Below, piece by piece: positions 1 to 64,000 of a stretch of 64,000 nt of DNA. This DNA is from Chromatiales bacterium (GTDB taxonomy: Bacteria > Pseudomonadota > Gammaproteobacteria > Thiohalomonadales > Thiohalomonadaceae), in the NCBI GenBank assembly GCA_003251535.1, contig QKFD01000024.1, forward strand, positions 33,837 to 97,836. Reading direction: 5' to 3'. Numbering within the stretch: position 1 is the first letter of the stretch; each line of letters opens with the position of its first letter. A program made the translations under genes and the position numbers. The notes below the pieces were generated by a model. It saw only the letters and a list, made by a program, of their open reading frames with translations, made no database searches and had not been told where the DNA came from.

Positions 1-619
1 GCTCCTCCTCGTTGAGCAGCCGCCAATAGGGCTCCAGCTCTGGCCGCTCAGCCAGCGGCGCCTCCATAGGCAGCGCCTGCGCCAACTCGCAGAGGAACAG
101 ATTATCCCGCTCCCGACAGAGCTGTTTGAGCGCCACGCCATCCCCCTCCCGCCGCCACTGTCGATGCCGATCTTGGACAAACCGCTCCTCCCCCAGGTGC
201 AGCGGTCCCGGCTGTAACTGGGCCGCTAGGTCGATGCGATCGGCCCATAGCAGCGGCTCGCCCCCCCCACCCGGTAGCACCCGAGCGGTGGTGATGAAGA
301 AGGTGGCGGGGACCTCGGCCGCCTCCAGGACCGGCAGGGCGTGGTGCAGCAGGTTGCAGTAGCCGTCGTCGAAGGTGAGGGCGACCCGGAACCCCTCCCC
401 CTCCGTCAGGAGATCGGCCAGTGGTACAAAGCGGACCTGGGGCTGGGCCGCCAGCAGGGCGATATCACCCGCCAACCGCTGGGCGGAGACGAAGCGACTA
501 TTGAAACGGAGGTTGGCGCCAAACGCCTGCTCACCGGTCACGCCGTGATAGAGCAGCGCACAACGCCCCTGCGACGGCAGCGGGCGCGGAGGTGACGTGA
601 GGGCGTGGGTTAGACGCAT
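1..619 (-). CDS. Polysaccharide deacetylase (NodB-like), C-terminus outside window
   Basis: About 206 N-terminal residues are visible; the gene runs off the left edge. I read the frame by hand: the ATG lies at 617-619, and the core contains LLYHGV near the start followed by VALTFDDGY, the first metal-binding motif of NodB-type carbohydrate esterases, then PATFFITT. These motifs are typical of CE4 deacetylases acting on cell-wall or exopolysaccharide GlcNAc. There is no obvious signal peptide with this start. In exosortase-bearing bacteria such enzymes often sit in EPS clusters, but only a methyltransferase is visible next to it here, so the substrate cannot be given. The C-terminal metal and catalytic motifs are not in the window. 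Confidence 0.8.
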   Translation of the reverse strand, partial: MRLTHALTSPPRPLPSQGRCALLYHGVTGEQAFGANLRFNSRFVSAQRLAGDIALLAAQPQVRFVPLADLLTEGEGFRVALTFDDGYCNLLHHALPVLEAAEVPATFFITTARVLPGGGGEPLLWADRIDLAAQLQPGPLHLGEERFVQDRHRQWRREGDGVALKQLCRERDNLFLCELAQALPMEAPLAERPELEPYWRLLNEEE

Positions 620-710
620 CCGACCAATTTGCAACCAGGTGGGTAGAGTCAAATAGGGCTACCTGAAAGAGGGGCTGGTGAGATGAGCCGTAGACCGCCC
701 CAACCAGAGG

Positions 711-1508
711 CTACTCCTCCCCTCGCCCTTGATAGCGTGCCTTGCACCAGGCCACGTCGATCTCCGGCTGGCCGTCACGCAGGGCGATCCAGTCCAACAG
801 CGGCCCCTGCTTGTTGATCAAGGCGGCAAATAGATTGCCCTGCCGCGGTAGGACCCCAAAGACCAGCGGCGCCAATCCCTGGAGCAGCAGCGCGAGAAGA
901 TACTTCAACTTGCTACGCGCCATCTTCAGCCGCTCAATAGGGAGCAGGTAGCCGTAAAAAAAGCGGAGGTTTGGCCGGTGAGAGGCGTCAAAACAGGCCA
1001 CCGTCTTCTCCAACTCCCGCTCGGTCCAGCGATAGACAAAGTTGGGGATGGGCGAGTTGCGCACCCCACCGTAGCGGTAGCTGTTCGCCACCACCGCCTC
1101 GATCTCGTAGGCATCGGCAAAGCCGAGGCGGGTGGCAAGCCGCATCACCAGGCTGTCACGGCTCTCGAACATCAACACCCCCTTACGCGCTACCCGTAAC
1201 ATCTCCAGTAGCGCCCGGTGGGGCGAGGCGCAGTGGTGTAGGCCGGCGTGGGTCACCACCAGATCAAAGCTCTCGTCCTCAAAGGTGAGGTTCTCCGCAT
1301 CCTGGTAAGACCACTCAAACGGGGCATAGAGCGCCGCGTTCATGCGATCATCGATATTGGAGATCACCACATTGCTGAAACCCAGTTCAGCCCATACCCC
1401 CTTGTCGAGGGTACCGCCACAGACCACTAGCACCCTATCTTGCAGAGTGATACCACCGGACTGCACGATGCTAGAGACCGTCTTGGAGTAGAAACTGTTT
1501 GTTGTCAT
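711..1508 (-). CDS. Class I SAM-dependent methyltransferase
   Basis: A 265-residue protein when started at the ATG that begins MTTNSFYSK. A longer reading frame exists to 1598, but its extra 30 residues (Ala/Pro-rich) look like upstream DNA. A glycine-rich strand VLVVCGGTLDKG is followed by NIDD as the SAM-ribose acid, and FDLVVTHAGLHHCASP matches the motif preceding the Methyltransf_11 active region. The last third (RPNLRFFYGYLLPIERLKM onward) is basic and partly hydrophobic. It is on the same strand as the deacetylase, with a gap of about 90 bases, which suggests a shared glycan-modification role. The substrate is unknown. Confidence 0.75.
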   Translation of the reverse strand: MTTNSFYSKTVSSIVQSGGITLQDRVLVVCGGTLDKGVWAELGFSNVVISNIDDRMNAALYAPFEWSYQDAENLTFEDESFDLVVTHAGLHHCASPHRALLEMLRVARKGVLMFESRDSLVMRLATRLGFADAYEIEAVVANSYRYGGVRNSPIPNFVYRWTERELEKTVACFDASHRPNLRFFYGYLLPIERLKMARSKLKYLLALLLQGLAPLVFGVLPRQGNLFAALINKQGPLLDWIALRDGQPEIDVAWCKARYQGRGEE

Positions 1509-1968
1509 AGCGCTCGTTGGCTGCGGGTGGCGCACAATGCCCCCGGTTAGTTGGCACCACGGCGGATGGGGTGCGGCGGCCGCACTCACCACGGCCAACA
1601 GCGCCAGAGATGCGCGGTACCCAGAGGCGCCTGCCTAAGGATAGAGTGAGAACTGGGTAGCGGGTCGCTGTGGGGCGACTAAACGCGGTTTAGCCCTCTC
1701 AGAGGCGGGGAATTATACATGAGATCCCCCCCCACTCACCGGCTGCCACAGCACAGAGCGGGGCGCCTGATACCGACCACCACACAGATCGATTGCCAAC
1801 GGCTGCCGTACAATGCCGCCACCGCGTCTTAAGTGAGATCCACCCCGGATATCTGCCCCCCTGTTGAGGCTGAGGTCACCCCCACGGCGATAACGCAGCG
1901 ACACCGCGCGGGGAATAAACAGATGGGATGCCCTCGGCCCAGGCGGCCGGTCGAGAGAGGAGAGCGCC
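1509..1968. other. Intergenic region, no gene seen
   Basis: This 460-base stretch lies between the divergent methyltransferase and the MreB-like gene. It contains only short, compositionally poor reading frames. I see no RNA gene or strong palindrome. It must hold the promoters of both flanking genes. Confidence 0.5.
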
Positions 1969-2361
1969 ATGCAACTGTTTTCCCAGAGTGTCTATATCCA
2001 GATCTATGCCAATCGCTTCGTCCTCAAACTGCTCGAAGAGGGCGCCGCCCCCGTCACCATTACTGCCGATGAGCCGTTTACCACCCAACGCCTGCTGGTG
2101 GGACAGTTTGCCGTAGCCGAACGGACCCTCAAACAGGGGCTCAAGCGTCTCTTCCAGGGCCGCTGGTTTGCTCCCAGTCCCAGGGCTGTCATTCACCCAA
2201 TGGAGATGGTAGAGGGGGGTCTATCAGAGATTGAGATGCGGGTATTTAACGAGTTGGCCGCCGGCGCCGGCGCCCACAAGGTGGTGGTCTGGATCGGCCC
2301 CGAACTGTCCAACAGTGAGGCAAAGCAGCAGGCCATGGGACGGGATCGCCCACCCCTGTAA
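1969..2361 (+). CDS. Small MreB-like (actin-fold fragment) protein
   Basis: A 130-residue soluble protein. The middle part, APSPRAVIHP..EGGLSEIEMRVFNELAAGAGAHKVVVW, follows the pattern of MreB around PSPRVLVCVP..TQVERRAIRESALGAGAREV. The N-terminus (MQLFSQSVYIQIYANRF) could correspond to the first phosphate loop strand. The length is only a third of MreB, and the ATP-binding motifs of the second domain are missing, so it cannot be a complete actin homologue. A GAGAG-type stretch precedes the ATG. It is convergent with the HD-GYP regulator. The function is unknown; the MreB relation is by motif resemblance only. Confidence 0.6.
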   Translation: MQLFSQSVYIQIYANRFVLKLLEEGAAPVTITADEPFTTQRLLVGQFAVAERTLKQGLKRLFQGRWFAPSPRAVIHPMEMVEGGLSEIEMRVFNELAAGAGAHKVVVWIGPELSNSEAKQQAMGRDRPPL

Positions 2362-2418
2362 CAGCGCCTGCCAAACGACACCCCGGCGGAGCAGGTGGTC
2401 AGCACACCCCGCACCCCA

Positions 2419-3453
2419 TCAAGCCCCTTCCAAGGAGAAACCTTGCTGCTGGAATATCCGCAGTGCGGCATCCACCACCGCGGCATCAAACTGCACCCCA
2501 CGCTTGGCCTCGATCTCGGCCAGCGCTTTGGCAATGCCCAAACCGGGTCGATAGGGGCGGTGTGAAGCCATGGCCTCGATCACATCGGCCACCGCAATAA
2601 TACGCGCCTCCAGGAGGATGGCTGATCCCTGCAATCCACTGGGATATCCGCTGCCATCTAGGCGCTCGTGGTGTTGCAGTACCGCCTGCGCAATGGGCCA
2701 AGGGAAATCGATGCCTTTGAGGACCTCATAACCAGCGCTGGGGTGTTGTTTGATCAAACCGAATTCAGGCTCAGTGAGCTTACCAGGGCGACTGAGGATC
2801 TCGGCAGGCACTTTGATCTTGCCAACATCATGGACCGTGCAGGCAAGCTCCAACCCCTCTATCTGTGCCGGCTCTAGCTGCAACTCATGGGCGATGGCCA
2901 CAGCGATACGCGCCACATTGCGCTGATGACCTGCGGTATAGGGATCTCGCATCTCCACCATGGCCGCGACAGCAGATACCGTATCGAGCAGGTGACGCCG
3001 CAACCGTAATTCGCTTTCACTCAGTGAGCGGGTACGCTCCACCACCAGCGTCTCCAGCTGGTGACGCAGCCGGTTAAGTTCCAGATGGGTACGGACCCGC
3101 GCCAGCAGCTCTTCGCTCTGAAAAGGTTTGGTGACGTAATCGACGGCACCGATATCAAACCCCAAGAGCTTGTCTGTCGTCTCAGACATGGCACTGACGA
3201 AGATCACCGGAATGGCCCGCAACTGGGGCTCCCGCTTCAGGCGCCGACACACCTCAAAGCCATCCGGGTCCGGCATATTCACATCCAGCAGGATCAACTC
3301 GGGTGGTTGGGCGATGGCGGCCCGCAGCGCTAACTCACCATTGATCGCCGAACGCACCTTATAACCTTCGGCGGTCAAGAGATCGGTCAGGAGCCGGAGC
3401 GAGGCCGGCGTATCATCCACAGCCAGGATGTCACCTCTATTGGCAGGGATCAT
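2419..3453 (-). CDS. Response regulator with HD-GYP output domain
   Basis: A 344-residue protein. A receiver domain occupies residues 1-125, with the acidic pair VDD at 12-14, the phospho-acceptor D57 in LLDVNMPD and the KP dyad at 109-110. A short coiled linker follows. The HD-GYP domain covers about 155-340: H208-D209 in TVHDVGKIK, and HHERLDGSGYP at 261-271. HD-GYP domains hydrolyse cyclic di-GMP, so this is probably a phosphorylation-controlled c-di-GMP phosphodiesterase. The start overlaps the end of the upstream hybrid kinase by 17 bases, so the two are co-translated and probably partners. An alternative ATG lies at 3468; the open frame up to 3621 is inside the kinase gene and not used. 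Confidence 0.9.
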   Translation of the reverse strand: MIPANRGDILAVDDTPASLRLLTDLLTAEGYKVRSAINGELALRAAIAQPPELILLDVNMPDPDGFEVCRRLKREPQLRAIPVIFVSAMSETTDKLLGFDIGAVDYVTKPFQSEELLARVRTHLELNRLRHQLETLVVERTRSLSESELRLRRHLLDTVSAVAAMVEMRDPYTAGHQRNVARIAVAIAHELQLEPAQIEGLELACTVHDVGKIKVPAEILSRPGKLTEPEFGLIKQHPSAGYEVLKGIDFPWPIAQAVLQHHERLDGSGYPSGLQGSAILLEARIIAVADVIEAMASHRPYRPGLGIAKALAEIEAKRGVQFDAAVVDAALRIFQQQGFSLEGA

Positions 3454-6400
3454 GGCAGTTAATCTCATGTTCGGCTGATCCAGGCTCACCCCTCTCAGCT
3501 GCCGCTTCGAGGCTTGCCAGGATCGCAGGATAGTTGAATTGTTCAGCCAGTTGAGAGAGAGACTTCCCCAACCCACTGTCGATGGTGGCAATGGCATCAA
3601 TGGCAATATTGATGCGCTCACGATCCAGGGACTCTACTGCAACCATGAGCTGATCACGCAACGCTGCATCGATCCCTGTCCAGCTCTGCGGCGAGAGCGG
3701 CGGGCGCTCGACCTCGGCCTCGTGGGCAGCGGTTTGATAGAGGAACTGCAAGCCCAACTGCTGGGCGAGACAGTCATATATCTCATCGAATTGATATGGC
3801 TTGCGTATCACACCATCCATACCCGACGCCAACATCTCTGGCTGCTCCTCATCAAAGGCCGAGGCAGTCACCGCAATAATCTTGACCGGTTTTCCCGTGC
3901 GCAACTGCCGTATGCGACGTGTCGCCTCCACGCCGTCCATCACCGGCATCCGCCGATCCATCCAGATCAGATCTGGCTGCCAGGCCTCGAAGATACGCAG
4001 ACACTCCTCACCATTGTTTGCCACGCGCGTCTCTAGACCCAACTCCACCATCAGGCGTGTCAGCAGTAGCTGATTGTCCTGTTGATCTTCGGCAATCAAA
4101 ATTCGGTAGGTTGGCTGCCCTGGGAGCACGCCCAGGACGACAGGGTGGGCAATCGGGCCCACCTTAGACACCGCCCAGGCCTTGGCAACGGTCAAGGGCA
4201 GTTGGATACGGAAACACGAGCCTTTGCCAGGGGTACTCTCAACACCGATATGTCCCCCCATCAGCTGCACAAACTGCCTGGTCACCGCGAGCCCTAAGCC
4301 GGTCCCCCCCGCTGCCCGCCCCTCTGCCGCCTGCACGAAGGGCTGAAATAGCTGCTGCTGCTCCTGGGGTTCGATGCCAGGGCCAGTATCTTCCACCTCT
4401 ATCAACAGGCGCGGCGTCGCCTCCGTCTCGCTCCCTAGGCGAATGGTGACCTGCCCTTCACGACTGAACTTGATCCCGTTCTCGACCAGATTGACCAACA
4501 CCTGACGCAGCCGCGCCTCGTCGCCTTCAATGTATTGGGGGAGTTCGGAGGCTGACTCCAGCACCAGCTGCAATCCCTTCTGCTGGGCGCGCAACTGCAT
4601 CATGTGGCTGACGTCCTGCACCATATGCGCTAAATCAAAAGGTGCGATATCCAGCTGTAGCTTGCCCGACTCTATCTTGGCGAGTTCCAGGACGTCATTG
4701 ATAAGTGTCAAAAGATGCGCCCCACTGCGATTGATGATCTCCAAATTCTGATACTGGATCGGACTCAATCCTGCGGTGTGCTGCATCATGTGGGAGAAGC
4801 CGAGGATGGCATTGAGTGGTGTGCGTAGCTCATGGCTCATATTGGCCAAAAACATGCTCTTTGCCCGATTGGCGGCCTCTGCGGCATCCCGCGCCAAACG
4901 CAGTTCAGCCGTGCGCTGCTCCACGGTCTCTTCAAGTTGTTCACGGTAGTGGCGCAGCTCCTCCTCTGCCCGTTTCTGCGCGTCGATATCCATGCGCAGC
5001 CCCAACATCCGGCCCACCTTGCCGTGGCCATCACGCTCAACGCCGTAGCCGATCACCCGCATCCAGCGGTAGCGACCATCGGCGTGGAGGAAACGGGCAT
5101 CGTAGAGATAGTGATCCTGTTGATGGCGCAATACTCCCTGCACCTTCTCCATCACCAGCGATCGGTCGTCAGGGTGGAGGCGCTCAAGCCACTCATGCCG
5201 ATTGGCCAGCCCTTCGTGCGGCGGGTAACCCAACATGGTGTAGTAGATGGGGGAGGCATAGTAGTAATCGCCCGCCACATCCCAATCCCATACCCCAACG
5301 TTCACCGCCTCCAAGGTGAGACGGAAGCGCGCCTCTGAAAACTTAAGCTGCTCTTCGGTCCGTTTACGCTCAGTGATATCGGTGAGCATGGCGAAGGCAC
5401 CCTGAAACTCTCCGGCCTCATTGGTAATGGCCGCCGCCGAGACCCACGCCCATAGCAGGGTGCCATTTCTGCGGCGAAAGCGCCGCTCGTAGTGCTCGGA
5501 AAGGAGATGCCGACGCCGCTCCATGCGGTAGCGGTGATCCGCCGCATCGGCGTCATCCATAAAATCGGTAGCGGGCCGCCCCATCATCTCGGCACAGGTA
5601 TAGCCTAACCATGCAGCCAACTGTGCATTGACGAAGTTAATGCGCAGATCGACGCCCAATGCGAGGATGCCTTCGCCCGCCGTATCGACAAAACGCCGAT
5701 ACTTCTCCTCGCTTGCCCGCAGCTCACGCTGCACCAACAGGCTATTCAAGCTATCGGTGACGCGCCAACCCACCTCCTGGAAGAGCAACTGCTCCTCCAC
5801 CGTCCAGACGCGCGCAGAGGCACATTGATGGATGCCCAATACCCACGCCTTCCCCACCTTCGGATAGAGGGCAATGGCCATGTAGGACTTGATGCCAAAG
5901 CGCGCCTCGAATGCCTCTGGCAGGGGTTGCTCCAACCTTGGCCCAAAGGTCACAACCCCCCGGCGCGCCAAGACCAGACTCAGCGACGCTGCCACCTGTG
6001 GGTCCATCGGAATGGGACTCCCTACGCCCCCGGCCCCGGGATACTCTGGTTTATAACGCTCCATGGCGATGGTCCATGAAGGGGCGCCAGGATCACAGGG
6101 GTGGAGCAAGAAGGCGCGGTCGCCATCGAAGATGGTCAATACAGAGGCGAGCACCTCGCCCATCATGGTGTCTAAATCGGTTGCGCGCTGAATGGCGCGA
6201 TTGATCTTGTCCATGTGGGCAAGAAACTCGGTATGCGCCTGACGCTCCTGCTCCGCGTGCTTGCGTCCAGTAATATCAACCAGCGAAACAAAAATCTTAG
6301 AGAGTGATGCCTCATAACCTGGGCAGACGGCAAAATAGACCGTGACATCACGCCGCTCGCCGGCCAGTGTTCGCACCACGGCATCGCACACCATCTCCGT

Positions 6401-7021
6401 CTGCCCATGCCAGAGATAGATCAGCCCTTGCCGAAAGGTAGTGATCGATTCGGCGACGAAGGTACTTCCCAAGCCGGCTAACAGCGCCTCCCGACTCGGG
6501 GCCCCATGTAACCCCAGTGCGGCTCGATTCACATCCACCACCTGGATGAGAGCAACACACTGCTGTAGCACCTCAGGGTAGCGCGCAAAATAGTCTTCGA
6601 TATCGCTCACCCCCTCGCCCCGCAACTTATCGAACAGCGCCTTAACCTGGGAGAAATCCTCCTCCCAAATGGAGATCGGTGAGTTCTCAAAGGTCATTCG
6701 GTAACGCGCCTGACTCTGCTGCAACTGCTCGGTCACCGCGCGCTGTTCGCGGAAAATAGGGGTGATACGACTGATCCCCCACGCCATCAGGAGAGAGATG
6801 GCTAAGGCCATCAGTTCGACCAGCCAGTGGGGTTGCTCTGCAAAGTCGGAGCTGATGAGTCGCTCCAAACTGAAAAGACGGCGTAGCGCCATCAGTGCAA
6901 TGGCGGCGGCCACCAGACCCCACGCCAAATAGGCACCCGTGATCTTGATCAGGCGCAGGGCGAGAAAGGCGGCCACAAACTGCACGGCCAAAGAGGCCAC
7001 CAACACCGTGATGAGCAGCAT
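3437..7021 (-). CDS. Hybrid sensor histidine kinase (PAS-GAF-PAS-PAS-HK-REC)
   Basis: A 1194-residue membrane kinase. Three hydrophobic helices lie within residues 1-90, followed by a PAS-like domain (about 105-250), a GAF domain (265-430), two further PAS domains (435-555 and 560-690) and a coiled coil. HisKA has H730 in [14 protein letters not shown]; HATPase_c shows [16 protein letters not shown] and GGTGLGLA; a C-terminal receiver has D1022 in [11 protein letters not shown]. About 90 residues follow the receiver without a clear HPt histidine motif. The signal is unknown; multiple PAS/GAF domains suggest integration of redox or small-molecule cues. It is followed, with overlap, by the HD-GYP response regulator, so the output is likely a change in cyclic di-GMP. 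Confidence 0.93.
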
Positions 7022-7480
7022 GATTCGCCTTCTATTGTCTTAACCGCTGGGGCCGCCTCCGTGCGGCCGAACGGCCTTATTTACATGCAGCGGAGCCGGC
7101 CCCTTCAGACCGATCCCGGGCGGTAGGAACGACCCCTTCCTATGCCATAAGCACCTATCACCCATGGTGTGGTTATACCGCATCCCGTCCATGGGAAGGC
7201 ACTCGGTCAATCCCCAGTGGAGGCAGCTCTACCTAGTGCTGGAAGTGCGTCGCAGGAGCCGAAGGCGATCGCCCTCGCCGATGCCCACGGATGGCGGCCC
7301 CCCGCCCCAGGGGTGGCCTGGGTCGGCGCCACGCCACCTCATGCGGCACACCCTGGAGAACCGGCCTCCAGCGGCGCCCATCGATGGTCATCGCGCCGCG
7401 CCAGGCGGACTTGAACAGACAGGCGGCAATGACAGCCGCAAAGGTGGTGGGATGCCCCCCAGCAGGGGGCGGATGGGGGG
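7022..7480. other. Intergenic region, no convincing gene
   Basis: These 459 bases separate the kinase promoter side from the stop of the antiporter gene. Short plus-strand frames are Arg/Pro/Ala-rich and look like chance openings. A G/C hairpin (GCCCCC, short loop, GGGGGC, around 7454-7470) lies just beyond the antiporter stop and could act as its terminator, although it has no T-run. Confidence 0.4.
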
Positions 7481-9208
7481 TTAGTGCCTCGCGCTGCCGG
7501 AGACGGCCTGCGCTGCTGGATCAAAACGCGCCAACACGTGGCTGGTCATCCCTTTGGCCAGCTCCTCCTCGCCGAAAAAGACCGCCCCCAACCCCTCACC
7601 GCGCAACAGCTCCGACTCCTCCTCGGAGTGGGTCCTGAGCACAATCTCAATGGTGGGATTGAGGGTGCGCGCCGTCTCGGTCATCTGGCGGATGTGGAGT
7701 GCGTCTGGCACCGCGACCACCAACATGGCGGCCTCGGCAATATGTGCCTGGATCAAGACAGCGGGATCCGCCGCATTCCCTGATACCGCCGCCTTACCCT
7801 GTTGGCGTAGGTCTTCAACCAGCTCTCGATTGGCATCGGCCACCACATAGGGGATAGCGCGCTCATCCAAGGTCTTGGCGATACGCCGTCCGACCCGCCC
7901 ATAACCCACCAGTACCACCTGGCCGGCGAGATAGCGACGCTCCGTGCTCATCGGCAGCTCGGCATAGGGGTCATCCCGCTGCTCCAGACGGCGGGCCCGC
8001 GCCGAACGCCCCAGTAGCCAGCGCCGCACCGGCTCAACCGCCGCGAAGAGAAATGGATTCAGGGCAATGGAGATGAGCGCACCCGCCAGTACCAGGCTCA
8101 TACCACTGGTGGGTAGTAGGCCCAAAGAGACGCCCAGCCCCGCCAAGATGAAGGAGAACTCGCCAATTTGGGCCAAGCTGGCGGCCACCATCAGCGCCGT
8201 GCTGAGGGGGTAGCGGAAGGCCAACACCAAGAGCAGGGCGGCGATGGATTTACCCAACATGATAATGGCCACGACGCCGAACACATGCAGCGGCTGCTGC
8301 ACCAGGATCGCCGGCTCAAACAACATGCCAACCGAAACAAAGAAGAGGACTGAAAAGGCGTCCCGCAGGGGTAGCGACTGCTCTGCTGCCCGGTGACTGA
8401 ATTCAGACTCCCGCATCACCATGCCGGCGAAGAAGGCCCCCAGCGCGAACGAAACACTAAACAGGGCCGCCGCCCCATAGGCGATACCGATGGCGGCGGC
8501 CACCACCGCCAGGGTGAACAGCTCCCGTGAACCGGTTTTGGCCACCTGCCACAACAGCCAAGGCAGTAACCGTTGACCGAAGATCAACATCAACGCAATG
8601 AATGCCGCCACCTGTAGTAGCGTCTGCCCGATCTCCAACCAGAGGGGATTGGCCCCCTCCAGCGCGCTGCTGGGATGGCCGCCCAACACCCCTGCCAGGG
8701 GGGGTAACAGCACCAACATCAGTACCGTGGCCAGGTCCTCCACCACCAACCAGCCGACCGCGATGCGGCCATTCATGGAGTCCAGCACACCGTGGACCTC
8801 CAACGCCTTCAACAACACGACGGTACTGGCACAGGAGAGTGAGAGGCCAAAGACAAACCCGTGGCCCGGGCTCCAGCCCCAACCCCAGGCCAATAACATG
8901 CCGAGCAGGGTGGCCAAGCCCATCTGCACCACCGCCCCTGGGATGGCAATGCGCCGCACGGCCAAGAGGTCCTTTAGGGAGAAGTGCAATCCCACCCCAA
9001 ACATGAGCAGCATGACGCCGATCTCGGCCAACTGAGCGGCGATATGTAGATCGGCCACGAAGCCCGGTGTGCTAGGACCGATGGCGATCCCGGCGGCTAG
9101 ATAGCCCACCAGGGCCGGCAGTTTCAGACGCTCAGCAATGAAACCGAGCACCAAGGCGATGCCAAAGCCGGCGGCCAGGGTGGTGATGAGGGAGATGTTG
9201 TGTTCCAT
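7481..9208 (-). CDS. ybaL: CPA2 cation:proton antiporter, YbaL/KefB type, with RCK domain
   Basis: A 575-residue inner-membrane protein with about twelve hydrophobic helices over residues 1-400 (Na+/H+ exchanger fold). A cytoplasmic TrkA-N/RCK domain starts near QVVLVGYGRVGRRIAKTL, whose GYGRVG is the dinucleotide-binding loop. This layout matches E. coli YbaL (558 residues) and the Kef K+ efflux systems, where NAD(H) or glutathione adducts bound to the RCK domain gate monovalent cation efflux. The start at 9206-9208 (MEHNISLIT) is preferred over a frame beginning 15 residues upstream. It is monocistronic and divergent from the usp gene, which is consistent with a stress function. Confidence 0.88.
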   Translation of the reverse strand: MEHNISLITTLAAGFGIALVLGFIAERLKLPALVGYLAAGIAIGPSTPGFVADLHIAAQLAEIGVMLLMFGVGLHFSLKDLLAVRRIAIPGAVVQMGLATLLGMLLAWGWGWSPGHGFVFGLSLSCASTVVLLKALEVHGVLDSMNGRIAVGWLVVEDLATVLMLVLLPPLAGVLGGHPSSALEGANPLWLEIGQTLLQVAAFIALMLIFGQRLLPWLLWQVAKTGSRELFTLAVVAAAIGIAYGAAALFSVSFALGAFFAGMVMRESEFSHRAAEQSLPLRDAFSVLFFVSVGMLFEPAILVQQPLHVFGVVAIIMLGKSIAALLLVLAFRYPLSTALMVAASLAQIGEFSFILAGLGVSLGLLPTSGMSLVLAGALISIALNPFLFAAVEPVRRWLLGRSARARRLEQRDDPYAELPMSTERRYLAGQVVLVGYGRVGRRIAKTLDERAIPYVVADANRELVEDLRQQGKAAVSGNAADPAVLIQAHIAEAAMLVVAVPDALHIRQMTETARTLNPTIEIVLRTHSEEESELLRGEGLGAVFFGEEELAKGMTSHVLARFDPAAQAVSGSARH

Positions 9209-9677
9209 AGGTTGGCTCTCTGGATGACCGGTACAGATAACGGGGGCGCGCAAGCGCTACGAGGTCCCCGGATCAACCCGCGCCATGCGCCGTGCCGATC
9301 CGCCCCCGCACACCCCAGCGCCGCACTTTATCAGCACCACCGGTTCAGCGCGGCAACATCCCCCTCAAGACAGCTGGCGGAGGCTTCTGTTCGATAGCGG
9401 CGCGAGGAGCGATGCAGCACCCAGGGAGGATGGCGTGACCGCCGACCGAAGGGCACGGCACTAGGGGAGACGCGCCGCCGACACGCGACCGAGAGGGTTG
9501 TGAAATTGCCGCCATAGTGTGCCGGGTCCCGGCAAGCAACAGTAGCATTGGCCAAAGCCACTGACACACCTCAAATAGGTCACGCTTTGGCCGCCCGCGA
9601 TGCCCTGGCCCAGACGATGTGGTGGCCAGCAGGCCGCTTTGGGCGGGGGTCTATCTCACTCAATCGAGGAGGCGAGA
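9209..9677. other. Divergent promoter region, no gene seen
   Basis: A 469-base gap between the antiporter (minus) and the universal stress gene (plus). Only low-complexity chance frames are present. The one clear element is the strong ribosome binding site GAGGAGG at 9666-9672 for the downstream gene. Confidence 0.5.
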
Positions 9678-10652
9678 GTGAAGCTATTCAACAATATCCT
9701 GTTCTTGGCCGACTCCACAGGGGATCTACAACCCGGATTTGAACGCGCCCTCTCGCTGGCCCAGAGCAACCAGGCGCAACTGACGGTGTTATCGGTACTC
9801 CAGCCACTGCCGCCCAGTGTGGTGCAGGCCTATGGCTACGGCCTGCCTACCGATCTGGCGCTACGCCTCCAGCAAGAGCGGATGGCCGCCCTGGAGGCGC
9901 TGGTTGCCCCCGCCCGCCAGCAGGTAGCGCTGGAGCTTAAGGTGCTCCAAGGGGAGATGCTGATAGAGGTCGTCCGCTTGGTGTTGAGCCACGGCCACGA
10001 CCTGCTGCTCAAGACCGCCACAGAGGAGACCACCCTCACCCATCGGCTGCTGGGCAGCGCCGATATGCAGTTGCTGCGCAAATGTCCCTGCCCGGTGTGG
10101 CTGCTAAAACCCAGTGCCCCACGCAACCATCGTCGCGTCCTGGCAGCGGTGGAGTTTGAACCCGCCGCCCACCGACCGGAGGCCGTGCTCCTCAACCGAG
10201 AGATCTTGACCCTAGCCGCCTCCATCGCCATGGCCGAATTTGCCGAGCTGCATGTCGTGCATGTCTGGGACGCCATCGCCGAATCGCTACTGCGGGTCTG
10301 GGGCTCAGATCCCACACCCGCCAACCTCGCCGCCTATGTGAATGGCGAGCGCAAACTGCACGAGGCCGGGTTACAGCACCTGATGGGCGATCTGAGAGGG
10401 CACATCGGCCCCGAGGCGTTTGACTACCTGGCCCCCCGTCTCCACCTTCCCCGCGGCGCGGCGCGCAGCACGGTGCCCAGCTTGGCGCAGGAGCTGGCGG
10501 TCGATCTCATTGTGATGGGAACCGTGGGTCGCACCGGTATCCCTGGTCTGCTGATCGGCAACACCGCGGAGACCATATTGGAGCAGATCGACTGCTCCGT
10601 CCTGGCCATCAAGCCACCGGGCTTCATCTCTCCGGTGACCCCGTTTGAGTAA
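9678..10652 (+). CDS. Tandem universal stress protein (UspE-like)
   Basis: A 324-residue protein with two UspA domains, about residues 1-145 and 150-320. Each ends in a nucleotide-binding-type segment: GSADMQLLRKCPCPVWLLKP in the first, and MGTVGRTGIPGLLIGNTAE plus SVLAIKPP in the second (G-2x-G-9x-G pattern). The start is GTG at 9678; the perfect GAGGAGG five bases upstream decides it over an in-frame ATG at 9600. E. coli UspE has the same tandem layout. Usp proteins protect during growth arrest and oxidative or membrane stress. It is monocistronic and ends in a bidirectional terminator. Confidence 0.9.
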   Translation: MKLFNNILFLADSTGDLQPGFERALSLAQSNQAQLTVLSVLQPLPPSVVQAYGYGLPTDLALRLQQERMAALEALVAPARQQVALELKVLQGEMLIEVVRLVLSHGHDLLLKTATEETTLTHRLLGSADMQLLRKCPCPVWLLKPSAPRNHRRVLAAVEFEPAAHRPEAVLLNREILTLAASIAMAEFAELHVVHVWDAIAESLLRVWGSDPTPANLAAYVNGERKLHEAGLQHLMGDLRGHIGPEAFDYLAPRLHLPRGAARSTVPSLAQELAVDLIVMGTVGRTGIPGLLIGNTAETILEQIDCSVLAIKPPGFISPVTPFE

Positions 10653-10680
10653 CTGACTCAACCCCGCGCCGCCTTGCCCC

Positions 10681-10714
10681 AAAAAAAAAAGCCCCTCCGA
10701 AGAGGGGCTTTTTT
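10681..10714. terminator. Bidirectional rho-independent terminator
   Basis: The stem GCCCCTC (10691-10697) pairs with GAGGGGC (10702-10708) around the loop CGAA. It is flanked by an A-run on the left and T6 on the right, so it works on both strands, ending the usp gene and the convergent qmo-hdr operon. Confidence 0.93.
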
Positions 10715-10749
10715 CTCAGTAATTCAGCTCCGTGGCTACGCCATGGGGC

Positions 10750-11655
10750 CTACTTACCGGCCAGTGCCTCTAGCTTGGTCGCCTTGATGATCTGTCCATC
10801 CAGGCCCGCCTCTTCCGCCGACTTGCCATAGGCAACGGCGATGAGCTGGGTGTAATAGACCACCGGGATGTTGAACTTGGTGCCAAACCGCTTGTTGATG
10901 TCGGTCTGGTAGGACTCCACGTTCATCTGGCAGAGCTGGCATGGGGTGACGATCATATCGGCACCGCCGTCATAGGCGGCCTCGATGATATCTCTCACCA
11001 GGGCCTGACCCTTCTCCGGCTCGGAGAACATCAGGGCGCCAGAGCAGCAGGCCACCTTCTTGGCGTAGCGATCCACCGCCTTGGCGCCAACCGCCTCCAC
11101 CATGTTGTCGAGATACTTCGGGTTCTCGAACGACTCGCCGGCGATGCCGAACGGACGGTTGGTTTGGCAGCCGACATAGCCGGCGATGGTGAGCCCCTCC
11201 AGCCCCTTCTTCTTGCCATTGGCGATGGTGTCGAGGCCGATATCCTCCACCAGCATCTCCACCATATGGCGGGTCTTAGGCATCTGCGCCGGTTCGACCT
11301 TGAGGCCGATCTCAGCCAGGGCGGCGTTGATCCCCTCGCGCACCCGCGGGTTGTGCTCCACCCGCTCCTCTGCCTCCTTGGTGGCAATCCAGCAGGCGGC
11401 ACAGGGGGCGATGATGTCGGCGTCGCCATGCTGCTGCTTGGAGAGGGCGATGTTGCGAGCGGAGAGGGAGAGCCGGGGGATCTCACCACCGCCAGCGTAG
11501 CCGATGGAGGCGCCGCAGCAGTTCCAGTCGTCGATCTCCTTCAGCGTGATGTCGAGGGCGTCGCACATCGCGTTGGCGGAACGCATAAAGTTGTCCGCGG
11601 AGGCCTTCTTCTGGGACGAACAGCCGGGATAGTAGGAATACTCTCTCTTGGCCAT
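10750..11655 (-). CDS. hdrB: HdrB-like heterodisulfide reductase subunit B
   Basis: A 301-residue soluble protein with two CCG domains: CNSC-type residues in YYPGCSS, WNCCGAS and PCAACW in the first half, and YVGCQTNRP, ACCSGA and PCQLCQMN in the second. In methanogen HdrB these cysteines ligate the non-cubane [4Fe-4S] clusters that handle disulfide or persulfide chemistry. The ATG at 11653-11655 has AAGGAG eight bases upstream; the frame to 11685 overlaps hdrC and is not used. It is the last gene of qmoA-qmoB-hdrC-hdrB. In Gram-positive sulfate reducers HdrBC stands in for the membrane QmoC; the same arrangement is seen here. Confidence 0.92.
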   Translation of the reverse strand: MAKREYSYYPGCSSQKKASADNFMRSANAMCDALDITLKEIDDWNCCGASIGYAGGGEIPRLSLSARNIALSKQQHGDADIIAPCAACWIATKEAEERVEHNPRVREGINAALAEIGLKVEPAQMPKTRHMVEMLVEDIGLDTIANGKKKGLEGLTIAGYVGCQTNRPFGIAGESFENPKYLDNMVEAVGAKAVDRYAKKVACCSGALMFSEPEKGQALVRDIIEAAYDGGADMIVTPCQLCQMNVESYQTDINKRFGTKFNIPVVYYTQLIAVAYGKSAEEAGLDGQIIKATKLEALAGK

Positions 11656-11668
11656 GGAAATGGGCTCC

Positions 11669-12301
11669 TTACTTGCCGGCGCCATAGTTGGCGATGTGCT
11701 GGTCTTCGACCTCTTGGGCCTTCTTCAGCATCCGGGCGATGCCGGACTTGTCCTTGCAGGTGTGGCCGCCGAAGAACTCCATCGGGTTCATGCGTTTGGT
11801 CTTCATCATCGCCATCCCGAGATCCTTCTGGGCCATGGCGTTCTTCACGCCCTGACCGAAGCCATCCTTGAATTGCAGCGCAAGACCAATCTTTAGCTCA
11901 TTGACCCGCCCATTGCTGGCAATGGAGTTCCAGAAGATCTGGCCGAAGGACTCGGTGGGCTGGCTCTTGGGCGCCAGGCCCAGCTTCTTCGAGTAACTGG
12001 CCAGCCCATGCATGATGTGGGTGATGGGCAGACCACGCGGACAACGGGCAATACAGTTGTAGCAGGAGGTGCAGAACCACATGGAGCTGGACTTCAGCAC
12101 CTCATCGCGCTTGTTGGCGCGAATCATCATGAAGATCTCCTGGGGCGGATGCTCCCAGTGGGGTCCGAGCGGGCAGGAGCCCGAGCAGACGCCGCACTGC
12201 ATACACATCTTTACCCAGTGCCCCTCCTCGACATTGGTCTCGACCTCTTTGAGGAAAGAGCTGCGGTATTTTTCGATCATCGCCTGGTTCATCTGGGTCA
12301 T
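11669..12301 (-). CDS. hdrC: HdrC-like iron-sulfur subunit
   Basis: A 210-residue protein with two [4Fe-4S] ferredoxin motifs near the N-terminus: CMQCGVCSGSCP (about residues 33-44) and CTSCYNCIARCP (about 77-88). A helical C-terminal half has no predicted membrane span. HdrC relays electrons between HdrA-type flavoproteins and HdrB. GGGAG precedes the ATG. Spacing to qmoB is 12 bases, and hdrB starts 13 bases downstream, so this is one operon. QmoC would be a fusion of this type of protein to a cytochrome b; no such membrane part is present. Confidence 0.92.
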   Translation of the reverse strand: MTQMNQAMIEKYRSSFLKEVETNVEEGHWVKMCMQCGVCSGSCPLGPHWEHPPQEIFMMIRANKRDEVLKSSSMWFCTSCYNCIARCPRGLPITHIMHGLASYSKKLGLAPKSQPTESFGQIFWNSIASNGRVNELKIGLALQFKDGFGQGVKNAMAQKDLGMAMMKTKRMNPMEFFGGHTCKDKSGIARMLKKAQEVEDQHIANYGAGK

Positions 12302-12313
12302 GGTCTCGCTCCC

Positions 12314-14566
12314 TTAGAACTTGAACGGGCTCATGCCGATTTGACCGATCAACTCTGCCATGTCGTTGATGATCTTCGGAATGCGCTCGATGTCGGTGAT
12401 GGAGACTTCGAAGGTCTGCACCCGCTCCTTCTCCAAGTTGAGCTGACTTAGGGTGTCGTCGATCTTGCTCATACGGTAGTGAGCCATCTCAGAACCCTTG
12501 ACGAAGTGGCACTGATAGTTGTCGCCCTTCTGGCAACCCATCAGCATCACACCGTCATAGCCGCTATTCAGGGCGTCGGTGATCCAGATGGTGTTGACTG
12601 AACCCAGGCAACGCACCGGGATAACACGCACATAGGCGCTGTACTCCTGGTGGGTCATACCGGCCATATCGAGCGCCGGATAGGCGTCGTTCTCGCAAGC
12701 CAACACCAGCAGGCGCGGCTTCTCGGAGAACTCGTCCGGCATATCCACTGCCTTGAGCTGCTGGCCGACCGTCTCCACCGAGTAGTTCTCGAAGGAGATG
12801 ACGCGCACCGGGCAGGCCCCCATGCAGGTACCGCAACGACGGCAGCGCGCCTCATTGAATAGAGGATAGCGCTTCTCATCCTCATTGATAGCGCCGAACG
12901 GACACTCCACGGTGCAGCGTTTGCACTGGGTACACCCTTCCATGCGGAACTTAGGGAAGGAGAGGTCACCGGAGCGCGGATGGGCAGCACGACCGAGGGC
13001 GGCGTTTTCACACGCCTGGATCGCCTTCAGGGCGGCGCCGGTGGCATCTTCCATCGCCTGGGCCATGTCCATAGGACGGCGCACCGGACCGGCGGTGTAG
13101 ACACCCGTACGACGGCTCTCATACGGGAAGCAGATGAAGTGGGAGTCGGTGAAGCCGTGCTTCAGGTGCGGCACGTCGGTGCCCTGGCGGTAGTCCAGGT
13201 TGAGCACCGAGGGGAAGCCCCCCTCCAGCTGCGCCTCCAGATCGGCGACACGAGCGGTGTCGTTCTGGCCGCGGGCAGACTCCAGATCCAGCATCAGGTA
13301 GGGATCCGGGCCGCTCATCGGCACCATGCCGGTGGCCAGTACCACCATATCGGCGTTATCGACCGCCTCTTCGTTGAGGATCAGGTCCTTGAAGCTGACC
13401 TTCACCTCACCGCCGGCCACCTCAACGGAGCTTACCTGGCCCTTGGAGAAGGTGACACCCGCCTCTTGCCCAGCGCGGTAGAAATCCTCACCGGTGGCAC
13501 CCGGGGTGCGCAGGTCGTCGAACAGCACGGTGGCATCGCCGCCGGCCGCCTTCACATACATCGCCTGCTTGATGGAGGTGGTGCAGCAGTGACCCGAGCA
13601 GTAGGGCAGGTGACCCGGCGCCTCAGAGCGCTGACCGGCGCACTGCACAAAGACCACATTGCCCACCTCTTTACCATCGGAGGGGCGCTTGATGGGGCCG
13701 CCGTTGGCGGCCTTGGCCAGCATCTCAAAACCGAGCTGATCTACCACATCCGGGCTCTTGCCCCCTCCCAGTTCAGGGAGTTTGTTGATGTCGTAGGGGA
13801 CAAAGCCGGTGGCCTGGACGATGGCACCCACTTCGGCCTCGCTGCTGCTACCGCTCTCGGTGGCCAGCTCGACCTTGAAGCGGCCAGGGGCGCCGGAGGT
13901 CTTGGCGACGGTGGTGTTGAGGTGGACCTTGATGCTGGGCAGGGACTCGATGGCGTGGACCATCTTCTCCACTTCAGGATCCACCGGACCCTGGCGGCCA
14001 TTCTTGGCGGGCACCCGCTTGTACATCTGCGCAGCGACACCACCGAGCTGGCCGGCCTTCTCCACCAGCACCACCTCATAGCCGGCCTTGGCCGCTTCCA
14101 GTGCGGCGGTCATGCCGGAGACGCCACCGCCCACCACCATGATGCGCCGCAGCAGCCCCTGCTCACCGGAGGACTCCGGCACCTTCAGGAACTTGGCCTC
14201 GGCACAGGCCATGCGGACGTAGTCCTCGGCCATCTCCTGGGTGGTCTCGCGGGCCTCGTCGGTATCCGGGCGGACCCAGATGACCCCCTCGCGCAGATTG
14301 GCGCGGGAGAGAGTAACCCCCTCGAAGCTGAAGGCCTCGGTCTTGGCGCGCCGCGAACAGCCGACGATCACCACTCGATTGACCCCCTCGCCGTCGATGT
14401 CCTGCTGGATCATCGCCACGCCGTCGGCGTTGCAGAGGAAGTCATGTTCGCGGCCGATGGCGGCCTTGCCATCGCGGGTGGCCACGCTCACCAGCGATTT
14501 GGTGTCGAGCCGCTCGGCGATGCCGCAGCCCTTACAGATGTAGGCACCGATCTTCATGTCAGCCAC
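12314..14566 (-). CDS. qmoB: QmoB, HdrA-like flavoprotein with MvhD domain
   Basis: A 750-residue protein. The N-terminal region carries CKGCG. An FAD-binding Rossmann motif VVGGGVSGMTAALEAA follows (about residues 140-165), and GCSRRAK lies before it. Two ferredoxin motifs, CTQCKRCTVECP and CRRCGTCMGACP, sit around 580-630. The C-terminal 130 residues form an MvhD/FlpD-type domain (RCLGSVN, GCQKGDNYQC). This is the QmoB architecture, the subunit thought to contact APS reductase and pass electrons onward. The GTG at 14566 is preferred to ATG 14557 because AGGAGGG sits about eight bases upstream of it; the gap to qmoA is three bases. Confidence 0.93.
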   Translation of the reverse strand: MADMKIGAYICKGCGIAERLDTKSLVSVATRDGKAAIGREHDFLCNADGVAMIQQDIDGEGVNRVVIVGCSRRAKTEAFSFEGVTLSRANLREGVIWVRPDTDEARETTQEMAEDYVRMACAEAKFLKVPESSGEQGLLRRIMVVGGGVSGMTAALEAAKAGYEVVLVEKAGQLGGVAAQMYKRVPAKNGRQGPVDPEVEKMVHAIESLPSIKVHLNTTVAKTSGAPGRFKVELATESGSSSEAEVGAIVQATGFVPYDINKLPELGGGKSPDVVDQLGFEMLAKAANGGPIKRPSDGKEVGNVVFVQCAGQRSEAPGHLPYCSGHCCTTSIKQAMYVKAAGGDATVLFDDLRTPGATGEDFYRAGQEAGVTFSKGQVSSVEVAGGEVKVSFKDLILNEEAVDNADMVVLATGMVPMSGPDPYLMLDLESARGQNDTARVADLEAQLEGGFPSVLNLDYRQGTDVPHLKHGFTDSHFICFPYESRRTGVYTAGPVRRPMDMAQAMEDATGAALKAIQACENAALGRAAHPRSGDLSFPKFRMEGCTQCKRCTVECPFGAINEDEKRYPLFNEARCRRCGTCMGACPVRVISFENYSVETVGQQLKAVDMPDEFSEKPRLLVLACENDAYPALDMAGMTHQEYSAYVRVIPVRCLGSVNTIWITDALNSGYDGVMLMGCQKGDNYQCHFVKGSEMAHYRMSKIDDTLSQLNLEKERVQTFEVSITDIERIPKIINDMAELIGQIGMSPFKF

Positions 14567-14569
14567 TGC

Positions 14570-15856
14570 TTAACCCTCCTGACCCGCAACCCGATTGATC
14601 ACCTGGATGGCACGCAGGGCGCTCGCGGTGGCGTTCTGCGCCGCCCGATTGACGTCCAAGGCATCCGAGGAGCAACCGGCGCCGTAGATGGCACCGTTGG
14701 CGGGGTCGAGTTCGATGAAATTGTGCTCGTTGATCTTGAACCCTTCCGGGAAGACACCGGCCGGCACGGTGGACTCCATGCCTACGGCCAGCACCACCAG
14801 GTCGTGCTCGTTGGCGTAGCGGTTGTAACCCTCGGTGTCCACGCCGTGGAGCACCAGGTTGCCATTGGCCTTGTTCTCGGCGATGTTGGCCACCTTGGAC
14901 TTGGTGAAGCTGACGTTGGCGTCTGCCTTCACCTTGCGGTGGAAGTCGTCGATGCGGTCGATGGCGCGGATGTCGATGTAGTAGACGGTGCTCTTGGCGG
15001 CATCGCCCAGGTTCTCGCGCACGTAGTTGGTCTGCTTGAGGGTGGCCATGCAGCAGATACGCGAGCAGTGCAGCAGGTGGTTGCGGTCACGGGAGCCGGC
15101 GCACTGGATGAAGGCGATGTTGCTCGGTGCCTGACCATCGGAGGGGCGGACAATCTTGCCGCCAGTGGGACCAAACGGGTCGAGCATCCGCTCGAACTCG
15201 ACGTTGGTGATGACGTTGGCGAAGCGATCGTAGCCGTAGGGCTGGATCTTCGCGGCGTCATAGGGGGTCCAACCGGTGGCCCAGATGATGGCACCCACCT
15301 TGAGATTGAGACTCTGCGCCTGCATGTCGAGATCCACGGCGCCGGCCTTGCAGGCCCCTTTAGCGGCCTCGGCGTCGGCCGTACCGATGATGCGCGGGTC
15401 GATCACATAGCGCTGCGGGTAGGCCATCATGCTGGGGAGATAGGCCCCCTTGCGCTGTTTCAGGCCGTAGTTGTGCTCGTCGTCAAACTCCGCGGCCACG
15501 GCCTTTTCGCAGTCGCCACAGGCGGTGCAGTTTTCGGTGACGTAGCGGGGGGAGAGGGCCACGGTGACGTCGTAGTCACCTTCCGAGCCGGTCACCTGGG
15601 TCACTTCGGCCAGGGTCAACAGTCGGATGTTCTTGTTGGCCTTCAGGCGGCGGTACTGAATTTCGAGACCGCACGTAGGGAAGCAGAGTTTGGGGAAGTA
15701 TTTATAGAGCTGGGCGACACGGCCGCCCACGGTGGGGCTTTTCTCCAGCAGGATCACTTGCTTCCCGCACTCGGCCGCCTCTAAAGCCGCCGTGAGGCCG
15801 CTGATGCCGCCACCCACGACCAGGATGGTCTGGTTGGTTGCGATTACCTCGGACAT
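14570..15856 (-). CDS. qmoA: QmoA, HdrA-like flavoprotein
   Basis: A 428-residue flavoprotein. An N-terminal FAD motif VVGGGISGLTAALEAA is followed by KLCFPTCGLEIQYRR and a cluster-type motif NCTACGDC (about residues 110-117). IQCAGSRD, HCSRICC and a C-terminal FAD-contact region (GAGCSSDALDV) complete the HdrA-like fold. QmoA with QmoB forms the cytoplasmic part of the quinone-interacting membrane-bound oxidoreductase that links APS reductase to the electron pool. GGAGG precedes the ATG. It is the first gene of the operon and divergent from cbbQ, with a shared 275-base regulatory region. Confidence 0.93.
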   Translation of the reverse strand: MSEVIATNQTILVVGGGISGLTAALEAAECGKQVILLEKSPTVGGRVAQLYKYFPKLCFPTCGLEIQYRRLKANKNIRLLTLAEVTQVTGSEGDYDVTVALSPRYVTENCTACGDCEKAVAAEFDDEHNYGLKQRKGAYLPSMMAYPQRYVIDPRIIGTADAEAAKGACKAGAVDLDMQAQSLNLKVGAIIWATGWTPYDAAKIQPYGYDRFANVITNVEFERMLDPFGPTGGKIVRPSDGQAPSNIAFIQCAGSRDRNHLLHCSRICCMATLKQTNYVRENLGDAAKSTVYYIDIRAIDRIDDFHRKVKADANVSFTKSKVANIAENKANGNLVLHGVDTEGYNRYANEHDLVVLAVGMESTVPAGVFPEGFKINEHNFIELDPANGAIYGAGCSSDALDVNRAAQNATASALRAIQVINRVAGQEG

Positions 15857-16131
15857 CGAATTTCCTCCGCAGAAGGATGAACGCTGTTTCTCCCCGCGGA
15901 ATCCCTGACTTTTTCCATAAGGATCCTATGGATGCAGGTGCGCGAGACGAAAAGATTGAAAACGATACTCGTCCGGCCCTTGAATGCCTATATCAAGAGC
16001 ATCGAATTTTCCAATAAGCTGATAGATTGTATGTATTTGTGCCGCCGCTTCCTTGCGGGTTGCCAGCAGGCCGCCAATTACTTAATTTTCCTCTCGGGAA
16101 TTGCCCCGTCAGCCCCCCAAGGATCCATGCA
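15857..16131. promoter_or_regulatory. Divergent regulatory region qmoA / cbbQ
   Basis: These 275 bases are clearly more AT-rich than their neighbours and must carry the promoters of both operons. An imperfect palindrome, TCCATA-AGGATCCT-ATGGA (15914-15932), lies about 60 bases upstream of qmoA. AAGGA at 16119-16123 is the ribosome binding site for the GTG start of cbbQ. I cannot assign -10/-35 boxes with confidence. Confidence 0.55.
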
Positions 16132-16944
16132 GTGAGTGCGCACGTCTCTAGGCCGGAAGAGTTTTTTATCACCACCGAGCCCTACTACCAGCCGGTGGCC
16201 GACGAGGTGGCCCTCTTTGAGGCGGCCTATCATAACCAGTTGCCCCTCCTGCTCAAAGGGCCGACCGGCTGCGGCAAGACCCGCTTCATGGAGTACATGG
16301 CCTGGCGGCTACAGCGTCCGCTCATCACCGTCTCCTGCCACGATGACCTCACCGCCTCCGATCTAGTGGGGCGTTACCTCATCTCCGGCGGGGAGACCGT
16401 CTGGGTGGATGGCCCCCTGGCGCGGGCCGTGCGGGCCGGCGCCATCTGCTATCTGGACGAGGTGGTGGAGGCGCGCAAGGACACCACCGTGGTGATCCAC
16501 CCCCTGGCGGATGACCGCCGCATCCTGCCTCTGGAGAAGCGGGGCGAGCAGCTGGCGGCCGGCCCGGAGTTCTGCCTCACTATCTCCTATAACCCGGGCT
16601 ATCAGAGCGTCTTAAAGTCACTCAAACCCTCCACCCGCCAGCGCTTTGTGGCGCTGGAGTTCGACTACCCCGAACCGGAGCTGGAGGCGCGCATCATCGT
16701 CCACGAGTCGGGGCTGACAGCGGAGTTGGCGCGCCAACTGGTGAAGTTCGCCGGCATGACCCGCAACCTCAAGGGCAACGGCCTGGAGGAGGGCGCCAGC
16801 ACCCGGCTGCTGGTCCATGGCGCCAAACTGATGGCCGCCGGGATCCCGGCGGTGGGTGCCTGTCGCGCCGCCATCGCCCAATCCCTCACCGACGATCCAG
16901 AGATGCTGGCGGCCATCGACGAACTCTCCTCCTCGCTCTTCTGA
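16132..16944 (+). CDS. cbbQ: CbbQ-type MoxR AAA+ ATPase
   Basis: A 270-residue AAA+ ATPase with Walker A GPTGCGKT (43-50), Walker B AICYLDE (104-110), and the sequences [12 protein letters not shown] and ISYNPGYQS typical of the CbbQ/NorQ/GvpN group. CbbQ hexamers with CbbO remodel inhibited RuBisCO. The GTG at 16132 is chosen because AAGGA lies eight bases upstream, and the resulting length equals known CbbQ proteins. It is followed after two bases by cbbO. No RuBisCO and no nor genes are in the window; the sequence reads more like CbbQ than NorQ, but the two families are close. Confidence 0.85.
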
Positions 16945-16946
16945 CC

Positions 16947-19052
16947 GTGGCCACTCCCCCACTCACCCAGCCCCAGCTGGAGGCGATCCTCGACCAGGCG
17001 CTGGATGTGGAGCTGTCGTTCCGCAACACCGAGGGACCGGCCCAGCGACTCGCCCGACTACCGCGGACTGAGCAGGAGCTGGTGCTGGAGCTGGTACGCC
17101 GCCTCGCCTCTACCCATGTGGAGTTGGGTTACCAGATCGCCGAGCAGGCGCCACAGGCGCTCGCCGCCATGGATGAGCGCGGCCTCACCTCCTGGGCACT
17201 ACACGCCGCCGATGTCTACGACCGGGTGGGGCTACGCCCGGCGCTGCTGGCCATCCGTGAGGTGGAGCGGTTCCTGCGCGAGGGGGCAGAGCGGGCCGCT
17301 GGCGTGGTGCTGGAGGAGGAGGGGCGGGTACTACTACCGTTCCTTAACGGGCTGGAGGGGCGGCGCCTCCAGATCGAGCAGGGGGAGGAGCCGTGGACCG
17401 ATACCGAGGTGCTCTACCTCCCGGCAGTGGTGGCCCACCTGCCGAGTCGGGAGGAGAACTTCCTTATATATAAGGTGATGGTGACCCAACTCTGGGCCCA
17501 GGTGCGGTACGGCACCTTCCGCGCCGCGCTGCCAACCGCCTTGGCAGCCAGCCCGACACCGGAGCGGCTGCTAGGGCTGTTCCAGGCCTGTGAGGAGACG
17601 CGCCTCGGCGCCCGCCTCGCCCGCGAACTACCAGGGCTACAACGCGATCTCACCCACCTCCGCCAACGCCTGGCAGTGGCCCCGCCCAGTGCCGCCTGGC
17701 AGACCTTTACCGCCCCGCTACAGCAGGCCGATGCCAGCGCGGAGGATTCGCTACTGCTGGCCTGTAGCGCCGCCCTCCACCTCGTCCCTCCAGCGCCTGC
17801 GGTGTGGTGCGGCCGGCTCCAGTTTGATGCCGCCCGTGATCGGATGGCGGCGCGCGTAGAGCGGGAGAAGGCGCTCTTTCGCCTCCACCTGGCCAACCTG
17901 CTGGAAGAGATGCGCCAGAAGGGGGCCCTGCTGGAGCATGAGCCCCGTTTCACCACCCGCCAGCGCGATGACACCCCCGAGTCACTGGAGCTGATCCTCG
18001 ATGAGATCGCGGTGCCCCTCCCCGCTGGGGTGCGCCGTCTGGCCAGCTCTATCTTGCTGGACCTCTCCGCCATCCCACCGGACTACCTAGTACCCGCCGG
18101 CCCCGGCGAGTACGACCCCAAGCTCTACCGTGAGGAGCAGCCCGATCTCGATAACCTCTGGGAGGGGACCTACCACGAGATCGGCGCCCATCTTTATGAC
18201 GAGTGGGACTACCAGCGCCGCCACTACCGCAAACGCTGGTGCGCGGTGCGCGAACGCACCCTCAATCCGGTACACAACGATTTTGTGGCGCTGACCCTCG
18301 CCCGCCATGGCCCCTTGATCCGCCAGCTGCGGCGCACCTTTGAGGGGCTGCGGGGCGAGGACAAGGTGCTCAAACGCCAGGCGGAGGGGGAGGAGATCGA
18401 CTTCGACGCCCTGGTGGAGTCACTGGCCGACCACCACGACGGCCGCGAACTCTCTGACCGCCTCTACGCCCATCGCCAGCGGCTTGAGCGCAATATTGCC
18501 GTCGCCTTCCTGGTCGATATGAGCGGCTCCACCCGCGGCTGGATCAACGATGCCGAGCGCGAGGCGCTGCTGCTGCTGTGCGAGGCGTTGGAGTCACTGG
18601 GAGACCGCTACGCCGTCTACGGCTTCTCAGGACAGACCCGCAAACGCTGCGAGATCTACCCGGTCAAGCGGTTCGATGAGCCCTATGACGCAGCGGTGCA
18701 GGGACGGATCAGCGCCATTGCCCCCCAGGACTACACCCGCATGGGCTTTGCCATCCGCCATATGATCCAACTGCTGCGCCAACAGGAGGTGCGCACCCGC
18801 CTGCTGGTGACCCTCTCCGACGGCAAGCCCGATGACTACAGCGACTACCGCGGTGAATACGGCATTGAAGACACCCGCCAGGCACTGATTGAGGCCAAGC
18901 GGGCCGGGATCCACCCCTTCTGCATCACCCTGGACCGAGAGGGATCGGAGTACCTCTCCCACATGTATGGCGCGGTCAACTGGGTACTGGTGGATGAGGT
19001 GCGCAAACTACCGCTCAAGGTGGCCGATATCTACCGCCGGCTGACCACTTGA
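16947..19052 (+). CDS. cbbO: CbbO-type VWA-domain RuBisCO activase partner
   Basis: A 701-residue protein with a long helical N-terminal region and a C-terminal von Willebrand A domain starting near residue 518. The MIDAS motif DMSGS is at 524-528, the conserved Thr is in DYTRMG, and the acid is in LSDGKPDD. CbbO binds RuBisCO through its VWA domain and acts as the adaptor for the CbbQ ATPase. The start is GTG, two bases after the cbbQ stop (translational coupling). NorD has the same layout; its pairing with a CbbQ-length ATPase in a sulfur-oxidiser favours CbbO. Confidence 0.85.
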   Translation: MATPPLTQPQLEAILDQALDVELSFRNTEGPAQRLARLPRTEQELVLELVRRLASTHVELGYQIAEQAPQALAAMDERGLTSWALHAADVYDRVGLRPALLAIREVERFLREGAERAAGVVLEEEGRVLLPFLNGLEGRRLQIEQGEEPWTDTEVLYLPAVVAHLPSREENFLIYKVMVTQLWAQVRYGTFRAALPTALAASPTPERLLGLFQACEETRLGARLARELPGLQRDLTHLRQRLAVAPPSAAWQTFTAPLQQADASAEDSLLLACSAALHLVPPAPAVWCGRLQFDAARDRMAARVEREKALFRLHLANLLEEMRQKGALLEHEPRFTTRQRDDTPESLELILDEIAVPLPAGVRRLASSILLDLSAIPPDYLVPAGPGEYDPKLYREEQPDLDNLWEGTYHEIGAHLYDEWDYQRRHYRKRWCAVRERTLNPVHNDFVALTLARHGPLIRQLRRTFEGLRGEDKVLKRQAEGEEIDFDALVESLADHHDGRELSDRLYAHRQRLERNIAVAFLVDMSGSTRGWINDAEREALLLLCEALESLGDRYAVYGFSGQTRKRCEIYPVKRFDEPYDAAVQGRISAIAPQDYTRMGFAIRHMIQLLRQQEVRTRLLVTLSDGKPDDYSDYRGEYGIEDTRQALIEAKRAGIHPFCITLDREGSEYLSHMYGAVNWVLVDEVRKLPLKVADIYRRLTT

Positions 19053-19217
19053 AGTGGCGGCCGCAACAGCGGGTCTGCCGCCGTTATCCAAGCGCTGCGC
19101 TAGGGTGATCCGCAGATACCACCCCATGTTGGATCCATTGGAACCCAAGGCGCTCTATGGAACGCGCCATGGCGCCCGATCAAACAGCGGTAGTAGATCC
19201 AGGTTAACCTTGGCTCC

Positions 19218-20411
19218 ATGCCACGCCACAACCGACCCACCCTAGGGCCCCGCCGCCACTACCGCTTCCCCTGGCGCAGTGGCAACCAGATTGAACTCCT
19301 GGTGGATGGTAACCGCTACTTCCCCGCGATGTTGGCGGCCATCGATACGGCCCGTCGCTATGTGCTGCTGGAGATCTATCTATGCGATGCCGGCCGCATC
19401 GCCACCCTCTTTGTGGAGGCGTTCCTCCGCGCCGCCGGGCGCGGGGTGGCGGTCCACCTGCTGCTGGATGACTACGGCTCCAGCGCCCTACTGCGCCAAT
19501 ACCGCTCCCGCTTGGAGCAGGCGGGGGTGGAGGTTATCGCCTACAACCCGATGCGCTGGTTCCACCTGCGCCACAACCTGCTGCGCGACCATCGCAAGCT
19601 GTTGCTGGTGGATGGCCAGGTGGCCTTTATCGGTGGCACAGGGATTACCGACGCCTTTGATCCGCAGACCACCCCGCACCACTTTTGGCGGGAGAATATG
19701 GCGCGCATCGAGGGGCCCTGCGTGGCCGATTGGCAGACCGGCTTCACCTCGGTCTGGAACGCCTGGAGCCCCGCCCCGCTGCCCATTGCCACACCGCCAC
19801 CGAAGGGGTTCAGCGGTGGCAGTCACGGCCGCGTGGTGTTGGGGGATCGCTCCCATCGGGCCGATCTCAAGCGCTCGATCCTCAGCCATGTGCGCCGTGC
19901 CCGGCGCCGGGTCTGGATCGCCACCGCCTACTTTATCCCTTCATGGAAGCTCCGCCGTGCCCTGCGCCGGGCGGCCGGCCAGGGGATTGATGTGCGGCTG
20001 CTGGTACCGGGGCGAGAGGTGGATGTCCCCGGCGTGCGCCACGCCAGCCGCCGCTACTACGGCAAGCTGCTACGCCAGGGGGTACGCATCTTCGAGTACC
20101 AACCACGCTTCCTGCATGAAAAGTTGGTGGTCTGTGACGGTTGGGTCTCATTGGGCTCTAGCAACCTCGATCGCTGGAACCTGACGTGGAATCTGGACGC
20201 CAATCAGGAGGTGGATGATCCCCGCTTCTTGGCCAAGGTGGAGGCGACTTTCCTCGCCGATCTGGCAGAGGCGCGGGAGTACACCTACGCCGAGTGGCAG
20301 ATCCGTCCGTTAGGTCGGCGGTTGGCCGAATGGTTCTGGGGGGGGATCGATCTCGCCCTGGCCCGTCTTGGACAGGTGCCGCAGGAGGGCGAGGGGCAGG
20401 AACCGCGGTGA
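19218..20411 (+). CDS. clsB: Phospholipase D-family cardiolipin synthase (ClsB-like)
   Basis: A 397-residue protein with two HKD motifs: HRKLLLVDG with H125, and HEKLVVCDG with H300, each followed by a Gly-Ser/Thr stretch (GGTG and GSSNLD). This is the duplicated PLD fold used by cardiolipin synthases for phosphatidyl transfer. There are no N-terminal transmembrane helices, so it resembles ClsB/YbhO rather than ClsA. A C-terminal amphipathic tail follows. It is co-directional with the phosphoesterase that starts 32 bases downstream. Confidence 0.87.
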   Translation: MPRHNRPTLGPRRHYRFPWRSGNQIELLVDGNRYFPAMLAAIDTARRYVLLEIYLCDAGRIATLFVEAFLRAAGRGVAVHLLLDDYGSSALLRQYRSRLEQAGVEVIAYNPMRWFHLRHNLLRDHRKLLLVDGQVAFIGGTGITDAFDPQTTPHHFWRENMARIEGPCVADWQTGFTSVWNAWSPAPLPIATPPPKGFSGGSHGRVVLGDRSHRADLKRSILSHVRRARRRVWIATAYFIPSWKLRRALRRAAGQGIDVRLLVPGREVDVPGVRHASRRYYGKLLRQGVRIFEYQPRFLHEKLVVCDGWVSLGSSNLDRWNLTWNLDANQEVDDPRFLAKVEATFLADLAEAREYTYAEWQIRPLGRRLAEWFWGGIDLALARLGQVPQEGEGQEPR

Positions 20412-20443
20412 CAGCGCCGCCCACCCGTGGCACCATGCGCGCC

Positions 20444-20965
20444 ATGAAGATCTGCATCGTCTCCGACAGCCACGACAACCGCCCGATGCTGGCCACCGCC
20501 GTCACCGCCGCCAAGGCGTGGGGGGCGCGCATGGTGTTCCACTGCGGGGATGTGGTCGCCCCAACCTGCCTGCGGGTGCTACAACCCCTAGGGCTGCCAG
20601 TCCACGTCATCCACGGCAACAACATGGGGGATACCTACGCCACCCTCATGCTCGCCCAAGAGCCGGAGAGCGTGGTCCACTACCACGGCCAGGATGCGGG
20701 GCTGGAGATCGCCGGACGCCGCATCTTTCTGGTCCACTACCCCCACTATGCCCAGGCCATGGCCCTCACCGGTGATTGGGATCTGGTCTGCTGTGGCCAC
20801 GACCACCGCCCCGCCATCGAACGCAAACGCAACATCCAAGGGGGCGAGACGGTGATAGTCAATCCGGGGACGGTGGCCGGGGTGGGACCGCGGGCCACCT
20901 ATGTGGTGGGTGACCTCGAAACCCTGGAGTTTGAGATCATCGAGCTGCCGAAACCGACCAGCTGA
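20444..20965 (+). CDS. YfcE-like metallophosphoesterase
   Basis: A 173-residue calcineurin-like phosphoesterase. It begins MKICIVSDSHDN (metal-binding D-x-H), continues with HCGD and GNNM (a GNxx variant of the GNH motif), then LVHYPH and CCGHDH, and ends with INPGTV-type VNPGTVAG. YfcE/MJ0936-type enzymes hydrolyse phosphodiesters with Mn2+. An alternative ATG three codons upstream (20435) is equally possible; the frame further upstream overlaps the cls gene. The physiological substrate is unknown. Confidence 0.85.
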   Translation: MKICIVSDSHDNRPMLATAVTAAKAWGARMVFHCGDVVAPTCLRVLQPLGLPVHVIHGNNMGDTYATLMLAQEPESVVHYHGQDAGLEIAGRRIFLVHYPHYAQAMALTGDWDLVCCGHDHRPAIERKRNIQGGETVIVNPGTVAGVGPRATYVVGDLETLEFEIIELPKPTS

Positions 20966-20998
20966 TCGGCCACGCAGAGCTACGCAGCGGGTGCGTGA

Positions 20999-21436
20999 TC
21001 AGTAACCCGCGGTGTTCTTCTCCACCCACCGCTCCCCGCCGACCGTGCGCTCTCGCTTCCAGAAGGGGGCCCGCGCCTTCAGTGCCTCCATGATGGCCCG
21101 GCACCCCTCAAACCCCTCGCGGCGGTGACCAGACCAGACCGCCACCAATACGATGGGATCCCCCGGCGCTAAGGCACCCACCCGATGGACTACCAGCGCA
21201 TCGATCAACTGGAAGCGCGCCACCTCTGCCGCCACCAGGGCGCTCAACTCCCGCTCGGCCATGCCGGGGTAGTGCTCCAGGTACATCCCGAGCACCGGCT
21301 CCCCCTCGTTGTAGTCACGCATGGTGCCCACAAAGGTGGCGGTCGCCCCCACCCCAGTGCCGAGTTGGGCGGCACGCTCATACTCCGCCAACTCCGCCCA
21401 CGGTTGGAAGGCGCCGCTACGCAGCTCTACCCGCAC
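20999..21436 (-). CDS. moaE: Molybdopterin synthase catalytic subunit MoaE
   Basis: About 145 residues. GATATFVGTMRDYNEG, LEHYPGMAE, HRVGALAPGD and the C-terminal RAPFWKRE are all MoaE signatures; the Lys in FWKRE is the catalytic lysine region. MoaE transfers sulfur from the MoaD thiocarboxylate to precursor Z. I place the GTG start inside the moaD stop (TAGTG overlap at 21434-21438); a second GTG two codons upstream (21442) overlaps more. moaC is divergent nearby; moaA and moaB are not in the window. Confidence 0.93.
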   Translation of the reverse strand: MRVELRSGAFQPWAELAEYERAAQLGTGVGATATFVGTMRDYNEGEPVLGMYLEHYPGMAERELSALVAAEVARFQLIDALVVHRVGALAPGDPIVLVAVWSGHRREGFEGCRAIMEALKARAPFWKRERTVGGERWVEKNTAGY

Positions 21437-21675
21437 TACCACCGCCCCCCGGTCACCGGCGGGAAAAAGGCCACCTCATCACCATCTTTCACCGCTTGAG
21501 CGGCGTCGGTGTACTCCATATTGATGGCCACCAGCACATTGCTGGGGAGGGATTTGCCGCCTGTGGCCTGCAACCAGACATCGGCGGCGGTGGCCACCTC
21601 GCCGATCTCCACCTTGGCGCCGTCACAACCGAGACGCTCCTTCAGGCTGGCGAAGAACTTCACTTCGACTGTCAT
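21436..21675 (-). CDS. moaD: Molybdopterin synthase sulfur carrier MoaD with two extra C-terminal residues
   Basis: A 79-residue ubiquitin-fold protein: MTVEVKFFASLKERLG at the start and VAFFPPVTGG near the end, as in E. coli MoaD. In the family the protein ends at Gly-Gly, which is adenylated by MoeB and thiocarboxylated. Here the frame reads Gly-Gly-Arg-Trp and then TAG. The six-G run before CGG makes a sequencing error worth considering, but neither a one-base loss nor gain gives a stop right after Gly-Gly. If real, the two residues must be removed before activation. The ATG at 21673-21675 is preferred over an upstream frame. Confidence 0.9.
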   Translation of the reverse strand: MTVEVKFFASLKERLGCDGAKVEIGEVATAADVWLQATGGKSLPSNVLVAINMEYTDAAQAVKDGDEVAFFPPVTGGRW

Positions 21676-21755
21676 CGTACCCCGTGCTCCGTTTTGCCCC
21701 CGTTCCGGCGCTGAGCCTATCATGAAGCCCCTGCCGCACCAATTTGAGCCGATCC

Positions 21756-22238
21756 ATGAGTGAACTGACCCATTTTAATGAAGCGGGCGAGGCCCATATG
21801 GTGGATGTCGGCGACAAGGCCGTCACCCACCGCCGTGCCGTTGCCGAGGGGGAGATCCAGCTAGAGGCGACCACCCTTGCCCTGATCGAGGCAGGTGGCC
21901 ACCGCAAGGGGGATGTGCTCGGTGTCGCCCGTATCGCCGGCATCATGGCCGCCAAGCGCACGGCCGATCTCATCCCCCTCTGTCACCCCCTCGCCCTCTC
22001 CCGCGTCCAGCTTGATCTCCTGCCTCGCAGCGAGCCGCCGGCCATCATCTGTCGCGCCGTGGTTGAGACCAGCGGCCAGACCGGGGTGGAGATGGAGGCA
22101 CTCACCGCCGTCCAGATCGCCCTGCTGACGGTCTATGACATGTGCAAAGCGGTGGACCGGGGGATGACCATCACCCAAGTGCGGCTGTTGGAGAAGGCGG
22201 GGGGACGCTCGGGGCACTGGCAGCGGGAGGGGTCATAA
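21756..22238 (+). CDS. moaC: Cyclic pyranopterin monophosphate synthase MoaC
   Basis: A 160-residue protein. [19 protein letters not shown] at the start, [15 protein letters not shown] in the middle, and [21 protein letters not shown] near the end are diagnostic of MoaC, which converts 3',8-cH2GTP to cyclic pyranopterin monophosphate. ATG 21756 is preferred over a TTG four codons earlier. The start lies 80 bases from the divergent moaD start, so the two mo-cofactor units probably share a regulatory region. Confidence 0.95.
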
Positions 22239-22294
22239 CGCCACCGGCCCCCTTAACCCGGGGCCGGCGGGTTCACCAGCCGTGGCTCAGTGAC

Positions 22295-23113
22295 TCAGCG
22301 CGCATAGGTGAAGGTGAGCCGGGCCGAGTGGCGGACATTACCCACGAATTGGCTCTCGAACTCCTCCGCGGTCAGCGGTTGGCTGGGGAGGGGATCGATG
22401 GGCTCGGTGAGCGCGAATAGGGTCAAGCGGTAGGTGTGGGCGCCACCCCCCTCTGGGGGGCAAGGACCACCATAATCCGCCGTGCCGAAGTCATTGGGGC
22501 CCTGCTGTGCCTCGGCCGGCAGCGCGGCGATGGTGGGTAGCGAGTGCGCGCTTGCGGGGAGGTTATAGAGGTTCCAGTGGACCCAGGTCATCCCGGTTGC
22601 TGGGTCATCGAGTACCACGGCATAGGCGGTGGTCCCGTTCGGCGCCCCATTCCAATACAGCGGTGGCGGCAGGTCCTCTCCTTCACAGGTGTAGTTGCTG
22701 GGGATCGGGGTGCCACTGCTCAGCACGGTGGAGACCACAGAGAAATCGGCACAGCCCTGGCAGATGGGGGTCACGCTGGCGGCCTGAAATAACAGGTTGC
22801 CGTTGCTATCGACGGTCATGGTGGCCTGATAGCGATCATAGCCATACTCCACCACCGGTAGCGTAACCAGCGCGTTGGCGGTGTCGTACTGCACCAGCCC
22901 GGATGAGTCAGTGGGGGCCGCAACCGGGCCGGCCGTATTGAGTTGGAAGAGCAGCTGGTCGGCATCGATGAGGTCGAGACTGGCCCCATAGAGCGCACCA
23001 TCCACTGCTGCTGTAGGAACCGCCAATTCTGCGCCGGTAAACAGGACCGGATCAGCATAGAGCGGTGCGGAGAGGGTGGCCCCCAGGGCCACCAGGAACC
23101 AGCGCTTGACCAT
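22295..23113 (-). CDS. Exported PEBP/Raf-kinase-inhibitor-like protein with extra N-terminal domain
   Basis: A 272-residue protein. A signal peptide (residues 1-20, ending LYA) is followed by an unrecognised region of about 100 residues, then a YbhB/YbcL-type PEBP domain from about 124 to the end. Signature pieces are CEGEDLPPPLYW, VVLDDPATGMTWVHWNLYN and GPCPPEGGGAHTYRLTLFAL. PEBP proteins bind phospholipid headgroups or other anions; bacterial roles are poorly defined. The pair of cysteines CQGC at the domain boundary (118-121) could form a disulfide. It is monocistronic and convergent with moaC. The N-terminal part has no clear relative by eye. Confidence 0.85.
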   Translation of the reverse strand: MVKRWFLVALGATLSAPLYADPVLFTGAELAVPTAAVDGALYGASLDLIDADQLLFQLNTAGPVAAPTDSSGLVQYDTANALVTLPVVEYGYDRYQATMTVDSNGNLLFQAASVTPICQGCADFSVVSTVLSSGTPIPSNYTCEGEDLPPPLYWNGAPNGTTAYAVVLDDPATGMTWVHWNLYNLPASAHSLPTIAALPAEAQQGPNDFGTADYGGPCPPEGGGAHTYRLTLFALTEPIDPLPSQPLTAEEFESQFVGNVRHSARLTFTYAR

Positions 23114-23433
23114 TGAAACGCTCCCTCAATAGTTATGTCTTTTTAGTTGGTACCGCCCACTGTCCATCACGGCAAAGGAGCACTACGTCGTAGTTTGGCC
23201 AGTGGCAGACAAGATCCTGCCACATTAATTCACCATTCCGCCACGTCTAATCGGTAGTGACGGATAGGCGGCAAATAGAGCCTCGCCGCCATGGCTCGGC
23301 CACCTGACCTGGGATAACCCACCGCAACTCCCCCTCTGCACCCTTCCTTACTCCCCGCGAAGACGGCATCCTTAGCGTCGTGCTCGCATGGGCTCGCCGG
23401 ATGGGCCGGCGGCGGCGGGCAGACGAGAGCACT
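23114..23433. promoter_or_regulatory. Divergent intergenic region with 13-bp palindrome
   Basis: 320 bases between the PEBP gene and the RDD gene. It contains ACTACG-T-CGTAGT at 23182-23194, a perfect palindrome about 70 bases upstream of the PEBP start, a plausible operator. A short perfect inverted repeat CCACTG/CAGTGG also surrounds this area. No gene is seen. Confidence 0.4.
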
Positions 23434-24171
23434 ATGGAGACCGCGCAAGATAATCGGATCATGCTGCGCACTGCGGCAGGCGTTGAGGTGGGCGTCACTA
23501 TTGCTGGCCTTGGGGGGCGCTCGTTTGCCTTTCTCATCGACTGGCATATCCGCCTCCTACTCGCCCTCACCTGGCTACTAGCGGCCGGCATCATCCTGGG
23601 GGGAGGGGAGCTGAGGGGAGAGTGGATGGAGAGTGATGAACTCGGTCTCGGCTTCTACCTCGCCGTCCTCCCGCCCCTCCTCATCTACCTCTTCTACCAC
23701 CCGGTCCTGGAGATCGCCATGCAGGGGCGCACCCCTGGCAAGCGGATGGCCGGGATCCGTATCGTCGATCGCTCTGGCCACACCCCAACCGTAGGCGCTT
23801 TGCTGCTGCGCAACGTGCTACGACTGGTTGACTCACTACCGGCCTACTACCTGCTCGGCATCGGCGTGGTACTGGCCAGCCGGGATACTGTCCGTATCGG
23901 TGATATGGCCGCCGGTACCGTGCTGGTGTACGAGGAGCGCCCCAAGCTGGATGTCCTGGCACAGCACAATCCGCGGCTCCACCCGTTATGGCAGGAGATG
24001 TTGGCGGACCTCCTGGAGCGTTGGCGCACGCTGGATCCTAATGTGCGCACCGAACTGGCCGAGCGGCTCCTGGCAGGGGCCGGCCGCGAGATACCACAAG
24101 GGAAAGGCAAGGAGAATAGCGATCTCCGCTTGCGGGTGGCGCTGTCACAGCTGCTCAATGGTGAGCACTGA
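23434..24171 (+). CDS. RDD-family membrane protein
   Basis: A 245-residue protein. GGRSFAFLIDWHIR near the N-terminus carries the Arg and Asp of the RDD motif. Hydrophobic helices follow at about 30-50, 70-90 and 125-150, with the characteristic TPGKRMAGIRIVDRSG between them. The C-terminal third is cytoplasmic and charged. RDD proteins are multi-pass membrane proteins of uncertain transport function. The stop codon overlaps the start of the SpoIIM gene (TGATG), so the pair is co-translated; RDD and SpoIIM genes commonly travel together. Confidence 0.85.
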   Translation: METAQDNRIMLRTAAGVEVGVTIAGLGGRSFAFLIDWHIRLLLALTWLLAAGIILGGGELRGEWMESDELGLGFYLAVLPPLLIYLFYHPVLEIAMQGRTPGKRMAGIRIVDRSGHTPTVGALLLRNVLRLVDSLPAYYLLGIGVVLASRDTVRIGDMAAGTVLVYEERPKLDVLAQHNPRLHPLWQEMLADLLERWRTLDPNVRTELAERLLAGAGREIPQGKGKENSDLRLRVALSQLLNGEH

Positions 24172-25166
24172 TGGTGGGTCAAGGGGAGGAGGCGCTGGGC
24201 CACTGGCTAGAGAGTCGTCGAGGCAGCTGGCAGGAGTTTGAGCGGCGGCTCGCCGCCCTGCGTGGCCCCGCGGGAGACGATGTAGAGACGGTGGTGGAGC
24301 TTATGGGCTCCTACCGCGCCCTTGGCCGCGATCTCAGCCTCGCCCGCCGCCTCTGGCCGGAGGGGCGTATCACCCGCTCCCTTGAGGCGCTCTTCACCCA
24401 TGCCTACGACACCCTCCACCGCCCCCCCGCAGACGGTTTCCAGGCGCTGGTGGAGCTGTTCCGCGAGCAGGCGCCGGCCGATGTCCGCGCACTGCGTGGC
24501 CCCATCGCCATCAGCAGCCTTATCTTTGTCGTCACCGGCCTGATGGGGTGGTGGTTGATCTGGAACTACCCCGAACTGGCCCGCCTGTTTGCCTCGGCCG
24601 AGATGATAGAGGAGGTGGAGCAGGGCCGGCTCTGGACCGATGGCCTGCTCAATGTGGTCCCCTCCTCGCTGCTCTCCATCGGCATCATGGCCAACAACAT
24701 CACGGTCACCCTCACCGCCTTCGCCTTGGGGGCGCTCTACGGGGTAGGTACGCTCTACATGATCGGCCTGAATGGCTTGATGTTGGGGGGGATCTTCGCC
24801 TTCACCGCCCACCACGGCCTGGCCGGACGGCTATTCGAGTTCGTCGTGGCCCACGGCACGGTGGAGCTGTCGGTGATCGCCCTCGCCGGGGCGTGTGGTC
24901 TCAAACTGGGGGAGGCACTGGCCCGCCCCGGAGATCGTAGCCGCCGCGAGGCGTTCCAGGCGAGCGCCGCCCAGGCCGGACGGCTGGCCGTCGTGGGGGC
25001 CGTATTCCTCGTAGGCTGCGGTGTCATCGAGGGTTTTGTCTCCCCCGATGAGCGCTTTCCACTGGCGATACGGGTCACCATTGGCACCGCCTACTGGCTG
25101 GTATTTGCCGCCGTGCTTGGTGGCGGCCTCTCCAGGCATCGACGCTGGTCAGGCAAAACGCTATAG
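24171..25166 (+). CDS. SpoIIM (stage II sporulation protein M)-family membrane protein
   Basis: A 331-residue protein. A helical cytoplasmic N-terminal region (1-110) precedes about six transmembrane helices. MANNITVTLTAFALGALYGVG and the following glycine-rich helices are typical of the SpoIIM family. In non-sporulating bacteria these genes sit with RDD, MoxR and DUF58 genes in an operon of unknown function; here only RDD and SpoIIM are present, with no MoxR partner. The start overlaps the RDD stop. Confidence 0.85.
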   Translation: MVGQGEEALGHWLESRRGSWQEFERRLAALRGPAGDDVETVVELMGSYRALGRDLSLARRLWPEGRITRSLEALFTHAYDTLHRPPADGFQALVELFREQAPADVRALRGPIAISSLIFVVTGLMGWWLIWNYPELARLFASAEMIEEVEQGRLWTDGLLNVVPSSLLSIGIMANNITVTLTAFALGALYGVGTLYMIGLNGLMLGGIFAFTAHHGLAGRLFEFVVAHGTVELSVIALAGACGLKLGEALARPGDRSRREAFQASAAQAGRLAVVGAVFLVGCGVIEGFVSPDERFPLAIRVTIGTAYWLVFAAVLGGGLSRHRRWSGKTL

Positions 25167-25466
25167 CATCCCCCCCGTGCTGCCAGTGGAAGGCGGCTAT
25201 CTCCTCTCACCCACCGGCCAAGCCGCACCGTTCTAGAGCAGTCTCGCCCTATTTTTGGCTCCCAACGTGGTGAGATATCTAGGTTGAGTCTATTTTGTGG
25301 CGGGCACACTCCGTCTCCAGAGGGACCGAGGCCCACTGCGGATCACATAACCCTACTTGACATAGGATATTCTTAGATCAATTCTAAATCCGCTGTACAC
25401 CACAACTCGGTCCCGCTGTTACCGGACCTCAGACGACCCAATGACTACCACGCTTCGGGGGTACCC
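25167..25466. other. Intergenic region upstream of cytochrome c peroxidase
   Basis: 300 bases with no gene. The distal half is AT-rich and holds TTGACA at 25357-25362 (possible -35 box) and the palindrome described separately. I could not identify a good -10 box. Confidence 0.45.
25373..25387. promoter_or_regulatory. Candidate operator TTAGA-N5-TCTAA
   Basis: A perfect 5-5-5 inverted repeat, TTAGA TCAAT TCTAA, 80 bases upstream of the di-heme peroxidase start and just downstream of TTGACA. It resembles Fur/PerR-type boxes (7-1-7, two mismatches to TTAGAATnATTCTAA) and shares its arms and spacing with the palindrome at 56898. The binding protein is unknown. Confidence 0.5.
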
Positions 25467-26462
25467 ATGAAGATCAACACGCACGTCTCCAGTGCGGTTA
25501 TTGCTGTCGCCATCCTCACCGCGGGCCAAGCGATGGCAGCTGAGCCTATCGAACCTATTCGGCCAGTCCAGACCGTCAACTTGGCCCAGGTAGAGCTAGG
25601 CAAGAAGCTCTACTTCGATCCCCGCCTCTCCAAGTCCGGCTTTATCTCTTGCAACTCCTGCCACAACCTCAGCATGGGCGGGACCGATAACCTCACCACC
25701 TCCATCGGTCACAACTGGCAGCGCGGCCCCATCAATGCGCCGACGGTACTCAACTCCAGCATGAACGTGGCCCAGTTCTGGGATGGCCGCGCCGCCGATC
25801 TCAAGGCCCAGGCCGGTGGCCCCATTGCCAACCCGAAAGAGATGGCCTTCAACCACACCCTGGCCATCGATGTGCTGGAGTCCATCCCGGGCTACGTGCA
25901 TGATTTCAAGCTGGTATTCGGGAGCGACAAGATCGATATCGACATGGTGACCACCGCCATCGCCGAGTTCGAAAAGACCCTGGTGACCCCCAACTCCCGC
26001 TTTGACCAGTGGCTGCTAGGCGATGCCAACGCCCTGACCGCCGATGAACAGGCCGGCTACAAGCTCTTCAAAGAGAGTGGTTGCGTGGGTTGCCACAACG
26101 GCGCTGCCGTGGGCGGTAACTCGTTCCAGAAGATGGGCGTGATAGAGCCCTACCAGACCAGCAACCCCGCTGAGGGGGTGTTTGGGGTGACCGGCAAAGA
26201 TGCCGACCGCTTCCGCTTTAAGGTGCCCACCCTGCGCAATGTGGCCCTCACCTACCCCTACTTCCATGACGGTGGAGCAGCCACCCTCAGCGAGGCGGTA
26301 GAGACCATGGGGCGGTTGCAGCTAGGAAAGACCTTCACCCCGGAACAGAACGCCCTGATTGTGGCCTTCCTCAAATCTCTAACCGGCGACCAGCCCAACT
26401 TCCAACTGCCGCAGCTCCCCCCCTCTACCGAACAGACCCCGCGCCCCCAGCCGTTTGATTGA
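25467..26462 (+). CDS. Periplasmic di-heme cytochrome c peroxidase
   Basis: A 331-residue protein. A signal peptide ending AMA (about residue 24) is followed by two haem c motifs, CNSCH (62-66) and CVGCH (206-210). FWDGRAADLKAQAGGP and KVPTLRNVALTYPYFHDG are hallmarks of the CcpA/MauG family. It reduces periplasmic H2O2 with electrons from cytochrome c. The C-terminal tail is Pro/Gln-rich. It is monocistronic, with a GC hairpin after the stop. A second member of the family is at 49710, with 32-40 per cent look-alike motifs by eye but a different context. Confidence 0.93.
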   Translation: MKINTHVSSAVIAVAILTAGQAMAAEPIEPIRPVQTVNLAQVELGKKLYFDPRLSKSGFISCNSCHNLSMGGTDNLTTSIGHNWQRGPINAPTVLNSSMNVAQFWDGRAADLKAQAGGPIANPKEMAFNHTLAIDVLESIPGYVHDFKLVFGSDKIDIDMVTTAIAEFEKTLVTPNSRFDQWLLGDANALTADEQAGYKLFKESGCVGCHNGAAVGGNSFQKMGVIEPYQTSNPAEGVFGVTGKDADRFRFKVPTLRNVALTYPYFHDGGAATLSEAVETMGRLQLGKTFTPEQNALIVAFLKSLTGDQPNFQLPQLPPSTEQTPRPQPFD

Positions 26463-26473
26463 TGCGGCCACCC

Positions 26474-26500
26474 GGCGGCACCCCTCCTGGGGGTGCCGCC
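26474..26500 (+). terminator. GC-rich hairpin after peroxidase gene
   Basis: GGCGGCACCCC (26474-26484) pairs perfectly with GGGGTGCCGCC (26490-26500) around a five-base loop, 12 bases beyond the stop. There is no T-run, so termination is likely but not certain. Confidence 0.6.
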
Positions 26501-26624
26501 CCGCCAGCGGACAAACGGTATGGGGTAGCGCTATACGCCTTGCCTCGAAACGGGTGAGAATGGTGGTCCATGGGCATACCCCAGGGCCACCACACTCCCC
26601 CAGCCCCAGCCGGTGAACGCGACC

Positions 26625-27860
26625 ATGACCCCCTCTCTCGCCTTTCCCCGTTACGGCGATAAGCAGAACTCCCCACAGTTTGACGAGTACCTTCAGCTCA
26701 TCTTGGAGGAGCGGGATAGCTGTGGACTCACCGAGGCCATCCGCCAGATCGACGCCCTGATGGTGACGGTAGAGCCGGGCCACTCCCGCGCCTATGTGGG
26801 AGAGCTCTGCCTGATGACCCCTTACCACTATCTGGTTACCCTGGAGTCGGAAGAGCACCTGACCCACATCCTGCGCATCGACATGAACGCGCCGGATATC
26901 CTGGTGCGCGAGGTCAAGAGCCCCAACACCCGCGGCATCTTCCGCAGCCTCAACGAGGTCTACCCCATTGGCGCCCACAAACCCAACTCGCGCTACATGG
27001 GTGAGGTGTTCCGGGTCACGGATGCCCACAGCGTCATCGAACTACAGAAGGGGCGCGATATGCGCTTCTTCAACCAGGAGCAGGTGCGGAAATTGGAGCT
27101 GCCGGGCAATATGGCGGTCCTCAAACCGAGCCCCTACACCCATAACATCGTTGCCTATTGGGAGCGACCAGAGGCGGAGATCCGCATCTACGCCCTCGGT
27201 TGGAGCGCCATTCGAGAAGACATGCAGGCCGCCTATCTGGAGGCCAAAGAGGTCCGTGAGCGGCTAGGGCTGGATCGGCTACTGCTACCCATCGATCACC
27301 TGGCCACCCGCATCTACAGCCAGAACCGGGAGGCGGCGATCCTCGAATACCTCACCCTCACCAGCTACTACTACTGGGGCTCTTACGACATTGTGAGCGA
27401 GAACTCCTCGACCAATGTCACCAAGAGCGTCCACTACAGCAATGAGCTGGAGTGTCCGGCCAAGGTGTTCACCGCAGCCAACCACCCCTACTTTGTCAGC
27501 CACCTGGTAAAGCGGGTCTCCCCCACTGAGCAGTTTGTGCGCAACTTTGGGCCACGCCTGCACCACCTAGCGGTGGCGGTTGCTGACGGCGAGGTGGATG
27601 GGGTGCCCAACATCGATTATGTGGTCAACAGCCTGCGCAACTGCGGCCGCCACTTCCTGCTGGATGTCATTGGCTCCAAGGAGGAGGGGTTGAAGCAGAT
27701 ATTCTCTAGCGCCTCGGAGTACTCCAGCCTCATCATCGAGTACGTCCAGCGCTTTGGCGACTTCCAGGGCTTCTTCACTAAATCCAACGTGGCGGATCTG
27801 ACCCACGCCGCTGGGGTGGATGAGAGTCTGCGGGCACTGGAGGCGGAGTCACGGGAGTGA
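26625..27860 (+). CDS. HPPD-like VOC-superfamily protein (putative Fe(II) dioxygenase)
   Basis: A 411-residue protein whose C-terminal half resembles the second domain of 4-hydroxyphenylpyruvate dioxygenase. IDHLATRI supplies H225, RLHHLAVAV supplies H314, and LIIEYVQRFG supplies E372, matching the 2-His-1-Glu iron triad, and GFFTKSNVADL follows where HPPD has GFGKGNFKAL. The first 200 residues (for example LTEAIRQIDALMVTV and YPIGAHKPNSRYMGEVF) do not look like a known HPPD N-terminus to me. ATG 26625 has GGTGA about nine bases upstream; a GTG four codons earlier is possible. It is monocistronic, with no tyrosine-catabolism genes nearby. The reaction is unknown. Confidence 0.65.
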   Translation: MTPSLAFPRYGDKQNSPQFDEYLQLILEERDSCGLTEAIRQIDALMVTVEPGHSRAYVGELCLMTPYHYLVTLESEEHLTHILRIDMNAPDILVREVKSPNTRGIFRSLNEVYPIGAHKPNSRYMGEVFRVTDAHSVIELQKGRDMRFFNQEQVRKLELPGNMAVLKPSPYTHNIVAYWERPEAEIRIYALGWSAIREDMQAAYLEAKEVRERLGLDRLLLPIDHLATRIYSQNREAAILEYLTLTSYYYWGSYDIVSENSSTNVTKSVHYSNELECPAKVFTAANHPYFVSHLVKRVSPTEQFVRNFGPRLHHLAVAVADGEVDGVPNIDYVVNSLRNCGRHFLLDVIGSKEEGLKQIFSSASEYSSLIIEYVQRFGDFQGFFTKSNVADLTHAAGVDESLRALEAESRE

Positions 27861-28146
27861 GCCCGGCTGGCTTGTGATCGGATGGGGTGGAGCATCGCTG
27901 GAGCCCCCCCAACAAGGCCCAAACGGATCGAACGGTAGCGAATAGACGCAATATTGTCGGTGATCAGCGCCCTGTGACGGTCTTAGCACACTGGAAATCA
28001 GGGGCGGTGCTAGACCTTAGCCACAAAAATATTACCGGATACCAATTTTCAGGAGTGTCCGGTGAGGCACTGAGTGATTTAATCTAAGCCGGCAGTAAGC
28101 CCACCGTGTTAGGTTTTAATCGCCCCTGAGAGAAGGGAACCCAAAG

Positions 28147-30018
28147 ATGGAGACAACCGAGGCCACCGCGGATATGGAGGAGGACCGCCTGGAAGCGCTG
28201 GTGCGCCGGGCGGAAAGGATCAGCAAAGCCAACCCTCGGGACTATCGACAGCGTGTTGTCGCCCTAGCGATTCTTGGCCATCTGGTGCTCTACGGCACGG
28301 CGGTGGCACTGTTGGCCGTCATCGGCATCTATGTCTTTGCCGCCTATACCAACACCAACTTCCTTGAGTTGCTGTTCGGCAAGGCCCTCGTTTTCCCTAT
28401 CGCGGTGCTCATCTTCGTGCTAGGGCGCGCCCTATGGGCCTCAGTGCCCATCCCACAGGGCACGATAGTCACCCGTGCCGGCGCCCCTCGACTCTTCGAT
28501 GAGCTAGACCGCCTCACCCGGGTCCTCAAGACCCCCGCCATTCATGAGGTGCGCCTCAGCGACGAGTTCAACGCAGCGCTGGTACAGGTACCGCGCCTAG
28601 GGCCCCTGGGCTGGCCGCGGCGCACCCTGGTGATTGGCCTCCAGCTCCTTATGGCGCTCACCCCCACCCAGGCGCGGGCCGTAGTGGCCCACGAACTGGG
28701 CCACCTCTCCCGCCGTCACGGCGTTGCCCGCCGCTGGGTCTACCAGGCGCGGGACAACTGGTGTCGCGTCTGGGAGGCCTACTCGCATGATCATAGTTGG
28801 GGTGGCGGCCTGATGCGCCGCTTCTTCGAGTGGTATGCCCCCTATTTTGGCGCCTATAGCTTCGTTCTGGCCCGCAGCTTCGAGTATGAGGCCGACCGAG
28901 TCGCCGCCAAGATCACCTCCCGCGAAGAGACCGGCGCCGCCCTCATTGCCACCTCGGTCAAGGCCGATGCCGTCAAGGAGGAGTTCTGGCCCCAGCTCCT
29001 TGGCCAGGCTGAGCGCCAAGCGCAGCCGGTGACTAATGCCTACCTACTGCTTGCCAAATACCTGCGTGCCCTACGGCTGGAGCCCCACACCCTAGCCACC
29101 CGCCTGCGGGCTGCGGTGGCGCCGAGAACCGCCATCCACGACAGCCATCCCGCGCTGGCCGATCGCCTCATGGCCCTCAAGGCACGCCCCATCCCTCCCC
29201 GACCGATGCGTCGCAGTGCCGCCCAACTCTGGCTGGGCGACCGCTATGAGCAGATCCTGGAAAACTTTAGTAACCACTGGGCAGAACAGCACCTCAAAGA
29301 GTGGCATGCACGCTTCGACCAGGCACAGTCGGCCCGGGTCCGCCTCAGCCGGTTGGCCCAGCGGCCACAGGCGGAGTTGACCGATACCGAGCTGTGGATG
29401 CAGGCGGTACTCACTGAGCGGGTCCTGCCAGAGAAAGACCCACTCCCCCTCTACCTCGCCTATCTCAAGCGCCAGCGAGGCGATGCGGCGGCAGAGGTCG
29501 CCATCGGTAGGTTGCTACTACAGGTCCGCAAAGATCAGCGGGGGATAGTCTTTGTCCGACGGGCGGCGGAGCACCCGGAGTACCTCATCGAAGCGGCCAC
29601 CATCGCAGAGAACTACTACACCCGTCTTGGCAATGAGACCCAGGCGCGTATTTGGCGTCGCCTAGGTGAGGATCGGCGTGAGTTGGAGTTGGCCTCCAGC
29701 CGCGAGCGGGCGACCGTACGTGCCACCGACCCGCTGGAGCCCGCAGACCTCCCTGATGAGTGGCGCGATCGCCTCCGCCGCCAGTTGAGCACACTCCAGG
29801 ATGTCACGAATGCCCACGTAGCCCGGAAACGGCTCAATGTCATCCCTGACCCCCCCCTCTATGTATTGGCCTGCCAGGTGAAGCACAAACATGCCGAGCT
29901 ATCGCAGACCATCCGCGAACGGATCACAGTCCCTGGTGATCTCAAGGTGGTGTTGGCCTATGGCGAAGGGGCCCGCCTGGCGGAGAAGGTGGCGCGGGTG
30001 GGTGAGCGGGTAAAATAG
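28147..30018 (+). CDS. Membrane-bound M48-family metalloprotease
   Basis: A 623-residue protein. Two hydrophobic segments (about 38-65 and 75-98) precede a gluzincin domain: HELGH at 182-186, with the third zinc ligand in EYEAD (246-250), and DSHPALADRL further on, as in M48 peptidases (HtpX/Ste24/BepA relatives). The remaining about 280 residues are helical, charged and have no clear motif, longer than in most M48 enzymes. It probably degrades membrane or periplasm-facing substrates. It is monocistronic, with GAAGGGAA just upstream of the ATG. Confidence 0.85.
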   Translation: METTEATADMEEDRLEALVRRAERISKANPRDYRQRVVALAILGHLVLYGTAVALLAVIGIYVFAAYTNTNFLELLFGKALVFPIAVLIFVLGRALWASVPIPQGTIVTRAGAPRLFDELDRLTRVLKTPAIHEVRLSDEFNAALVQVPRLGPLGWPRRTLVIGLQLLMALTPTQARAVVAHELGHLSRRHGVARRWVYQARDNWCRVWEAYSHDHSWGGGLMRRFFEWYAPYFGAYSFVLARSFEYEADRVAAKITSREETGAALIATSVKADAVKEEFWPQLLGQAERQAQPVTNAYLLLAKYLRALRLEPHTLATRLRAAVAPRTAIHDSHPALADRLMALKARPIPPRPMRRSAAQLWLGDRYEQILENFSNHWAEQHLKEWHARFDQAQSARVRLSRLAQRPQAELTDTELWMQAVLTERVLPEKDPLPLYLAYLKRQRGDAAAEVAIGRLLLQVRKDQRGIVFVRRAAEHPEYLIEAATIAENYYTRLGNETQARIWRRLGEDRRELELASSRERATVRATDPLEPADLPDEWRDRLRRQLSTLQDVTNAHVARKRLNVIPDPPLYVLACQVKHKHAELSQTIRERITVPGDLKVVLAYGEGARLAEKVARVGERVK

Positions 30019-30397
30019 CGTTAGTTTTAGGCTGGGGTGGGTACAAACGGTGCCCGCCCCTCTCCACCGCCATACACGGAGTCACCCGCCCCCAACATCC
30101 CATTACGGGCGTTGGGGATCTGGCGTCCGCCAACCCTCCTATGTCAGCGCTGGACCCCGCACGCCATCGAGTGCGTATAGGTCAAGCCAAATCTCCGCTC
30201 ACCCCTTGACGATACAGAACCTCGTTCGCTAAGCGGCGTTCGAAGGCCATCTGTTGCGCCTACCGCAACTGTTACGTAACATTTCTTGGGCCAAACGGTT
30301 ACGGGAAGTTTCCGCACGGCCCTCGCCCATAACGCTGTACGATCTCCATGAATAAACTACTTTCACCACTTAACCACCAATCAAAGGAGTGCCCCCT
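30019..30397. other. Intergenic region upstream of sorted surface protein
   Basis: 379 bases without a gene. Apart from the palindrome at 30270 and AAAGGAG at 30383-30389 (ribosome binding site of the next gene), I see nothing recognisable. No sigma-54 type GG-N10-GC pair stood out. Confidence 0.45.
30270..30281. promoter_or_regulatory. 12-bp perfect palindrome TGTTACGTAACA
   Basis: A perfect inverted repeat about 115 bases upstream of the PEP-CTERM-like gene, in an otherwise unstructured region. Its position suits an activator or repressor site. No known regulator is assigned. Confidence 0.4.
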
Positions 30398-31015
30398 ATG
30401 CGCCGCCTCTCTTTGGGTATTGCCTGCCTGTTGCTAACGACTCAGGTCAACGCAGCGCCCTACTACATGACCTTCACCTCCACCGCAGACAACAGCCAGT
30501 TCGGTGCGCCCTATGTCGATAATGTAATGGCCGGCGACTCTGTGGTGGTGACCGTTGTGGTCGATAACGGTGGCTCCAGCAGCCTGAGCCAGACCTGGCA
30601 GGCCAGCGACGTTGTTTCCGTCACCTTCAACTTCGGCGGCGGTGCCCACATCACCACCTTCGACCCCAACGGCACCGATGGCCTGGATAGCACCACCGGC
30701 ACCTTTACCACCGATGCATCGGGCGCGCTGACCGCGGTGCCCAGTAGCTGGACCGATCAGACCAATGTCAATGTCGTCTCCACCAACTCCAGCCAGACCC
30801 CCAACGCCTGGTTCTTGAACTCGATGAACGACAAGTACTACACCGACGCCTTTAACAACGCCGTCGGCATCCCGGACGACACGGAGAATATCAACCCCGC
30901 CAACTGGAGCCTCTCCTCCACCCCTCCCGCTGCCGTGCCGGGTCCTTCAGCCCCAGCCATTGCCCTAATGCTGGCAGCCGCTGCTTGGTGGGGCCGTCGT
31001 TCCCGCAAAGGTTAG
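30398..31015 (+). CDS. Exported protein with PEP-CTERM-like sorting tail
   Basis: A 205-residue protein. A signal peptide (to about residue 21, VNA) is followed by a Ser/Thr/Asn/Asp-rich beta-type passenger with no cysteines. The C-terminus has the three-part sorting signal: VPGPSAPA, a hydrophobic helix (IALMLAAAAWW) and the basic end GRRSRKG. This matches PEP-CTERM architecture with VPGPSA in place of VPEPS. Such tails are cleaved by exosortases. An exosortase H-type gene lies 10 kb downstream, although that family is associated with an IPTLxxWG signal. AAAGGAG eight bases before ATG 30398 fixes the start. Confidence 0.8.
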   Translation: MRRLSLGIACLLLTTQVNAAPYYMTFTSTADNSQFGAPYVDNVMAGDSVVVTVVVDNGGSSSLSQTWQASDVVSVTFNFGGGAHITTFDPNGTDGLDSTTGTFTTDASGALTAVPSSWTDQTNVNVVSTNSSQTPNAWFLNSMNDKYYTDAFNNAVGIPDDTENINPANWSLSSTPPAAVPGPSAPAIALMLAAAAWWGRRSRKG

Positions 31016-31026
31016 TCCGCCTGCCG

Positions 31027-31061
31027 CTGACGTAGTGACGGCAATCGCGCCACTACGTCAG
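31027..31061. terminator. Hairpin between convergent genes
   Basis: CTGACGTAGTG (31027-31037) and CACTACGTCAG (31051-31061) are perfect 11-base complements with a 13-base loop, lying between the stops of the sorted protein and the PCMT gene. There is no T-run on either side. Confidence 0.6.
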
Positions 31062-31074
31062 CCCCCACCTGGGC

Positions 31075-31737
31075 TCAGAGCTGAAATTGGGCCGCGACAG
31101 GGGCGTTGGTCAGCACCGGGAGCACCGTCTCAAACAGGCTCTCGCGCCGGAAATCGTTCTGCCCGAGGCGGGTGACAAGAAACGCCTCCATGACAGGGGC
31201 CGAACCCAACACCACGAATAGACGACCCCCAATGGCCAGCTGCTGCTCGAAGTGGTCAGCCGATCCCGGCAGCGAACCGGTCACAGCGATGACGTCATAG
31301 GTGGTACGGGTGGGCCACCCGCAGGCAGCGTCCCCCTGGGCCAAGGTGATGTTTTCAATACGGGCGCGGGCGAGATTGGCACGCGCCTGCTCCAGCAGCT
31401 CGGGCTCCAGCTCAACGCTGTAGACATGGCGGGCCAGGGAGGCCAGCAGGGCCGTCACGTAGCCACTGCCACTCCCCACCTCCAACACCATATCGCTCGG
31501 CCGGATGGCGAGGGCCTGAAGCAGGCGCCCCACGAGCTTAGGGCTCAGCATGGTCTGGCTATGCCCCAACGGGATCTCAACATCGGTAAAGGCTAGGGCA
31601 CGATAGGGGGGCGGAACAAACTCCTCCCGCCGGATCTGTGTCATCAAGTCCAGGACTCGCTGGTCCAGTACCTCCCAGGGCCGGACCTGCTGCTCGATCA
31701 TGTTGAGCCGGGCCAGCTCATAGTTCATCTCCACCAT
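31075..31737 (-). CDS. Protein-L-isoaspartate O-methyltransferase-family protein
   Basis: A 220-residue SAM methyltransferase. MIEQQVRPWEVLD at the N-terminus, EEFVPPPYRALAFTDVEIPLGHSQTML as in PCMT, the motif I strand VLEVGSGSGYVTALLA (about 80-95), and YSVELEP. PCMT repairs isoaspartyl damage. The N-terminus is the variant found in many proteobacterial Pcm-like proteins rather than canonical E. coli Pcm, so another substrate is possible. The start can be ATG 31737 or the ATG three codons inside. Confidence 0.85.
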   Translation of the reverse strand: MVEMNYELARLNMIEQQVRPWEVLDQRVLDLMTQIRREEFVPPPYRALAFTDVEIPLGHSQTMLSPKLVGRLLQALAIRPSDMVLEVGSGSGYVTALLASLARHVYSVELEPELLEQARANLARARIENITLAQGDAACGWPTRTTYDVIAVTGSLPGSADHFEQQLAIGGRLFVVLGSAPVMEAFLVTRLGQNDFRRESLFETVLPVLTNAPVAAQFQL

Positions 31738-33933
<2,196 letters not shown>

Positions 33934-33962
33934 GCCGCCCCCAGGCCGTTCCGGGGGGAGAG

Positions 33963-33987
33963 GCCCGGGCGCGGGATGCGCCCGGGC
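33963..33987. terminator. Hairpin between thiC and cytochrome c'
   Basis: GCCCGGGCGC (33963-33972) and GCGCCCGGGC (33978-33987) form a perfect ten-pair stem with loop GGGAT, placed between convergent stops. There is no T-run. Confidence 0.65.
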
Positions 33988-33997
33988 GAGGGACGGT

Positions 33998-34447
33998 TTA
34001 CTTGTTCTTGAAGTCGTCGTGGCAGGACTTGCAGGTCTTGCCAGTCTCACCAAATTGGGCCTTGATGGCCCCCTCATCCCCGCTCTTGGCCACCACGGCC
34101 AACTCCCCAGCCGCCTTCTCGAACGCCTGCATCTTGGCCTCGAAATCGGTGCGCTTGCTCCACACCTCGGGCTTGGCCTTGGTCTCACCCATGTCCGAGC
34201 CCTCGATGAACCCCTCCAGCGGCATCTTGGAGAGGACGGCCAGCGCCTCAGCGTGATAGGCGAAGGCCTTCGCATCGAAGGGGATCTTCCCCTTTGCCAT
34301 TGCCCCCATGGGACCGAAGTGCCACTTCACCATGGTGAAGGCGGCCTTACGGTACTCGATGGCTTCATCATATTTGTCTTCGGCCAGGGCACTACCCACC
34401 ACACCCAGGGCCATGATTCCGGCAACGGCAGCAGCAAACTTCTTCAT
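33998..34447 (-). CDS. Cytochrome c' (class II c-type cytochrome)
   Basis: A 149-residue periplasmic haem protein. A signal peptide ends SALA (about residue 22), followed by a four-helix bundle with KYDEAIEYRKAAFTMVKWHFGPMGAM and the haem motif CKSCH at 139-143 close to the C-terminus, as in class II cytochromes. It binds NO and CO and is thought to protect against nitrosative stress in phototrophic and denitrifying proteobacteria. It is divergent from a b561-type cytochrome, a common partner. It has a regular SD before the ATG. Confidence 0.93.
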   Translation of the reverse strand: MKKFAAAVAGIMALGVVGSALAEDKYDEAIEYRKAAFTMVKWHFGPMGAMAKGKIPFDAKAFAYHAEALAVLSKMPLEGFIEGSDMGETKAKPEVWSKRTDFEAKMQAFEKAAGELAVVAKSGDEGAIKAQFGETGKTCKSCHDDFKNK

Positions 34448-34653
34448 TGTGACTTCTCCCTTTTACGACTATGAGGTTCAGTGCTGATAGGACGGCATTC
34501 GTCCAATGGATGTTGCGGTCCGAATCTACCAAGCCGGTCCACCGTCAGGAGGACAACGGCAGATGAGAAAGGTTCCATAGAAATGCACGCTTGGGAAGGG
34601 GCTCGGTGCTCTGGTAGAGTCGGGCCTCACGACTCGACTGGAAGGGATGAACC

Positions 34654-35340
34654 ATGCACAACTCGGTCAACGGCGCCCCCACTAGGCAGGTACGGGTATG
34701 GGATATACCAGTGCGCCTGTTCCACTGGAGCGTGGTGGCACTAGTGGCCACCCTGTTCGTCACAGCGGAGCTTCTGGATGACGCCATTGAACTCCATGCC
34801 AAGGCGGGCTACGCCGTCCTGGCACTGGTGCTGTTCCGGATCCTGTGGGGCTTCTTTGGCAGCCGTACCGCCCGCTTCATCGACTTTGTGCGTGGCCCCG
34901 GCACCGTACTGAGCTACGCCCGCACCCTCCCGGCACGTGAACCCCACTTCATCGCCGGCCACAATCCACTGGGTGGCTGGATGGTGGTGGCACTGCTGCT
35001 GGGGCTGCTGGTCCAGGCGACCCTGGGCCTATTTAGTAATGACGACATCCTGTTTGATGGCCCACTGAGCCACCTGGTCACCAAAGAGACTAGCGATCTG
35101 CTGACCGGTTGGCACCATGAGCTATTTGATGGGCTGCTCATCTTGGTGGTCCTCCACGTCGCTGCGGTGGCGTTTCACAAGATCTACAAAGGGGAGAATC
35201 TGACCCTCTCCATGCTCACCGGCAACAAGCCCCAACCCGCCGATGACAGCACCGCCCCGGTCACCGAAAAGCCCCTCCTGGCGCTCATCCTCATCGCCCT
35301 GAGCGCCGGAGCGGTAGCGGTCGTGCTGACCATGCTATAA
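34654..35340 (+). CDS. Cytochrome b561-type membrane protein
   Basis: A 228-residue protein with four to five transmembrane helices. VWDIPVRLFHWSVV carries the first haem-ligand histidine; IELHAKAGY, GWHHELFD and VVLHVAAVAFHKI supply the others. It belongs to the YceJ/Ni,Fe-hydrogenase b-type family that moves electrons from quinol to soluble cytochromes. The C-terminal extension contains an additional hydrophobic helix. Divergent from cytochrome c', with about 205 bases in between, it is a likely electron donor to it. Confidence 0.88.
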   Translation: MHNSVNGAPTRQVRVWDIPVRLFHWSVVALVATLFVTAELLDDAIELHAKAGYAVLALVLFRILWGFFGSRTARFIDFVRGPGTVLSYARTLPAREPHFIAGHNPLGGWMVVALLLGLLVQATLGLFSNDDILFDGPLSHLVTKETSDLLTGWHHELFDGLLILVVLHVAAVAFHKIYKGENLTLSMLTGNKPQPADDSTAPVTEKPLLALILIALSAGAVAVVLTML

Positions 35341-35344
35341 ACCA

Positions 35345-35371
35345 GCGGGGCCGCCCCGGCAGCGGCCCCGC
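35345..35371 (+). terminator. GC-rich hairpin after b561 gene
   Basis: GCGGGGCCGC (35345-35354) and GCGGCCCCGC (35362-35371) are perfectly complementary with a seven-base loop, starting five bases after the stop. There is no T-run. Confidence 0.6.
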
Positions 35372-35516
35372 CCCTCGTCATCTCCGCCGATCTCACCACC
35401 CACGGCGCGGAACGCGGCTACTTAGCGTGCAACCGCCGTTTCTTAATGGTCCTTTCACACGGCCATCATACGGGCTCGCCATAGTGCCCGGGTCACGATT
35501 GCCGCAGGACCCGAGC

Positions 35517-36332
35517 ATGAAAACCACTCAGCGACCACACCACTATCGCGCCATCTGGATCTCCGATGTCCACCTGGGCACCCGCGAATGCCGCGCCGAG
35601 TTTCTGCTCGACTTCCTGCAATCCACCGAGTGCGACCAGCTCTATCTGGTGGGTGATTTAATCGATCTCTGGAACATGAAGCGCCAGGTCCACTGGCCGC
35701 AGTCCCACAGCGATGTGGTGCGCACCATCCTGCGCAAGGCCCATGCCGGTACCGAGGTGATCTACATCCCCGGCAACCACGACGAGGCGTTCCGCGAGTT
35801 CTGCGGCTTCACCTTTGGTAATCTGCGGATCGCCCGCGAGGCGATCCACCTCACTGCGGATAACCGCCGCTTTCTCGTGCTGCATGGCGATGAGTTCGAC
35901 GATGCCGTCAAGTGCGGCCGGCTCCTCTCTGCCATCGGCAACGTCGCTTACGACCTGGTGCTACGCCTCTCCCACCGGGTCCACTCCCTGCGCCGCCGTC
36001 TAGGGCTGCCGTACTGGTCGCTGGTGGCCTTCCTCAAGCGCAACGTCAACCAGGCGGCCAAATATATCGAGCAGTTTGACCACGCCGTGGCCCACGAGGC
36101 GGCCCGCCGTGAGGTCGATGGGCTCATCTGCGGCCACATCCACCGCGCCCAGGTGATGAACGTCGGTGAGCGGGTCTACTGCAACGATGGGGACTGGGTA
36201 GAGAGCTGCACCGCCCTGGTGGAGCACGCCGATGGCGCGCTGGAGCTGGTCCACTGGTCTGACCGCCAGCACAGCGTTATCCATCTGCCGCCACTGGTCA
36301 CCGAGGAGACGCCGGAGCCGGTGGCCGCCTGA
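35517..36332 (+). CDS. LpxH-like metallophosphoesterase (UDP-diacylglucosamine pyrophosphohydrolase-type)
   Basis: A 271-residue calcineurin-like enzyme. WISDVHLGTRECR (D-x-H-x), YLVGDLIDLW, IPGNHDEAF and LHGDEFD, then CGHIHRAQ are the five metal-binding motifs in the order found in the LpxH2/UDP-2,3-diacylglucosamine hydrolase group. The helical insert SHRVHSLRRRLGLPYWSLV is typical. AGGA seven bases upstream marks ATG 35517; the open frame to 35427 is upstream DNA. It may act in lipid A biosynthesis; other phospholipid substrates are possible. Confidence 0.85.
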   Translation: MKTTQRPHHYRAIWISDVHLGTRECRAEFLLDFLQSTECDQLYLVGDLIDLWNMKRQVHWPQSHSDVVRTILRKAHAGTEVIYIPGNHDEAFREFCGFTFGNLRIAREAIHLTADNRRFLVLHGDEFDDAVKCGRLLSAIGNVAYDLVLRLSHRVHSLRRRLGLPYWSLVAFLKRNVNQAAKYIEQFDHAVAHEAARREVDGLICGHIHRAQVMNVGERVYCNDGDWVESCTALVEHADGALELVHWSDRQHSVIHLPPLVTEETPEPVAA

Positions 36333-36351
36333 TCCCGGCGGCACCACGGGC

Positions 36352-37431
36352 TCAATGGCCGGTATCGCCCGCTGGCCCCTCGTAGCGACGTAGCACCACC
36401 CCTTCACTGCCACAGCAGCTGGCGGAACAGCGCTTCACCTGATGCACAGTGGCGGGGTCCGCCTCTAGCCACTGGGCGATGGGGAGATTCTCCGTAGCGC
36501 AGTCACACCCCTTATCGGCATAGAGATAGACCTGGGTCAGCCCCTCGGCATAGGCGATGGCCTCGGCCCGTTGCAGGGTCTCCAAGGGCGTGGCGGGGAG
36601 ATGGGCAAGGCGGTAAGCGGGGAAAAATCGGGTCAGATGCCAGGGGCTCTCGGCCCCCAGGTGGTCGTGGATCCAGCGGGCGATGGCGGCTATCTCCGCG
36701 TCGCTATCGTTCTGGCCGGGGATGAGGTTGGTGCGGGTCTCCACATGCATCCCCAAGCGCTGCGCCGTTGCGATGGCCTCCAGGATCCCCGCCACCTCGG
36801 CGGTGGGACAGAGGGCGCGGTAGAACGCCTCCTGCATACTCTTGATGTCGGAGCAGAGGACATCAATGACCGGTGCCACCAGCGCCAACGCCTCGGGGGT
36901 GACAAAGCTGTTGGAGACGTAGACCGTGTAGAGCCCGGCGGCCCGGGCCAGCGGCGCCACATCCAGCACATACTCCAACCAGATGGCCGGCTCCGAATAG
37001 GTGAAGGCGATACCCTGCGCCCCGTGGCGCAGCGCCACCGCCACCAGCTGTTCCGGGGTGACCCAGGCGCTGGTTGACTCCCCCCGCGCCAAGGCGTCCA
37101 GCGCAGCGGCCCCCCAAGAGATCTCCAAGTTGTGGCAACCGTTGCAACGAAACGAGCAGCCGTAGCTCCCCACCGACAGCACCCGGCTACCGGGCCGGTA
37201 GGCGCGGATCGGCTTCTCCTCGATAGGGGCCAACTCCATACTGGAGATGATCCCCCAAGAGAGGTTGTAGAGGGTGCCGTGGCGGTTGACGTGGGCTTGG
37301 CAGAAACCGCGCTGGCCGTGGCCGACCCGACAGCGCCAAGGACAGAGGTGACAGCGCACCGTACCGTTCTCCAGCGGCTCCTGGAGACGGGTCTCCACGA
37401 GACGATAGCTCTGCGGAATGATACGACTCAT
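36352..37431 (-). CDS. amrS: AmmeMemoRadiSam-type radical SAM enzyme (AmrS)
   Basis: A 359-residue enzyme with CxxxCxxC at C92, C96, C99 (YGCSFRCNGCHN), which binds the SAM-cleaving [4Fe-4S] cluster. It also has an N-terminal cysteine set (C27, C30, C34, C44; CHLCPWRCRV) characteristic of this pyruvate-formate-lyase-activating-like family. The C-terminus is cysteine-rich (KRCSASCCGSEG). Elsewhere it is paired with AMMECR1 and Memo; neither is here. ATG 37431 overlaps the stop of the upstream ATP-grasp gene (ATGA), so they are co-translated. The reaction is unknown. Confidence 0.88.
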   Translation of the reverse strand: MSRIIPQSYRLVETRLQEPLENGTVRCHLCPWRCRVGHGQRGFCQAHVNRHGTLYNLSWGIISSMELAPIEEKPIRAYRPGSRVLSVGSYGCSFRCNGCHNLEISWGAAALDALARGESTSAWVTPEQLVAVALRHGAQGIAFTYSEPAIWLEYVLDVAPLARAAGLYTVYVSNSFVTPEALALVAPVIDVLCSDIKSMQEAFYRALCPTAEVAGILEAIATAQRLGMHVETRTNLIPGQNDSDAEIAAIARWIHDHLGAESPWHLTRFFPAYRLAHLPATPLETLQRAEAIAYAEGLTQVYLYADKGCDCATENLPIAQWLEADPATVHQVKRCSASCCGSEGVVLRRYEGPAGDTGH

Positions 37432-38675
37432 GCAACCACCCCCTTCCACAACGGTGCAACCACGATATTGAGACAGGCGTGGGCCGCCCGCAGCGCCGCC
37501 TCGGCGGCGGCGGCATCGCGCCCACGGGCGAAGATGAAACCGAGATAGCTCTCCCCCTCCGGGAGGGGCACCAGCTCATACCCCTCCCGCACGGTAATAA
37601 TGACCTCCTCCACCCCCGCTACCCGCCGGGCGGCCGGGATCCCCTCCACCCGCCGCAGTACCCCGGCCTGGGGGATAGGGATCATCAACACCCCCGCCCC
37701 GCCCACCAGCGGCCTGGTGAGGGCCTGCCGCCCAAAGGCCTGGTTCAGCACCACCTCCTCCAGGCTGCTGCCGGTCCCGTAGGTGAAGAGCCGGGCACAG
37801 AGCCCGCCGATGGTTCGGGCAGCGATCTCTAACACCACCACCCCCGCCTCCCCCACGCGACACTCGGCGTGGATAGGTCCCTCACGCAGACCATAGGCGG
37901 CGCAGGCCTGCTCCAGCAGCCGCCGCGCCTGATCTAGGAGTGGTGCCGGAAGCCGACTGGGGGTGATGTAGTAACTCTCCTCAAAGAAGGGGCCATTGAG
38001 CGGCTCCGGTTTATCAAACACCGCCAGCAGCTGTAGGGTGCCACGCTGCAACAGCCCCTCAACGGCGATCTCCACCCCCGGCACAAAGCGCTCCACCAGT
38101 GCCAATGCACCCGCCTCGCCTGTCACGGCGGTCCGGCGCAGGATCCCCTCGATACGCGCCAAAGCCGCCAGCAACTGGCCTTGATCATCGGCCCGGATCA
38201 CCCCTCGACTGGCGGAGAGGGAGACCGGTTTGGCCACCACCGGATAGCTGAGCCCGGTGAGCTGGGGGGCCAGGGGTCGATCCAAGCGGATGGTCCGGTG
38301 CCCCGGTACCGCCAGCGCCGCCTCAGCTAAGCGGGCCCGGGCCAGGTCTTTACGGGCGGTGAGACGGGCGGCAGCGGGATCGTTATGGGGCAACCCCAAC
38401 CGCTGGCAGAGCCGACTGGCCAGTTCAACGCAGGCATCATCACAGCCCAAGATGGCGCTGAAGGGGGCTTGGTGGTGGGCGGCACTGAGGGTGGCCAGGG
38501 CCGCCTCGGGCTGGTCGAGCTGGATCTCGATACCCGAGACGGTGGCGGTCGTGATGGCATGACGCCCCTCGGAGGCGACCACCGCCGCCGCCCCAAGGCG
38601 GGCGGCGGCGGCCAGGTAGTCAGCGGTGCGATAACTACCGTGAGGGGCGATGAGTAGCAGTCGCAGAGGCGGCAC
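37428..38675 (-). CDS. ATP-grasp domain protein
   Basis: A 415-residue protein with a biotin-carboxylase-type layout. N-terminal Rossmann-like segment LLLIAPHGSYRT; the ATP-grasp fold with VVAKPVSLSASRGV (Lys and Ser/Gly-rich loop); ALVERFVPGVEIAVEG; and metal-ligand segment IHAECRVGEAGVVVLEIAARTIGG. Such enzymes join a carboxylate to an amine or thiol via an acyl-phosphate. The stop overlaps the amrS start. The pairing suggests a small pathway in which the grasp enzyme and the radical SAM enzyme work on the same molecule. Confidence 0.88.
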   Translation of the reverse strand: MPPLRLLLIAPHGSYRTADYLAAAARLGAAAVVASEGRHAITTATVSGIEIQLDQPEAALATLSAAHHQAPFSAILGCDDACVELASRLCQRLGLPHNDPAAARLTARKDLARARLAEAALAVPGHRTIRLDRPLAPQLTGLSYPVVAKPVSLSASRGVIRADDQGQLLAALARIEGILRRTAVTGEAGALALVERFVPGVEIAVEGLLQRGTLQLLAVFDKPEPLNGPFFEESYYITPSRLPAPLLDQARRLLEQACAAYGLREGPIHAECRVGEAGVVVLEIAARTIGGLCARLFTYGTGSSLEEVVLNQAFGRQALTRPLVGGAGVLMIPIPQAGVLRRVEGIPAARRVAGVEEVIITVREGYELVPLPEGESYLGFIFARGRDAAAAEAALRAAHACLNIVVAPLWKGVVA

Positions 38676-38692
38676 CGACGGGGCGCAGGGCT

Positions 38693-39073
38693 TCAGGCGC
38701 AGCCGCCGCCAGAACCGCAGCTGGAGCAGCCACCGCTGCCCCCGGTGGCCTGGAACACATTACGGAAGACAAAACTGGCCCCCATCCCCTGCTCAACAAA
38801 GTCGATCTGCGCCCCGCGCAGATAGTTGAGCGCAACGGCATCCACCACCATGGTGAGGCCGTTGTCTTCGCGCACGTGGTCAAACTGGGTCACCTCGTTG
38901 GTAAAGGTGAGGCCGTAGGTCATGCCGCTACAACCGCCACCGGTGACATAGACCCGCACACCGCCCGGCTCATCCACATCTTTGAGCAGGGAGATGAACT
39001 TGTCGTGGGCGGCCTGGGTGATCTGGAGATCTTCAGCGAGCAGCAGGGCAGGGGCATCAGCAGTAGCATTCAT
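38693..39073 (-). CDS. A-type iron-sulfur carrier (IscA/ErpA family) with unusual C-terminus
   Basis: A 126-residue protein. ITQAAHDKFISLLK, VRVYVTGGGCSGMTYGL (first ligand Cys) and NYLRGAQIDFVEQGMGASFVF are A-type carrier signatures. The usual ending CGCGxSF is replaced by ATGGSGGCSSCGSGGGCA, which keeps two close cysteines and adds a third. It probably accepts and delivers [4Fe-4S] clusters. It is divergent from yggX and upstream of the ATP-grasp/amrS pair by 17 bases, so it may be the first gene of that operon. Confidence 0.88.
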   Translation of the reverse strand: MNATADAPALLLAEDLQITQAAHDKFISLLKDVDEPGGVRVYVTGGGCSGMTYGLTFTNEVTQFDHVREDNGLTMVVDAVALNYLRGAQIDFVEQGMGASFVFRNVFQATGGSGGCSSCGSGGGCA

Positions 39074-39164
39074 GGCAGCACTCCGGGTGGCGTGGACTAT
39101 CCGACTTAGCTGACAATTATGTTTTTCCCCGGTTCACACCGCAATCTCAACCTTTGGAGTCCCC

Positions 39165-39449
39165 ATGAGCCGCATGGTCTATTGCCAATACCTCAAGCGT
39201 GAAGCAGAAGGGCTTGACCGCCCTCCCCACCCGGGGGAGCTGGGTCAGCGCATATTCGATCACATCTCCCGCGACGCATGGGGGGAGTGGCTCCAGCGGC
39301 TCGCCCTCATCCTCAACGAGAATCGCCTATCAACCGCCGACCCGGAGAGCATCCTGCTCATCGAACAGCACATGCTGGGTTTCCTGTTTGGTGAAGGGGA
39401 GCTGGGTGGCCTCCCCGCCGGGTTTATTCAGCCGGGAATGCGGAAGTAA
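39165..39449 (+). CDS. yggX: Fe(2+)-trafficking/oxidative-damage protection protein YggX
   Basis: A 94-residue protein. MVYCQYLKREAEGLDRPPHPGELGQRIF matches YggX including the conserved N-terminal Cys (C7), and the rest is the usual helical segment with LILNENRL. It protects Fe-S proteins from oxidative damage. It is monocistronic and divergent from the A-type Fe-S carrier, which is consistent with a shared role. Confidence 0.97.
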   Translation: MSRMVYCQYLKREAEGLDRPPHPGELGQRIFDHISRDAWGEWLQRLALILNENRLSTADPESILLIEQHMLGFLFGEGELGGLPAGFIQPGMRK

Positions 39450-39462
39450 CCGCGGTGCTGCG

Positions 39463-39484
39463 GGGCGCGGCCTGCGCCGCGCCC
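39463..39484. terminator. Hairpin between yggX and MerB-like gene
   Basis: GGGCGCGGC (39463-39471) pairs with GCCGCGCCC (39476-39484) around CTGC, between convergent stops. There is no T-run. Confidence 0.55.
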
Positions 39485-39533
39485 GCCATCACCAGGTCGC
39501 CGGTGCCGTTTTGCGCCGCGGCACAACAACCCG

Positions 39534-40172
39534 TTAGAGCAGCGGCACAAAGAACCTGGCCGCTATCTCCAGCGCCTCCGCCAGAGAGAAGAGTTCGTAC
39601 TGCTCCGGGTCCTCCGCCTGCCACTGGCTGGCCGCAGAGCTATCGGCCAGGAAGACCATCTCCCGGCAGAGGGTGTGGGCGGCACAGCTACCGGGGGCCT
39701 GCCAGCGGATCCCCACCTGCACCCCCAACGGCACCACCTCCAACAGACTCCGCTCCAGTTGGCGCACCACGATAGGCTCGCCACTCACCCGGCAGCGGGA
39801 GTCGATACGTGTCTCCACGCCAAACATGCAGCTCACTGCCAGGGCGTCCACCGCACACATGGCATTGACGCTGTGCCCCAGTAGCTCTACCCGATGGTTC
39901 GTTGCCTCCCGGGTCATGGGGTAGGCCCCCACCACCCGCCCAGCCCCGTCCCGCACAATGAGGTCATCGGCCGCCAGCCGCTCTAGGGCGGCGTCGAGCG
40001 CCTCCACCCACGCCCCTAGTTCTCCCTGAGTAGGGGGCTCACCCCGCTCACCAAAGCCACGCAAAATGGCGCGATGCAACCGCCGCAACGGCCCCGGGAG
40101 CTGCGCCTGACGCAAGGCCAGTGGCAGCCGCTGATTGAGGCGGTCAAGCCCCCGTTGAGTCTTCTCGTTCAT
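39534..40172 (-). CDS. Alkylmercury lyase (MerB)-like protein
   Basis: A 212-residue protein. MCAVD gives C106 and D109, DSRC gives C127, and LCREMVF gives C169; these correspond to C96, D99, C117 and C159 of E. coli MerB with a constant offset of ten. A winged-helix-like N-terminal region precedes the core. It may cleave organomercurials, but there is no merR, merA or merT nearby, so a different substrate or a copper/Fe-S-linked role is possible. ATG 40172 with AAGG upstream is preferred; the frame to 40343 is Pro/Gly-rich upstream DNA. A small cysteine protein is 100 bases upstream. Confidence 0.75.
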   Translation of the reverse strand: MNEKTQRGLDRLNQRLPLALRQAQLPGPLRRLHRAILRGFGERGEPPTQGELGAWVEALDAALERLAADDLIVRDGAGRVVGAYPMTREATNHRVELLGHSVNAMCAVDALAVSCMFGVETRIDSRCRVSGEPIVVRQLERSLLEVVPLGVQVGIRWQAPGSCAAHTLCREMVFLADSSAASQWQAEDPEQYELFSLAEALEIAARFFVPLL

Positions 40173-40278
40173 GATGTCGCCTTGGTTTTGCATTGAATGC
40201 CGCGCCCCAGGCACGGCTGGTGGGGAGGTGGGAGGGGGCTGTGGCGACACCCATTTGCCGCCCCCTCCCCTCTCCCCG

Positions 40279-40491
40279 TCACCCCTCCCGGCGCGAAGCC
40301 ACCGTCTTACCTGCCTTGCGGGCGAGATAGGCGAGGAACTCATCGGCGTTTTCGTAACGCTCGGCCAGATCGGCCACTTGCCGAATCAGTTCACGGGTTG
40401 CGGCAATCTCCTGATGGGAGCGGCCACAGCCACGGCAGTGGGTCTCCTCTTCCGTACAGAACTCACGACCGGCACAGGGGTTAAAGCGCAT
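40279..40491 (-). CDS. Small cysteine-rich protein, DUF1289-like
   Basis: A 70-residue protein. Four cysteines in NPCAGREFC and THCRGCGRSHQEI give a Cx6CxnCx2C pattern like DUF1289 zinc-binding proteins, followed by a helical tail. It lies upstream of the MerB-like gene on the same strand, with 106 bases between. The function is unknown. Confidence 0.6.
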   Translation of the reverse strand: MRFNPCAGREFCTEEETHCRGCGRSHQEIAATRELIRQVADLAERYENADEFLAYLARKAGKTVASRREG

Positions 40492-40697
40492 TGAGAGAGT
40501 CTCCTTTACATAAAACAGGTAGAGATAATTATCCGCTCATCCCAGGACAGTGGAACATCAAAATCGATGATGTTAGCCCCCGAGTTGTGGCTAACTAGCC
40601 ACTGATGGGGTCGCTGCGGTATCACGCTAAACGCGCTATTTGCGCCCTATCCTGGCTATAATGGGGAACCGCCTCGCTGCCGCGGAGGGTCGCCCCC

Positions 40698-41216
40698 ATG
40701 CACATCGGGATCCAGCTGTTTACGTTGGGAGAGGACCGGGTCGATTCGTTGCAACTCATTGAAGAGCTGTTGCAAGAGCGCCAAGAGATAGCCGCGCTAC
40801 TACAGCGGCTGGCAGACCGGGTCTTACAAAAACAGACCACCCACCCGACCGAACTACTCGGCCGGCTCTGCCACCACTTAGTCCACTATGTGGAACAGGC
40901 CGAGCGACACATCTATCGCCACATCCTCAATGGCGCGGAAGATCGCCGCCAGGTGGCTGCCATCACCCGTCAGCTCTACCCGCGCATCGCTGAAACCTCA
41001 CAGCTAAGCCGCGCCTTCAACCGCAAATATGCTATCGGCCCCCCCACCTCGGTGGTGGAGCTATGGGGTGATCTCGCCCACTTGGGGGAGGAGTTGGCGA
41101 CCCGGAGCGAGCTGGAGGGGCGTATCTGGGCGGAGTTGGCTCGGGAGGATGGCGCCACTAAGGAGGCGGCGGATCCGCTCCTCACCCGCAATCAACGTTC
41201 ACCGACCCTGGCCTGA
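40698..41216 (+). CDS. Rsd/AlgQ-family anti-sigma-70 factor
   Basis: A 172-residue helical protein. LLQERQEIAALLQRLA, LLGRLCHHLVHYVEQAERHIYRHIL and ELWGDLAHLGEELATRSELEGRI follow the pattern of Rsd/AlgQ (LCQxLVDY.SAGHFxIYExIL). Rsd binds sigma-70 in stationary phase and shifts transcription to alternative sigma factors. The histidine in the GHF position is replaced by Glu-Arg-His. It stands alone, divergent from the small cysteine-rich gene. Hemerythrin-like would be the alternative, but metal-binding HxxxE motifs are not regular. Confidence 0.65.
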   Translation: MHIGIQLFTLGEDRVDSLQLIEELLQERQEIAALLQRLADRVLQKQTTHPTELLGRLCHHLVHYVEQAERHIYRHILNGAEDRRQVAAITRQLYPRIAETSQLSRAFNRKYAIGPPTSVVELWGDLAHLGEELATRSELEGRIWAELAREDGATKEAADPLLTRNQRSPTLA

Positions 41217-41284
41217 ACAACGTGCCGAAAATAGGAAGCACGTTATAATCAGCGCCCCATGCGTTGATACGGGCCCTATTCGCC

Positions 41285-41785
41285 ATGCGCCGCTTTCTGT
41301 TCCTCTTCGCCTTGGTCGCCCTGATCGCCTACGGCATCGTCTATCTCCCCCCCGTGCGTGAGCACGTCATCGGCCCCTTCACCCTGGGTATCACCCACCT
41401 CTCTGGTTGGCTGATCCAGGCCTTTGGCGGTGAGGTGTGGATGAGCGGCAACACCCTCTCCATCCCCGGCTTTGCCGTACAGGTGCTCGATATGTGCAAC
41501 GGTGTCGAGGCCACCATCATCCTCTGGGCGGCCCTCATCGCCTTCCCCTCCCCCATCGGCTACAAGCTCAAGGGACTGCTCATCGGTACCCTGACGGTCC
41601 ACTTCCTGAACATCATCCGCATCATCTCCCTGCTCTATCTCGGCGCCTACGACGAGCAGATGTTCCACTGGGTCCACTGGTACCTGTGGGACGCCCTCAT
41701 CATGCTGGATATCCTGGTGGTGTTCTTGGTGTGGCTGCGTTTCATCCCCGAGCGAGAGAGTACCGGTAATGCCGCCCCAGCCTGA
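41285..41785 (+). CDS. xrtH: Exosortase H-type transpeptidase
   Basis: A 166-residue inner-membrane protein with about five helices. The exosortase triad is present: C71 in DMCNGVEA, R112 in NIIRIISL, and H131 in WVHWYLWD. The compact size and this arrangement correspond to the H-type exosortase, which processes C-terminal sorting signals. ATG 41285 is chosen over a TTG seven codons upstream. The next gene overlaps by 17 bases. The best candidate substrate in the window is the protein at 30398, although its motif differs from the IPTLxxWG associated with the H-type. Confidence 0.85.
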   Translation: MRRFLFLFALVALIAYGIVYLPPVREHVIGPFTLGITHLSGWLIQAFGGEVWMSGNTLSIPGFAVQVLDMCNGVEATIILWAALIAFPSPIGYKLKGLLIGTLTVHFLNIIRIISLLYLGAYDEQMFHWVHWYLWDALIMLDILVVFLVWLRFIPERESTGNAAPA

Positions 41786-42413
41786 TCCGCTGCGCCGTTT
41801 CTGGCGCGGAGCACTGCTATCCCTGCCGGGGGCCCTCGCCTTCTGGTGGTTTATCGCCGTTGGATACTTAGGGGCGCTGCTGGCGCCGCTGGTGGGCTGG
41901 AGCCTCTCCCTCAGCGTGCCGCATCTGGTGGTTGAGTTAGTGCCGGTAGGGCTCGACTGGACCCTTATCACCACCCTCTCCCCCATCGACAGCCCCCTCG
42001 ATCTGCTGGCGTTGCAGATCCCACCGGTCCGCTTCACCGCCAGCTTCGCCCTATTCTGGGGGCTGGTATTGGCCACACCGATACCCTGGGGTGAGCGCGG
42101 CTACCAGCTACTCACCGGGACCGCCTTCGTGATGATGCCGTTGGTGGTGATGATGATCTCCCTGTTTGCCCTCTTCCGGATCGGCCTCTACCTCAACCAC
42201 ACCCCCATCGTTGGCCAGATGCCCCCGGAGCAGTGGTATCTAGGCGCCCCTTTCCCCGGCTGGATCTACCACCTGCTTGGGGTCGGGCGCCAACTCTCCG
42301 CCCTGGTGCTACCCATGGTGCTGCCGGTACTGGCCTGGGCCGCCTTCAATGGCGAGGTGATCAATCGAGTCCTCCTCTCCCGCCTACGGCAGCGCCCCGA
42401 GACGACGGCATGA
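41769..42413 (+). CDS. Exosortase H-associated membrane protein
   Basis: A 214-residue protein with about four hydrophobic helices and few charges. It overlaps the exosortase gene by 17 bases and its stop overlaps the next start (ATGA), so the three genes are translationally coupled. Membrane proteins of this size are regularly found directly after exosortase H. It may be an assembly or substrate-handling partner. The assignment rests on context more than on sequence motifs. Confidence 0.7.
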   Translation: MPPQPDPLRRFWRGALLSLPGALAFWWFIAVGYLGALLAPLVGWSLSLSVPHLVVELVPVGLDWTLITTLSPIDSPLDLLALQIPPVRFTASFALFWGLVLATPIPWGERGYQLLTGTAFVMMPLVVMMISLFALFRIGLYLNHTPIVGQMPPEQWYLGAPFPGWIYHLLGVGRQLSALVLPMVLPVLAWAAFNGEVINRVLLSRLRQRPETTA

Positions 42414-42997
42414 GACGGCTACTCCCGTTACTGCTCCTAGCCCTGCTCGCCGGCTGCGGCAGTGAGCAGGCCACCCACACCACCGCCCTCAAGCGGCTGC
42501 TGGCAGGTGACTACGCAGGGGCAGCGCCCCTGTTGACCCAGTTAGCGGAGGCAGGCCAACCCGCTGCCCAGTTCCGCCTGGGCATACTCTACCTAGAGGG
42601 CAAAGGGGTGGCGGCCGATCCCCAGCGGGCGGCGACCCTCCTTAACCAGGCCGCTGAGGCGGGGGAGGTGGGTGCCGCCTACCTGCTGGCCCAAGCGCTG
42701 CGCACCGGGGGGCGTCTCCCCGCTGATCCGCAGCGGGCCCGCCAACTACTGGAGCAGTTGGCCACCCGCCACTACGCCCCCGCGGAGTGGGAGCTGGCGA
42801 AGATGCTAGAGAAGGGTGAGGCAGGCGCAGCCGATCCAGCGGCCGCCCTAGAGCACTATCGACAGGCGGCCCAACATGGCTATCGGGACGCCGTTCTCCG
42901 CCTAATCCAGGCCTATCGCAACGCTGAATTGGGGCTGGTGCAGGACACTGCCGAGGCCCAGCACTGGCAAGAGTCGCTGCGCCAACGGGCCTTTTGA
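42410..42997 (+). CDS. Sel1-repeat lipoprotein
   Basis: A 195-residue lipoprotein. A signal with lipobox LLAGC (Cys about residue 17) is followed by about four Sel1-like TPR repeats (AQFRLGILYLEGKGVAADPQRA, AAYLLAQALR..., APAEWELAKML..., YRDAVLRLIQAYR). Sel1 repeats mediate protein-protein contacts. It is the third gene of the exosortase operon, so it may help recruit or anchor sorted proteins in the periplasm. The ATG overlaps the previous stop. Confidence 0.85.
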   Translation: MRRLLPLLLLALLAGCGSEQATHTTALKRLLAGDYAGAAPLLTQLAEAGQPAAQFRLGILYLEGKGVAADPQRAATLLNQAAEAGEVGAAYLLAQALRTGGRLPADPQRARQLLEQLATRHYAPAEWELAKMLEKGEAGAADPAAALEHYRQAAQHGYRDAVLRLIQAYRNAELGLVQDTAEAQHWQESLRQRAF

Positions 42998-43013
42998 CGA
43001 GGGGTGATGGTGA

Positions 43014-43039
43014 AGGTGCGCCCGCGAGCGGGCGCACCT
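43014..43039. terminator. 12-bp hairpin after exosortase operon
   Basis: AGGTGCGCCCGC (43014-43025) and GCGGGCGCACCT (43028-43039) are perfect complements around GA, between convergent stops. There is no T-run. Confidence 0.65.
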
Positions 43040-43046
43040 AGCCAAC

Positions 43047-43265
43047 TCAGAAATCGATGATCTGGGCGGAAATTCCCTCAGAGCGCACCGCGTCCATCAA
43101 CCCTATGGCACCCAACTCCGGGTTGTAGGGGACAAAAATGAGGTGCGGTTTCTCCGAATGGTGATGCACCTCCCCGCCCGTTAGGGTGGAGAGTTTAGCC
43201 ACCAGCGCGTTACGGCGGGCTTCGTCAAGGTCTTGCTCGATGTGCAGCAACGTATCGTGCATCAT
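43047..43265 (-). CDS. Small ferredoxin-fold (HMA-like) protein without CxxC
   Basis: A 72-residue protein with the beta-alpha-beta-beta-alpha-beta spacing of heavy-metal-associated domains (TLLHIEQDLDEARRNALVAKL, then LIFVPYNPELGAIGLMDAVRSEG). It lacks the metal-binding CxxC; His-rich GGEVHHHSEKPH is in the middle. It may bind metal through histidines or act as a partner protein. It is divergent from the methyltransferase at 43357. Confidence 0.6.
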   Translation of the reverse strand: MMHDTLLHIEQDLDEARRNALVAKLSTLTGGEVHHHSEKPHLIFVPYNPELGAIGLMDAVRSEGISAQIIDF

Positions 43266-43356
43266 GACAACAGGCCTCCCTTGGATTGGCTACCACAGAA
43301 GCATAGACCAAGCGCCGTGCGGCAGATCCAGCCAAACCTGACGCCTTAACCTTGCA

Positions 43357-44454
43357 ATGGCCCCTCCCTCGCCCCCCTCCGGTTGCCCCCTCCCCTGCCC
43401 CGGCTGTGCCCACCGCCATCTCCCACTGGAGGAGAGTCGGGCGCGCAAGTTGCGCTTTCTTACCGACCGCCTAGGGCGGTGGCGGCACCTCCTGGAGGAG
43501 GTACGCACCACCCCTCAGCGCTGGGCCTACCGTGATCGCTCCCTGCTGAGTGCCCGTTATCTGGAGGGGCACTGGCGCTTCGGCCTGCTGCGGCGGGATG
43601 AGCTGGTACCGATCCCCGACTGTCCCGTCCACACGCCGCGGGTCAATCAGCTCCTGGCACGGCTGGCCCCCCACCTCCCCCCGGCCCTACCCCTTGCCTT
43701 TGTGGCCATCAATGCCGCCCAAGTGGTCCTGGTAGTCAAGGCGCAACAGGCCCCCACTGAGTGGTGTACCCCACAGCTCACCCAGGCCCTAGCAGCGGCC
43801 GGCGGCGAGGCGCTGTGGCTCCATCTCTTCCCGGCCGCTGGGGTCCATCCGTTTGCCAAAAATGGCTGGCAGCTGCTCTGGGGAGAGCCCCACTCCTACG
43901 ACACCGACGGCCTCCGCTACGGCCCCACTGCCTTCCGCCAGCTGATCCCAAGTCTCTATGACGAGGCCCTGACAGAGGCCACCCGTTTTCTGGCCCCCGC
44001 AAGCGGGGATGCGGTGGTGGATCTCTACTGCGGAAGTGGCAGCTCTCTGCGTCGCTGGCTGGCCCGTGACGCCCAGTGCATCGGTATCGAAGTGGGGGCT
44101 GAAGCACTTGCCTGCGCCGCGGAAAACGCCCCTGGCGCCACCCTGCTGCGCGGTACCTGCGCCCACCGTCTACCACAACTGCGTAGCTGGCTTGCCCCGC
44201 AGCAGGGGCGCCGCCTGCTCTACCTCAACCCCCCGCGCACTGGGCTAGAGCCGGCCGTAGCGACCTGGGCCGCCCAGGCGGCGGGGGTGGAGCGCATCGC
44301 CTACCTCTCCTGTAGCCCCGCCACCCTGGCGCGCGATCTCGACCTGCTAGAACGGGGCGGGTTTCAGCTCGAACGACTCATCCCCTTCGACTTCTTCCCC
44401 CAGACCTACCACGTCGAGACCCTGGCGCTGTTGCGCCTCACCCCTCCCGCTTGA
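43357..44454 (+). CDS. TrmA/RlmD-type RNA (uracil-5-)-methyltransferase
   Basis: A 365-residue class I SAM methyltransferase. VDLYCGSGSSLRRW is the SAM motif, LNPPRTGLEPAV the active-site loop, and YLSCSPATLARDL carries the catalytic Cys (C319) and the general base neighbourhood. N-terminal CPLPCPGCAHR is a partial version of the Fe-S cysteine set of RlmD. It probably methylates a uridine in tRNA or rRNA. No TRAM domain is seen. It is monocistronic. Confidence 0.85.
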   Translation: MAPPSPPSGCPLPCPGCAHRHLPLEESRARKLRFLTDRLGRWRHLLEEVRTTPQRWAYRDRSLLSARYLEGHWRFGLLRRDELVPIPDCPVHTPRVNQLLARLAPHLPPALPLAFVAINAAQVVLVVKAQQAPTEWCTPQLTQALAAAGGEALWLHLFPAAGVHPFAKNGWQLLWGEPHSYDTDGLRYGPTAFRQLIPSLYDEALTEATRFLAPASGDAVVDLYCGSGSSLRRWLARDAQCIGIEVGAEALACAAENAPGATLLRGTCAHRLPQLRSWLAPQQGRRLLYLNPPRTGLEPAVATWAAQAAGVERIAYLSCSPATLARDLDLLERGGFQLERLIPFDFFPQTYHVETLALLRLTPPA

Positions 44455-44510
44455 CCACTGCCTAGCCCCCGCCGCAGGGGATCAATCGCCGTCTCCAGGC
44501 GCATTGGCTA

Positions 44511-44539
44511 TTGACACGCACATGCGAATCAATATCATT
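44511..44539 (+). promoter_or_regulatory. Promoter overlapped by Fur box
   Basis: TTGACA (44511-44516), a 16-base spacer and TATCAT (44533-44538) form a sigma-70 promoter. The 19 bases at 44521-44539 (CATGCGAATCAATATCATT) fit the Fur box ATGAGAATnATTnTCAT pattern and cover the -10, so iron-bound Fur should repress. It lies about 90 bases upstream of the first imelysin gene. Confidence 0.78.
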
Positions 44540-44625
44540 TGTTTCCGTTACCAAATGACGATAGCCCGGTTCCCACCCCATTCGACGGATGGGGCACCCG
44601 CATACACCTTTGCCTGGAGATCCCC

Positions 44626-45891
44626 ATGAACAGAGCCCTCCCCCTGTTGGCAGCCTTGAGCCTAGCCCCCACCGCTGCCACAGCCGAGGCGACCCCCACC
44701 GCCCAGGCGGTGCTCAGCCACTATGCCGATGTCGCCCAGGCCAGCTATGAGGATGCTCTGATCAGTGCCCGCCAGCTACAGCAGGCGGTGGATCAGCTAC
44801 TCGCCGAGCCAACCGAACCCCGCCTACAGGCGGCCCGTGCGGCCTGGAAGGCGGCCCGCGCCCCCTATCAGCAGACCGAGGCCTACCGCTTTGGCAACAC
44901 CATCGTCGATGAGTGGGAGGGGAAGGTGAACGCCTGGCCGCTAGATGAGGGGTTGATCGACTACGTAGCCCCCGCCTACGGCAGCGAGTCGGACGAGAAT
45001 CCGCTCTACACCGCCAATATCATCGCCAACCCTCAGCTCAGCGTGGCTGGTCGCGCCATTGACGCCACCACCATCACCCCGCAGCTCCTGGCCGAGAGCC
45101 TGCACGAGGCCGACGGCGTGGAGAGTAATGTCGCCACCGGCTATCACGCCATCGAGTTCCTGCTGTGGGGCCAAGACCGCAACGGTACCGGCCCCGGTGC
45201 GGGCGATCGCCCAGCCAGCGACTTTGACACCAGCCACTGCACCGGGGGCAACTGCGACCGCCGCGCCGCCTACCTCAAGGCGGCGACCGCCCTGCTGGTG
45301 GAGGACCTCAACTGGATGAGTGCCCAGTGGGGTAGCGACGGCGCCGCCCGCAAGGCAGTGTTGGCGGAACCCAAGCAGGGGCTGAGCGCGATCCTTACCG
45401 GCATGGGTAGCCTCTCTTATGGAGAGTTGGCGGGCGAGCGCATGAAGCTCGGTGTCATGCTGCACGACCCCGAGGAGGAGCATGACTGCTTTAGCGACAA
45501 CACCCACCACTCCCACTTCTACGACGCCCTCGGTATCCGCAATGTCTACACCGGCCGCTACACCCGGATCGATGGCCGCCAACTGAGCGGCCCCAGCGTG
45601 GCCGACCTGGTGGCGGCCCGCGCCCCGGAGACCGATCAGGAGCTACGCGCCAAGCTGGACGCCACCTTGGCGAAGATGCAGGTGTTGGTGGATAGCGCAG
45701 AGCAGCAGGGGGTCGCCTACGACCAGCTGCTGGCTGCCGATAATCCCACCGGCAATGCCAAGGTGATGGCGGCCGTCGAGGCGCTGGTCAACCAGACCCG
45801 CAGCATCGAGCGGGCGGTGGCCGCCCTGGAGCTGGACGCCCTCACCATTGAAGGCTCCGACAGCCTGGACGCCCCGGAAAAGGTGCAGTGA
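44626..45891 (+). CDS. Imelysin-family periplasmic protein (first copy)
   Basis: A 421-residue protein. A signal peptide ends ATA, followed by the imelysin (M75-like) fold: WEGKVNAWPLDEGLIDY and GYHAIEFLLWG carrying the GxHxxE motif. These proteins were first described as an insulin-cleaving peptidase and as IrpA, but most are linked to iron handling. GGAGA five bases before ATG 44626 sets the start. It is the first gene of a Fur-box operon and lies 96 bases upstream of the di-heme oxidoreductase start. Confidence 0.9.
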   Translation: MNRALPLLAALSLAPTAATAEATPTAQAVLSHYADVAQASYEDALISARQLQQAVDQLLAEPTEPRLQAARAAWKAARAPYQQTEAYRFGNTIVDEWEGKVNAWPLDEGLIDYVAPAYGSESDENPLYTANIIANPQLSVAGRAIDATTITPQLLAESLHEADGVESNVATGYHAIEFLLWGQDRNGTGPGAGDRPASDFDTSHCTGGNCDRRAAYLKAATALLVEDLNWMSAQWGSDGAARKAVLAEPKQGLSAILTGMGSLSYGELAGERMKLGVMLHDPEEEHDCFSDNTHHSHFYDALGIRNVYTGRYTRIDGRQLSGPSVADLVAARAPETDQELRAKLDATLAKMQVLVDSAEQQGVAYDQLLAADNPTGNAKVMAAVEALVNQTRSIERAVAALELDALTIEGSDSLDAPEKVQ

Positions 45892-45986
45892 TCCCAGGCC
45901 GTAGCCACATTGTCCCAGTCGTTGATCGCACCCTTCGGCCCTGGCCGCTGGGTGCGGTTACGCCTGCCCACCGACCACGCCCCACC

Positions 45987-47450
45987 ATGTACTCACGCCC
46001 CATCCTCTGGCCGCTGCTCTGTGTACTCAGTGGTGCGGCCAGCGCCTCACCACCCTGTGACGCCGCCCTCCACCCCCACTGTGGTTGGGAGGCGGGTGAG
46101 GCGGCGCCGGGCGGTAGCACCACCCATACCAGCACCGGCGATCAGATGCTCTTCTCGCGGCCGGCGGCCAATCTTCCGCAGGAGCGCCAGCTCGATTTCC
46201 AGCTCGGCAACGCCCTGTTTCGCCGGCTCTGGGCCTCCGCCCCCGCCTCCACCCAGGCGGCGGATGGCCTTGGGCCGCTCTACAACGCCCGCGCCTGCTT
46301 CTCCTGCCACCACAACGACGGCCGCGGTCGCCCCCCCGCCTCGCCGGAGGAGAGTTCCAACTCGCTGTTTCTGCGCCTCAGTATCCCCCCTCGCAGCCCG
46401 GAGGAGCGGGCGGCACTGGCCAGCGGTCGCCTCGCGGTCATCCCCGAACCCACCTATGGCACTCAGCTCCAGGAGCTGGCCGTACAGGGACAACCGAGTG
46501 AGGGCCGGTTACGGGTGAGTTATCAAGAGATTGCCGTCACCCTTGCCGACGGCACGGTGATCGCCCTACGCCAACCCACCTATACCATTGACCAGCTGGG
46601 CTACGGTCCGCTGGATGAGGCGCTGCTCACCTCGCCGCGTCTCGCCCCCCAGCTCCCGGGCCTGGGGCTATTGGAGGCGATACCCGAGGCGGACCTGCTC
46701 GCCCGCGCCGATCCTGCTGATGCCGATGGAGATGGCATCTCTGGCCGACCCAACTGGGTCTGGAGCCCAGCGCGGCAGGCGGTGGCCCTCGGTCGCTTCG
46801 GCTGGAAGGCGGGCAGCAGCAGTGTCGATGAGCAGTCCCAGGCGGCCTTCGTCAACGATATCGGGATCTCCACCCCACTCCAGCCCCAGGCCAGTGGCGA
46901 CTGTAGCCTGCACCAGCCGATCTGCCTGGCGGCCCCCAACGGCAATAGCCCCCAATTTGAGCATCTGGAGGCACCGCGCCAGGTGACCGATCTGGTGGCC
47001 CTCTATACCCGCAGTCTGGCCCTACCCGCCCGCCCCACCGCCGACCAACCGCAGGTGTTGGCGGGCAAGCGGCTATTCCACAGCGCCGGCTGCGCCGCCT
47101 GCCACACCCCCCACCACCGGACGGGTCAGCAACCCGCGGCCCCTGAGCTATCCAATCAGCTGATTTGGCCCTACACCGATCTCCTTCTCCACGACCTAGG
47201 GGAGGGGCTGGCCGACCACCGCCCCGAGGGGGAGGCCAACGGCCGCGAATGGCGCACCCCACCTCTATGGGGGATCGGCCGCACCGAGCAGGTCAATGGC
47301 AACACGTTCTATCTACATGACGGCCGCGCCCGCAGCCTGCTGGAGGCGATCCTCTGGCACGACGGCGAAGCAGCAGCGGCGCGGGCAGCGGTGGTGGCGA
47401 TGCCAGCCGCAGAGCGGGAGGCGCTGCTGCGTTTCCTCGGCTCGCTATAA
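45987..47450 (+). CDS. Di-heme oxidoreductase-family protein (DHOR)
   Basis: A 487-residue exported protein. A signal peptide ends ASA; there are two haem c motifs, CFSCHH early and CAACHTPHH late, and the surrounding sequence (DADGDGISGRPNWV, GRFGWKAG, YTDLLLHDLGEGL, PPLWGIGRTEQVNGNTFYLHDGR) is typical of the di-heme thiol/oxidoreductase group found next to imelysin genes. An alternative GTG overlapping the imelysin stop (45888) would add 33 residues before a perfect signal peptide; ATG 45987 is preferred. It may oxidise or reduce iron ligands at the cell surface. Confidence 0.88.
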   Translation: MYSRPILWPLLCVLSGAASASPPCDAALHPHCGWEAGEAAPGGSTTHTSTGDQMLFSRPAANLPQERQLDFQLGNALFRRLWASAPASTQAADGLGPLYNARACFSCHHNDGRGRPPASPEESSNSLFLRLSIPPRSPEERAALASGRLAVIPEPTYGTQLQELAVQGQPSEGRLRVSYQEIAVTLADGTVIALRQPTYTIDQLGYGPLDEALLTSPRLAPQLPGLGLLEAIPEADLLARADPADADGDGISGRPNWVWSPARQAVALGRFGWKAGSSSVDEQSQAAFVNDIGISTPLQPQASGDCSLHQPICLAAPNGNSPQFEHLEAPRQVTDLVALYTRSLALPARPTADQPQVLAGKRLFHSAGCAACHTPHHRTGQQPAAPELSNQLIWPYTDLLLHDLGEGLADHRPEGEANGREWRTPPLWGIGRTEQVNGNTFYLHDGRARSLLEAILWHDGEAAAARAAVVAMPAAEREALLRFLGSL

Positions 47451-47477
47451 CCCCTACCCCCTATCCCGGAGAGTCCC

Positions 47478-48575
47478 ATGACCCCACACCCCCAGCTGCT
47501 GCTCGGTCCGCTCCTGGCACTCCTCGCCATCCCCACCCTGGCAATCAGCGCCGACCGCTGGAGCAGCGCCAACTTGGCCATTGTTGACCATCACGTCCTC
47601 CCCCGTTATGCCCAACTGGCCAGTACCACGGCCACCCTGGCGGAGCGGGCGCAGGCGCTCTGCACCACCCCCGCAGCCGCTCAGTTAGAGGCGCTGCGTA
47701 GCCAGTTCCACACCGCCATGGACGCCTGGCAGGGGATCTCTCACCTGCGCTTTGGACCCGTCACCCTCTTCATGCGCAACTATCGCTTCCAACTCTGGCC
47801 CGACAAGCGCAATAGCGGTGAGCGTCACCTCAATGAGCTTCTAACGGCGGCCGATCCCCAGGCGCTGGTGCCAGACACCTTCCACAACGGCTCCGTGGCG
47901 GTCCAGGGGTTTGGTGCCTTGGAGCGGCTGCTATTCGAGGAGGGCGTGGACGCTGCCGATTTCGGTAGCGCTGCGGCCCCCAGTTACCGCTGTCAGGTCA
48001 CCTTGGCCGTGGCCGACAACCTGGCCCAGATGGCACACGAGGTCGATAACGAGTGGCGCGCTGGCGAACACCCCTACCGCCAAGTGATCGCCAGCAGTGC
48101 CGATGGCAATGACCAGTTCTACGGCAGCGAAGAGGCCACCGCTCGCTTCCTCAACAACCTGCATACCCAACTGCAGGTGATAGTGGATCAGAAACTGGAG
48201 TTGCCCCTGGACGAGAGCGCGGCCAAGGCGCGCGGGCGACGGGCCGAGTCCTGGCGGACCCACCGCTCCCTGCGCAATGTGGCGCTCGATCTGGCCGCGT
48301 TGGAGGAGCTATACCGCGTGGGGGTGGTACCCCTCCTACAGGAGAATCCCGCGCAGCAGGCGCTGGCCCAACGGATCAACACCGCCTTTGCCACCACCCG
48401 CGCCAGCGCCGAGGCGGTCCCCCAACCGCTCGCCACCGCCGTCAGTGACCCCACCGCCCGCCGGGCGGTGGAGCAGCTGAAGAACGCGACCGCCGAGCTG
48501 AAACGGTTGGTGGGCAGTGAACTCCCACCGGCCCTCGGCCTCCCCCTCGGCTTTAACTCATTGGATGGAGATTGA
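47478..48575 (+). CDS. Imelysin-family periplasmic protein (second copy)
   Basis: A 365-residue protein. A signal peptide (to about residue 24) is followed by imelysin-type helices: WQGISHLRFGPVTLFMRN, QGFGALERLLFEE (GxxxxE in place of the first copy's GxHxxE) and VALDLAALEELY. It is shorter than the first copy and diverged from it. CGGAGAG precedes the ATG. It is in the same operon, 28 bases after the oxidoreductase and overlapping the upstream context of the DUF1513 gene. Confidence 0.9.
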   Translation: MTPHPQLLLGPLLALLAIPTLAISADRWSSANLAIVDHHVLPRYAQLASTTATLAERAQALCTTPAAAQLEALRSQFHTAMDAWQGISHLRFGPVTLFMRNYRFQLWPDKRNSGERHLNELLTAADPQALVPDTFHNGSVAVQGFGALERLLFEEGVDAADFGSAAAPSYRCQVTLAVADNLAQMAHEVDNEWRAGEHPYRQVIASSADGNDQFYGSEEATARFLNNLHTQLQVIVDQKLELPLDESAAKARGRRAESWRTHRSLRNVALDLAALEELYRVGVVPLLQENPAQQALAQRINTAFATTRASAEAVPQPLATAVSDPTARRAVEQLKNATAELKRLVGSELPPALGLPLGFNSLDGD

Positions 48576-48577
48576 CC

Positions 48578-49681
48578 ATGCAGCGCCGCCAATTTCTGCT
48601 CGCCTTGGCCAGCGCCCCCCTCTACGGTCCGGCCCTGGCGACCCCCGCCGCCCCGCCGATCCGCTATCTCAGCGCCCGTGCCGACGCCGCGGGTCAGCAC
48701 CACCTCACCGCCTTCGAGGCGTCGGGTCAGCTACTGTTTGATCTGCCGTTGCCGGGCCGAGGCCATGGCATCGCCCTCCACCCCCACCGTCCATGGGCAG
48801 TGCAGGTGGCGCGCCGGCCGGGGCGCTATCTGCTGGTGGTCGATCTGGAGCAAGGCCGCCAACTCCACGCCCTGGCCAGCCGCCCCGACCGACTCTTCCA
48901 AGGCCATGGCCTCTTCTCCGCCGATGGGCGCTACCTCTTCACCACCGAGAGTGATATCGAACACGGGCGCGGTTACCTCGGTGTGCGCGACACCCAACAG
49001 GCGTTCCAACAGGTGGCGGAGTGGTCCATCGCCGGCGTAGAGCCCCACGACCTGCGCCTCATTGAGGGGGGGGCGACCTTAGTGGTGGCCGATGGCGGGA
49101 TGCGTACCCACCCGGATGCCGAACGCACCGTCCTCAATCTCGACACCATGGAGCCGGCGCTGATCTACCTCAGTGCCAGCGATGGCCGTCTACTGGAGCG
49201 GGTAACGCTCGCCCCGAACCTGCACCAGAACAGCATCCGCCACCTCGCTGTCGCTGCCGATGACACCATCTGCTGCGTCATGCAGTTCCAGGGCTCTAAG
49301 CGGGAGCAGCCACCACTGGTGGCGCTCCACCGCCGTGGCGGTGCGATCCAGCTGCTGGCGGCCCCAGCAGAGATCCAGGGGCGGATGCGCAACTACTGCG
49401 GCAGCGCCGCTACCGATAGCAGCGGCACGCTATTCGCCGTCACCTCCCCGCGGGGGGGGATCACCACCTTCTGGCGGGCCGCCGACGGCGCCTACCTCGG
49501 CCACGCCGAGCTGGCCGACGGCTGTGGTGCCGCGGCGGGACCACAGCCAGGGCAGTTTCTCGTCAGTAGCGGTCTAGGCGGCGTGGTGCAGGTGACCCCT
49601 GGCCAGCCGCCAGAGCGGGTGACCGCCCTTGATCCCCTGGCCGCCCACTGGGACAACCATATGGCCCGCAGCGCGGTTTGA
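48578..49681 (+). CDS. DUF1513 beta-propeller protein, Tat-exported
   Basis: A 367-residue protein with a twin-arginine signal (QRRQFLLALA) followed by repeated beta-propeller-like strands: GHGIALHPHRP, GHGLFSADGRYLFTTE, and GVEPHDLRLIEGGATLVVADGG. DUF1513 proteins are the fixed fourth member of imelysin-DHOR operons. The role is unknown; Tat export suggests folding with a cofactor. ATG 48578 just after the stop of the second imelysin, with GGAG upstream, is preferred over a TTG at 48572. Confidence 0.88.
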   Translation: MQRRQFLLALASAPLYGPALATPAAPPIRYLSARADAAGQHHLTAFEASGQLLFDLPLPGRGHGIALHPHRPWAVQVARRPGRYLLVVDLEQGRQLHALASRPDRLFQGHGLFSADGRYLFTTESDIEHGRGYLGVRDTQQAFQQVAEWSIAGVEPHDLRLIEGGATLVVADGGMRTHPDAERTVLNLDTMEPALIYLSASDGRLLERVTLAPNLHQNSIRHLAVAADDTICCVMQFQGSKREQPPLVALHRRGGAIQLLAAPAEIQGRMRNYCGSAATDSSGTLFAVTSPRGGITTFWRAADGAYLGHAELADGCGAAAGPQPGQFLVSSGLGGVVQVTPGQPPERVTALDPLAAHWDNHMARSAV

Positions 49682-49709
49682 CCCGCCTGCTGACACCGGA
49701 GCCCCCCTT

Positions 49710-50855
49710 ATGCGCCCACTGCTCGCCCTCCTACTGCTCGCTACCCTCAGTAGCACCCACGCCACCGAACCCACCACCGCCATCCAGAACATGGAGCAAC
49801 TGGGAGAACGGCTCTTTTTTGACCCCAATCTGTCGCGCAACCGCACCCAGTCCTGTGCGACTTGCCACGCCCCCAGCCAAGGCTTCACCGATCAACGGGC
49901 CAATGGTGTCCAGGGGGCCGCCTCCCTGGGCGACGATGGCCACTCCCTGGGTGATCGCAACGCCCCTAGCGCCGGCTATGCCGCCTTCAGCCCCCCCTTC
50001 CAGCGCACTGCGGATGGGCAGTATGTAGGCGGCCAGTTCCATGACGGACGGGCGCTGGATCTGGCGGCCCAGGCGGGCGGTCCCCCTCTTAACCCCATCG
50101 AGATGGGGATGGAGAGCCAGGCGGCCGTGGTGGCGCGCCTCCAGGAGAATGCGGAGTATGTGGCCGCCTTTGAGCGGCTCTTTGGGCGCGGGCTATTCGA
50201 CGACCCCATCCAAGCCTATGAGGCCATGGGCCGTAGCATCGCCGCCTTTGAGCAGAGTGCGCAGTTCGCCCCCTTTGACTCCAAATATGACCGCTATCTG
50301 CGGGGTGAGACCGAGCTGACCGAACAGGAGGAGCTGGGGCGCCTCCTCTTCTTCTCCCAGCAGTTCACCAACTGCAACCTCTGCCACCAACTGCGGCAGC
50401 GACCGGGGGCAGCCGAGGAGACCTTCAGCAACTACCAGTTCCATAACATCGGCGTGCCCATCAATCAGACCCTGCGGGCCCGCAACGGCAAGGGGCCGGG
50501 TTTTATCGACCGCGGCCTGCTCGAACATCCGCAGGTGGAGGATCCCGCTCAGGCCGGTAAGTTCAAGGTGCCGACCCTGCGCAATGTGGCGATCACCGGC
50601 CCCTACATGCACAACGGGGTGTTCCGCGAGCTGCGCACCGTGGTGGCCTTTTACAACAAGTACAACAGCAGGCGTGCCGAGCGCCAGATCAACCCAGAGA
50701 CCGGTGCCCCCTGGGCCGCACCGGAGGTGGCGGAGAACCTCTCCCTCAAAGAGCTGGAGAGCGGCCCGGCCCTAGATGACCGACGCATCGATGCCTTGGT
50801 GGCCTTTCTCAAGACCCTGACCGATCGGCGCTATGAGCCCCTCCTAGCGCAGTAA
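49710..50855 (+). CDS. Di-heme cytochrome c peroxidase/MauG-family protein
   Basis: A 381-residue periplasmic protein. A signal peptide ends THA; haem motifs are CATCH (49-53) and CNLCH (222-226), with FHDGRALDLAAQAGGPPLNPIEM and KVPTLRNVAITGPYMHNGVF as in CcpA/MauG. GGAG eight bases before ATG 49710 sets the start; the frame from 49629 overlaps DUF1513. As the fifth gene of the Fur-box operon it would supply peroxide defence or cofactor oxidation during iron acquisition. No terminator is obvious after it. Confidence 0.9.
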   Translation: MRPLLALLLLATLSSTHATEPTTAIQNMEQLGERLFFDPNLSRNRTQSCATCHAPSQGFTDQRANGVQGAASLGDDGHSLGDRNAPSAGYAAFSPPFQRTADGQYVGGQFHDGRALDLAAQAGGPPLNPIEMGMESQAAVVARLQENAEYVAAFERLFGRGLFDDPIQAYEAMGRSIAAFEQSAQFAPFDSKYDRYLRGETELTEQEELGRLLFFSQQFTNCNLCHQLRQRPGAAEETFSNYQFHNIGVPINQTLRARNGKGPGFIDRGLLEHPQVEDPAQAGKFKVPTLRNVAITGPYMHNGVFRELRTVVAFYNKYNSRRAERQINPETGAPWAAPEVAENLSLKELESGPALDDRRIDALVAFLKTLTDRRYEPLLAQ

Positions 50856-50921
50856 CCGGCGGGGTGAATCGTCATTTATAAAACCAATTGCCATATGCAG
50901 AACAAACAATTTCCACCGTAA

Positions 50922-50937
50922 ATTAGAATTTTCTAAT
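50922..50937. promoter_or_regulatory. 16-bp palindrome ATTAGAATTTTCTAAT
   Basis: A perfect 16-base palindrome in an AT-rich gap, 40 bases upstream of the DUF3579 start. The arms TTAGA/TCTAA are those of the palindromes at 25373 and 56898, with spacing shorter by one. It may be an operator or part of the promoter. Confidence 0.5.
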
Positions 50938-50977
50938 ATTCCCCTCACCGGCCCACTACGCCAGAGAGGAGCACACC

Positions 50978-51325
50978 ATGTCCCACTACACCTCGCAGCC
51001 ATGTCCTGAGATCCGCGACGCCCGTTGGGTGATCCAAGGGATCACCGCAGAGGGGGAGTTATTCCGGCCCAGCGACTGGGCGCAACGGCTGGCCGGGGTG
51101 GCTGGAGAGGTGGGACGCGATCACCGCATCCGCTTCCATCCGCTGGTGGGGCCAGCCCGGGTGGGAGAGGGCAACGCCCTGGTGATGCGCTGTGGGATTG
51201 AGCAGCAGGCCCCGGAGCTGTTCGCCTATTTGATGGCGTTTGCCCACAGCAACCGGTTGACGGTAAAGGAGTGCGGCTGTGCCGCGGGGGGCGGTGATGG
51301 TGAGGTGGCCCGCGAGGCCCACTAG
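50978..51325 (+). CDS. DUF3579-family protein
   Basis: A 115-residue soluble protein. WVIQGITAEGELFRPSDWAQRLAGV is the conserved core of DUF3579, followed by RFHPLVGPARV and FAYLMAFAHSNRLTVKECG. The function is unknown. The AGAGGAGCAC stretch upstream serves as ribosome binding site. It is downstream of a 16-base palindrome and convergent with the DJ-1 gene. Confidence 0.85.
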   Translation: MSHYTSQPCPEIRDARWVIQGITAEGELFRPSDWAQRLAGVAGEVGRDHRIRFHPLVGPARVGEGNALVMRCGIEQQAPELFAYLMAFAHSNRLTVKECGCAAGGGDGEVAREAH

Positions 51326-51353
51326 GCCCCCCGAGCCACCACCCGGTAGGCAG

Positions 51354-51914
51354 CTAAGCCGTGGTTGGGCGTACTAAACCCGCATCGACCTGCTCCCGCA
51401 TCTCGCGGCCGGCCAACGCCTCGATGAGGGTGAGGGCAAACGCCATGGCCGTGCCAGGACCACGGGAGGTGATCAACTGCCCATCACGCACCACTGGCTC
51501 CTGTCGCAAGGTGATGGTGGTATCGCCCAGCGCCTCCAGCACCCCGGGGTAGCTGGTGGCGCTGCGCCCTTTTAGCAGGCCAGCGCCGGCCAGCACCTTA
51601 GGGGCAGCGCAGATGGCACCGATGAGCCGATCAGCCGCTGCCATCTTGCCCAATAGCCCCTTGATACGCGGATCCGCCGCCAAGGCATCGGAACCAGGCC
51701 CGCCACCGGGCAGTACGATGGCGTCATAGTCATGCGCCAGCGCCTCATCCAGGGTGAGGTCTGGCACCAATACCACCCCTCGACTGGCCCGCACAGGGCC
51801 GGCCTCCAGCCCCGCTGCCACCACCTCGATACCGGCCCGGCGCAGTAGATCGATGATGGTTACGGCTTCGAGCTCTTCGCAACCGGGGGCGAGGGGGACC
51901 AAGACGCTTGCCAT
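51354..51914 (-). CDS. DJ-1/PfpI-family protein (YajL-like)
   Basis: A 186-residue protein. VLVPLAPGCEELEAVTIIDLLRRAGIEV at the start, VLPGGGPGSD, and GAICAAPKVLAGAGLL with the nucleophilic Cys are typical of DJ-1/YajL glyoxalase or chaperone proteins that protect against oxidative and carbonyl stress. The start lies 55 bases inside the upstream yibQ-like gene, so the two are translationally coupled. Confidence 0.93.
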   Translation of the reverse strand: MASVLVPLAPGCEELEAVTIIDLLRRAGIEVVAAGLEAGPVRASRGVVLVPDLTLDEALAHDYDAIVLPGGGPGSDALAADPRIKGLLGKMAAADRLIGAICAAPKVLAGAGLLKGRSATSYPGVLEALGDTTITLRQEPVVRDGQLITSRGPGTAMAFALTLIEALAGREMREQVDAGLVRPTTA

Positions 51915-52681
51915 AGTTCAGTTCTCCGGTTCTCTTGATCGGCGATTAGGGTCGATACCGGCACCAACTCCACCCCTTGCTCCGCCAACTGCGGCAGTGC
52001 CTGCTCCAGAAAACCCAAGGTCTCTGGGTAGGGGTGGCCGATAGCCAGGGCTGAACCCCAGCGCCGGGCCTCCCGCAGCAGCTGCTCGAATTGGCGCGAG
52101 ATGAAGGCGTGGGTGGGACGGTGGTCAAGGAATACGTCGCGCTGAAGCGCGGGTAGACCACGGGTGAAGGCGGTGTGATAAGCAACCGAGTGGGAGCTAG
52201 TGCGGCTATCGACAAAGTAGAGGTTGCCCCGCTCCTGGAGGCGCTGCATGAGCCACTCCATCGCCCCCTGTTCGGCCGTGAGGCGACTACCCATGTGGTT
52301 ATTGACCCCGCTCACATAGGGGATGGCGGCGAGGTCCTCGGCCAGTATGGCGTCGCGCTCCGCGCTGCTCATACCAGCGGTGATCCCCCCAGGGCCGAGC
52401 CGGCGATGGTCCTCCGACTCCAGCGGGAGATGGAGCATCACCTCCCGCCCTGCCGCATGGGCGGCCTGGGCCAGCGTGACGGCGTGGGGGGTCTGCGGCA
52501 GAAAGGAGTAGGTCACCGCCCCTGGCAACGCCAAGGCACGCCGCCCCTCCCGCAGGCCATTGCCCATATCATCAATGATGATGGCAATGCGCGCCTCAGC
52601 CGCCTGGGCGCTAGGGGCCAGTACGAGCAACAGTAGTGACAACGCTCTCCACAGTTGCTCGACGCGACCCCAGCGCGCCAC
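51860..52681 (-). CDS. yibQ: Divergent polysaccharide deacetylase (YibQ-like)
   Basis: A 273-residue exported protein. A signal peptide ends AQA, then ARIAIIIDDMGNG, HLPLES, NNHMGSRLT, FVDSRTSSHSVAY and AIGHPYPETL: the divergent deacetylase family, YibQ in E. coli. It follows ctpA and envC in the same order as in many gammaproteobacteria, where it is part of the cell-division/envelope operon. The substrate is unknown. It overlaps the DJ-1 gene by 55 bases. Confidence 0.92.
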   Translation of the reverse strand: MARWGRVEQLWRALSLLLLVLAPSAQAAEARIAIIIDDMGNGLREGRRALALPGAVTYSFLPQTPHAVTLAQAAHAAGREVMLHLPLESEDHRRLGPGGITAGMSSAERDAILAEDLAAIPYVSGVNNHMGSRLTAEQGAMEWLMQRLQERGNLYFVDSRTSSHSVAYHTAFTRGLPALQRDVFLDHRPTHAFISRQFEQLLREARRWGSALAIGHPYPETLGFLEQALPQLAEQGVELVPVSTLIADQENRRTELWQASWSPSPPVAKSSKP

Positions 52682-52687
52682 TAGGGT

Positions 52688-54052
52688 TTACCGCGAGGCC
52701 TGGACGATAGAGAGGCCACGCAGGAGGTTATAGGCCTCATAGAGGCCAAAATCCTCAGAGGCGGTGGGCGGACCAGAGCGCTTGGTAATGTCCTCTGAGG
52801 CTGCATTCACCGAGCCACCCTCTTTACCCTTATCCCCCTTCTTGCTGTCCGGTTTCTGCTGCGTCTCGTTGCCGTTGGTGAGATGGCGAGAGAGATCCCG
52901 CTCCTTCACCACCAGGCCGTCATTCTCCTCCACCTCGTCCACCTTCACCTGCCTGAGGACGATATCCGGCTTGATCCCTTCCGCCTGGATGGAGCGACCA
53001 CTCGGGGTGTAGTAACGGGCGGTGGTGAGTTTGACACCGGTGTTATTGCTCATCGGGAAGATGGTCTGCACCGACCCCTTACCGAAGGTCTGCGCCCCCA
53101 TGATGACGGCGCGGTGGTGGTCCTGGAGGGCACCGGCGACGATCTCAGAGGCGGAGGCGGAACCGGCATTGACCAGCACCACGATGGGGGCGCCATCCAG
53201 GATGTCATCCGGGGTAGCAGAGAAGCGCAGCTCAGAGTCGGCGGCGCGCCCCTCGGTGTAGACCACCAGCCCCTTCTCTAGGAAGGCGTCAGCCACTCCG
53301 ACCGCTGCCCCCAACACCCCACCAGGGTTGTTACGCAGATCGAGCACCATCCCCTTCAGTTGGCCGTTGGCCGCCTGCTTCAGGTCATCCACCGCCTCCC
53401 GGACCTGCTCACTGGTCTGGGTCTGGAAGCTGGTGATGCGGACGTAGCCGAAGCCATCGCCCAGGTCACGGCTCTTGACGCTCTTCACATGGATGATGTC
53501 ACGGGTCACGGTGACCTTCACCGGCGCCTCTACCCCTTCCCGGACGATGGTGAGGTTGATGTCGGTACCTGGGGTCCCGCGCATGATCTTCACCGCATCG
53601 TTGAGGGTCATCCCCTTCACCGGGGTGTCATCCAGACGGATGATCAAATCACCGGCCTGCACCCCAGCCCGGGCGGCGGGGGTGTCATCGATGGGGGCGA
53701 TGACCTTGACGAAACCATCCTCCATGCCGACCTCGATACCGAGCCCACCGAACTCGCCGGTGGTGCCCATCTGTAGCTCTTTATAGGCCTCCTGATCGAG
53801 GAAGTTGGAGTGGGGGTCGAGCCCGGCAAGCATCCCGGAAATGGCGTGGGAGAGGAGAGTCTTATCGTCCACCTCTTCCACGTAGTCGGCCTTGATCTTG
53901 CCGAATACCTCGGCAAATGTACGCAGCTCCTCCATCGGTAGAGTCGATGCGGGGGCGCCTTTGTCGGCAAACACGGAGGTCCCGACGGAGAGGGATACCC
54001 CCGTGGCAACACCGATGGCCAGTACCAAAGCCGTGCGTGTAGTTTTAAACAT
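52688..54052 (-). CDS. ctpA: C-terminal processing protease CtpA/Prc family (S41)
   Basis: A 454-residue periplasmic serine protease. A signal peptide (to about 30), a helical domain, a PDZ domain (GLGIEVGMEDGFVKVIAPIDDTPA to about 190), and a catalytic S41 core with Ser in NAGSASASEIVAGAL and Lys in QTFGKGSVQ. The C-terminal tail is Lys/Gly/Asp-rich (KPDSKKGDKGKEGG). It cleaves C-terminal tails of periplasmic proteins, including murein hydrolases. It is seven bases upstream of yibQ and downstream of envC, an operon seen in many relatives. Confidence 0.95.
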   Translation of the reverse strand: MFKTTRTALVLAIGVATGVSLSVGTSVFADKGAPASTLPMEELRTFAEVFGKIKADYVEEVDDKTLLSHAISGMLAGLDPHSNFLDQEAYKELQMGTTGEFGGLGIEVGMEDGFVKVIAPIDDTPAARAGVQAGDLIIRLDDTPVKGMTLNDAVKIMRGTPGTDINLTIVREGVEAPVKVTVTRDIIHVKSVKSRDLGDGFGYVRITSFQTQTSEQVREAVDDLKQAANGQLKGMVLDLRNNPGGVLGAAVGVADAFLEKGLVVYTEGRAADSELRFSATPDDILDGAPIVVLVNAGSASASEIVAGALQDHHRAVIMGAQTFGKGSVQTIFPMSNNTGVKLTTARYYTPSGRSIQAEGIKPDIVLRQVKVDEVEENDGLVVKERDLSRHLTNGNETQQKPDSKKGDKGKEGGSVNAASEDITKRSGPPTASEDFGLYEAYNLLRGLSIVQASR

Positions 54053-54150
54053 TCAGTGACTCCCAGGGAAATCGACCCGAAGCGGCGGGAACAGCCCCAC
54101 CCGGATCCTTAGATACTACTGTAACCCGACTTAGTTTCCATACTCGGGCA

Positions 54151-55341
54151 CTATCGCTTTACTGTTTTGCACCAACGCGCCGGATCAGAGGGGCGGCCCT
54201 GCTCGCGGATCTCGAAGTAGAGCCCATCCTCCTCCTGCCCGCCGCTGTTACCCACGGTGGCAATCACATCACCGGTATCGACCCAATCCCCGACGGCGCG
54301 TAGCAGCGTCTCGTTGTGACCATAGAGGCTCATAAAGCCATCCCCATGGTCGAGGATCAGGATGAGGCCATAGCCACGCAGCCAGTCAGCATAGGCCACC
54401 CGACCGGGGGCCACCGCATGGACTCGGCTGCCAGCCACCCCCTCCAGCAACACCCCCTGCCACGCCATCCCGCCCGCAGCGCGCTCGGTACCAAACGCTA
54501 TCCGCACCCCACCGGTGATCGGCCAGGGGAGTTTGCCGCGCCGCTCAGCAAAGGGTTGGCCCGCTTCGGGAGGGATATCTTTCAGCACTGCCGACAACTC
54601 TTTGATCAGTCGCTCCAGCTCTTTCTCATGCTGCTGCAACGACTTCAGTTGGCGTCCCTTATCTCCCAGCTCGCTCTTCAGCTCGGCCACCAGCTGCTGC
54701 CGCGTCTTCCGATCCGTCTCCAGCTCCACCTGCCGCGCCGCCTCCTCACTCCGCAGCGCCGCCAGCTGCTCCGACTCGCCATCCACCGCCCGTCGCGCCT
54801 CGGTCAACTGCTGCTCCAGGGTGATGAGGGCGTCGATGCGCCGACTACGTTCGCGGTGGAGATAGTCGTAGTAGGTGAGTACCCTGCCAAAACGACTTGG
54901 TTCCTCCTGATTGAGCAGGAGTTTTAGCCGCTCCTGCCGCCCCATGGCGTAGGCGGCCCGGATCTGGGCGGCTAGGTGGCTGCGCTGGGTATCCACCGCC
55001 GCCTCCAACCGATCACGTTCCGTGGTGAACTGCTCTAGTTTCTCCTGCTGTTGGGCAATACGCCCATCCAGCTCCTCGATGTGCTGCCGGGTCTGGCCGA
55101 TGCGGGTCTCCACCTCGGCCAGCTGGTTGCGCTCGCTCTGATAGGTGCGCCGCACTCGGTTAAGCTCGCCCCGCAGCGCCTCAATGCGCTCCCGAACCTG
55201 GCCTAGCTCCGCCTCTTTGGTGGCGCGATCATCCGCCAGCAGCGGCGCCGCGGCCAACAGGAGCGCCAACAGCGCCGCCGGCCGCCGCCGGCACCTAGGC
55301 CGGCTGGACTTCCTCAACGAGGTGTACCAGTGGCTGGCCAA
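54151..55341 (-). CDS. envC: Murein hydrolase activator EnvC
   Basis: A 396-residue protein. A signal-like hydrophobic stretch (about residues 22-36) follows a basic n-region, then a long coiled coil (about 40-260), then a degenerate LytM/M23 domain (LPWPITGGVRIAFG, DHGDGFMSLYGHNE, DTGDVIATVGNSGG), the layout of EnvC, which activates amidases at the septum. No ATG is available; TTG at 55341 (weak AGAGA upstream) or TTG 55317 are the candidates, and either overlaps the end of gpmI. It is operonic with gpmI and ctpA. Confidence 0.88.
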   Translation of the reverse strand: MASHWYTSLRKSSRPRCRRRPAALLALLLAAAPLLADDRATKEAELGQVRERIEALRGELNRVRRTYQSERNQLAEVETRIGQTRQHIEELDGRIAQQQEKLEQFTTERDRLEAAVDTQRSHLAAQIRAAYAMGRQERLKLLLNQEEPSRFGRVLTYYDYLHRERSRRIDALITLEQQLTEARRAVDGESEQLAALRSEEAARQVELETDRKTRQQLVAELKSELGDKGRQLKSLQQHEKELERLIKELSAVLKDIPPEAGQPFAERRGKLPWPITGGVRIAFGTERAAGGMAWQGVLLEGVAGSRVHAVAPGRVAYADWLRGYGLILILDHGDGFMSLYGHNETLLRAVGDWVDTGDVIATVGNSGGQEEDGLYFEIREQGRPSDPARWCKTVKR

Positions 55342-56866
55342 TCATCTCTGTTGGCTTATCGATCCCCGCTAGATAGAGCAGCGTGGGCGCCACATCAATC
55401 AGGGTACCGTTATTCAAGGCCGGCTCTGCCGGGCGACCAACGTAGATGAAGGGCACCAGATTGGTGGTATGGGCCGTGTGGGCCTGGCCGGTATCGCGCC
55501 CCCGCATCAGCTCGGCGTTACCATGATCGGCAGTAATGAGCATCTCCCCACCCACCCGCTGCATCGCCGCCCACACCCGACCCAGGCACTCATCGAGGAA
55601 TTCGATGGCCTCCACGGTGGCCTCGAAGTTACCGGTGTGGCCCACCATATCGGGGTTGGCGAAGTTACAGATGATGAAATCGAAGGTCCCCGACTCGATG
55701 GCGGCCACCAACTTATCGGTCACCTCACCGGCGCTCATGCGCGGCTGCTCGTCGTAGGTGGTGACCTTGGGCGAGGGGACCAAGATCCGCTCCTCCCACT
55801 CAAACGGGGTCTCGACGCCACCGTTGAAGAAGAAGGTGACGTGGGCGTACTTCTCGGTCTCAGCGATGCGTAGCTGGTGCATCCCAAGCCGCGAGACATA
55901 CTCGCCAAAGATATTGCGCAGCCGCTCCGGCGGGAAGGCGACTGGGATATCGAAGTCCCCGCTGTACTCGGTGAGGCTGACATAGCTGGCCAGCTGGGGC
56001 ACCACCTGGCGAGAAAAGCCGCTGAACTGCGGGTCAATAAAGGCGCGGGTCAGCTCGCGGGCACGGTCCGAGCGGTAGTTCATAAACACCACCACATCGC
56101 CATCCACGATGCGCACCGCCTCTTCCCCCTGGGGCACGATGAGGGTCGGCTTGACGAACTCATCGGTCTCGCCCCGCTCATAGGCCTGGAGCAGGGCGGT
56201 GGCGGTATCCGGGGCCGTAAACTCGGCACTACCGCTGGTGAGCATCTGATAGGCCGCCTCTACCCGTGGCCAGCGGTTATCCCTATCCATGGCGTAAAAG
56301 CGCCCGCAGATGGAGGCGACACGGCCCCGCCCCAGGGAGCGGAACTTCTCATCCATCAGCCGCAGCGATTCGCCGGCACTTTTGGGTGGGGTATCTCGAC
56401 CATCCAGGAAGCCGTGGACATAGACCCGCGGGACCCCGCGGTTGACCGCCAGCTCGGCCATGGCATGGATATGCTCTTCATGGCTGTGGACCCCACCCGG
56501 CGAGAGCAGGCCGAAGATATGCAGGGCACTGCCGTTCTTCACCGCCAGATCCGCCGCATCGGTCAGGGTCTGGTTGCTGAAGAACGAGCCGGTCTTGATG
56601 GAGCGGGAGATGCGGGTGAACTCCTGGTAGATCACCCTTCCGGCCCCCAGATGGAGGTGGCCTACCTCAGAGTTACCCATCTGCCCGGTGGGCAGACCCA
56701 CCTCGGCGCCAGAGGCGCGCAGCAGGGTATGGGGATAGTTGGCCCAGAGCTTGTCCCACGAGGGGGTCTTCGCCTGAGCGATGGAGTTGTACTCGGTCTC
56801 CTCAGAGTATCCCCAGCCATCGAGGACAATGAGGGCGATCGGTCGGGGGCGGTGGCTTGCGGACAT
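55295..56866 (-). CDS. gpmI: 2,3-bisphosphoglycerate-independent phosphoglycerate mutase
   Basis: A 523-residue cytoplasmic enzyme. LIVLDGWG, the catalytic Ser in GQMGNSEVGHLHLGAGR, HGFLDGRDTPP, AMDRDNRW and TADHGNAE carry the Mn-binding and catalytic residues of GpmI, which interconverts 3- and 2-phosphoglycerate. Length is standard. Gene order gpmI-envC-ctpA-yibQ is common in gammaproteobacteria. A 17-base palindrome lies 30 bases upstream of the ATG. Confidence 0.97.
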   Translation of the reverse strand: MSASHRPRPIALIVLDGWGYSEETEYNSIAQAKTPSWDKLWANYPHTLLRASGAEVGLPTGQMGNSEVGHLHLGAGRVIYQEFTRISRSIKTGSFFSNQTLTDAADLAVKNGSALHIFGLLSPGGVHSHEEHIHAMAELAVNRGVPRVYVHGFLDGRDTPPKSAGESLRLMDEKFRSLGRGRVASICGRFYAMDRDNRWPRVEAAYQMLTSGSAEFTAPDTATALLQAYERGETDEFVKPTLIVPQGEEAVRIVDGDVVVFMNYRSDRARELTRAFIDPQFSGFSRQVVPQLASYVSLTEYSGDFDIPVAFPPERLRNIFGEYVSRLGMHQLRIAETEKYAHVTFFFNGGVETPFEWEERILVPSPKVTTYDEQPRMSAGEVTDKLVAAIESGTFDFIICNFANPDMVGHTGNFEATVEAIEFLDECLGRVWAAMQRVGGEMLITADHGNAELMRGRDTGQAHTAHTTNLVPFIYVGRPAEPALNNGTLIDVAPTLLYLAGIDKPTEMIGQPLVHLVEEVQPA

Positions 56867-56896
56867 AGATCGTCGAATCTGGTAGGAGAACGAATT

Positions 56897-57012
56897 GTTA
56901 GACCAAGTCTAACGGGAATCGCTCCAACTGAACATTAACCGGCAATCAAAGCGTTTCACCGTATAACCGTATTCGAATAGAGCCCTTCTCAAAAGAGGCG
57001 ATATTGTATATC
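56897..57012. promoter_or_regulatory. Divergent control region with three palindromes
   Basis: GTTAGAC-CAA-GTCTAAC (56897-56913) is a perfect 7-3-7 inverted repeat near gpmI. TATTCGAATA (56970-56979) and GATAT-TGT-ATATC (57000-57012) lie nearer the ArsR gene. The region is AT-rich and serves the divergent gpmI and arsR promoters. The likely ligand is the ArsR protein encoded at 57079, but this is not shown. Confidence 0.55.
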
Positions 57013-57078
57013 TTTTTGCCGCTAACAGGCAGTTTCACAGCGGTTCTCAACACGCCCCGGTGGCTTCGGTAACGAGAG

Positions 57079-57414
57079 ATGAGTCAGGACCTGGACATGA
57101 CCGATGACGAGGAAGTGAACCTCATCACCCGGGACGATGACATCGAGCGCGCTTCCCGTTCGCTCAAGGCGATGTCTCACCCATTACGCCTCAAAATTCT
57201 CTGCACCCTGGGCAACCAGGAGGTCAGCGTGCAGGATATCGTCGAGCGGGTGGGGACCTCCCAAAGCAATATCTCGCAGCATCTGGCCATCCTCCGCGAC
57301 AAAGGGATCCTGAGCGCCCGTAAGGATGCCAATCGGGTCTACTATCGGGTGGAGGATCAACGTACCCTACGGCTCATCAGCATGATGCGGGACGTCTTCT
57401 GTTCCATGGGTTAG
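57079..57414 (+). CDS. ArsR-family regulator, BigR/SqrR-like persulfide sensor
   Basis: A 111-residue winged-helix repressor. SRSLKAMSHPLRLKILCTLGN, SVQDIVERVGTSQSNISQHLAILRDKGIL and VYYRVED form the fold. Cysteines are only at 42 and 108, the two positions that form the disulfide or polysulfide link in BigR (C42/C108) and correspond to C41/C107 of SqrR, so release of DNA by sulfane sulfur is likely. It lacks the arsenic CxC pattern. It is followed by DUF2892 and rhodanese genes, typical partners. The promoter region has several palindromes. Confidence 0.82.
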   Translation: MSQDLDMTDDEEVNLITRDDDIERASRSLKAMSHPLRLKILCTLGNQEVSVQDIVERVGTSQSNISQHLAILRDKGILSARKDANRVYYRVEDQRTLRLISMMRDVFCSMG

Positions 57415-57459
57415 AGTTCCCCATCGCGCCCCAACTGAATCCATCTCTGAGGAGAGCCT

Positions 57460-57681
57460 ATGACCGTCGAACGCATTGTGCGCATCGTCGCCGGCACCTT
57501 CATCCTGCTATCCCTTGGCCTCGGGGTTGAAGGAAGCCCGATCTTCCATCACCAGAACTGGCTCTGGTTTACCGCCTTTGTCGGTTTTAACTTGCTCCAA
57601 AGCGGCTTTACCCAGTTCTGCCCGTTGGACCTCATCCTGAAGAAGGCCGGGGTCCCCTCCAGCAGCGCCGCCAAGACCTGA
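57460..57681 (+). CDS. DUF2892 membrane protein (YgaP-like transmembrane domain)
   Basis: A 73-residue protein with two hydrophobic helices (about 10-24 and 32-48) and the conserved FNLLQSGFTQFCPLDLILKKAG. This matches DUF2892, the membrane part found fused to or beside rhodanese in YgaP. It may anchor rhodanese or move sulfur. It is 45 bases after the ArsR gene and likely co-transcribed. Confidence 0.88.
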   Translation: MTVERIVRIVAGTFILLSLGLGVEGSPIFHHQNWLWFTAFVGFNLLQSGFTQFCPLDLILKKAGVPSSSAAKT

Positions 57682-57751
57682 TTGATACGCCGCCTGCCCG
57701 CTCCCGGCGGGCGGGCGTAGCCTACCCCTCCGTTTTTGAGCCCATCCCCCA

Positions 57752-58195
57752 ATGCAGCAGTTTTTCGAGTTTTTCATCAAACACTGGGATCTCTTCCTGC
57801 TCCTAGCGGTTATCGTCGGGATGCTGATCTGGCAGAGCTTCGCCGCGCGGCTGCGGGGCTACCAAGAGAGCGACCCCCAGCTAGCGGTCCAGCTCATCAA
57901 CCATCAAGAGGCGATGGTGCTGGACGTGCGCGAGGATGGCGAGTACCGCGAGGGACACATCATAGACTCGCTCCACATCCCGCTTGGCCAACTCAATGGC
58001 AAGTTGGAAAGCCTCGCCCCCTACAAAAGCAAACCGGTTATAGTAGGCTGCCGTAGTGGAGCACGATCGGCCCACGCCTGCGGCATGTTGCGTAAGCAGG
58101 GGTTTGAGCAGGTCTATAATCTGCGCGGCGGGGTGATGGCTTGGCAGAATGCCGGCCTTCCCCTGGAGAAGGACGGAAAGCGCAAGAAAAAATAA
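57752..58195 (+). CDS. Membrane-anchored rhodanese-like sulfurtransferase
   Basis: A 147-residue protein with an N-terminal transmembrane helix (about 14-30), then a rhodanese domain: MVLDVREDGEYREGHI and the active-site loop CRSGARS with C100. It would take sulfane sulfur as a persulfide. Lys-rich tail KDGKRKKK. It is 70 bases after DUF2892 and 20 bases before grxC, in the block leading to secB and gpsA. Confidence 0.92.
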   Translation: MQQFFEFFIKHWDLFLLLAVIVGMLIWQSFAARLRGYQESDPQLAVQLINHQEAMVLDVREDGEYREGHIIDSLHIPLGQLNGKLESLAPYKSKPVIVGCRSGARSAHACGMLRKQGFEQVYNLRGGVMAWQNAGLPLEKDGKRKKK

Positions 58196-58215
58196 GCCAA
58201 AGGGGGGAGTACCTT

Positions 58216-58473
58216 ATGCCGAACGTCGTCATCTATTCCACTGGCACCTGTCCCTACTGTGTCCGCGCCCGGGGGTTGCTGGACAAGAAGGGGGTGACCT
58301 ATACCGAGCACCGGATCGACCTTGAGCCGGACCTGCGCCCCACTATGGAGCAGCTGAGCGGCCGCACCTCGGTACCCCAGATCTTCATCGACGATTTCCA
58401 CGTTGGCGGCTTCGACGACCTCTCTGAGTTGGATATGGAGGGCCGTCTCGACCAACTCCTCGGCCTCGCCTGA
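58216..58473 (+). CDS. grxC: Glutaredoxin 3
   Basis: An 85-residue protein with the dithiol site CPYC (12-15), SVPQIFID with the cis-proline, and GGFDDLSEL, all glutaredoxin 3 features. It reduces protein disulfides with glutathione. GGGGGGAG lies ahead of ATG 58216; the frame from 58141 is inside the rhodanese gene. Order rhodanese-grxC-(trxC)-secB-gpsA is the usual gammaproteobacterial arrangement. Confidence 0.96.
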   Translation: MPNVVIYSTGTCPYCVRARGLLDKKGVTYTEHRIDLEPDLRPTMEQLSGRTSVPQIFIDDFHVGGFDDLSELDMEGRLDQLLGLA

Positions 58474-58481
58474 GCCCGCCC

Positions 58482-58913
58482 ATGGCCGCGCTCCACATCG
58501 TTTGCCCCCACTGCAATGCGGTCAACCGGGTCCCGGAAGAGAAGCTGGAACAGGGGGGGCGCTGCGGTAAGTGTCATGCGCCGCTGTTCGTAGGCAAGCC
58601 GGTCACCCTCACCCCAGCCAACTTTGCACCCCATGCCGAGCGGAGCGACCTACCGCTGCTGGTCGATTTCTGGGCACCTTGGTGCGGCCCCTGCAAAATG
58701 ATGGCGCCGGTGTTCGAACGGGCAGCGGCGGAGCTGGAGCCCAAGGTGCGGCTCGGCAAGGTCAACACCGAAGAGGAGCAGGCGTTGGCCGCCCGCTTCG
58801 GCATCCGCTCTATCCCCACCCTGATGCTGTTCCGGCAGGGGCGGGAGGTCGCCCAGATGGCGGGGGCAATGGACCTACGTAATCTGCTCATCTGGGTGCG
58901 CCAACACCTCTGA
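58482..58913 (+). CDS. trxC: Thioredoxin 2 (TrxC) with zinc-binding N-terminus
   Basis: A 143-residue protein. An N-terminal zinc site C8-x2-C11 and C28-x2-C31 is followed by a thioredoxin domain with WCGPC (C68, C71), then SIPTLMLFRQG with the cis-proline. TrxC is an OxyR-type stress thioredoxin. It is inserted between grxC and secB, with an 8-base gap from grxC, so it is part of the same operon. Confidence 0.96.
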   Translation: MAALHIVCPHCNAVNRVPEEKLEQGGRCGKCHAPLFVGKPVTLTPANFAPHAERSDLPLLVDFWAPWCGPCKMMAPVFERAAAELEPKVRLGKVNTEEEQALAARFGIRSIPTLMLFRQGREVAQMAGAMDLRNLLIWVRQHL

Positions 58914-58952
58914 GAATCACCCTTACATTCAAGTCGCTACGGAACCCTAGCC

Positions 58953-59429
58953 ATGTCGGAAAACCAGACCGCTCAGCCGGCCGAAGCCGGTGCTGCGCAG
59001 CCGCAGTTTGCCATCCAGCGCATCTACATCAAGGATGTCTCCTACGAGACCCCCAACTCCCCCGCCATCTTCATGGAGAAGTGGGAGCCGGCGGTCAATG
59101 TTGAACTGGGGACCAGCAGCAGCAAGTTGGGCGAAGGGATCTATGAGGTCGTCCTCTCCCTCACGGTCACCGCCAAAAAAGAGGATAAAACCATCTATTT
59201 GGTGGAGGTCAAGCAGGCAGGGATCTTCACCATCTCCGGGTTCAACGAGCGGGATCTCAACGGGATGCTGGGGGCCTACTGCCCCAACGTGCTCTTCCCC
59301 TATGCCAGAGAGGTGATCTCCGATCTGGTGGCCCGCGGCACCTTCCCTCAGCTGGTATTGGCGCCCGTCAACTTCGACGCCCTCTACGCCCAGCACATCA
59401 AGAATCAGACCAAACCCGAGACCCACTAA
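58953..59429 (+). CDS. secB: Protein-export chaperone SecB
   Basis: A 158-residue protein. [41 protein letters not shown] and [25 protein letters not shown] are diagnostic of SecB, which keeps preproteins unfolded for SecA. Standard length. It lies between trxC and gpsA (11-base gap). Confidence 0.98.
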
Positions 59430-59440
59430 AGGGCTGTCCC

Positions 59441-60442
59441 ATGACCGGTGCGGTAACCGTCATCGGCGCCGGTTCGTGGGGCACCGCCCTCGCCATCCTG
59501 CTCGCCCGCAACGGCATCCCGACCCTCCTCTGGGGGCGGGATGAGGCGGCGATGGCGCAGATGGCGCTCACCCGAGAGAACCGGCGTTATCTGCCTGGGG
59601 CCCAGTTCCCCGCCAATCTCACCCCTACGGCGGACCTGCCCAGCGCCCTCTGCCAGACCACAGAGCTACTGCTCTCGGTCCCTAGCCACGCCTTTCGCCA
59701 TACCCTGGCGGCAACCCGCCCCTACCTCAGCCCTGCCGTGCCGGTGGCCTGGGCCACCAAGGGCTTGGAACCGGATAGCCTCAAACTACTCCATGAGGTG
59801 GCGGCCGAACTCCTCAGCCCCCAGTGGCCGGTAGCAGTGATCTCCGGCCCCACCTTTGCCAAAGAGGTGGCCCAGGGGCTGCCCACAGCCGTCACAGTGG
59901 CCTCCCCAGAGATGGCAGTGGCCGAACGGGTGGCAGCGCGTCTCCATGGCGGCACCTTCCGCGCCTACACCAGCACCGACATCATTGGTGTCGAGCTGGG
60001 GGGGGCCATCAAGAATGTCCTCGCCATTGCCGCCGGGATCGCGGATGGCCTTGGCTTTGGTGCCAATACCCGGGCGGCCCTCATCACCCGCGGCCTAGCG
60101 GAGTTGATGCGTCTAGGGCAGGCCTGTGGGGGCCGTGCAGAGACCTTTATGGGCCTCGCAGGTCTCGGTGATCTCATCCTCACCTGCACCGATGACCAGT
60201 CACGCAATCGCCGCGCTGGCCTGGCCCTAGGGCACGGCAAGGGGGTAGAGCAGGCACTGGCCAGTATCGACCAGGTGGTGGAGGGGATTGGCACGGCCCA
60301 GACGGTACATCGTCTGGCCCAACGTGAGGGGGTGGAGATGCCTATCGCCGAGCAGGTCTATCGCGTCATCTACCACCACCTCTCCCCCTCTGAAGCGGTG
60401 CAGACCCTCTTCGCCCGCGAGCAGAAGCCAGAGATAGGCTGA
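59441..60442 (+). CDS. gpsA: Glycerol-3-phosphate dehydrogenase [NAD(P)+]
   Basis: A 333-residue enzyme. VIGAGSWGTALA is the nucleotide-binding loop, WATKGLE and SGPTFAKEVAQG the substrate side, and ELGGAIKNVLAIAAGI the catalytic lysine region. It makes sn-glycerol-3-phosphate for phospholipids. It is the last gene of the block, with convergent YkgJ gene and hairpins downstream. Confidence 0.98.
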   Translation: MTGAVTVIGAGSWGTALAILLARNGIPTLLWGRDEAAMAQMALTRENRRYLPGAQFPANLTPTADLPSALCQTTELLLSVPSHAFRHTLAATRPYLSPAVPVAWATKGLEPDSLKLLHEVAAELLSPQWPVAVISGPTFAKEVAQGLPTAVTVASPEMAVAERVAARLHGGTFRAYTSTDIIGVELGGAIKNVLAIAAGIADGLGFGANTRAALITRGLAELMRLGQACGGRAETFMGLAGLGDLILTCTDDQSRNRRAGLALGHGKGVEQALASIDQVVEGIGTAQTVHRLAQREGVEMPIAEQVYRVIYHHLSPSEAVQTLFAREQKPEIG

Positions 60443-60447
60443 CGCGC

Positions 60448-60506
60448 CCAACCGTCAACTGGGCGAAAAAAATGAGGAGACCGGCAGATCCATAGGATCT
60501 GCCGGT
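60448..60506. terminator. Paired hairpins between gpsA and YkgJ gene
   Basis: CGCCCA/TGGGCG (about 60444-60465) with an A7-run to its right, and the 12-pair perfect stem ACCGGCAGATCC (60480-60491) with GGATCTGCCGGT (60495-60506). Read on the minus strand, the second stem is followed seven bases later by T7, which suits termination of the YkgJ gene. Confidence 0.7.
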
Positions 60507-60513
60507 GTCACTG

Positions 60514-61407
60514 TCACCGCTCAAAGGGTTCAAGTGCCGGATCGTAGGGACGCGGCACAAAGGGTTGCGCCTGCTCTTGGGCCCGCAGCTCTTCGCGCTT
60601 TTTCTGCTCCCAGGACTCCCGTGCCCCCTCCTTGAGAGGGACGCTCATCTCGCCAAACATCACCTGCTTCAACAGCCGATAGGCAAACTCCAGCAGCTCC
60701 ACCTCGTCACCGTTGATGCGGTCATACTCCTCCTCCGACAGCTGGAAGCTATCCCCGAAAGCGGAGCTGTTGACGAAGGCGCGGAAGGTGTCGAGGTCAT
60801 AGCAGGCCATGAAGAAGAACTGCCGACTCCGCAGCGAAGGTTTACCGACCGTCGGACCAGAGGACTTCTTCTTGAGGATGAGCTGACGCCAGCCGCGGGA
60901 GTGGAGATCAAACGGCTCCAACCCCTGGGAGTGACGATACTCATCGATGCTCTGCTCATCCGGCTGCTCGTGACCACGGCAGTGGGGTTCAGAGACCAGG
61001 GCGTAGTTGGCCCGATCTTCAAACTCATTCTCGTGGCGGATGGAGAGGTGACCCACCGGGTAGTAGCGGCAGGCGGTGGGGCGGTCCTCATAGACCGAGC
61101 ACCCTTCAGCCGTCATAAAACGGCAGGCGGTCCCCTCTTCCACCGGGCGGAACTTCACCCCTGCCAGACCATCTTTCTCCATCTCAAAGGGTACGGTGTA
61201 CTCCTTGAGGAACTGCGCGGCAGCGATACCCAGGCGGCCTTTGAGGCGCAGGATGTCGTAGGGAGTCAGGGTGATATCAATATTGGAACAGCAGGCATTC
61301 CAGCAGCTGATACCCCGGTAGCAGCGGAAGGTAAAGCGGTGGTCACCCTCATATAGCACCGGCATTACCGGGCTCTGATAAGGGATATTATCGGCGTCAT
61401 CATTCAT
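60514..61407 (-). CDS. YkgJ-family cysteine-cluster protein
   Basis: A 297-residue protein. CYRGISCWNACCSNID and CRFMTAEGCSVYEDRPTACRYYP give the multi-cysteine set of the YkgJ (zinc or Fe-S) family, followed by a helical, Glu-rich C-terminal half (YELLEFAYRLLKQ, ESWEQKKREELRAQEQ). The function is unknown. It ends just before the paired hairpins; it lies downstream of the apr terminator and is transcribed separately. Confidence 0.88.
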   Translation of the reverse strand: MNDDADNIPYQSPVMPVLYEGDHRFTFRCYRGISCWNACCSNIDITLTPYDILRLKGRLGIAAAQFLKEYTVPFEMEKDGLAGVKFRPVEEGTACRFMTAEGCSVYEDRPTACRYYPVGHLSIRHENEFEDRANYALVSEPHCRGHEQPDEQSIDEYRHSQGLEPFDLHSRGWRQLILKKKSSGPTVGKPSLRSRQFFFMACYDLDTFRAFVNSSAFGDSFQLSEEEYDRINGDEVELLEFAYRLLKQVMFGEMSVPLKEGARESWEQKKREELRAQEQAQPFVPRPYDPALEPFER

Positions 61408-61738
61408 AGGTAGCTCACCTCAAGCCAGGACCGGCCGGGCGGGGCGGATACAGAAGGGTCGCCCCCCTGCCGGCAACATATGGGGGCAGCCGGGAACCAT
61501 GCGGTTCCGTGGCGTGGGGCGCAAAGTTTGCACATTTGTGTTGCAACTGGAAAGCCCCGAGGGGGGAGCAGTGCAGAATGTTTGCTTGGCCCTCAGCGAT
61601 TCGGGCAAGCGCAGCACCAGCGAACGATGCCAGCCCCTTTAGCAGGACAGCCCTCAGCGCAGCATTGGGTTCCCCATACGAGAAAGGCCCGGGCACCTTG
61701 CGGCACCCAGGCCCTCTCTCAAACTGCCAGACTACTGC
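61408..61738. other. Intergenic region between apr and YkgJ genes
   Basis: 331 bases containing the apr terminator at its right end. Short plus-strand frames are not convincing. I see no other element. Confidence 0.5.
61686..61713 (-). terminator. Rho-independent terminator of apr operon
   Basis: On the minus strand GGCCTGGGTGCC, loop GCAA, GGTGCCCGGGCC form a 12-pair stem with some G-U pairs and a GNRA loop, followed by TTTCT. It lies 26 bases beyond the aprA stop. Confidence 0.85.
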
Positions 61739-63751
61739 TTAGTGGGCAGCGGCCTTGAACAGCTTGCTCTTGTCAACCAGGTCCTTGTGGGCGCGCTTGA
61801 ACACGGTCCACTTCTTGCTGGTCTTGTCGTAGATGGAGTTAACGAAGCACTTCCAGTTCTCCTCATCCACGAAGTTCTTATCCATCCGGTAGTAGAAGCC
61901 GGGGTAACGGCTCTCCTCACGGAACTGGATGTGCTTCATGTGGGCCTCGGCGGTGAGGATGCGGTGGTAGTTCTCCCAAGCACGGAGCAGCTCGTGGAGG
62001 TCCTTGGCGCGCATCTTCTCGGCGTCTTCCTTCAGCATCTCCAGCTTCTCTTCAGCCACCTTGAGCATGTGCTCGTTGGTGGTGTAGTAGGTGGCGACGC
62101 CAGCGACGTACTCGTCCATGATCTTCTGGAGGCGGAACTGCAGCATCTTCGGCGTGATGTAGTTCGGGTTCACGTCGATAGCGGTGCTGTAGTTCTTGTG
62201 CTCCATGAAGTTCTTCACCGGCTTGTAGATCTCGGCCACGAGATCATCAACGCTGGAATCGAGCTCCGGGGTCCAGTCCTTGTTATCAAGGACGAACTGC
62301 ACCATGGACTTGGCAGCCATACGGCCTTCGGCATGGGAGCCGGAGGAGAACTTATGGCCAGAGGCGCCCACGCCGTCACCGGCAGTGAACAGACCCTTGA
62401 CGGTGGTCATGGAGCGGTAGCCCCAGTTCCAGCCCTTCGGCAGGTGGTCAGGCACGCCAGCAGCGGTCTCGTCGGTGGGGGCACCGACATCTTCCGGACC
62501 GGAGACCCAGATGCCGCAGCAGCCGGAGTGGGAACCGAGCAGGTACGGCTCGGTGGGCATCAGCTCGGAGTTCTTCTTCTCCGGCTCGATGTTCTCACCG
62601 ACCCAGATACCGCACTGGCCGACGCACATGTCGAGGAAGTCTTCCCAGGCCTCAGCCTCAAGGTGCTTCACCTCACGCGGGGAGAGGGTCTCCTTCAGCT
62701 TGGCAAGGGCGGTCACGGTGTCCATATAGATGGGACCGCGGCCTTCCTTCATCTCCTTCAGCATCAGGTGGTTACGCAAGCAAGAGGCGGGAACGGCAGC
62801 CTGGCCATACGGCGGGTAGTCGTTCAGCATCTCCTTGTTCTTGACCATGTACACTTCGCCGAAGGCGTTAGTGGCCTGGGATTTGAACAGCAGGAACCAG
62901 GCGCCAACCGGGCCGTAACCGTCCTTGAAGCGGGCGGGTACGAAGCGGTTTTCCATCATGGTCAGCTCAGCGCCAGCCTCGGCGGCCATGGAGTAGGTGG
63001 AACCAGCGTTCCACACCGGGTACCAAGCGCGGCCGGTGCCCTCACCCACGGAGCGGGGACGGAAGATGTTGACGCAGCCGCCAGCGGCGAGCAGGCAGGC
63101 CTTGAACTTGTAGACCATCACCTTGTGGTCACGCACGGAGAAGCCCACGGCGCCAGCAACGCGACCCGGGTCGTTCTTGTCGTTAACCAGCTTGACGATG
63201 AATATGCGCTCTTCGATACGCTCGGAGCCCAGTGCCTTCTTAGCGGCCTCAGCGACGATCCACTTGTAGGACTCGCCGTTGATCATGATCTGCCACTTAC
63301 CAGAGCGGACCGGCTTGCCGCCGTCCTTCAGGGCGGGCATCCCCTTGGAACCGTCGTGACGCTCACCGTTCTCGTCGGTCTTCCAGATGGGCAGACCCCA
63401 CTCCTCGAACAGGTGCACAGACTCGTCAACGTGGCGGCCCAGGTCGTAGGCCAGGTCATCACGGGTGATACCCATCAGGTCGTTGGAGACCATACGGGCG
63501 TAATCGGCGGGATCCTGCTCGGAGCCGATGTAGGTGTTGATAGCGGAGAGGCCCTGCGCCACAGCGCCGGAGCGGTCCATGGCGGCCTTGTCGACCAGCT
63601 TGATCTTGAGGTCTACACCTGCTTCGGCCTTAGCAGCCTCGGCCCAGCGCACCAGCTCGTAAGCGGCGCCGCAGCAAGCCATACCGCCACCGATGAGGAG
63701 GATGTCTACCTCTTCCTGGACGACTTCCGGATTACCAAATTCACCAGCCAT
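61739..63751 (-). CDS. aprA: Adenylylsulfate reductase alpha subunit
   Basis: A 670-residue flavoprotein. DILLIGGGMACCGAAYEL is the FAD-binding loop. The sequence continues with AMDRSGAVAQGLSAINTYIG, VCGQC-like GQCGIWVGE and GLFTAGDGVGASGHKFSSG, all AprA hallmarks. AprA with AprB converts sulfite plus AMP to APS in sulfur oxidation (the reverse of sulfate reduction). GAGGAA precedes the ATG. It is 50 bases after aprB and closed by a terminator; no aprM follows. Confidence 0.97.
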   Translation of the reverse strand: MAGEFGNPEVVQEEVDILLIGGGMACCGAAYELVRWAEAAKAEAGVDLKIKLVDKAAMDRSGAVAQGLSAINTYIGSEQDPADYARMVSNDLMGITRDDLAYDLGRHVDESVHLFEEWGLPIWKTDENGERHDGSKGMPALKDGGKPVRSGKWQIMINGESYKWIVAEAAKKALGSERIEERIFIVKLVNDKNDPGRVAGAVGFSVRDHKVMVYKFKACLLAAGGCVNIFRPRSVGEGTGRAWYPVWNAGSTYSMAAEAGAELTMMENRFVPARFKDGYGPVGAWFLLFKSQATNAFGEVYMVKNKEMLNDYPPYGQAAVPASCLRNHLMLKEMKEGRGPIYMDTVTALAKLKETLSPREVKHLEAEAWEDFLDMCVGQCGIWVGENIEPEKKNSELMPTEPYLLGSHSGCCGIWVSGPEDVGAPTDETAAGVPDHLPKGWNWGYRSMTTVKGLFTAGDGVGASGHKFSSGSHAEGRMAAKSMVQFVLDNKDWTPELDSSVDDLVAEIYKPVKNFMEHKNYSTAIDVNPNYITPKMLQFRLQKIMDEYVAGVATYYTTNEHMLKVAEEKLEMLKEDAEKMRAKDLHELLRAWENYHRILTAEAHMKHIQFREESRYPGFYYRMDKNFVDEENWKCFVNSIYDKTSKKWTVFKRAHKDLVDKSKLFKAAAH

Positions 63752-63801
63752 TCTTTCAGTTCCTCAGTTATTCGGTTTGTGCCGTATATGCGGAGCGCTG
63801 C

Positions 63802-64000
63802 TTACTTGCAGATCAGCTCAGCCGGGTTGCCAGCGCGGAAACCACCCGCCTCGGTGAAGAAACCGGGCTTGGTGATGTCAGCCATCTTCGGCACTGGCTT
63901 GCCGCCGTAGGGGTCGATGGAACCTTCGGGGGTGGTGCGGATGGGGAACTTGAAGCGCTTCATGGTGCCGTTGCGGAACTTGATGGTCCACATGATGGAG
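63802..64000 (-). CDS. aprB: Adenylylsulfate reductase beta subunit, C-terminus only
   Basis: The last 66 or so residues; the N-terminus with its two [4Fe-4S] motifs lies beyond the right edge. IMWTIKFRNGTMKRFKFPIRTT and PYGGKPVPKMADI match the AprB C-terminal extension that wraps around AprA. The open frame continues past the window edge, so a start at the internal ATG 63993 is not real. It is in an operon with aprA. Confidence 0.92.
   Translation of the reverse strand, partial: SIMWTIKFRNGTMKRFKFPIRTTPEGSIDPYGGKPVPKMADITKPGFFTEAGGFRAGNPAELICK

Follow-up and report, generated by a model that had tools for sequence, protein, structure and literature searches.

A putative persulfide-sensing ArsR repressor ahead of the rhodanese-secB-gpsA cluster of Gammaproteobacteria

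Introduction

Persulfide sensing by repressors of the ArsR family is known in a handful of bacteria, and the target genes differ in each of them. BigR, SqrR, HlyU and YgaV make up a reactive-sulfur-sensing subgroup (SSN cluster 4) that is told by a winged-helix fold, a pair of cysteines in helices alpha2 and alpha5, the absence of a CXC metal motif in alpha3, a rhodanese or sulfurtransferase gene in the neighbourhood and, with persulfide, a polysulfide bridge and release from DNA. According to two published accounts, those regulators with the pair that have been characterised respond to reactive sulfur species by linking their cysteines through such a bridge, and the known members adjoin genes for sulfurtransferases or rhodaneses (PMC10509353; PMC12423496).

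Here we consider an ArsR protein of a Chromatiales bacterium, encoded on contig QKFD01000024.1 within a stretch of 64,000 nucleotides that is called the window below. A strongly conserved member of the family sits there, at a housekeeping locus that is fixed in many families of the Gammaproteobacteria.

The locus and its relatives

The arsR gene (57079..57414, plus strand) codes for a winged-helix regulator of 111 residues, with an alternative start at 57097. It is followed on the same strand by a gene for a DUF2892 or YgaP-like_TM membrane protein (57460..57681; PF11127), then by that of a YibN-like rhodanese with a hydrophobic N-terminus (57752..58195; PF00581; with 31% identity to YibN of E. 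coli across 142 residues), grxC, coding for glutaredoxin 3 (58216..58473; above the cut-off of TIGR02181), trxC, of the thioredoxin 2 type (58482..58913; above that of NF008229), secB (58953..59429; PF02556) and gpsA (59441..60442; PF07479 and PF01210). The successive gaps along this series are 45, 70, 20, 8, 39 and 11 bp. On the minus strand, divergent from arsR, lies the phosphoglycerate mutase gene gpmI (55295..56866; PF06415 and PF01676), and beyond it two flanking genes conserved in synteny, for an EnvC-like M23 peptidase (54151..55341, minus strand; PF01551) and a CtpA-like S41 peptidase (52688..54052, minus strand; PF03572). An earlier note, made from the letters of the sequence, had named DUF2892, rhodanese, grxC and trxC genes behind arsR and gpmI facing it; the domain profiles recover each of them at its place. 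Another minus-strand gene, at 61739-63751, encodes 670 residues with an FAD_binding_2 domain. It presumably resembles the alpha subunit of APS reductase, an enzyme that would suit a sulfur oxidiser.

Among 274 genomes of the class, the ArsR protein finds matches at E <= 1e-10 in 177, and 138 hold what we count as an orthologue, at a cut-off of our own choosing (E <= 1e-28). Over the 80 best loci on genome contigs, identity is 76-91%; cultivable relatives are among them, such as Thiohalophilus thiocyanatoxydans, Thiocystis violacea, Allochromatium warmingii and Sedimenticola hydrogenitrophicus. In 109 of the 111 locus rows fetched, a rhodanese gene follows downstream (the window is counted twice among these rows, and some loci recur because they came from both named and unnamed collections). 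Gene content could be counted in 84 loci, another 26 being too short: the rhodanese is present in 84/84, secB and gpsA in 83/84, grxC in 37/84 (tblastn may overlook such short genes), trxC in 25/84 and DUF2892 in 10/84. Rhodanese, secB and gpsA are thus the constant core behind arsR, while DUF2892, grxC and trxC are optional. The arrangement with arsR ahead of the rhodanese recurs in many gammaproteobacteria from many families of the class, Competibacteraceae included; to our knowledge, the latter are not classed as sulfur oxidisers. A literature search for the arsR-rhodanese-secB-gpsA locus returned no description of it.

What we see, then, is the ordinary gpmI / yibN-grxC-secB-gpsA arrangement of E. 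coli with arsR placed in front. This bears on the proposal that DUF2892, rhodanese, grxC and trxC make up the parts of a sulfane-sulfur response. The rhodanese behind a dithiol ArsR fits that proposal well; the idea of a set built for the purpose does not hold, the cluster being a standard one in which DUF2892, grxC and trxC come and go. Because E. coli has the cluster without the ArsR, grxC and trxC are compatible with a purpose-built sulfur response and yet no evidence for it.

The DUF2892 proteins of these loci deserve a remark of their own. A cysteine in an FCP motif (C54 in the window protein) is conserved in 21 of 24 rows, the window being counted twice, where E. coli YgaP has FCG. It is possibly a residue that carries sulfur.

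A dithiol ArsR protein with cysteines in the sensor columns

The translated protein of 111 residues contains two cysteines in all, C42 and C108, as had been read before. By sequence, its closest solved structures are those of BigR, HlyU, YgaV and SqrR, and in the alignment its two cysteines share columns with those of BigR (3pqj), HlyU (3jth and 5znx), YgaV (3cuo) and SqrR (13ct). The equation of C42/C108 with the sensor pair of BigR and SqrR, which the earlier note had drawn, is hence upheld. Its companion argument, that the residue numbers agree with those of SqrR at an offset of one, stands only as far as the aligned columns go: in the database copy translation begins with the ATG at 57097 and gives 105 residues, so that the pair would become C36/C102. 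Numbers that move with the choice of a start codon were discarded as evidence in themselves, and the informative features of the pair are the aligned columns and the spacing of 66 residues.

Both cysteines are kept in 111 of the 111 close locus rows. They are also present in 20/20 rows of an alignment that reaches down to 46% identity and includes paralogues, where 25 columns are invariant; conservation of the pair exceeds chance. A profile search of the source genome gave four ArsR matches, the window protein and three others (L001, L002 and L004). Of these, L001 and L002 were aligned; both have CVC motifs and no cysteine in either sensor column. Paralogues with some 50-52% identity and the same cysteine pair were met directly behind a response regulator gene in four loci (L219, L221, L222 and L224), the regulator comprising receiver and PAS domains according to Pfam in L219 and L221. 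These paralogues might be the persulfide branch of a two-component system.

An AlphaFold model of the protein (mean pLDDT 80.6, from 20 sequences) places C42 inside the helix 35-44 and C108 just past the helix 94-107, and its residues 17-111 superpose on residues 17-111 of BigR (3pqk_A). In a structural comparison the model comes nearest to HlyU and SqrR, narrowly followed by YgaV and BigR. Since the scores of metal sensors, CzrA for one, are similar to those of HlyU and SqrR, the fold by itself decides nothing about the type of sensor. Four marks of the reactive-sulfur-sensing subgroup are found together here: the ArsR winged-helix fold, the pair in alpha2 and alpha5 (C42 and C108), an alpha3 that contains neither cysteine and no CXC metal motif, and a rhodanese as the near-constant neighbour.

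Because the pair aligns with those of BigR, SqrR, HlyU and YgaV and is kept down to 46% identity, the protein is probably a dithiol repressor of the persulfide type; it would form a member of its own, distinct from BigR, within a class of sensors already known. That it might be BigR itself was considered and rejected: it reaches 79.5 bits against the NCBI model for BigR, NF040642, for which the cut-off is 155, and the DUF442-ETHE1 (Blh) and TauE genes are absent from the cluster. The only NCBIfam model that it passes is the generic 'metalloregulator ArsR/SmtB'. A tree with YgaV, BigR and SqrR had long branches, with anchors and bootstrap values that did not settle. On the whole we infer, with good support, that this ArsR is a sensor.

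The arsR side of the promoter region

The 212 bp between the divergent genes gpmI and arsR contain two conserved elements, M1 and M2, which emerged when 102 upstream regions (110 less 8 that were short or near-duplicates) were searched for dyads that recur among them. M2, next to arsR, looks like a promoter or operator (57000..57012, plus strand). Its copy in the window is GATATTGTATATC and the family consensus ATTATTGTATAAT; read on the arsR strand as TATTATTGTATAATGTTT, the consensus includes TATAAT. In most relatives, M2 carries a -10 box, whereas the copy of the window is without the consensus TATAAT hexamer. Upstream of M2, a CTTCTCAAA block (56985..56993, plus strand) was noticed by eye in many of the relatives printed out. 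A scan of the region for consensus sigma-70 promoters gave 0 matches, and the sole terminator-like match of the scan coincides with M1, where chance alone predicts 1.2 such matches.

Within one mismatch, the 9-base core of M2 occurs in 69 of the 102 regions (7.8 in shuffled sequences), namely in 62 of the 74 where the locus has a gpmI match and in 7 of the 28 where it has none. The exact 14-mer ATTATTGTATAATG, to which the window copy is not identical, is present in 28 of the 274 genomes, one copy in each, and by coordinates 25 of these 28 copies lie immediately before arsR. In the source genome the core TATTGTATA is found once, at 57002-57010, and a reversed control pattern twice. The symmetry of M2 was set aside as proof of an operator: among 48 sites with the exact core, the outer pairs show 16 one-sided changes that break the dyad, and the window copy is the sole one that keeps it through changes in both partners, two double changes in all. 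M2 also differs from the ATTC-N8-GAAT motif deduced for SqrR and YgaV.

BigR is described as recognising a -10 region (PMC5823870), and YgaV as protecting DNA around the transcription start of ygaVP and close to its sigma sites (PMC9774250). Given these two precedents, M2 is the best candidate, and likely the site, for binding of the window ArsR, though it may be merely a strong and conserved promoter.

The gpmI side and an Irr/PerR-like Fur protein

M1, the inverted repeat TTAGACnnnGTCTAA / TTAGACCAAGTCTAA upstream of gpmI (56898..56912), is a candidate box for a Fur protein of the Irr/PerR kind. Within two mismatches it occurs in 37 of the 74 regions with gpmI (1.0 in shuffled sequences) and in 0/28 without. 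In the source genome, a single site lies within one mismatch, before gpmI, against nine for the reversed control. Across the genomes that have M1, however, the control pattern is about as frequent as M1, and for this reason we rejected the number of M1 sites as evidence; only their places are informative.

These places were read in 30 loci with an exact M1, fetched from the 63 genomes that have it. At 21 of the sites the neighbour is a rubrerythrin gene, and 3 sites belong to gpmI/arsR loci; the other six are divided between a peroxidase gene (1, before it), the start of a FUR-family gene (2) and loci to which no target was assigned (3: L189, L193 and L209). An earlier look at 20 chosen places in relatives had shown rubrerythrin, a glutaredoxin/peroxiredoxin pair, trxB or gpmI at 9, the remaining 11 having mostly no clear target. 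The rubrerythrin-linked M1 is found also in genomes without the ArsR orthologue. With a single mismatch, as TTAGACCCATTCTAA, the element turns up between or near genes for APS reductase beta and a molybdopterin oxidoreductase in two loci (L141:1601 and L158:1532). What emerges looks like a regulon of rubrerythrin, a peroxidase, the peroxiredoxin/glutaredoxin pair, a trxB-like gene, a Fur-family gene and gpmI.

A Fur-like gene is present in 51 of the 63 genomes with M1 and in 59 of the 211 others (P 5e-14, an optimistic value, as are all those for M1, because the genomes are related and not independent). In these 274 genomes M1 accompanies the Fur homologue both with and without ArsR: of the 22 M1 genomes that have no ArsR orthologue, 15 have the Fur-like gene. 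The association of M1 with ArsR itself (41/63 vs 97/211, P 0.01, on the same related genomes) is gone once Fur-positive and Fur-negative genomes are taken apart (P 0.39 and 0.55). The Fur homologue of the source genome (L227; 57% identity) is encoded on the same contig as the window, at C85:15163-15552. It scores highest against the equivalogs IrrA (128.6 bits, cut-off 150), Irr (122, cut-off 170) and PerRA (91.4, cut-off 200), yet stays under all three cut-offs, and its best PDB match is 5nl9, a FUR-family regulator. No M1 was found within 3 mismatches near this gene, and a search for rubrerythrin in the source genome gave no strong score (best E 5e-7).

The alphaproteobacterial Irr box (TTTAGAANNNTTCTAAA) resembles M1 and offers a lead. 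The element, in the window at 56898-56912 and in the relatives (L187-L216, L139-L158), looks like a box of this Fur type in Gammaproteobacteria. It probably belongs to a regulator other than ArsR, for which the Irr/PerR-like Fur is the candidate. The suggestion that the targets of ArsR may include gpmI, the divergent gene, was dismissed insofar as it would rest on M1, because the link of M1 to ArsR vanishes within the Fur strata and M1 mostly accompanies rubrerythrin. Since M1 beside gpmI tracks the Fur-like protein and not ArsR, gpmI is probably no target of ArsR and answers instead to an iron- or peroxide-type regulator.

The active-site loop of the rhodanese

The rhodanese of the window has a canonical loop, CRSGARS, with C100, where E. 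coli YibN has VDGSGMQC. The secB-linked rhodaneses were therefore read in genomes with and without ArsR. In the near ArsR set (110 loci, the loop being unreadable in 5), the loop cysteine is kept in 105/105 and the CX4R pattern in 73/105; among the remaining 32, 21 carry Q there. A further 62 stretches came mainly from genomes with a divergent ArsR, of which 16 were unreadable in the loop; for genomes without ArsR at E <= 1e-28, 136 in number, we read 60 among the matches listed. CX4R is found in 41 of the 46 readable divergent loci and, among the matches listed, in 8 of the 60 without ArsR; the loop cysteine in 44/46 and 46/60, respectively. Two ArsR-linked loci have lost the cysteine (L311 and L320). 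Seven genomes in which arsR and secB are on different contigs were fetched as well; the three that could be read (L341, L343 and L350) all have canonical secB-linked loops.

YibN rhodaneses linked to secB in genomes without this ArsR (L231:4585-5016; L233-L292) are often degenerate: 14 of the 60 among the matches listed are without the cysteine, and 52 without CX4R.

Kinship was corrected for by independent contrasts on a tree of SecB and GpsA, with 8 supported. On average 4.2 of the 8 speak for a link between loop and ArsR and about 0 against (median P 0.125), and three further definitions of the loop trait made post hoc go in the same direction, with no significance on independent pairs. The state of the loop hints at a fate shared by the sensor ArsR and the catalysis of the rhodanese; resting as it does on related genomes and few independent contrasts, the association is only suggestive.

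What the repressor might sense and control

We hold it rather probable that ArsR (57079-57414) is a putative autorepressor which senses persulfide through C42/C108 and then releases the promoter of arsR-DUF2892-rhodanese-grxC-trxC-secB-gpsA. The reduced dimer would cover M2 in the manner in which BigR covers a -10 region. Sulfane sulfur would bridge C42 and C108 and lift the dimer off the DNA, and the rhodanese, glutaredoxin and thioredoxin might then move or reduce that sulfur. On the other side, gpmI would answer to the Irr/PerR-like Fur protein through M1, in which case the intergenic region carries two independent redox inputs. It counts against the persulfide reading that secB and gpsA have no obvious role in sulfur metabolism.

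The cysteine pair could also switch on another signal – an oxidant that forms a disulfide, haem or electrophiles – persulfide not being its physiological ligand. Published work gives this idea some substance: disulfides, sulfenic acid and adducts with glutathione are likewise known at the cysteines of BigR (PMC5823870), YgaV binds haem (PMC9774250), and the operon of the window holds the general thiol reductants grxC and trxC. These two genes are optional, however, whereas the rhodanese is the constant neighbour (109/111 rows), and HlyU, which has the same pair, is reported to react with persulfides but to be unreactive towards H2O2 (PMC10509353); we find such a different signal unlikely. Were it the core of the operon that mattered (rhodanese, secB and gpsA, in 83-84 of 84 loci), the ArsR might be mainly a regulator of the envelope and of protein export, acting on yibN-secB-gpsA, with the rhodanese taking part in membrane-protein insertion and the cysteines being structural or a minor redox input. 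Indeed, E. coli YibN is reported as an interaction partner of YidC, and deletion of yibN as widening the cells (PMC12282094). Yet the operon of E. coli exists without the ArsR, and a role confined to the envelope would have no need of the loop cysteine that is kept in ArsR genomes (105/105 near, 44/46 readable divergent). This explanation appears improbable to us.

Much the same is to be said of repression on both sides, with ArsR binding between the genes and controlling gpmI together with its own operon. The two genes are divergent over a shared 212 bp, and M2 is far commoner where gpmI lies upstream (62/74 vs 7/28), which is what this arrangement would lead us to expect. Against it, the element on the gpmI side, M1, goes with the Fur-like gene rather than with ArsR, is absent (0/28) where gpmI is missing, and lies by rubrerythrin in 21 of the 30 fetched loci, genomes without the ArsR orthologue included, so that we give dual repression little credence. 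Control of the ArsR operon by persulfide, with gpmI left to another regulator, is the reading that we retain.

What it would mean

A broader picture may be drawn from here, tentatively, for we consider that the chances lean against it as a whole. In it, an ArsR that senses persulfide would be joined to a catalytic rhodanese of the YibN type in one module, at the head of the secB-gpsA operon across much of Gammaproteobacteria. Sensor and loop would have been lost together in E. coli-type lineages, leaving YibN with an envelope role, and the 212-bp promoter would be a redox hub with two inputs, ArsR conveying persulfide to the operon and the Irr-like Fur conveying iron or peroxide to gpmI. If this were true, control of the rhodanese/SecB/GpsA cluster by sulfane sulfur would be common in the class and YibN of E. 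coli a remnant, which gives a testable reason why this rhodanese has no proper loop. With M1 and M2 told apart, a box and a regulon (rubrerythrin, gpmI, a peroxidase and a Fur gene) can moreover be proposed for an Irr-like regulator.

Comparison with known systems

SqrR of Rhodobacter capsulatus shares the cysteine pair and the fold with the window ArsR, at 38% identity over 87 aligned columns; its additional cysteine, C9 in the titles of PDB entries, has no counterpart here, nor is there a sulfide:quinone reductase among the genes behind arsR. BigR of Xylella and Agrobacterium has the pair in the same columns and the same fold, with 29% identity over 96 aligned columns, while the window protein fails its model NF040642 and the DUF442-ETHE1 (Blh) and TauE genes of its operon are found nowhere in the window cluster. 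A similar organisation is that of ygaVP in E. coli, where YgaV (40% identity over 87 residues), with the same pair as C31/C98, comes directly before a rhodanese and DUF2892. In YgaP, at that other locus, rhodanese and DUF2892 form one chain; downstream of the window arsR this fusion is not found, the two being separate genes, in the reverse order, ahead of grxC-trxC-secB-gpsA. For the cluster itself the counterpart is in E. coli K-12, where yibN-grxC-secB-gpsA stand in the same order beside a divergent gpmM, but with no ArsR in front.
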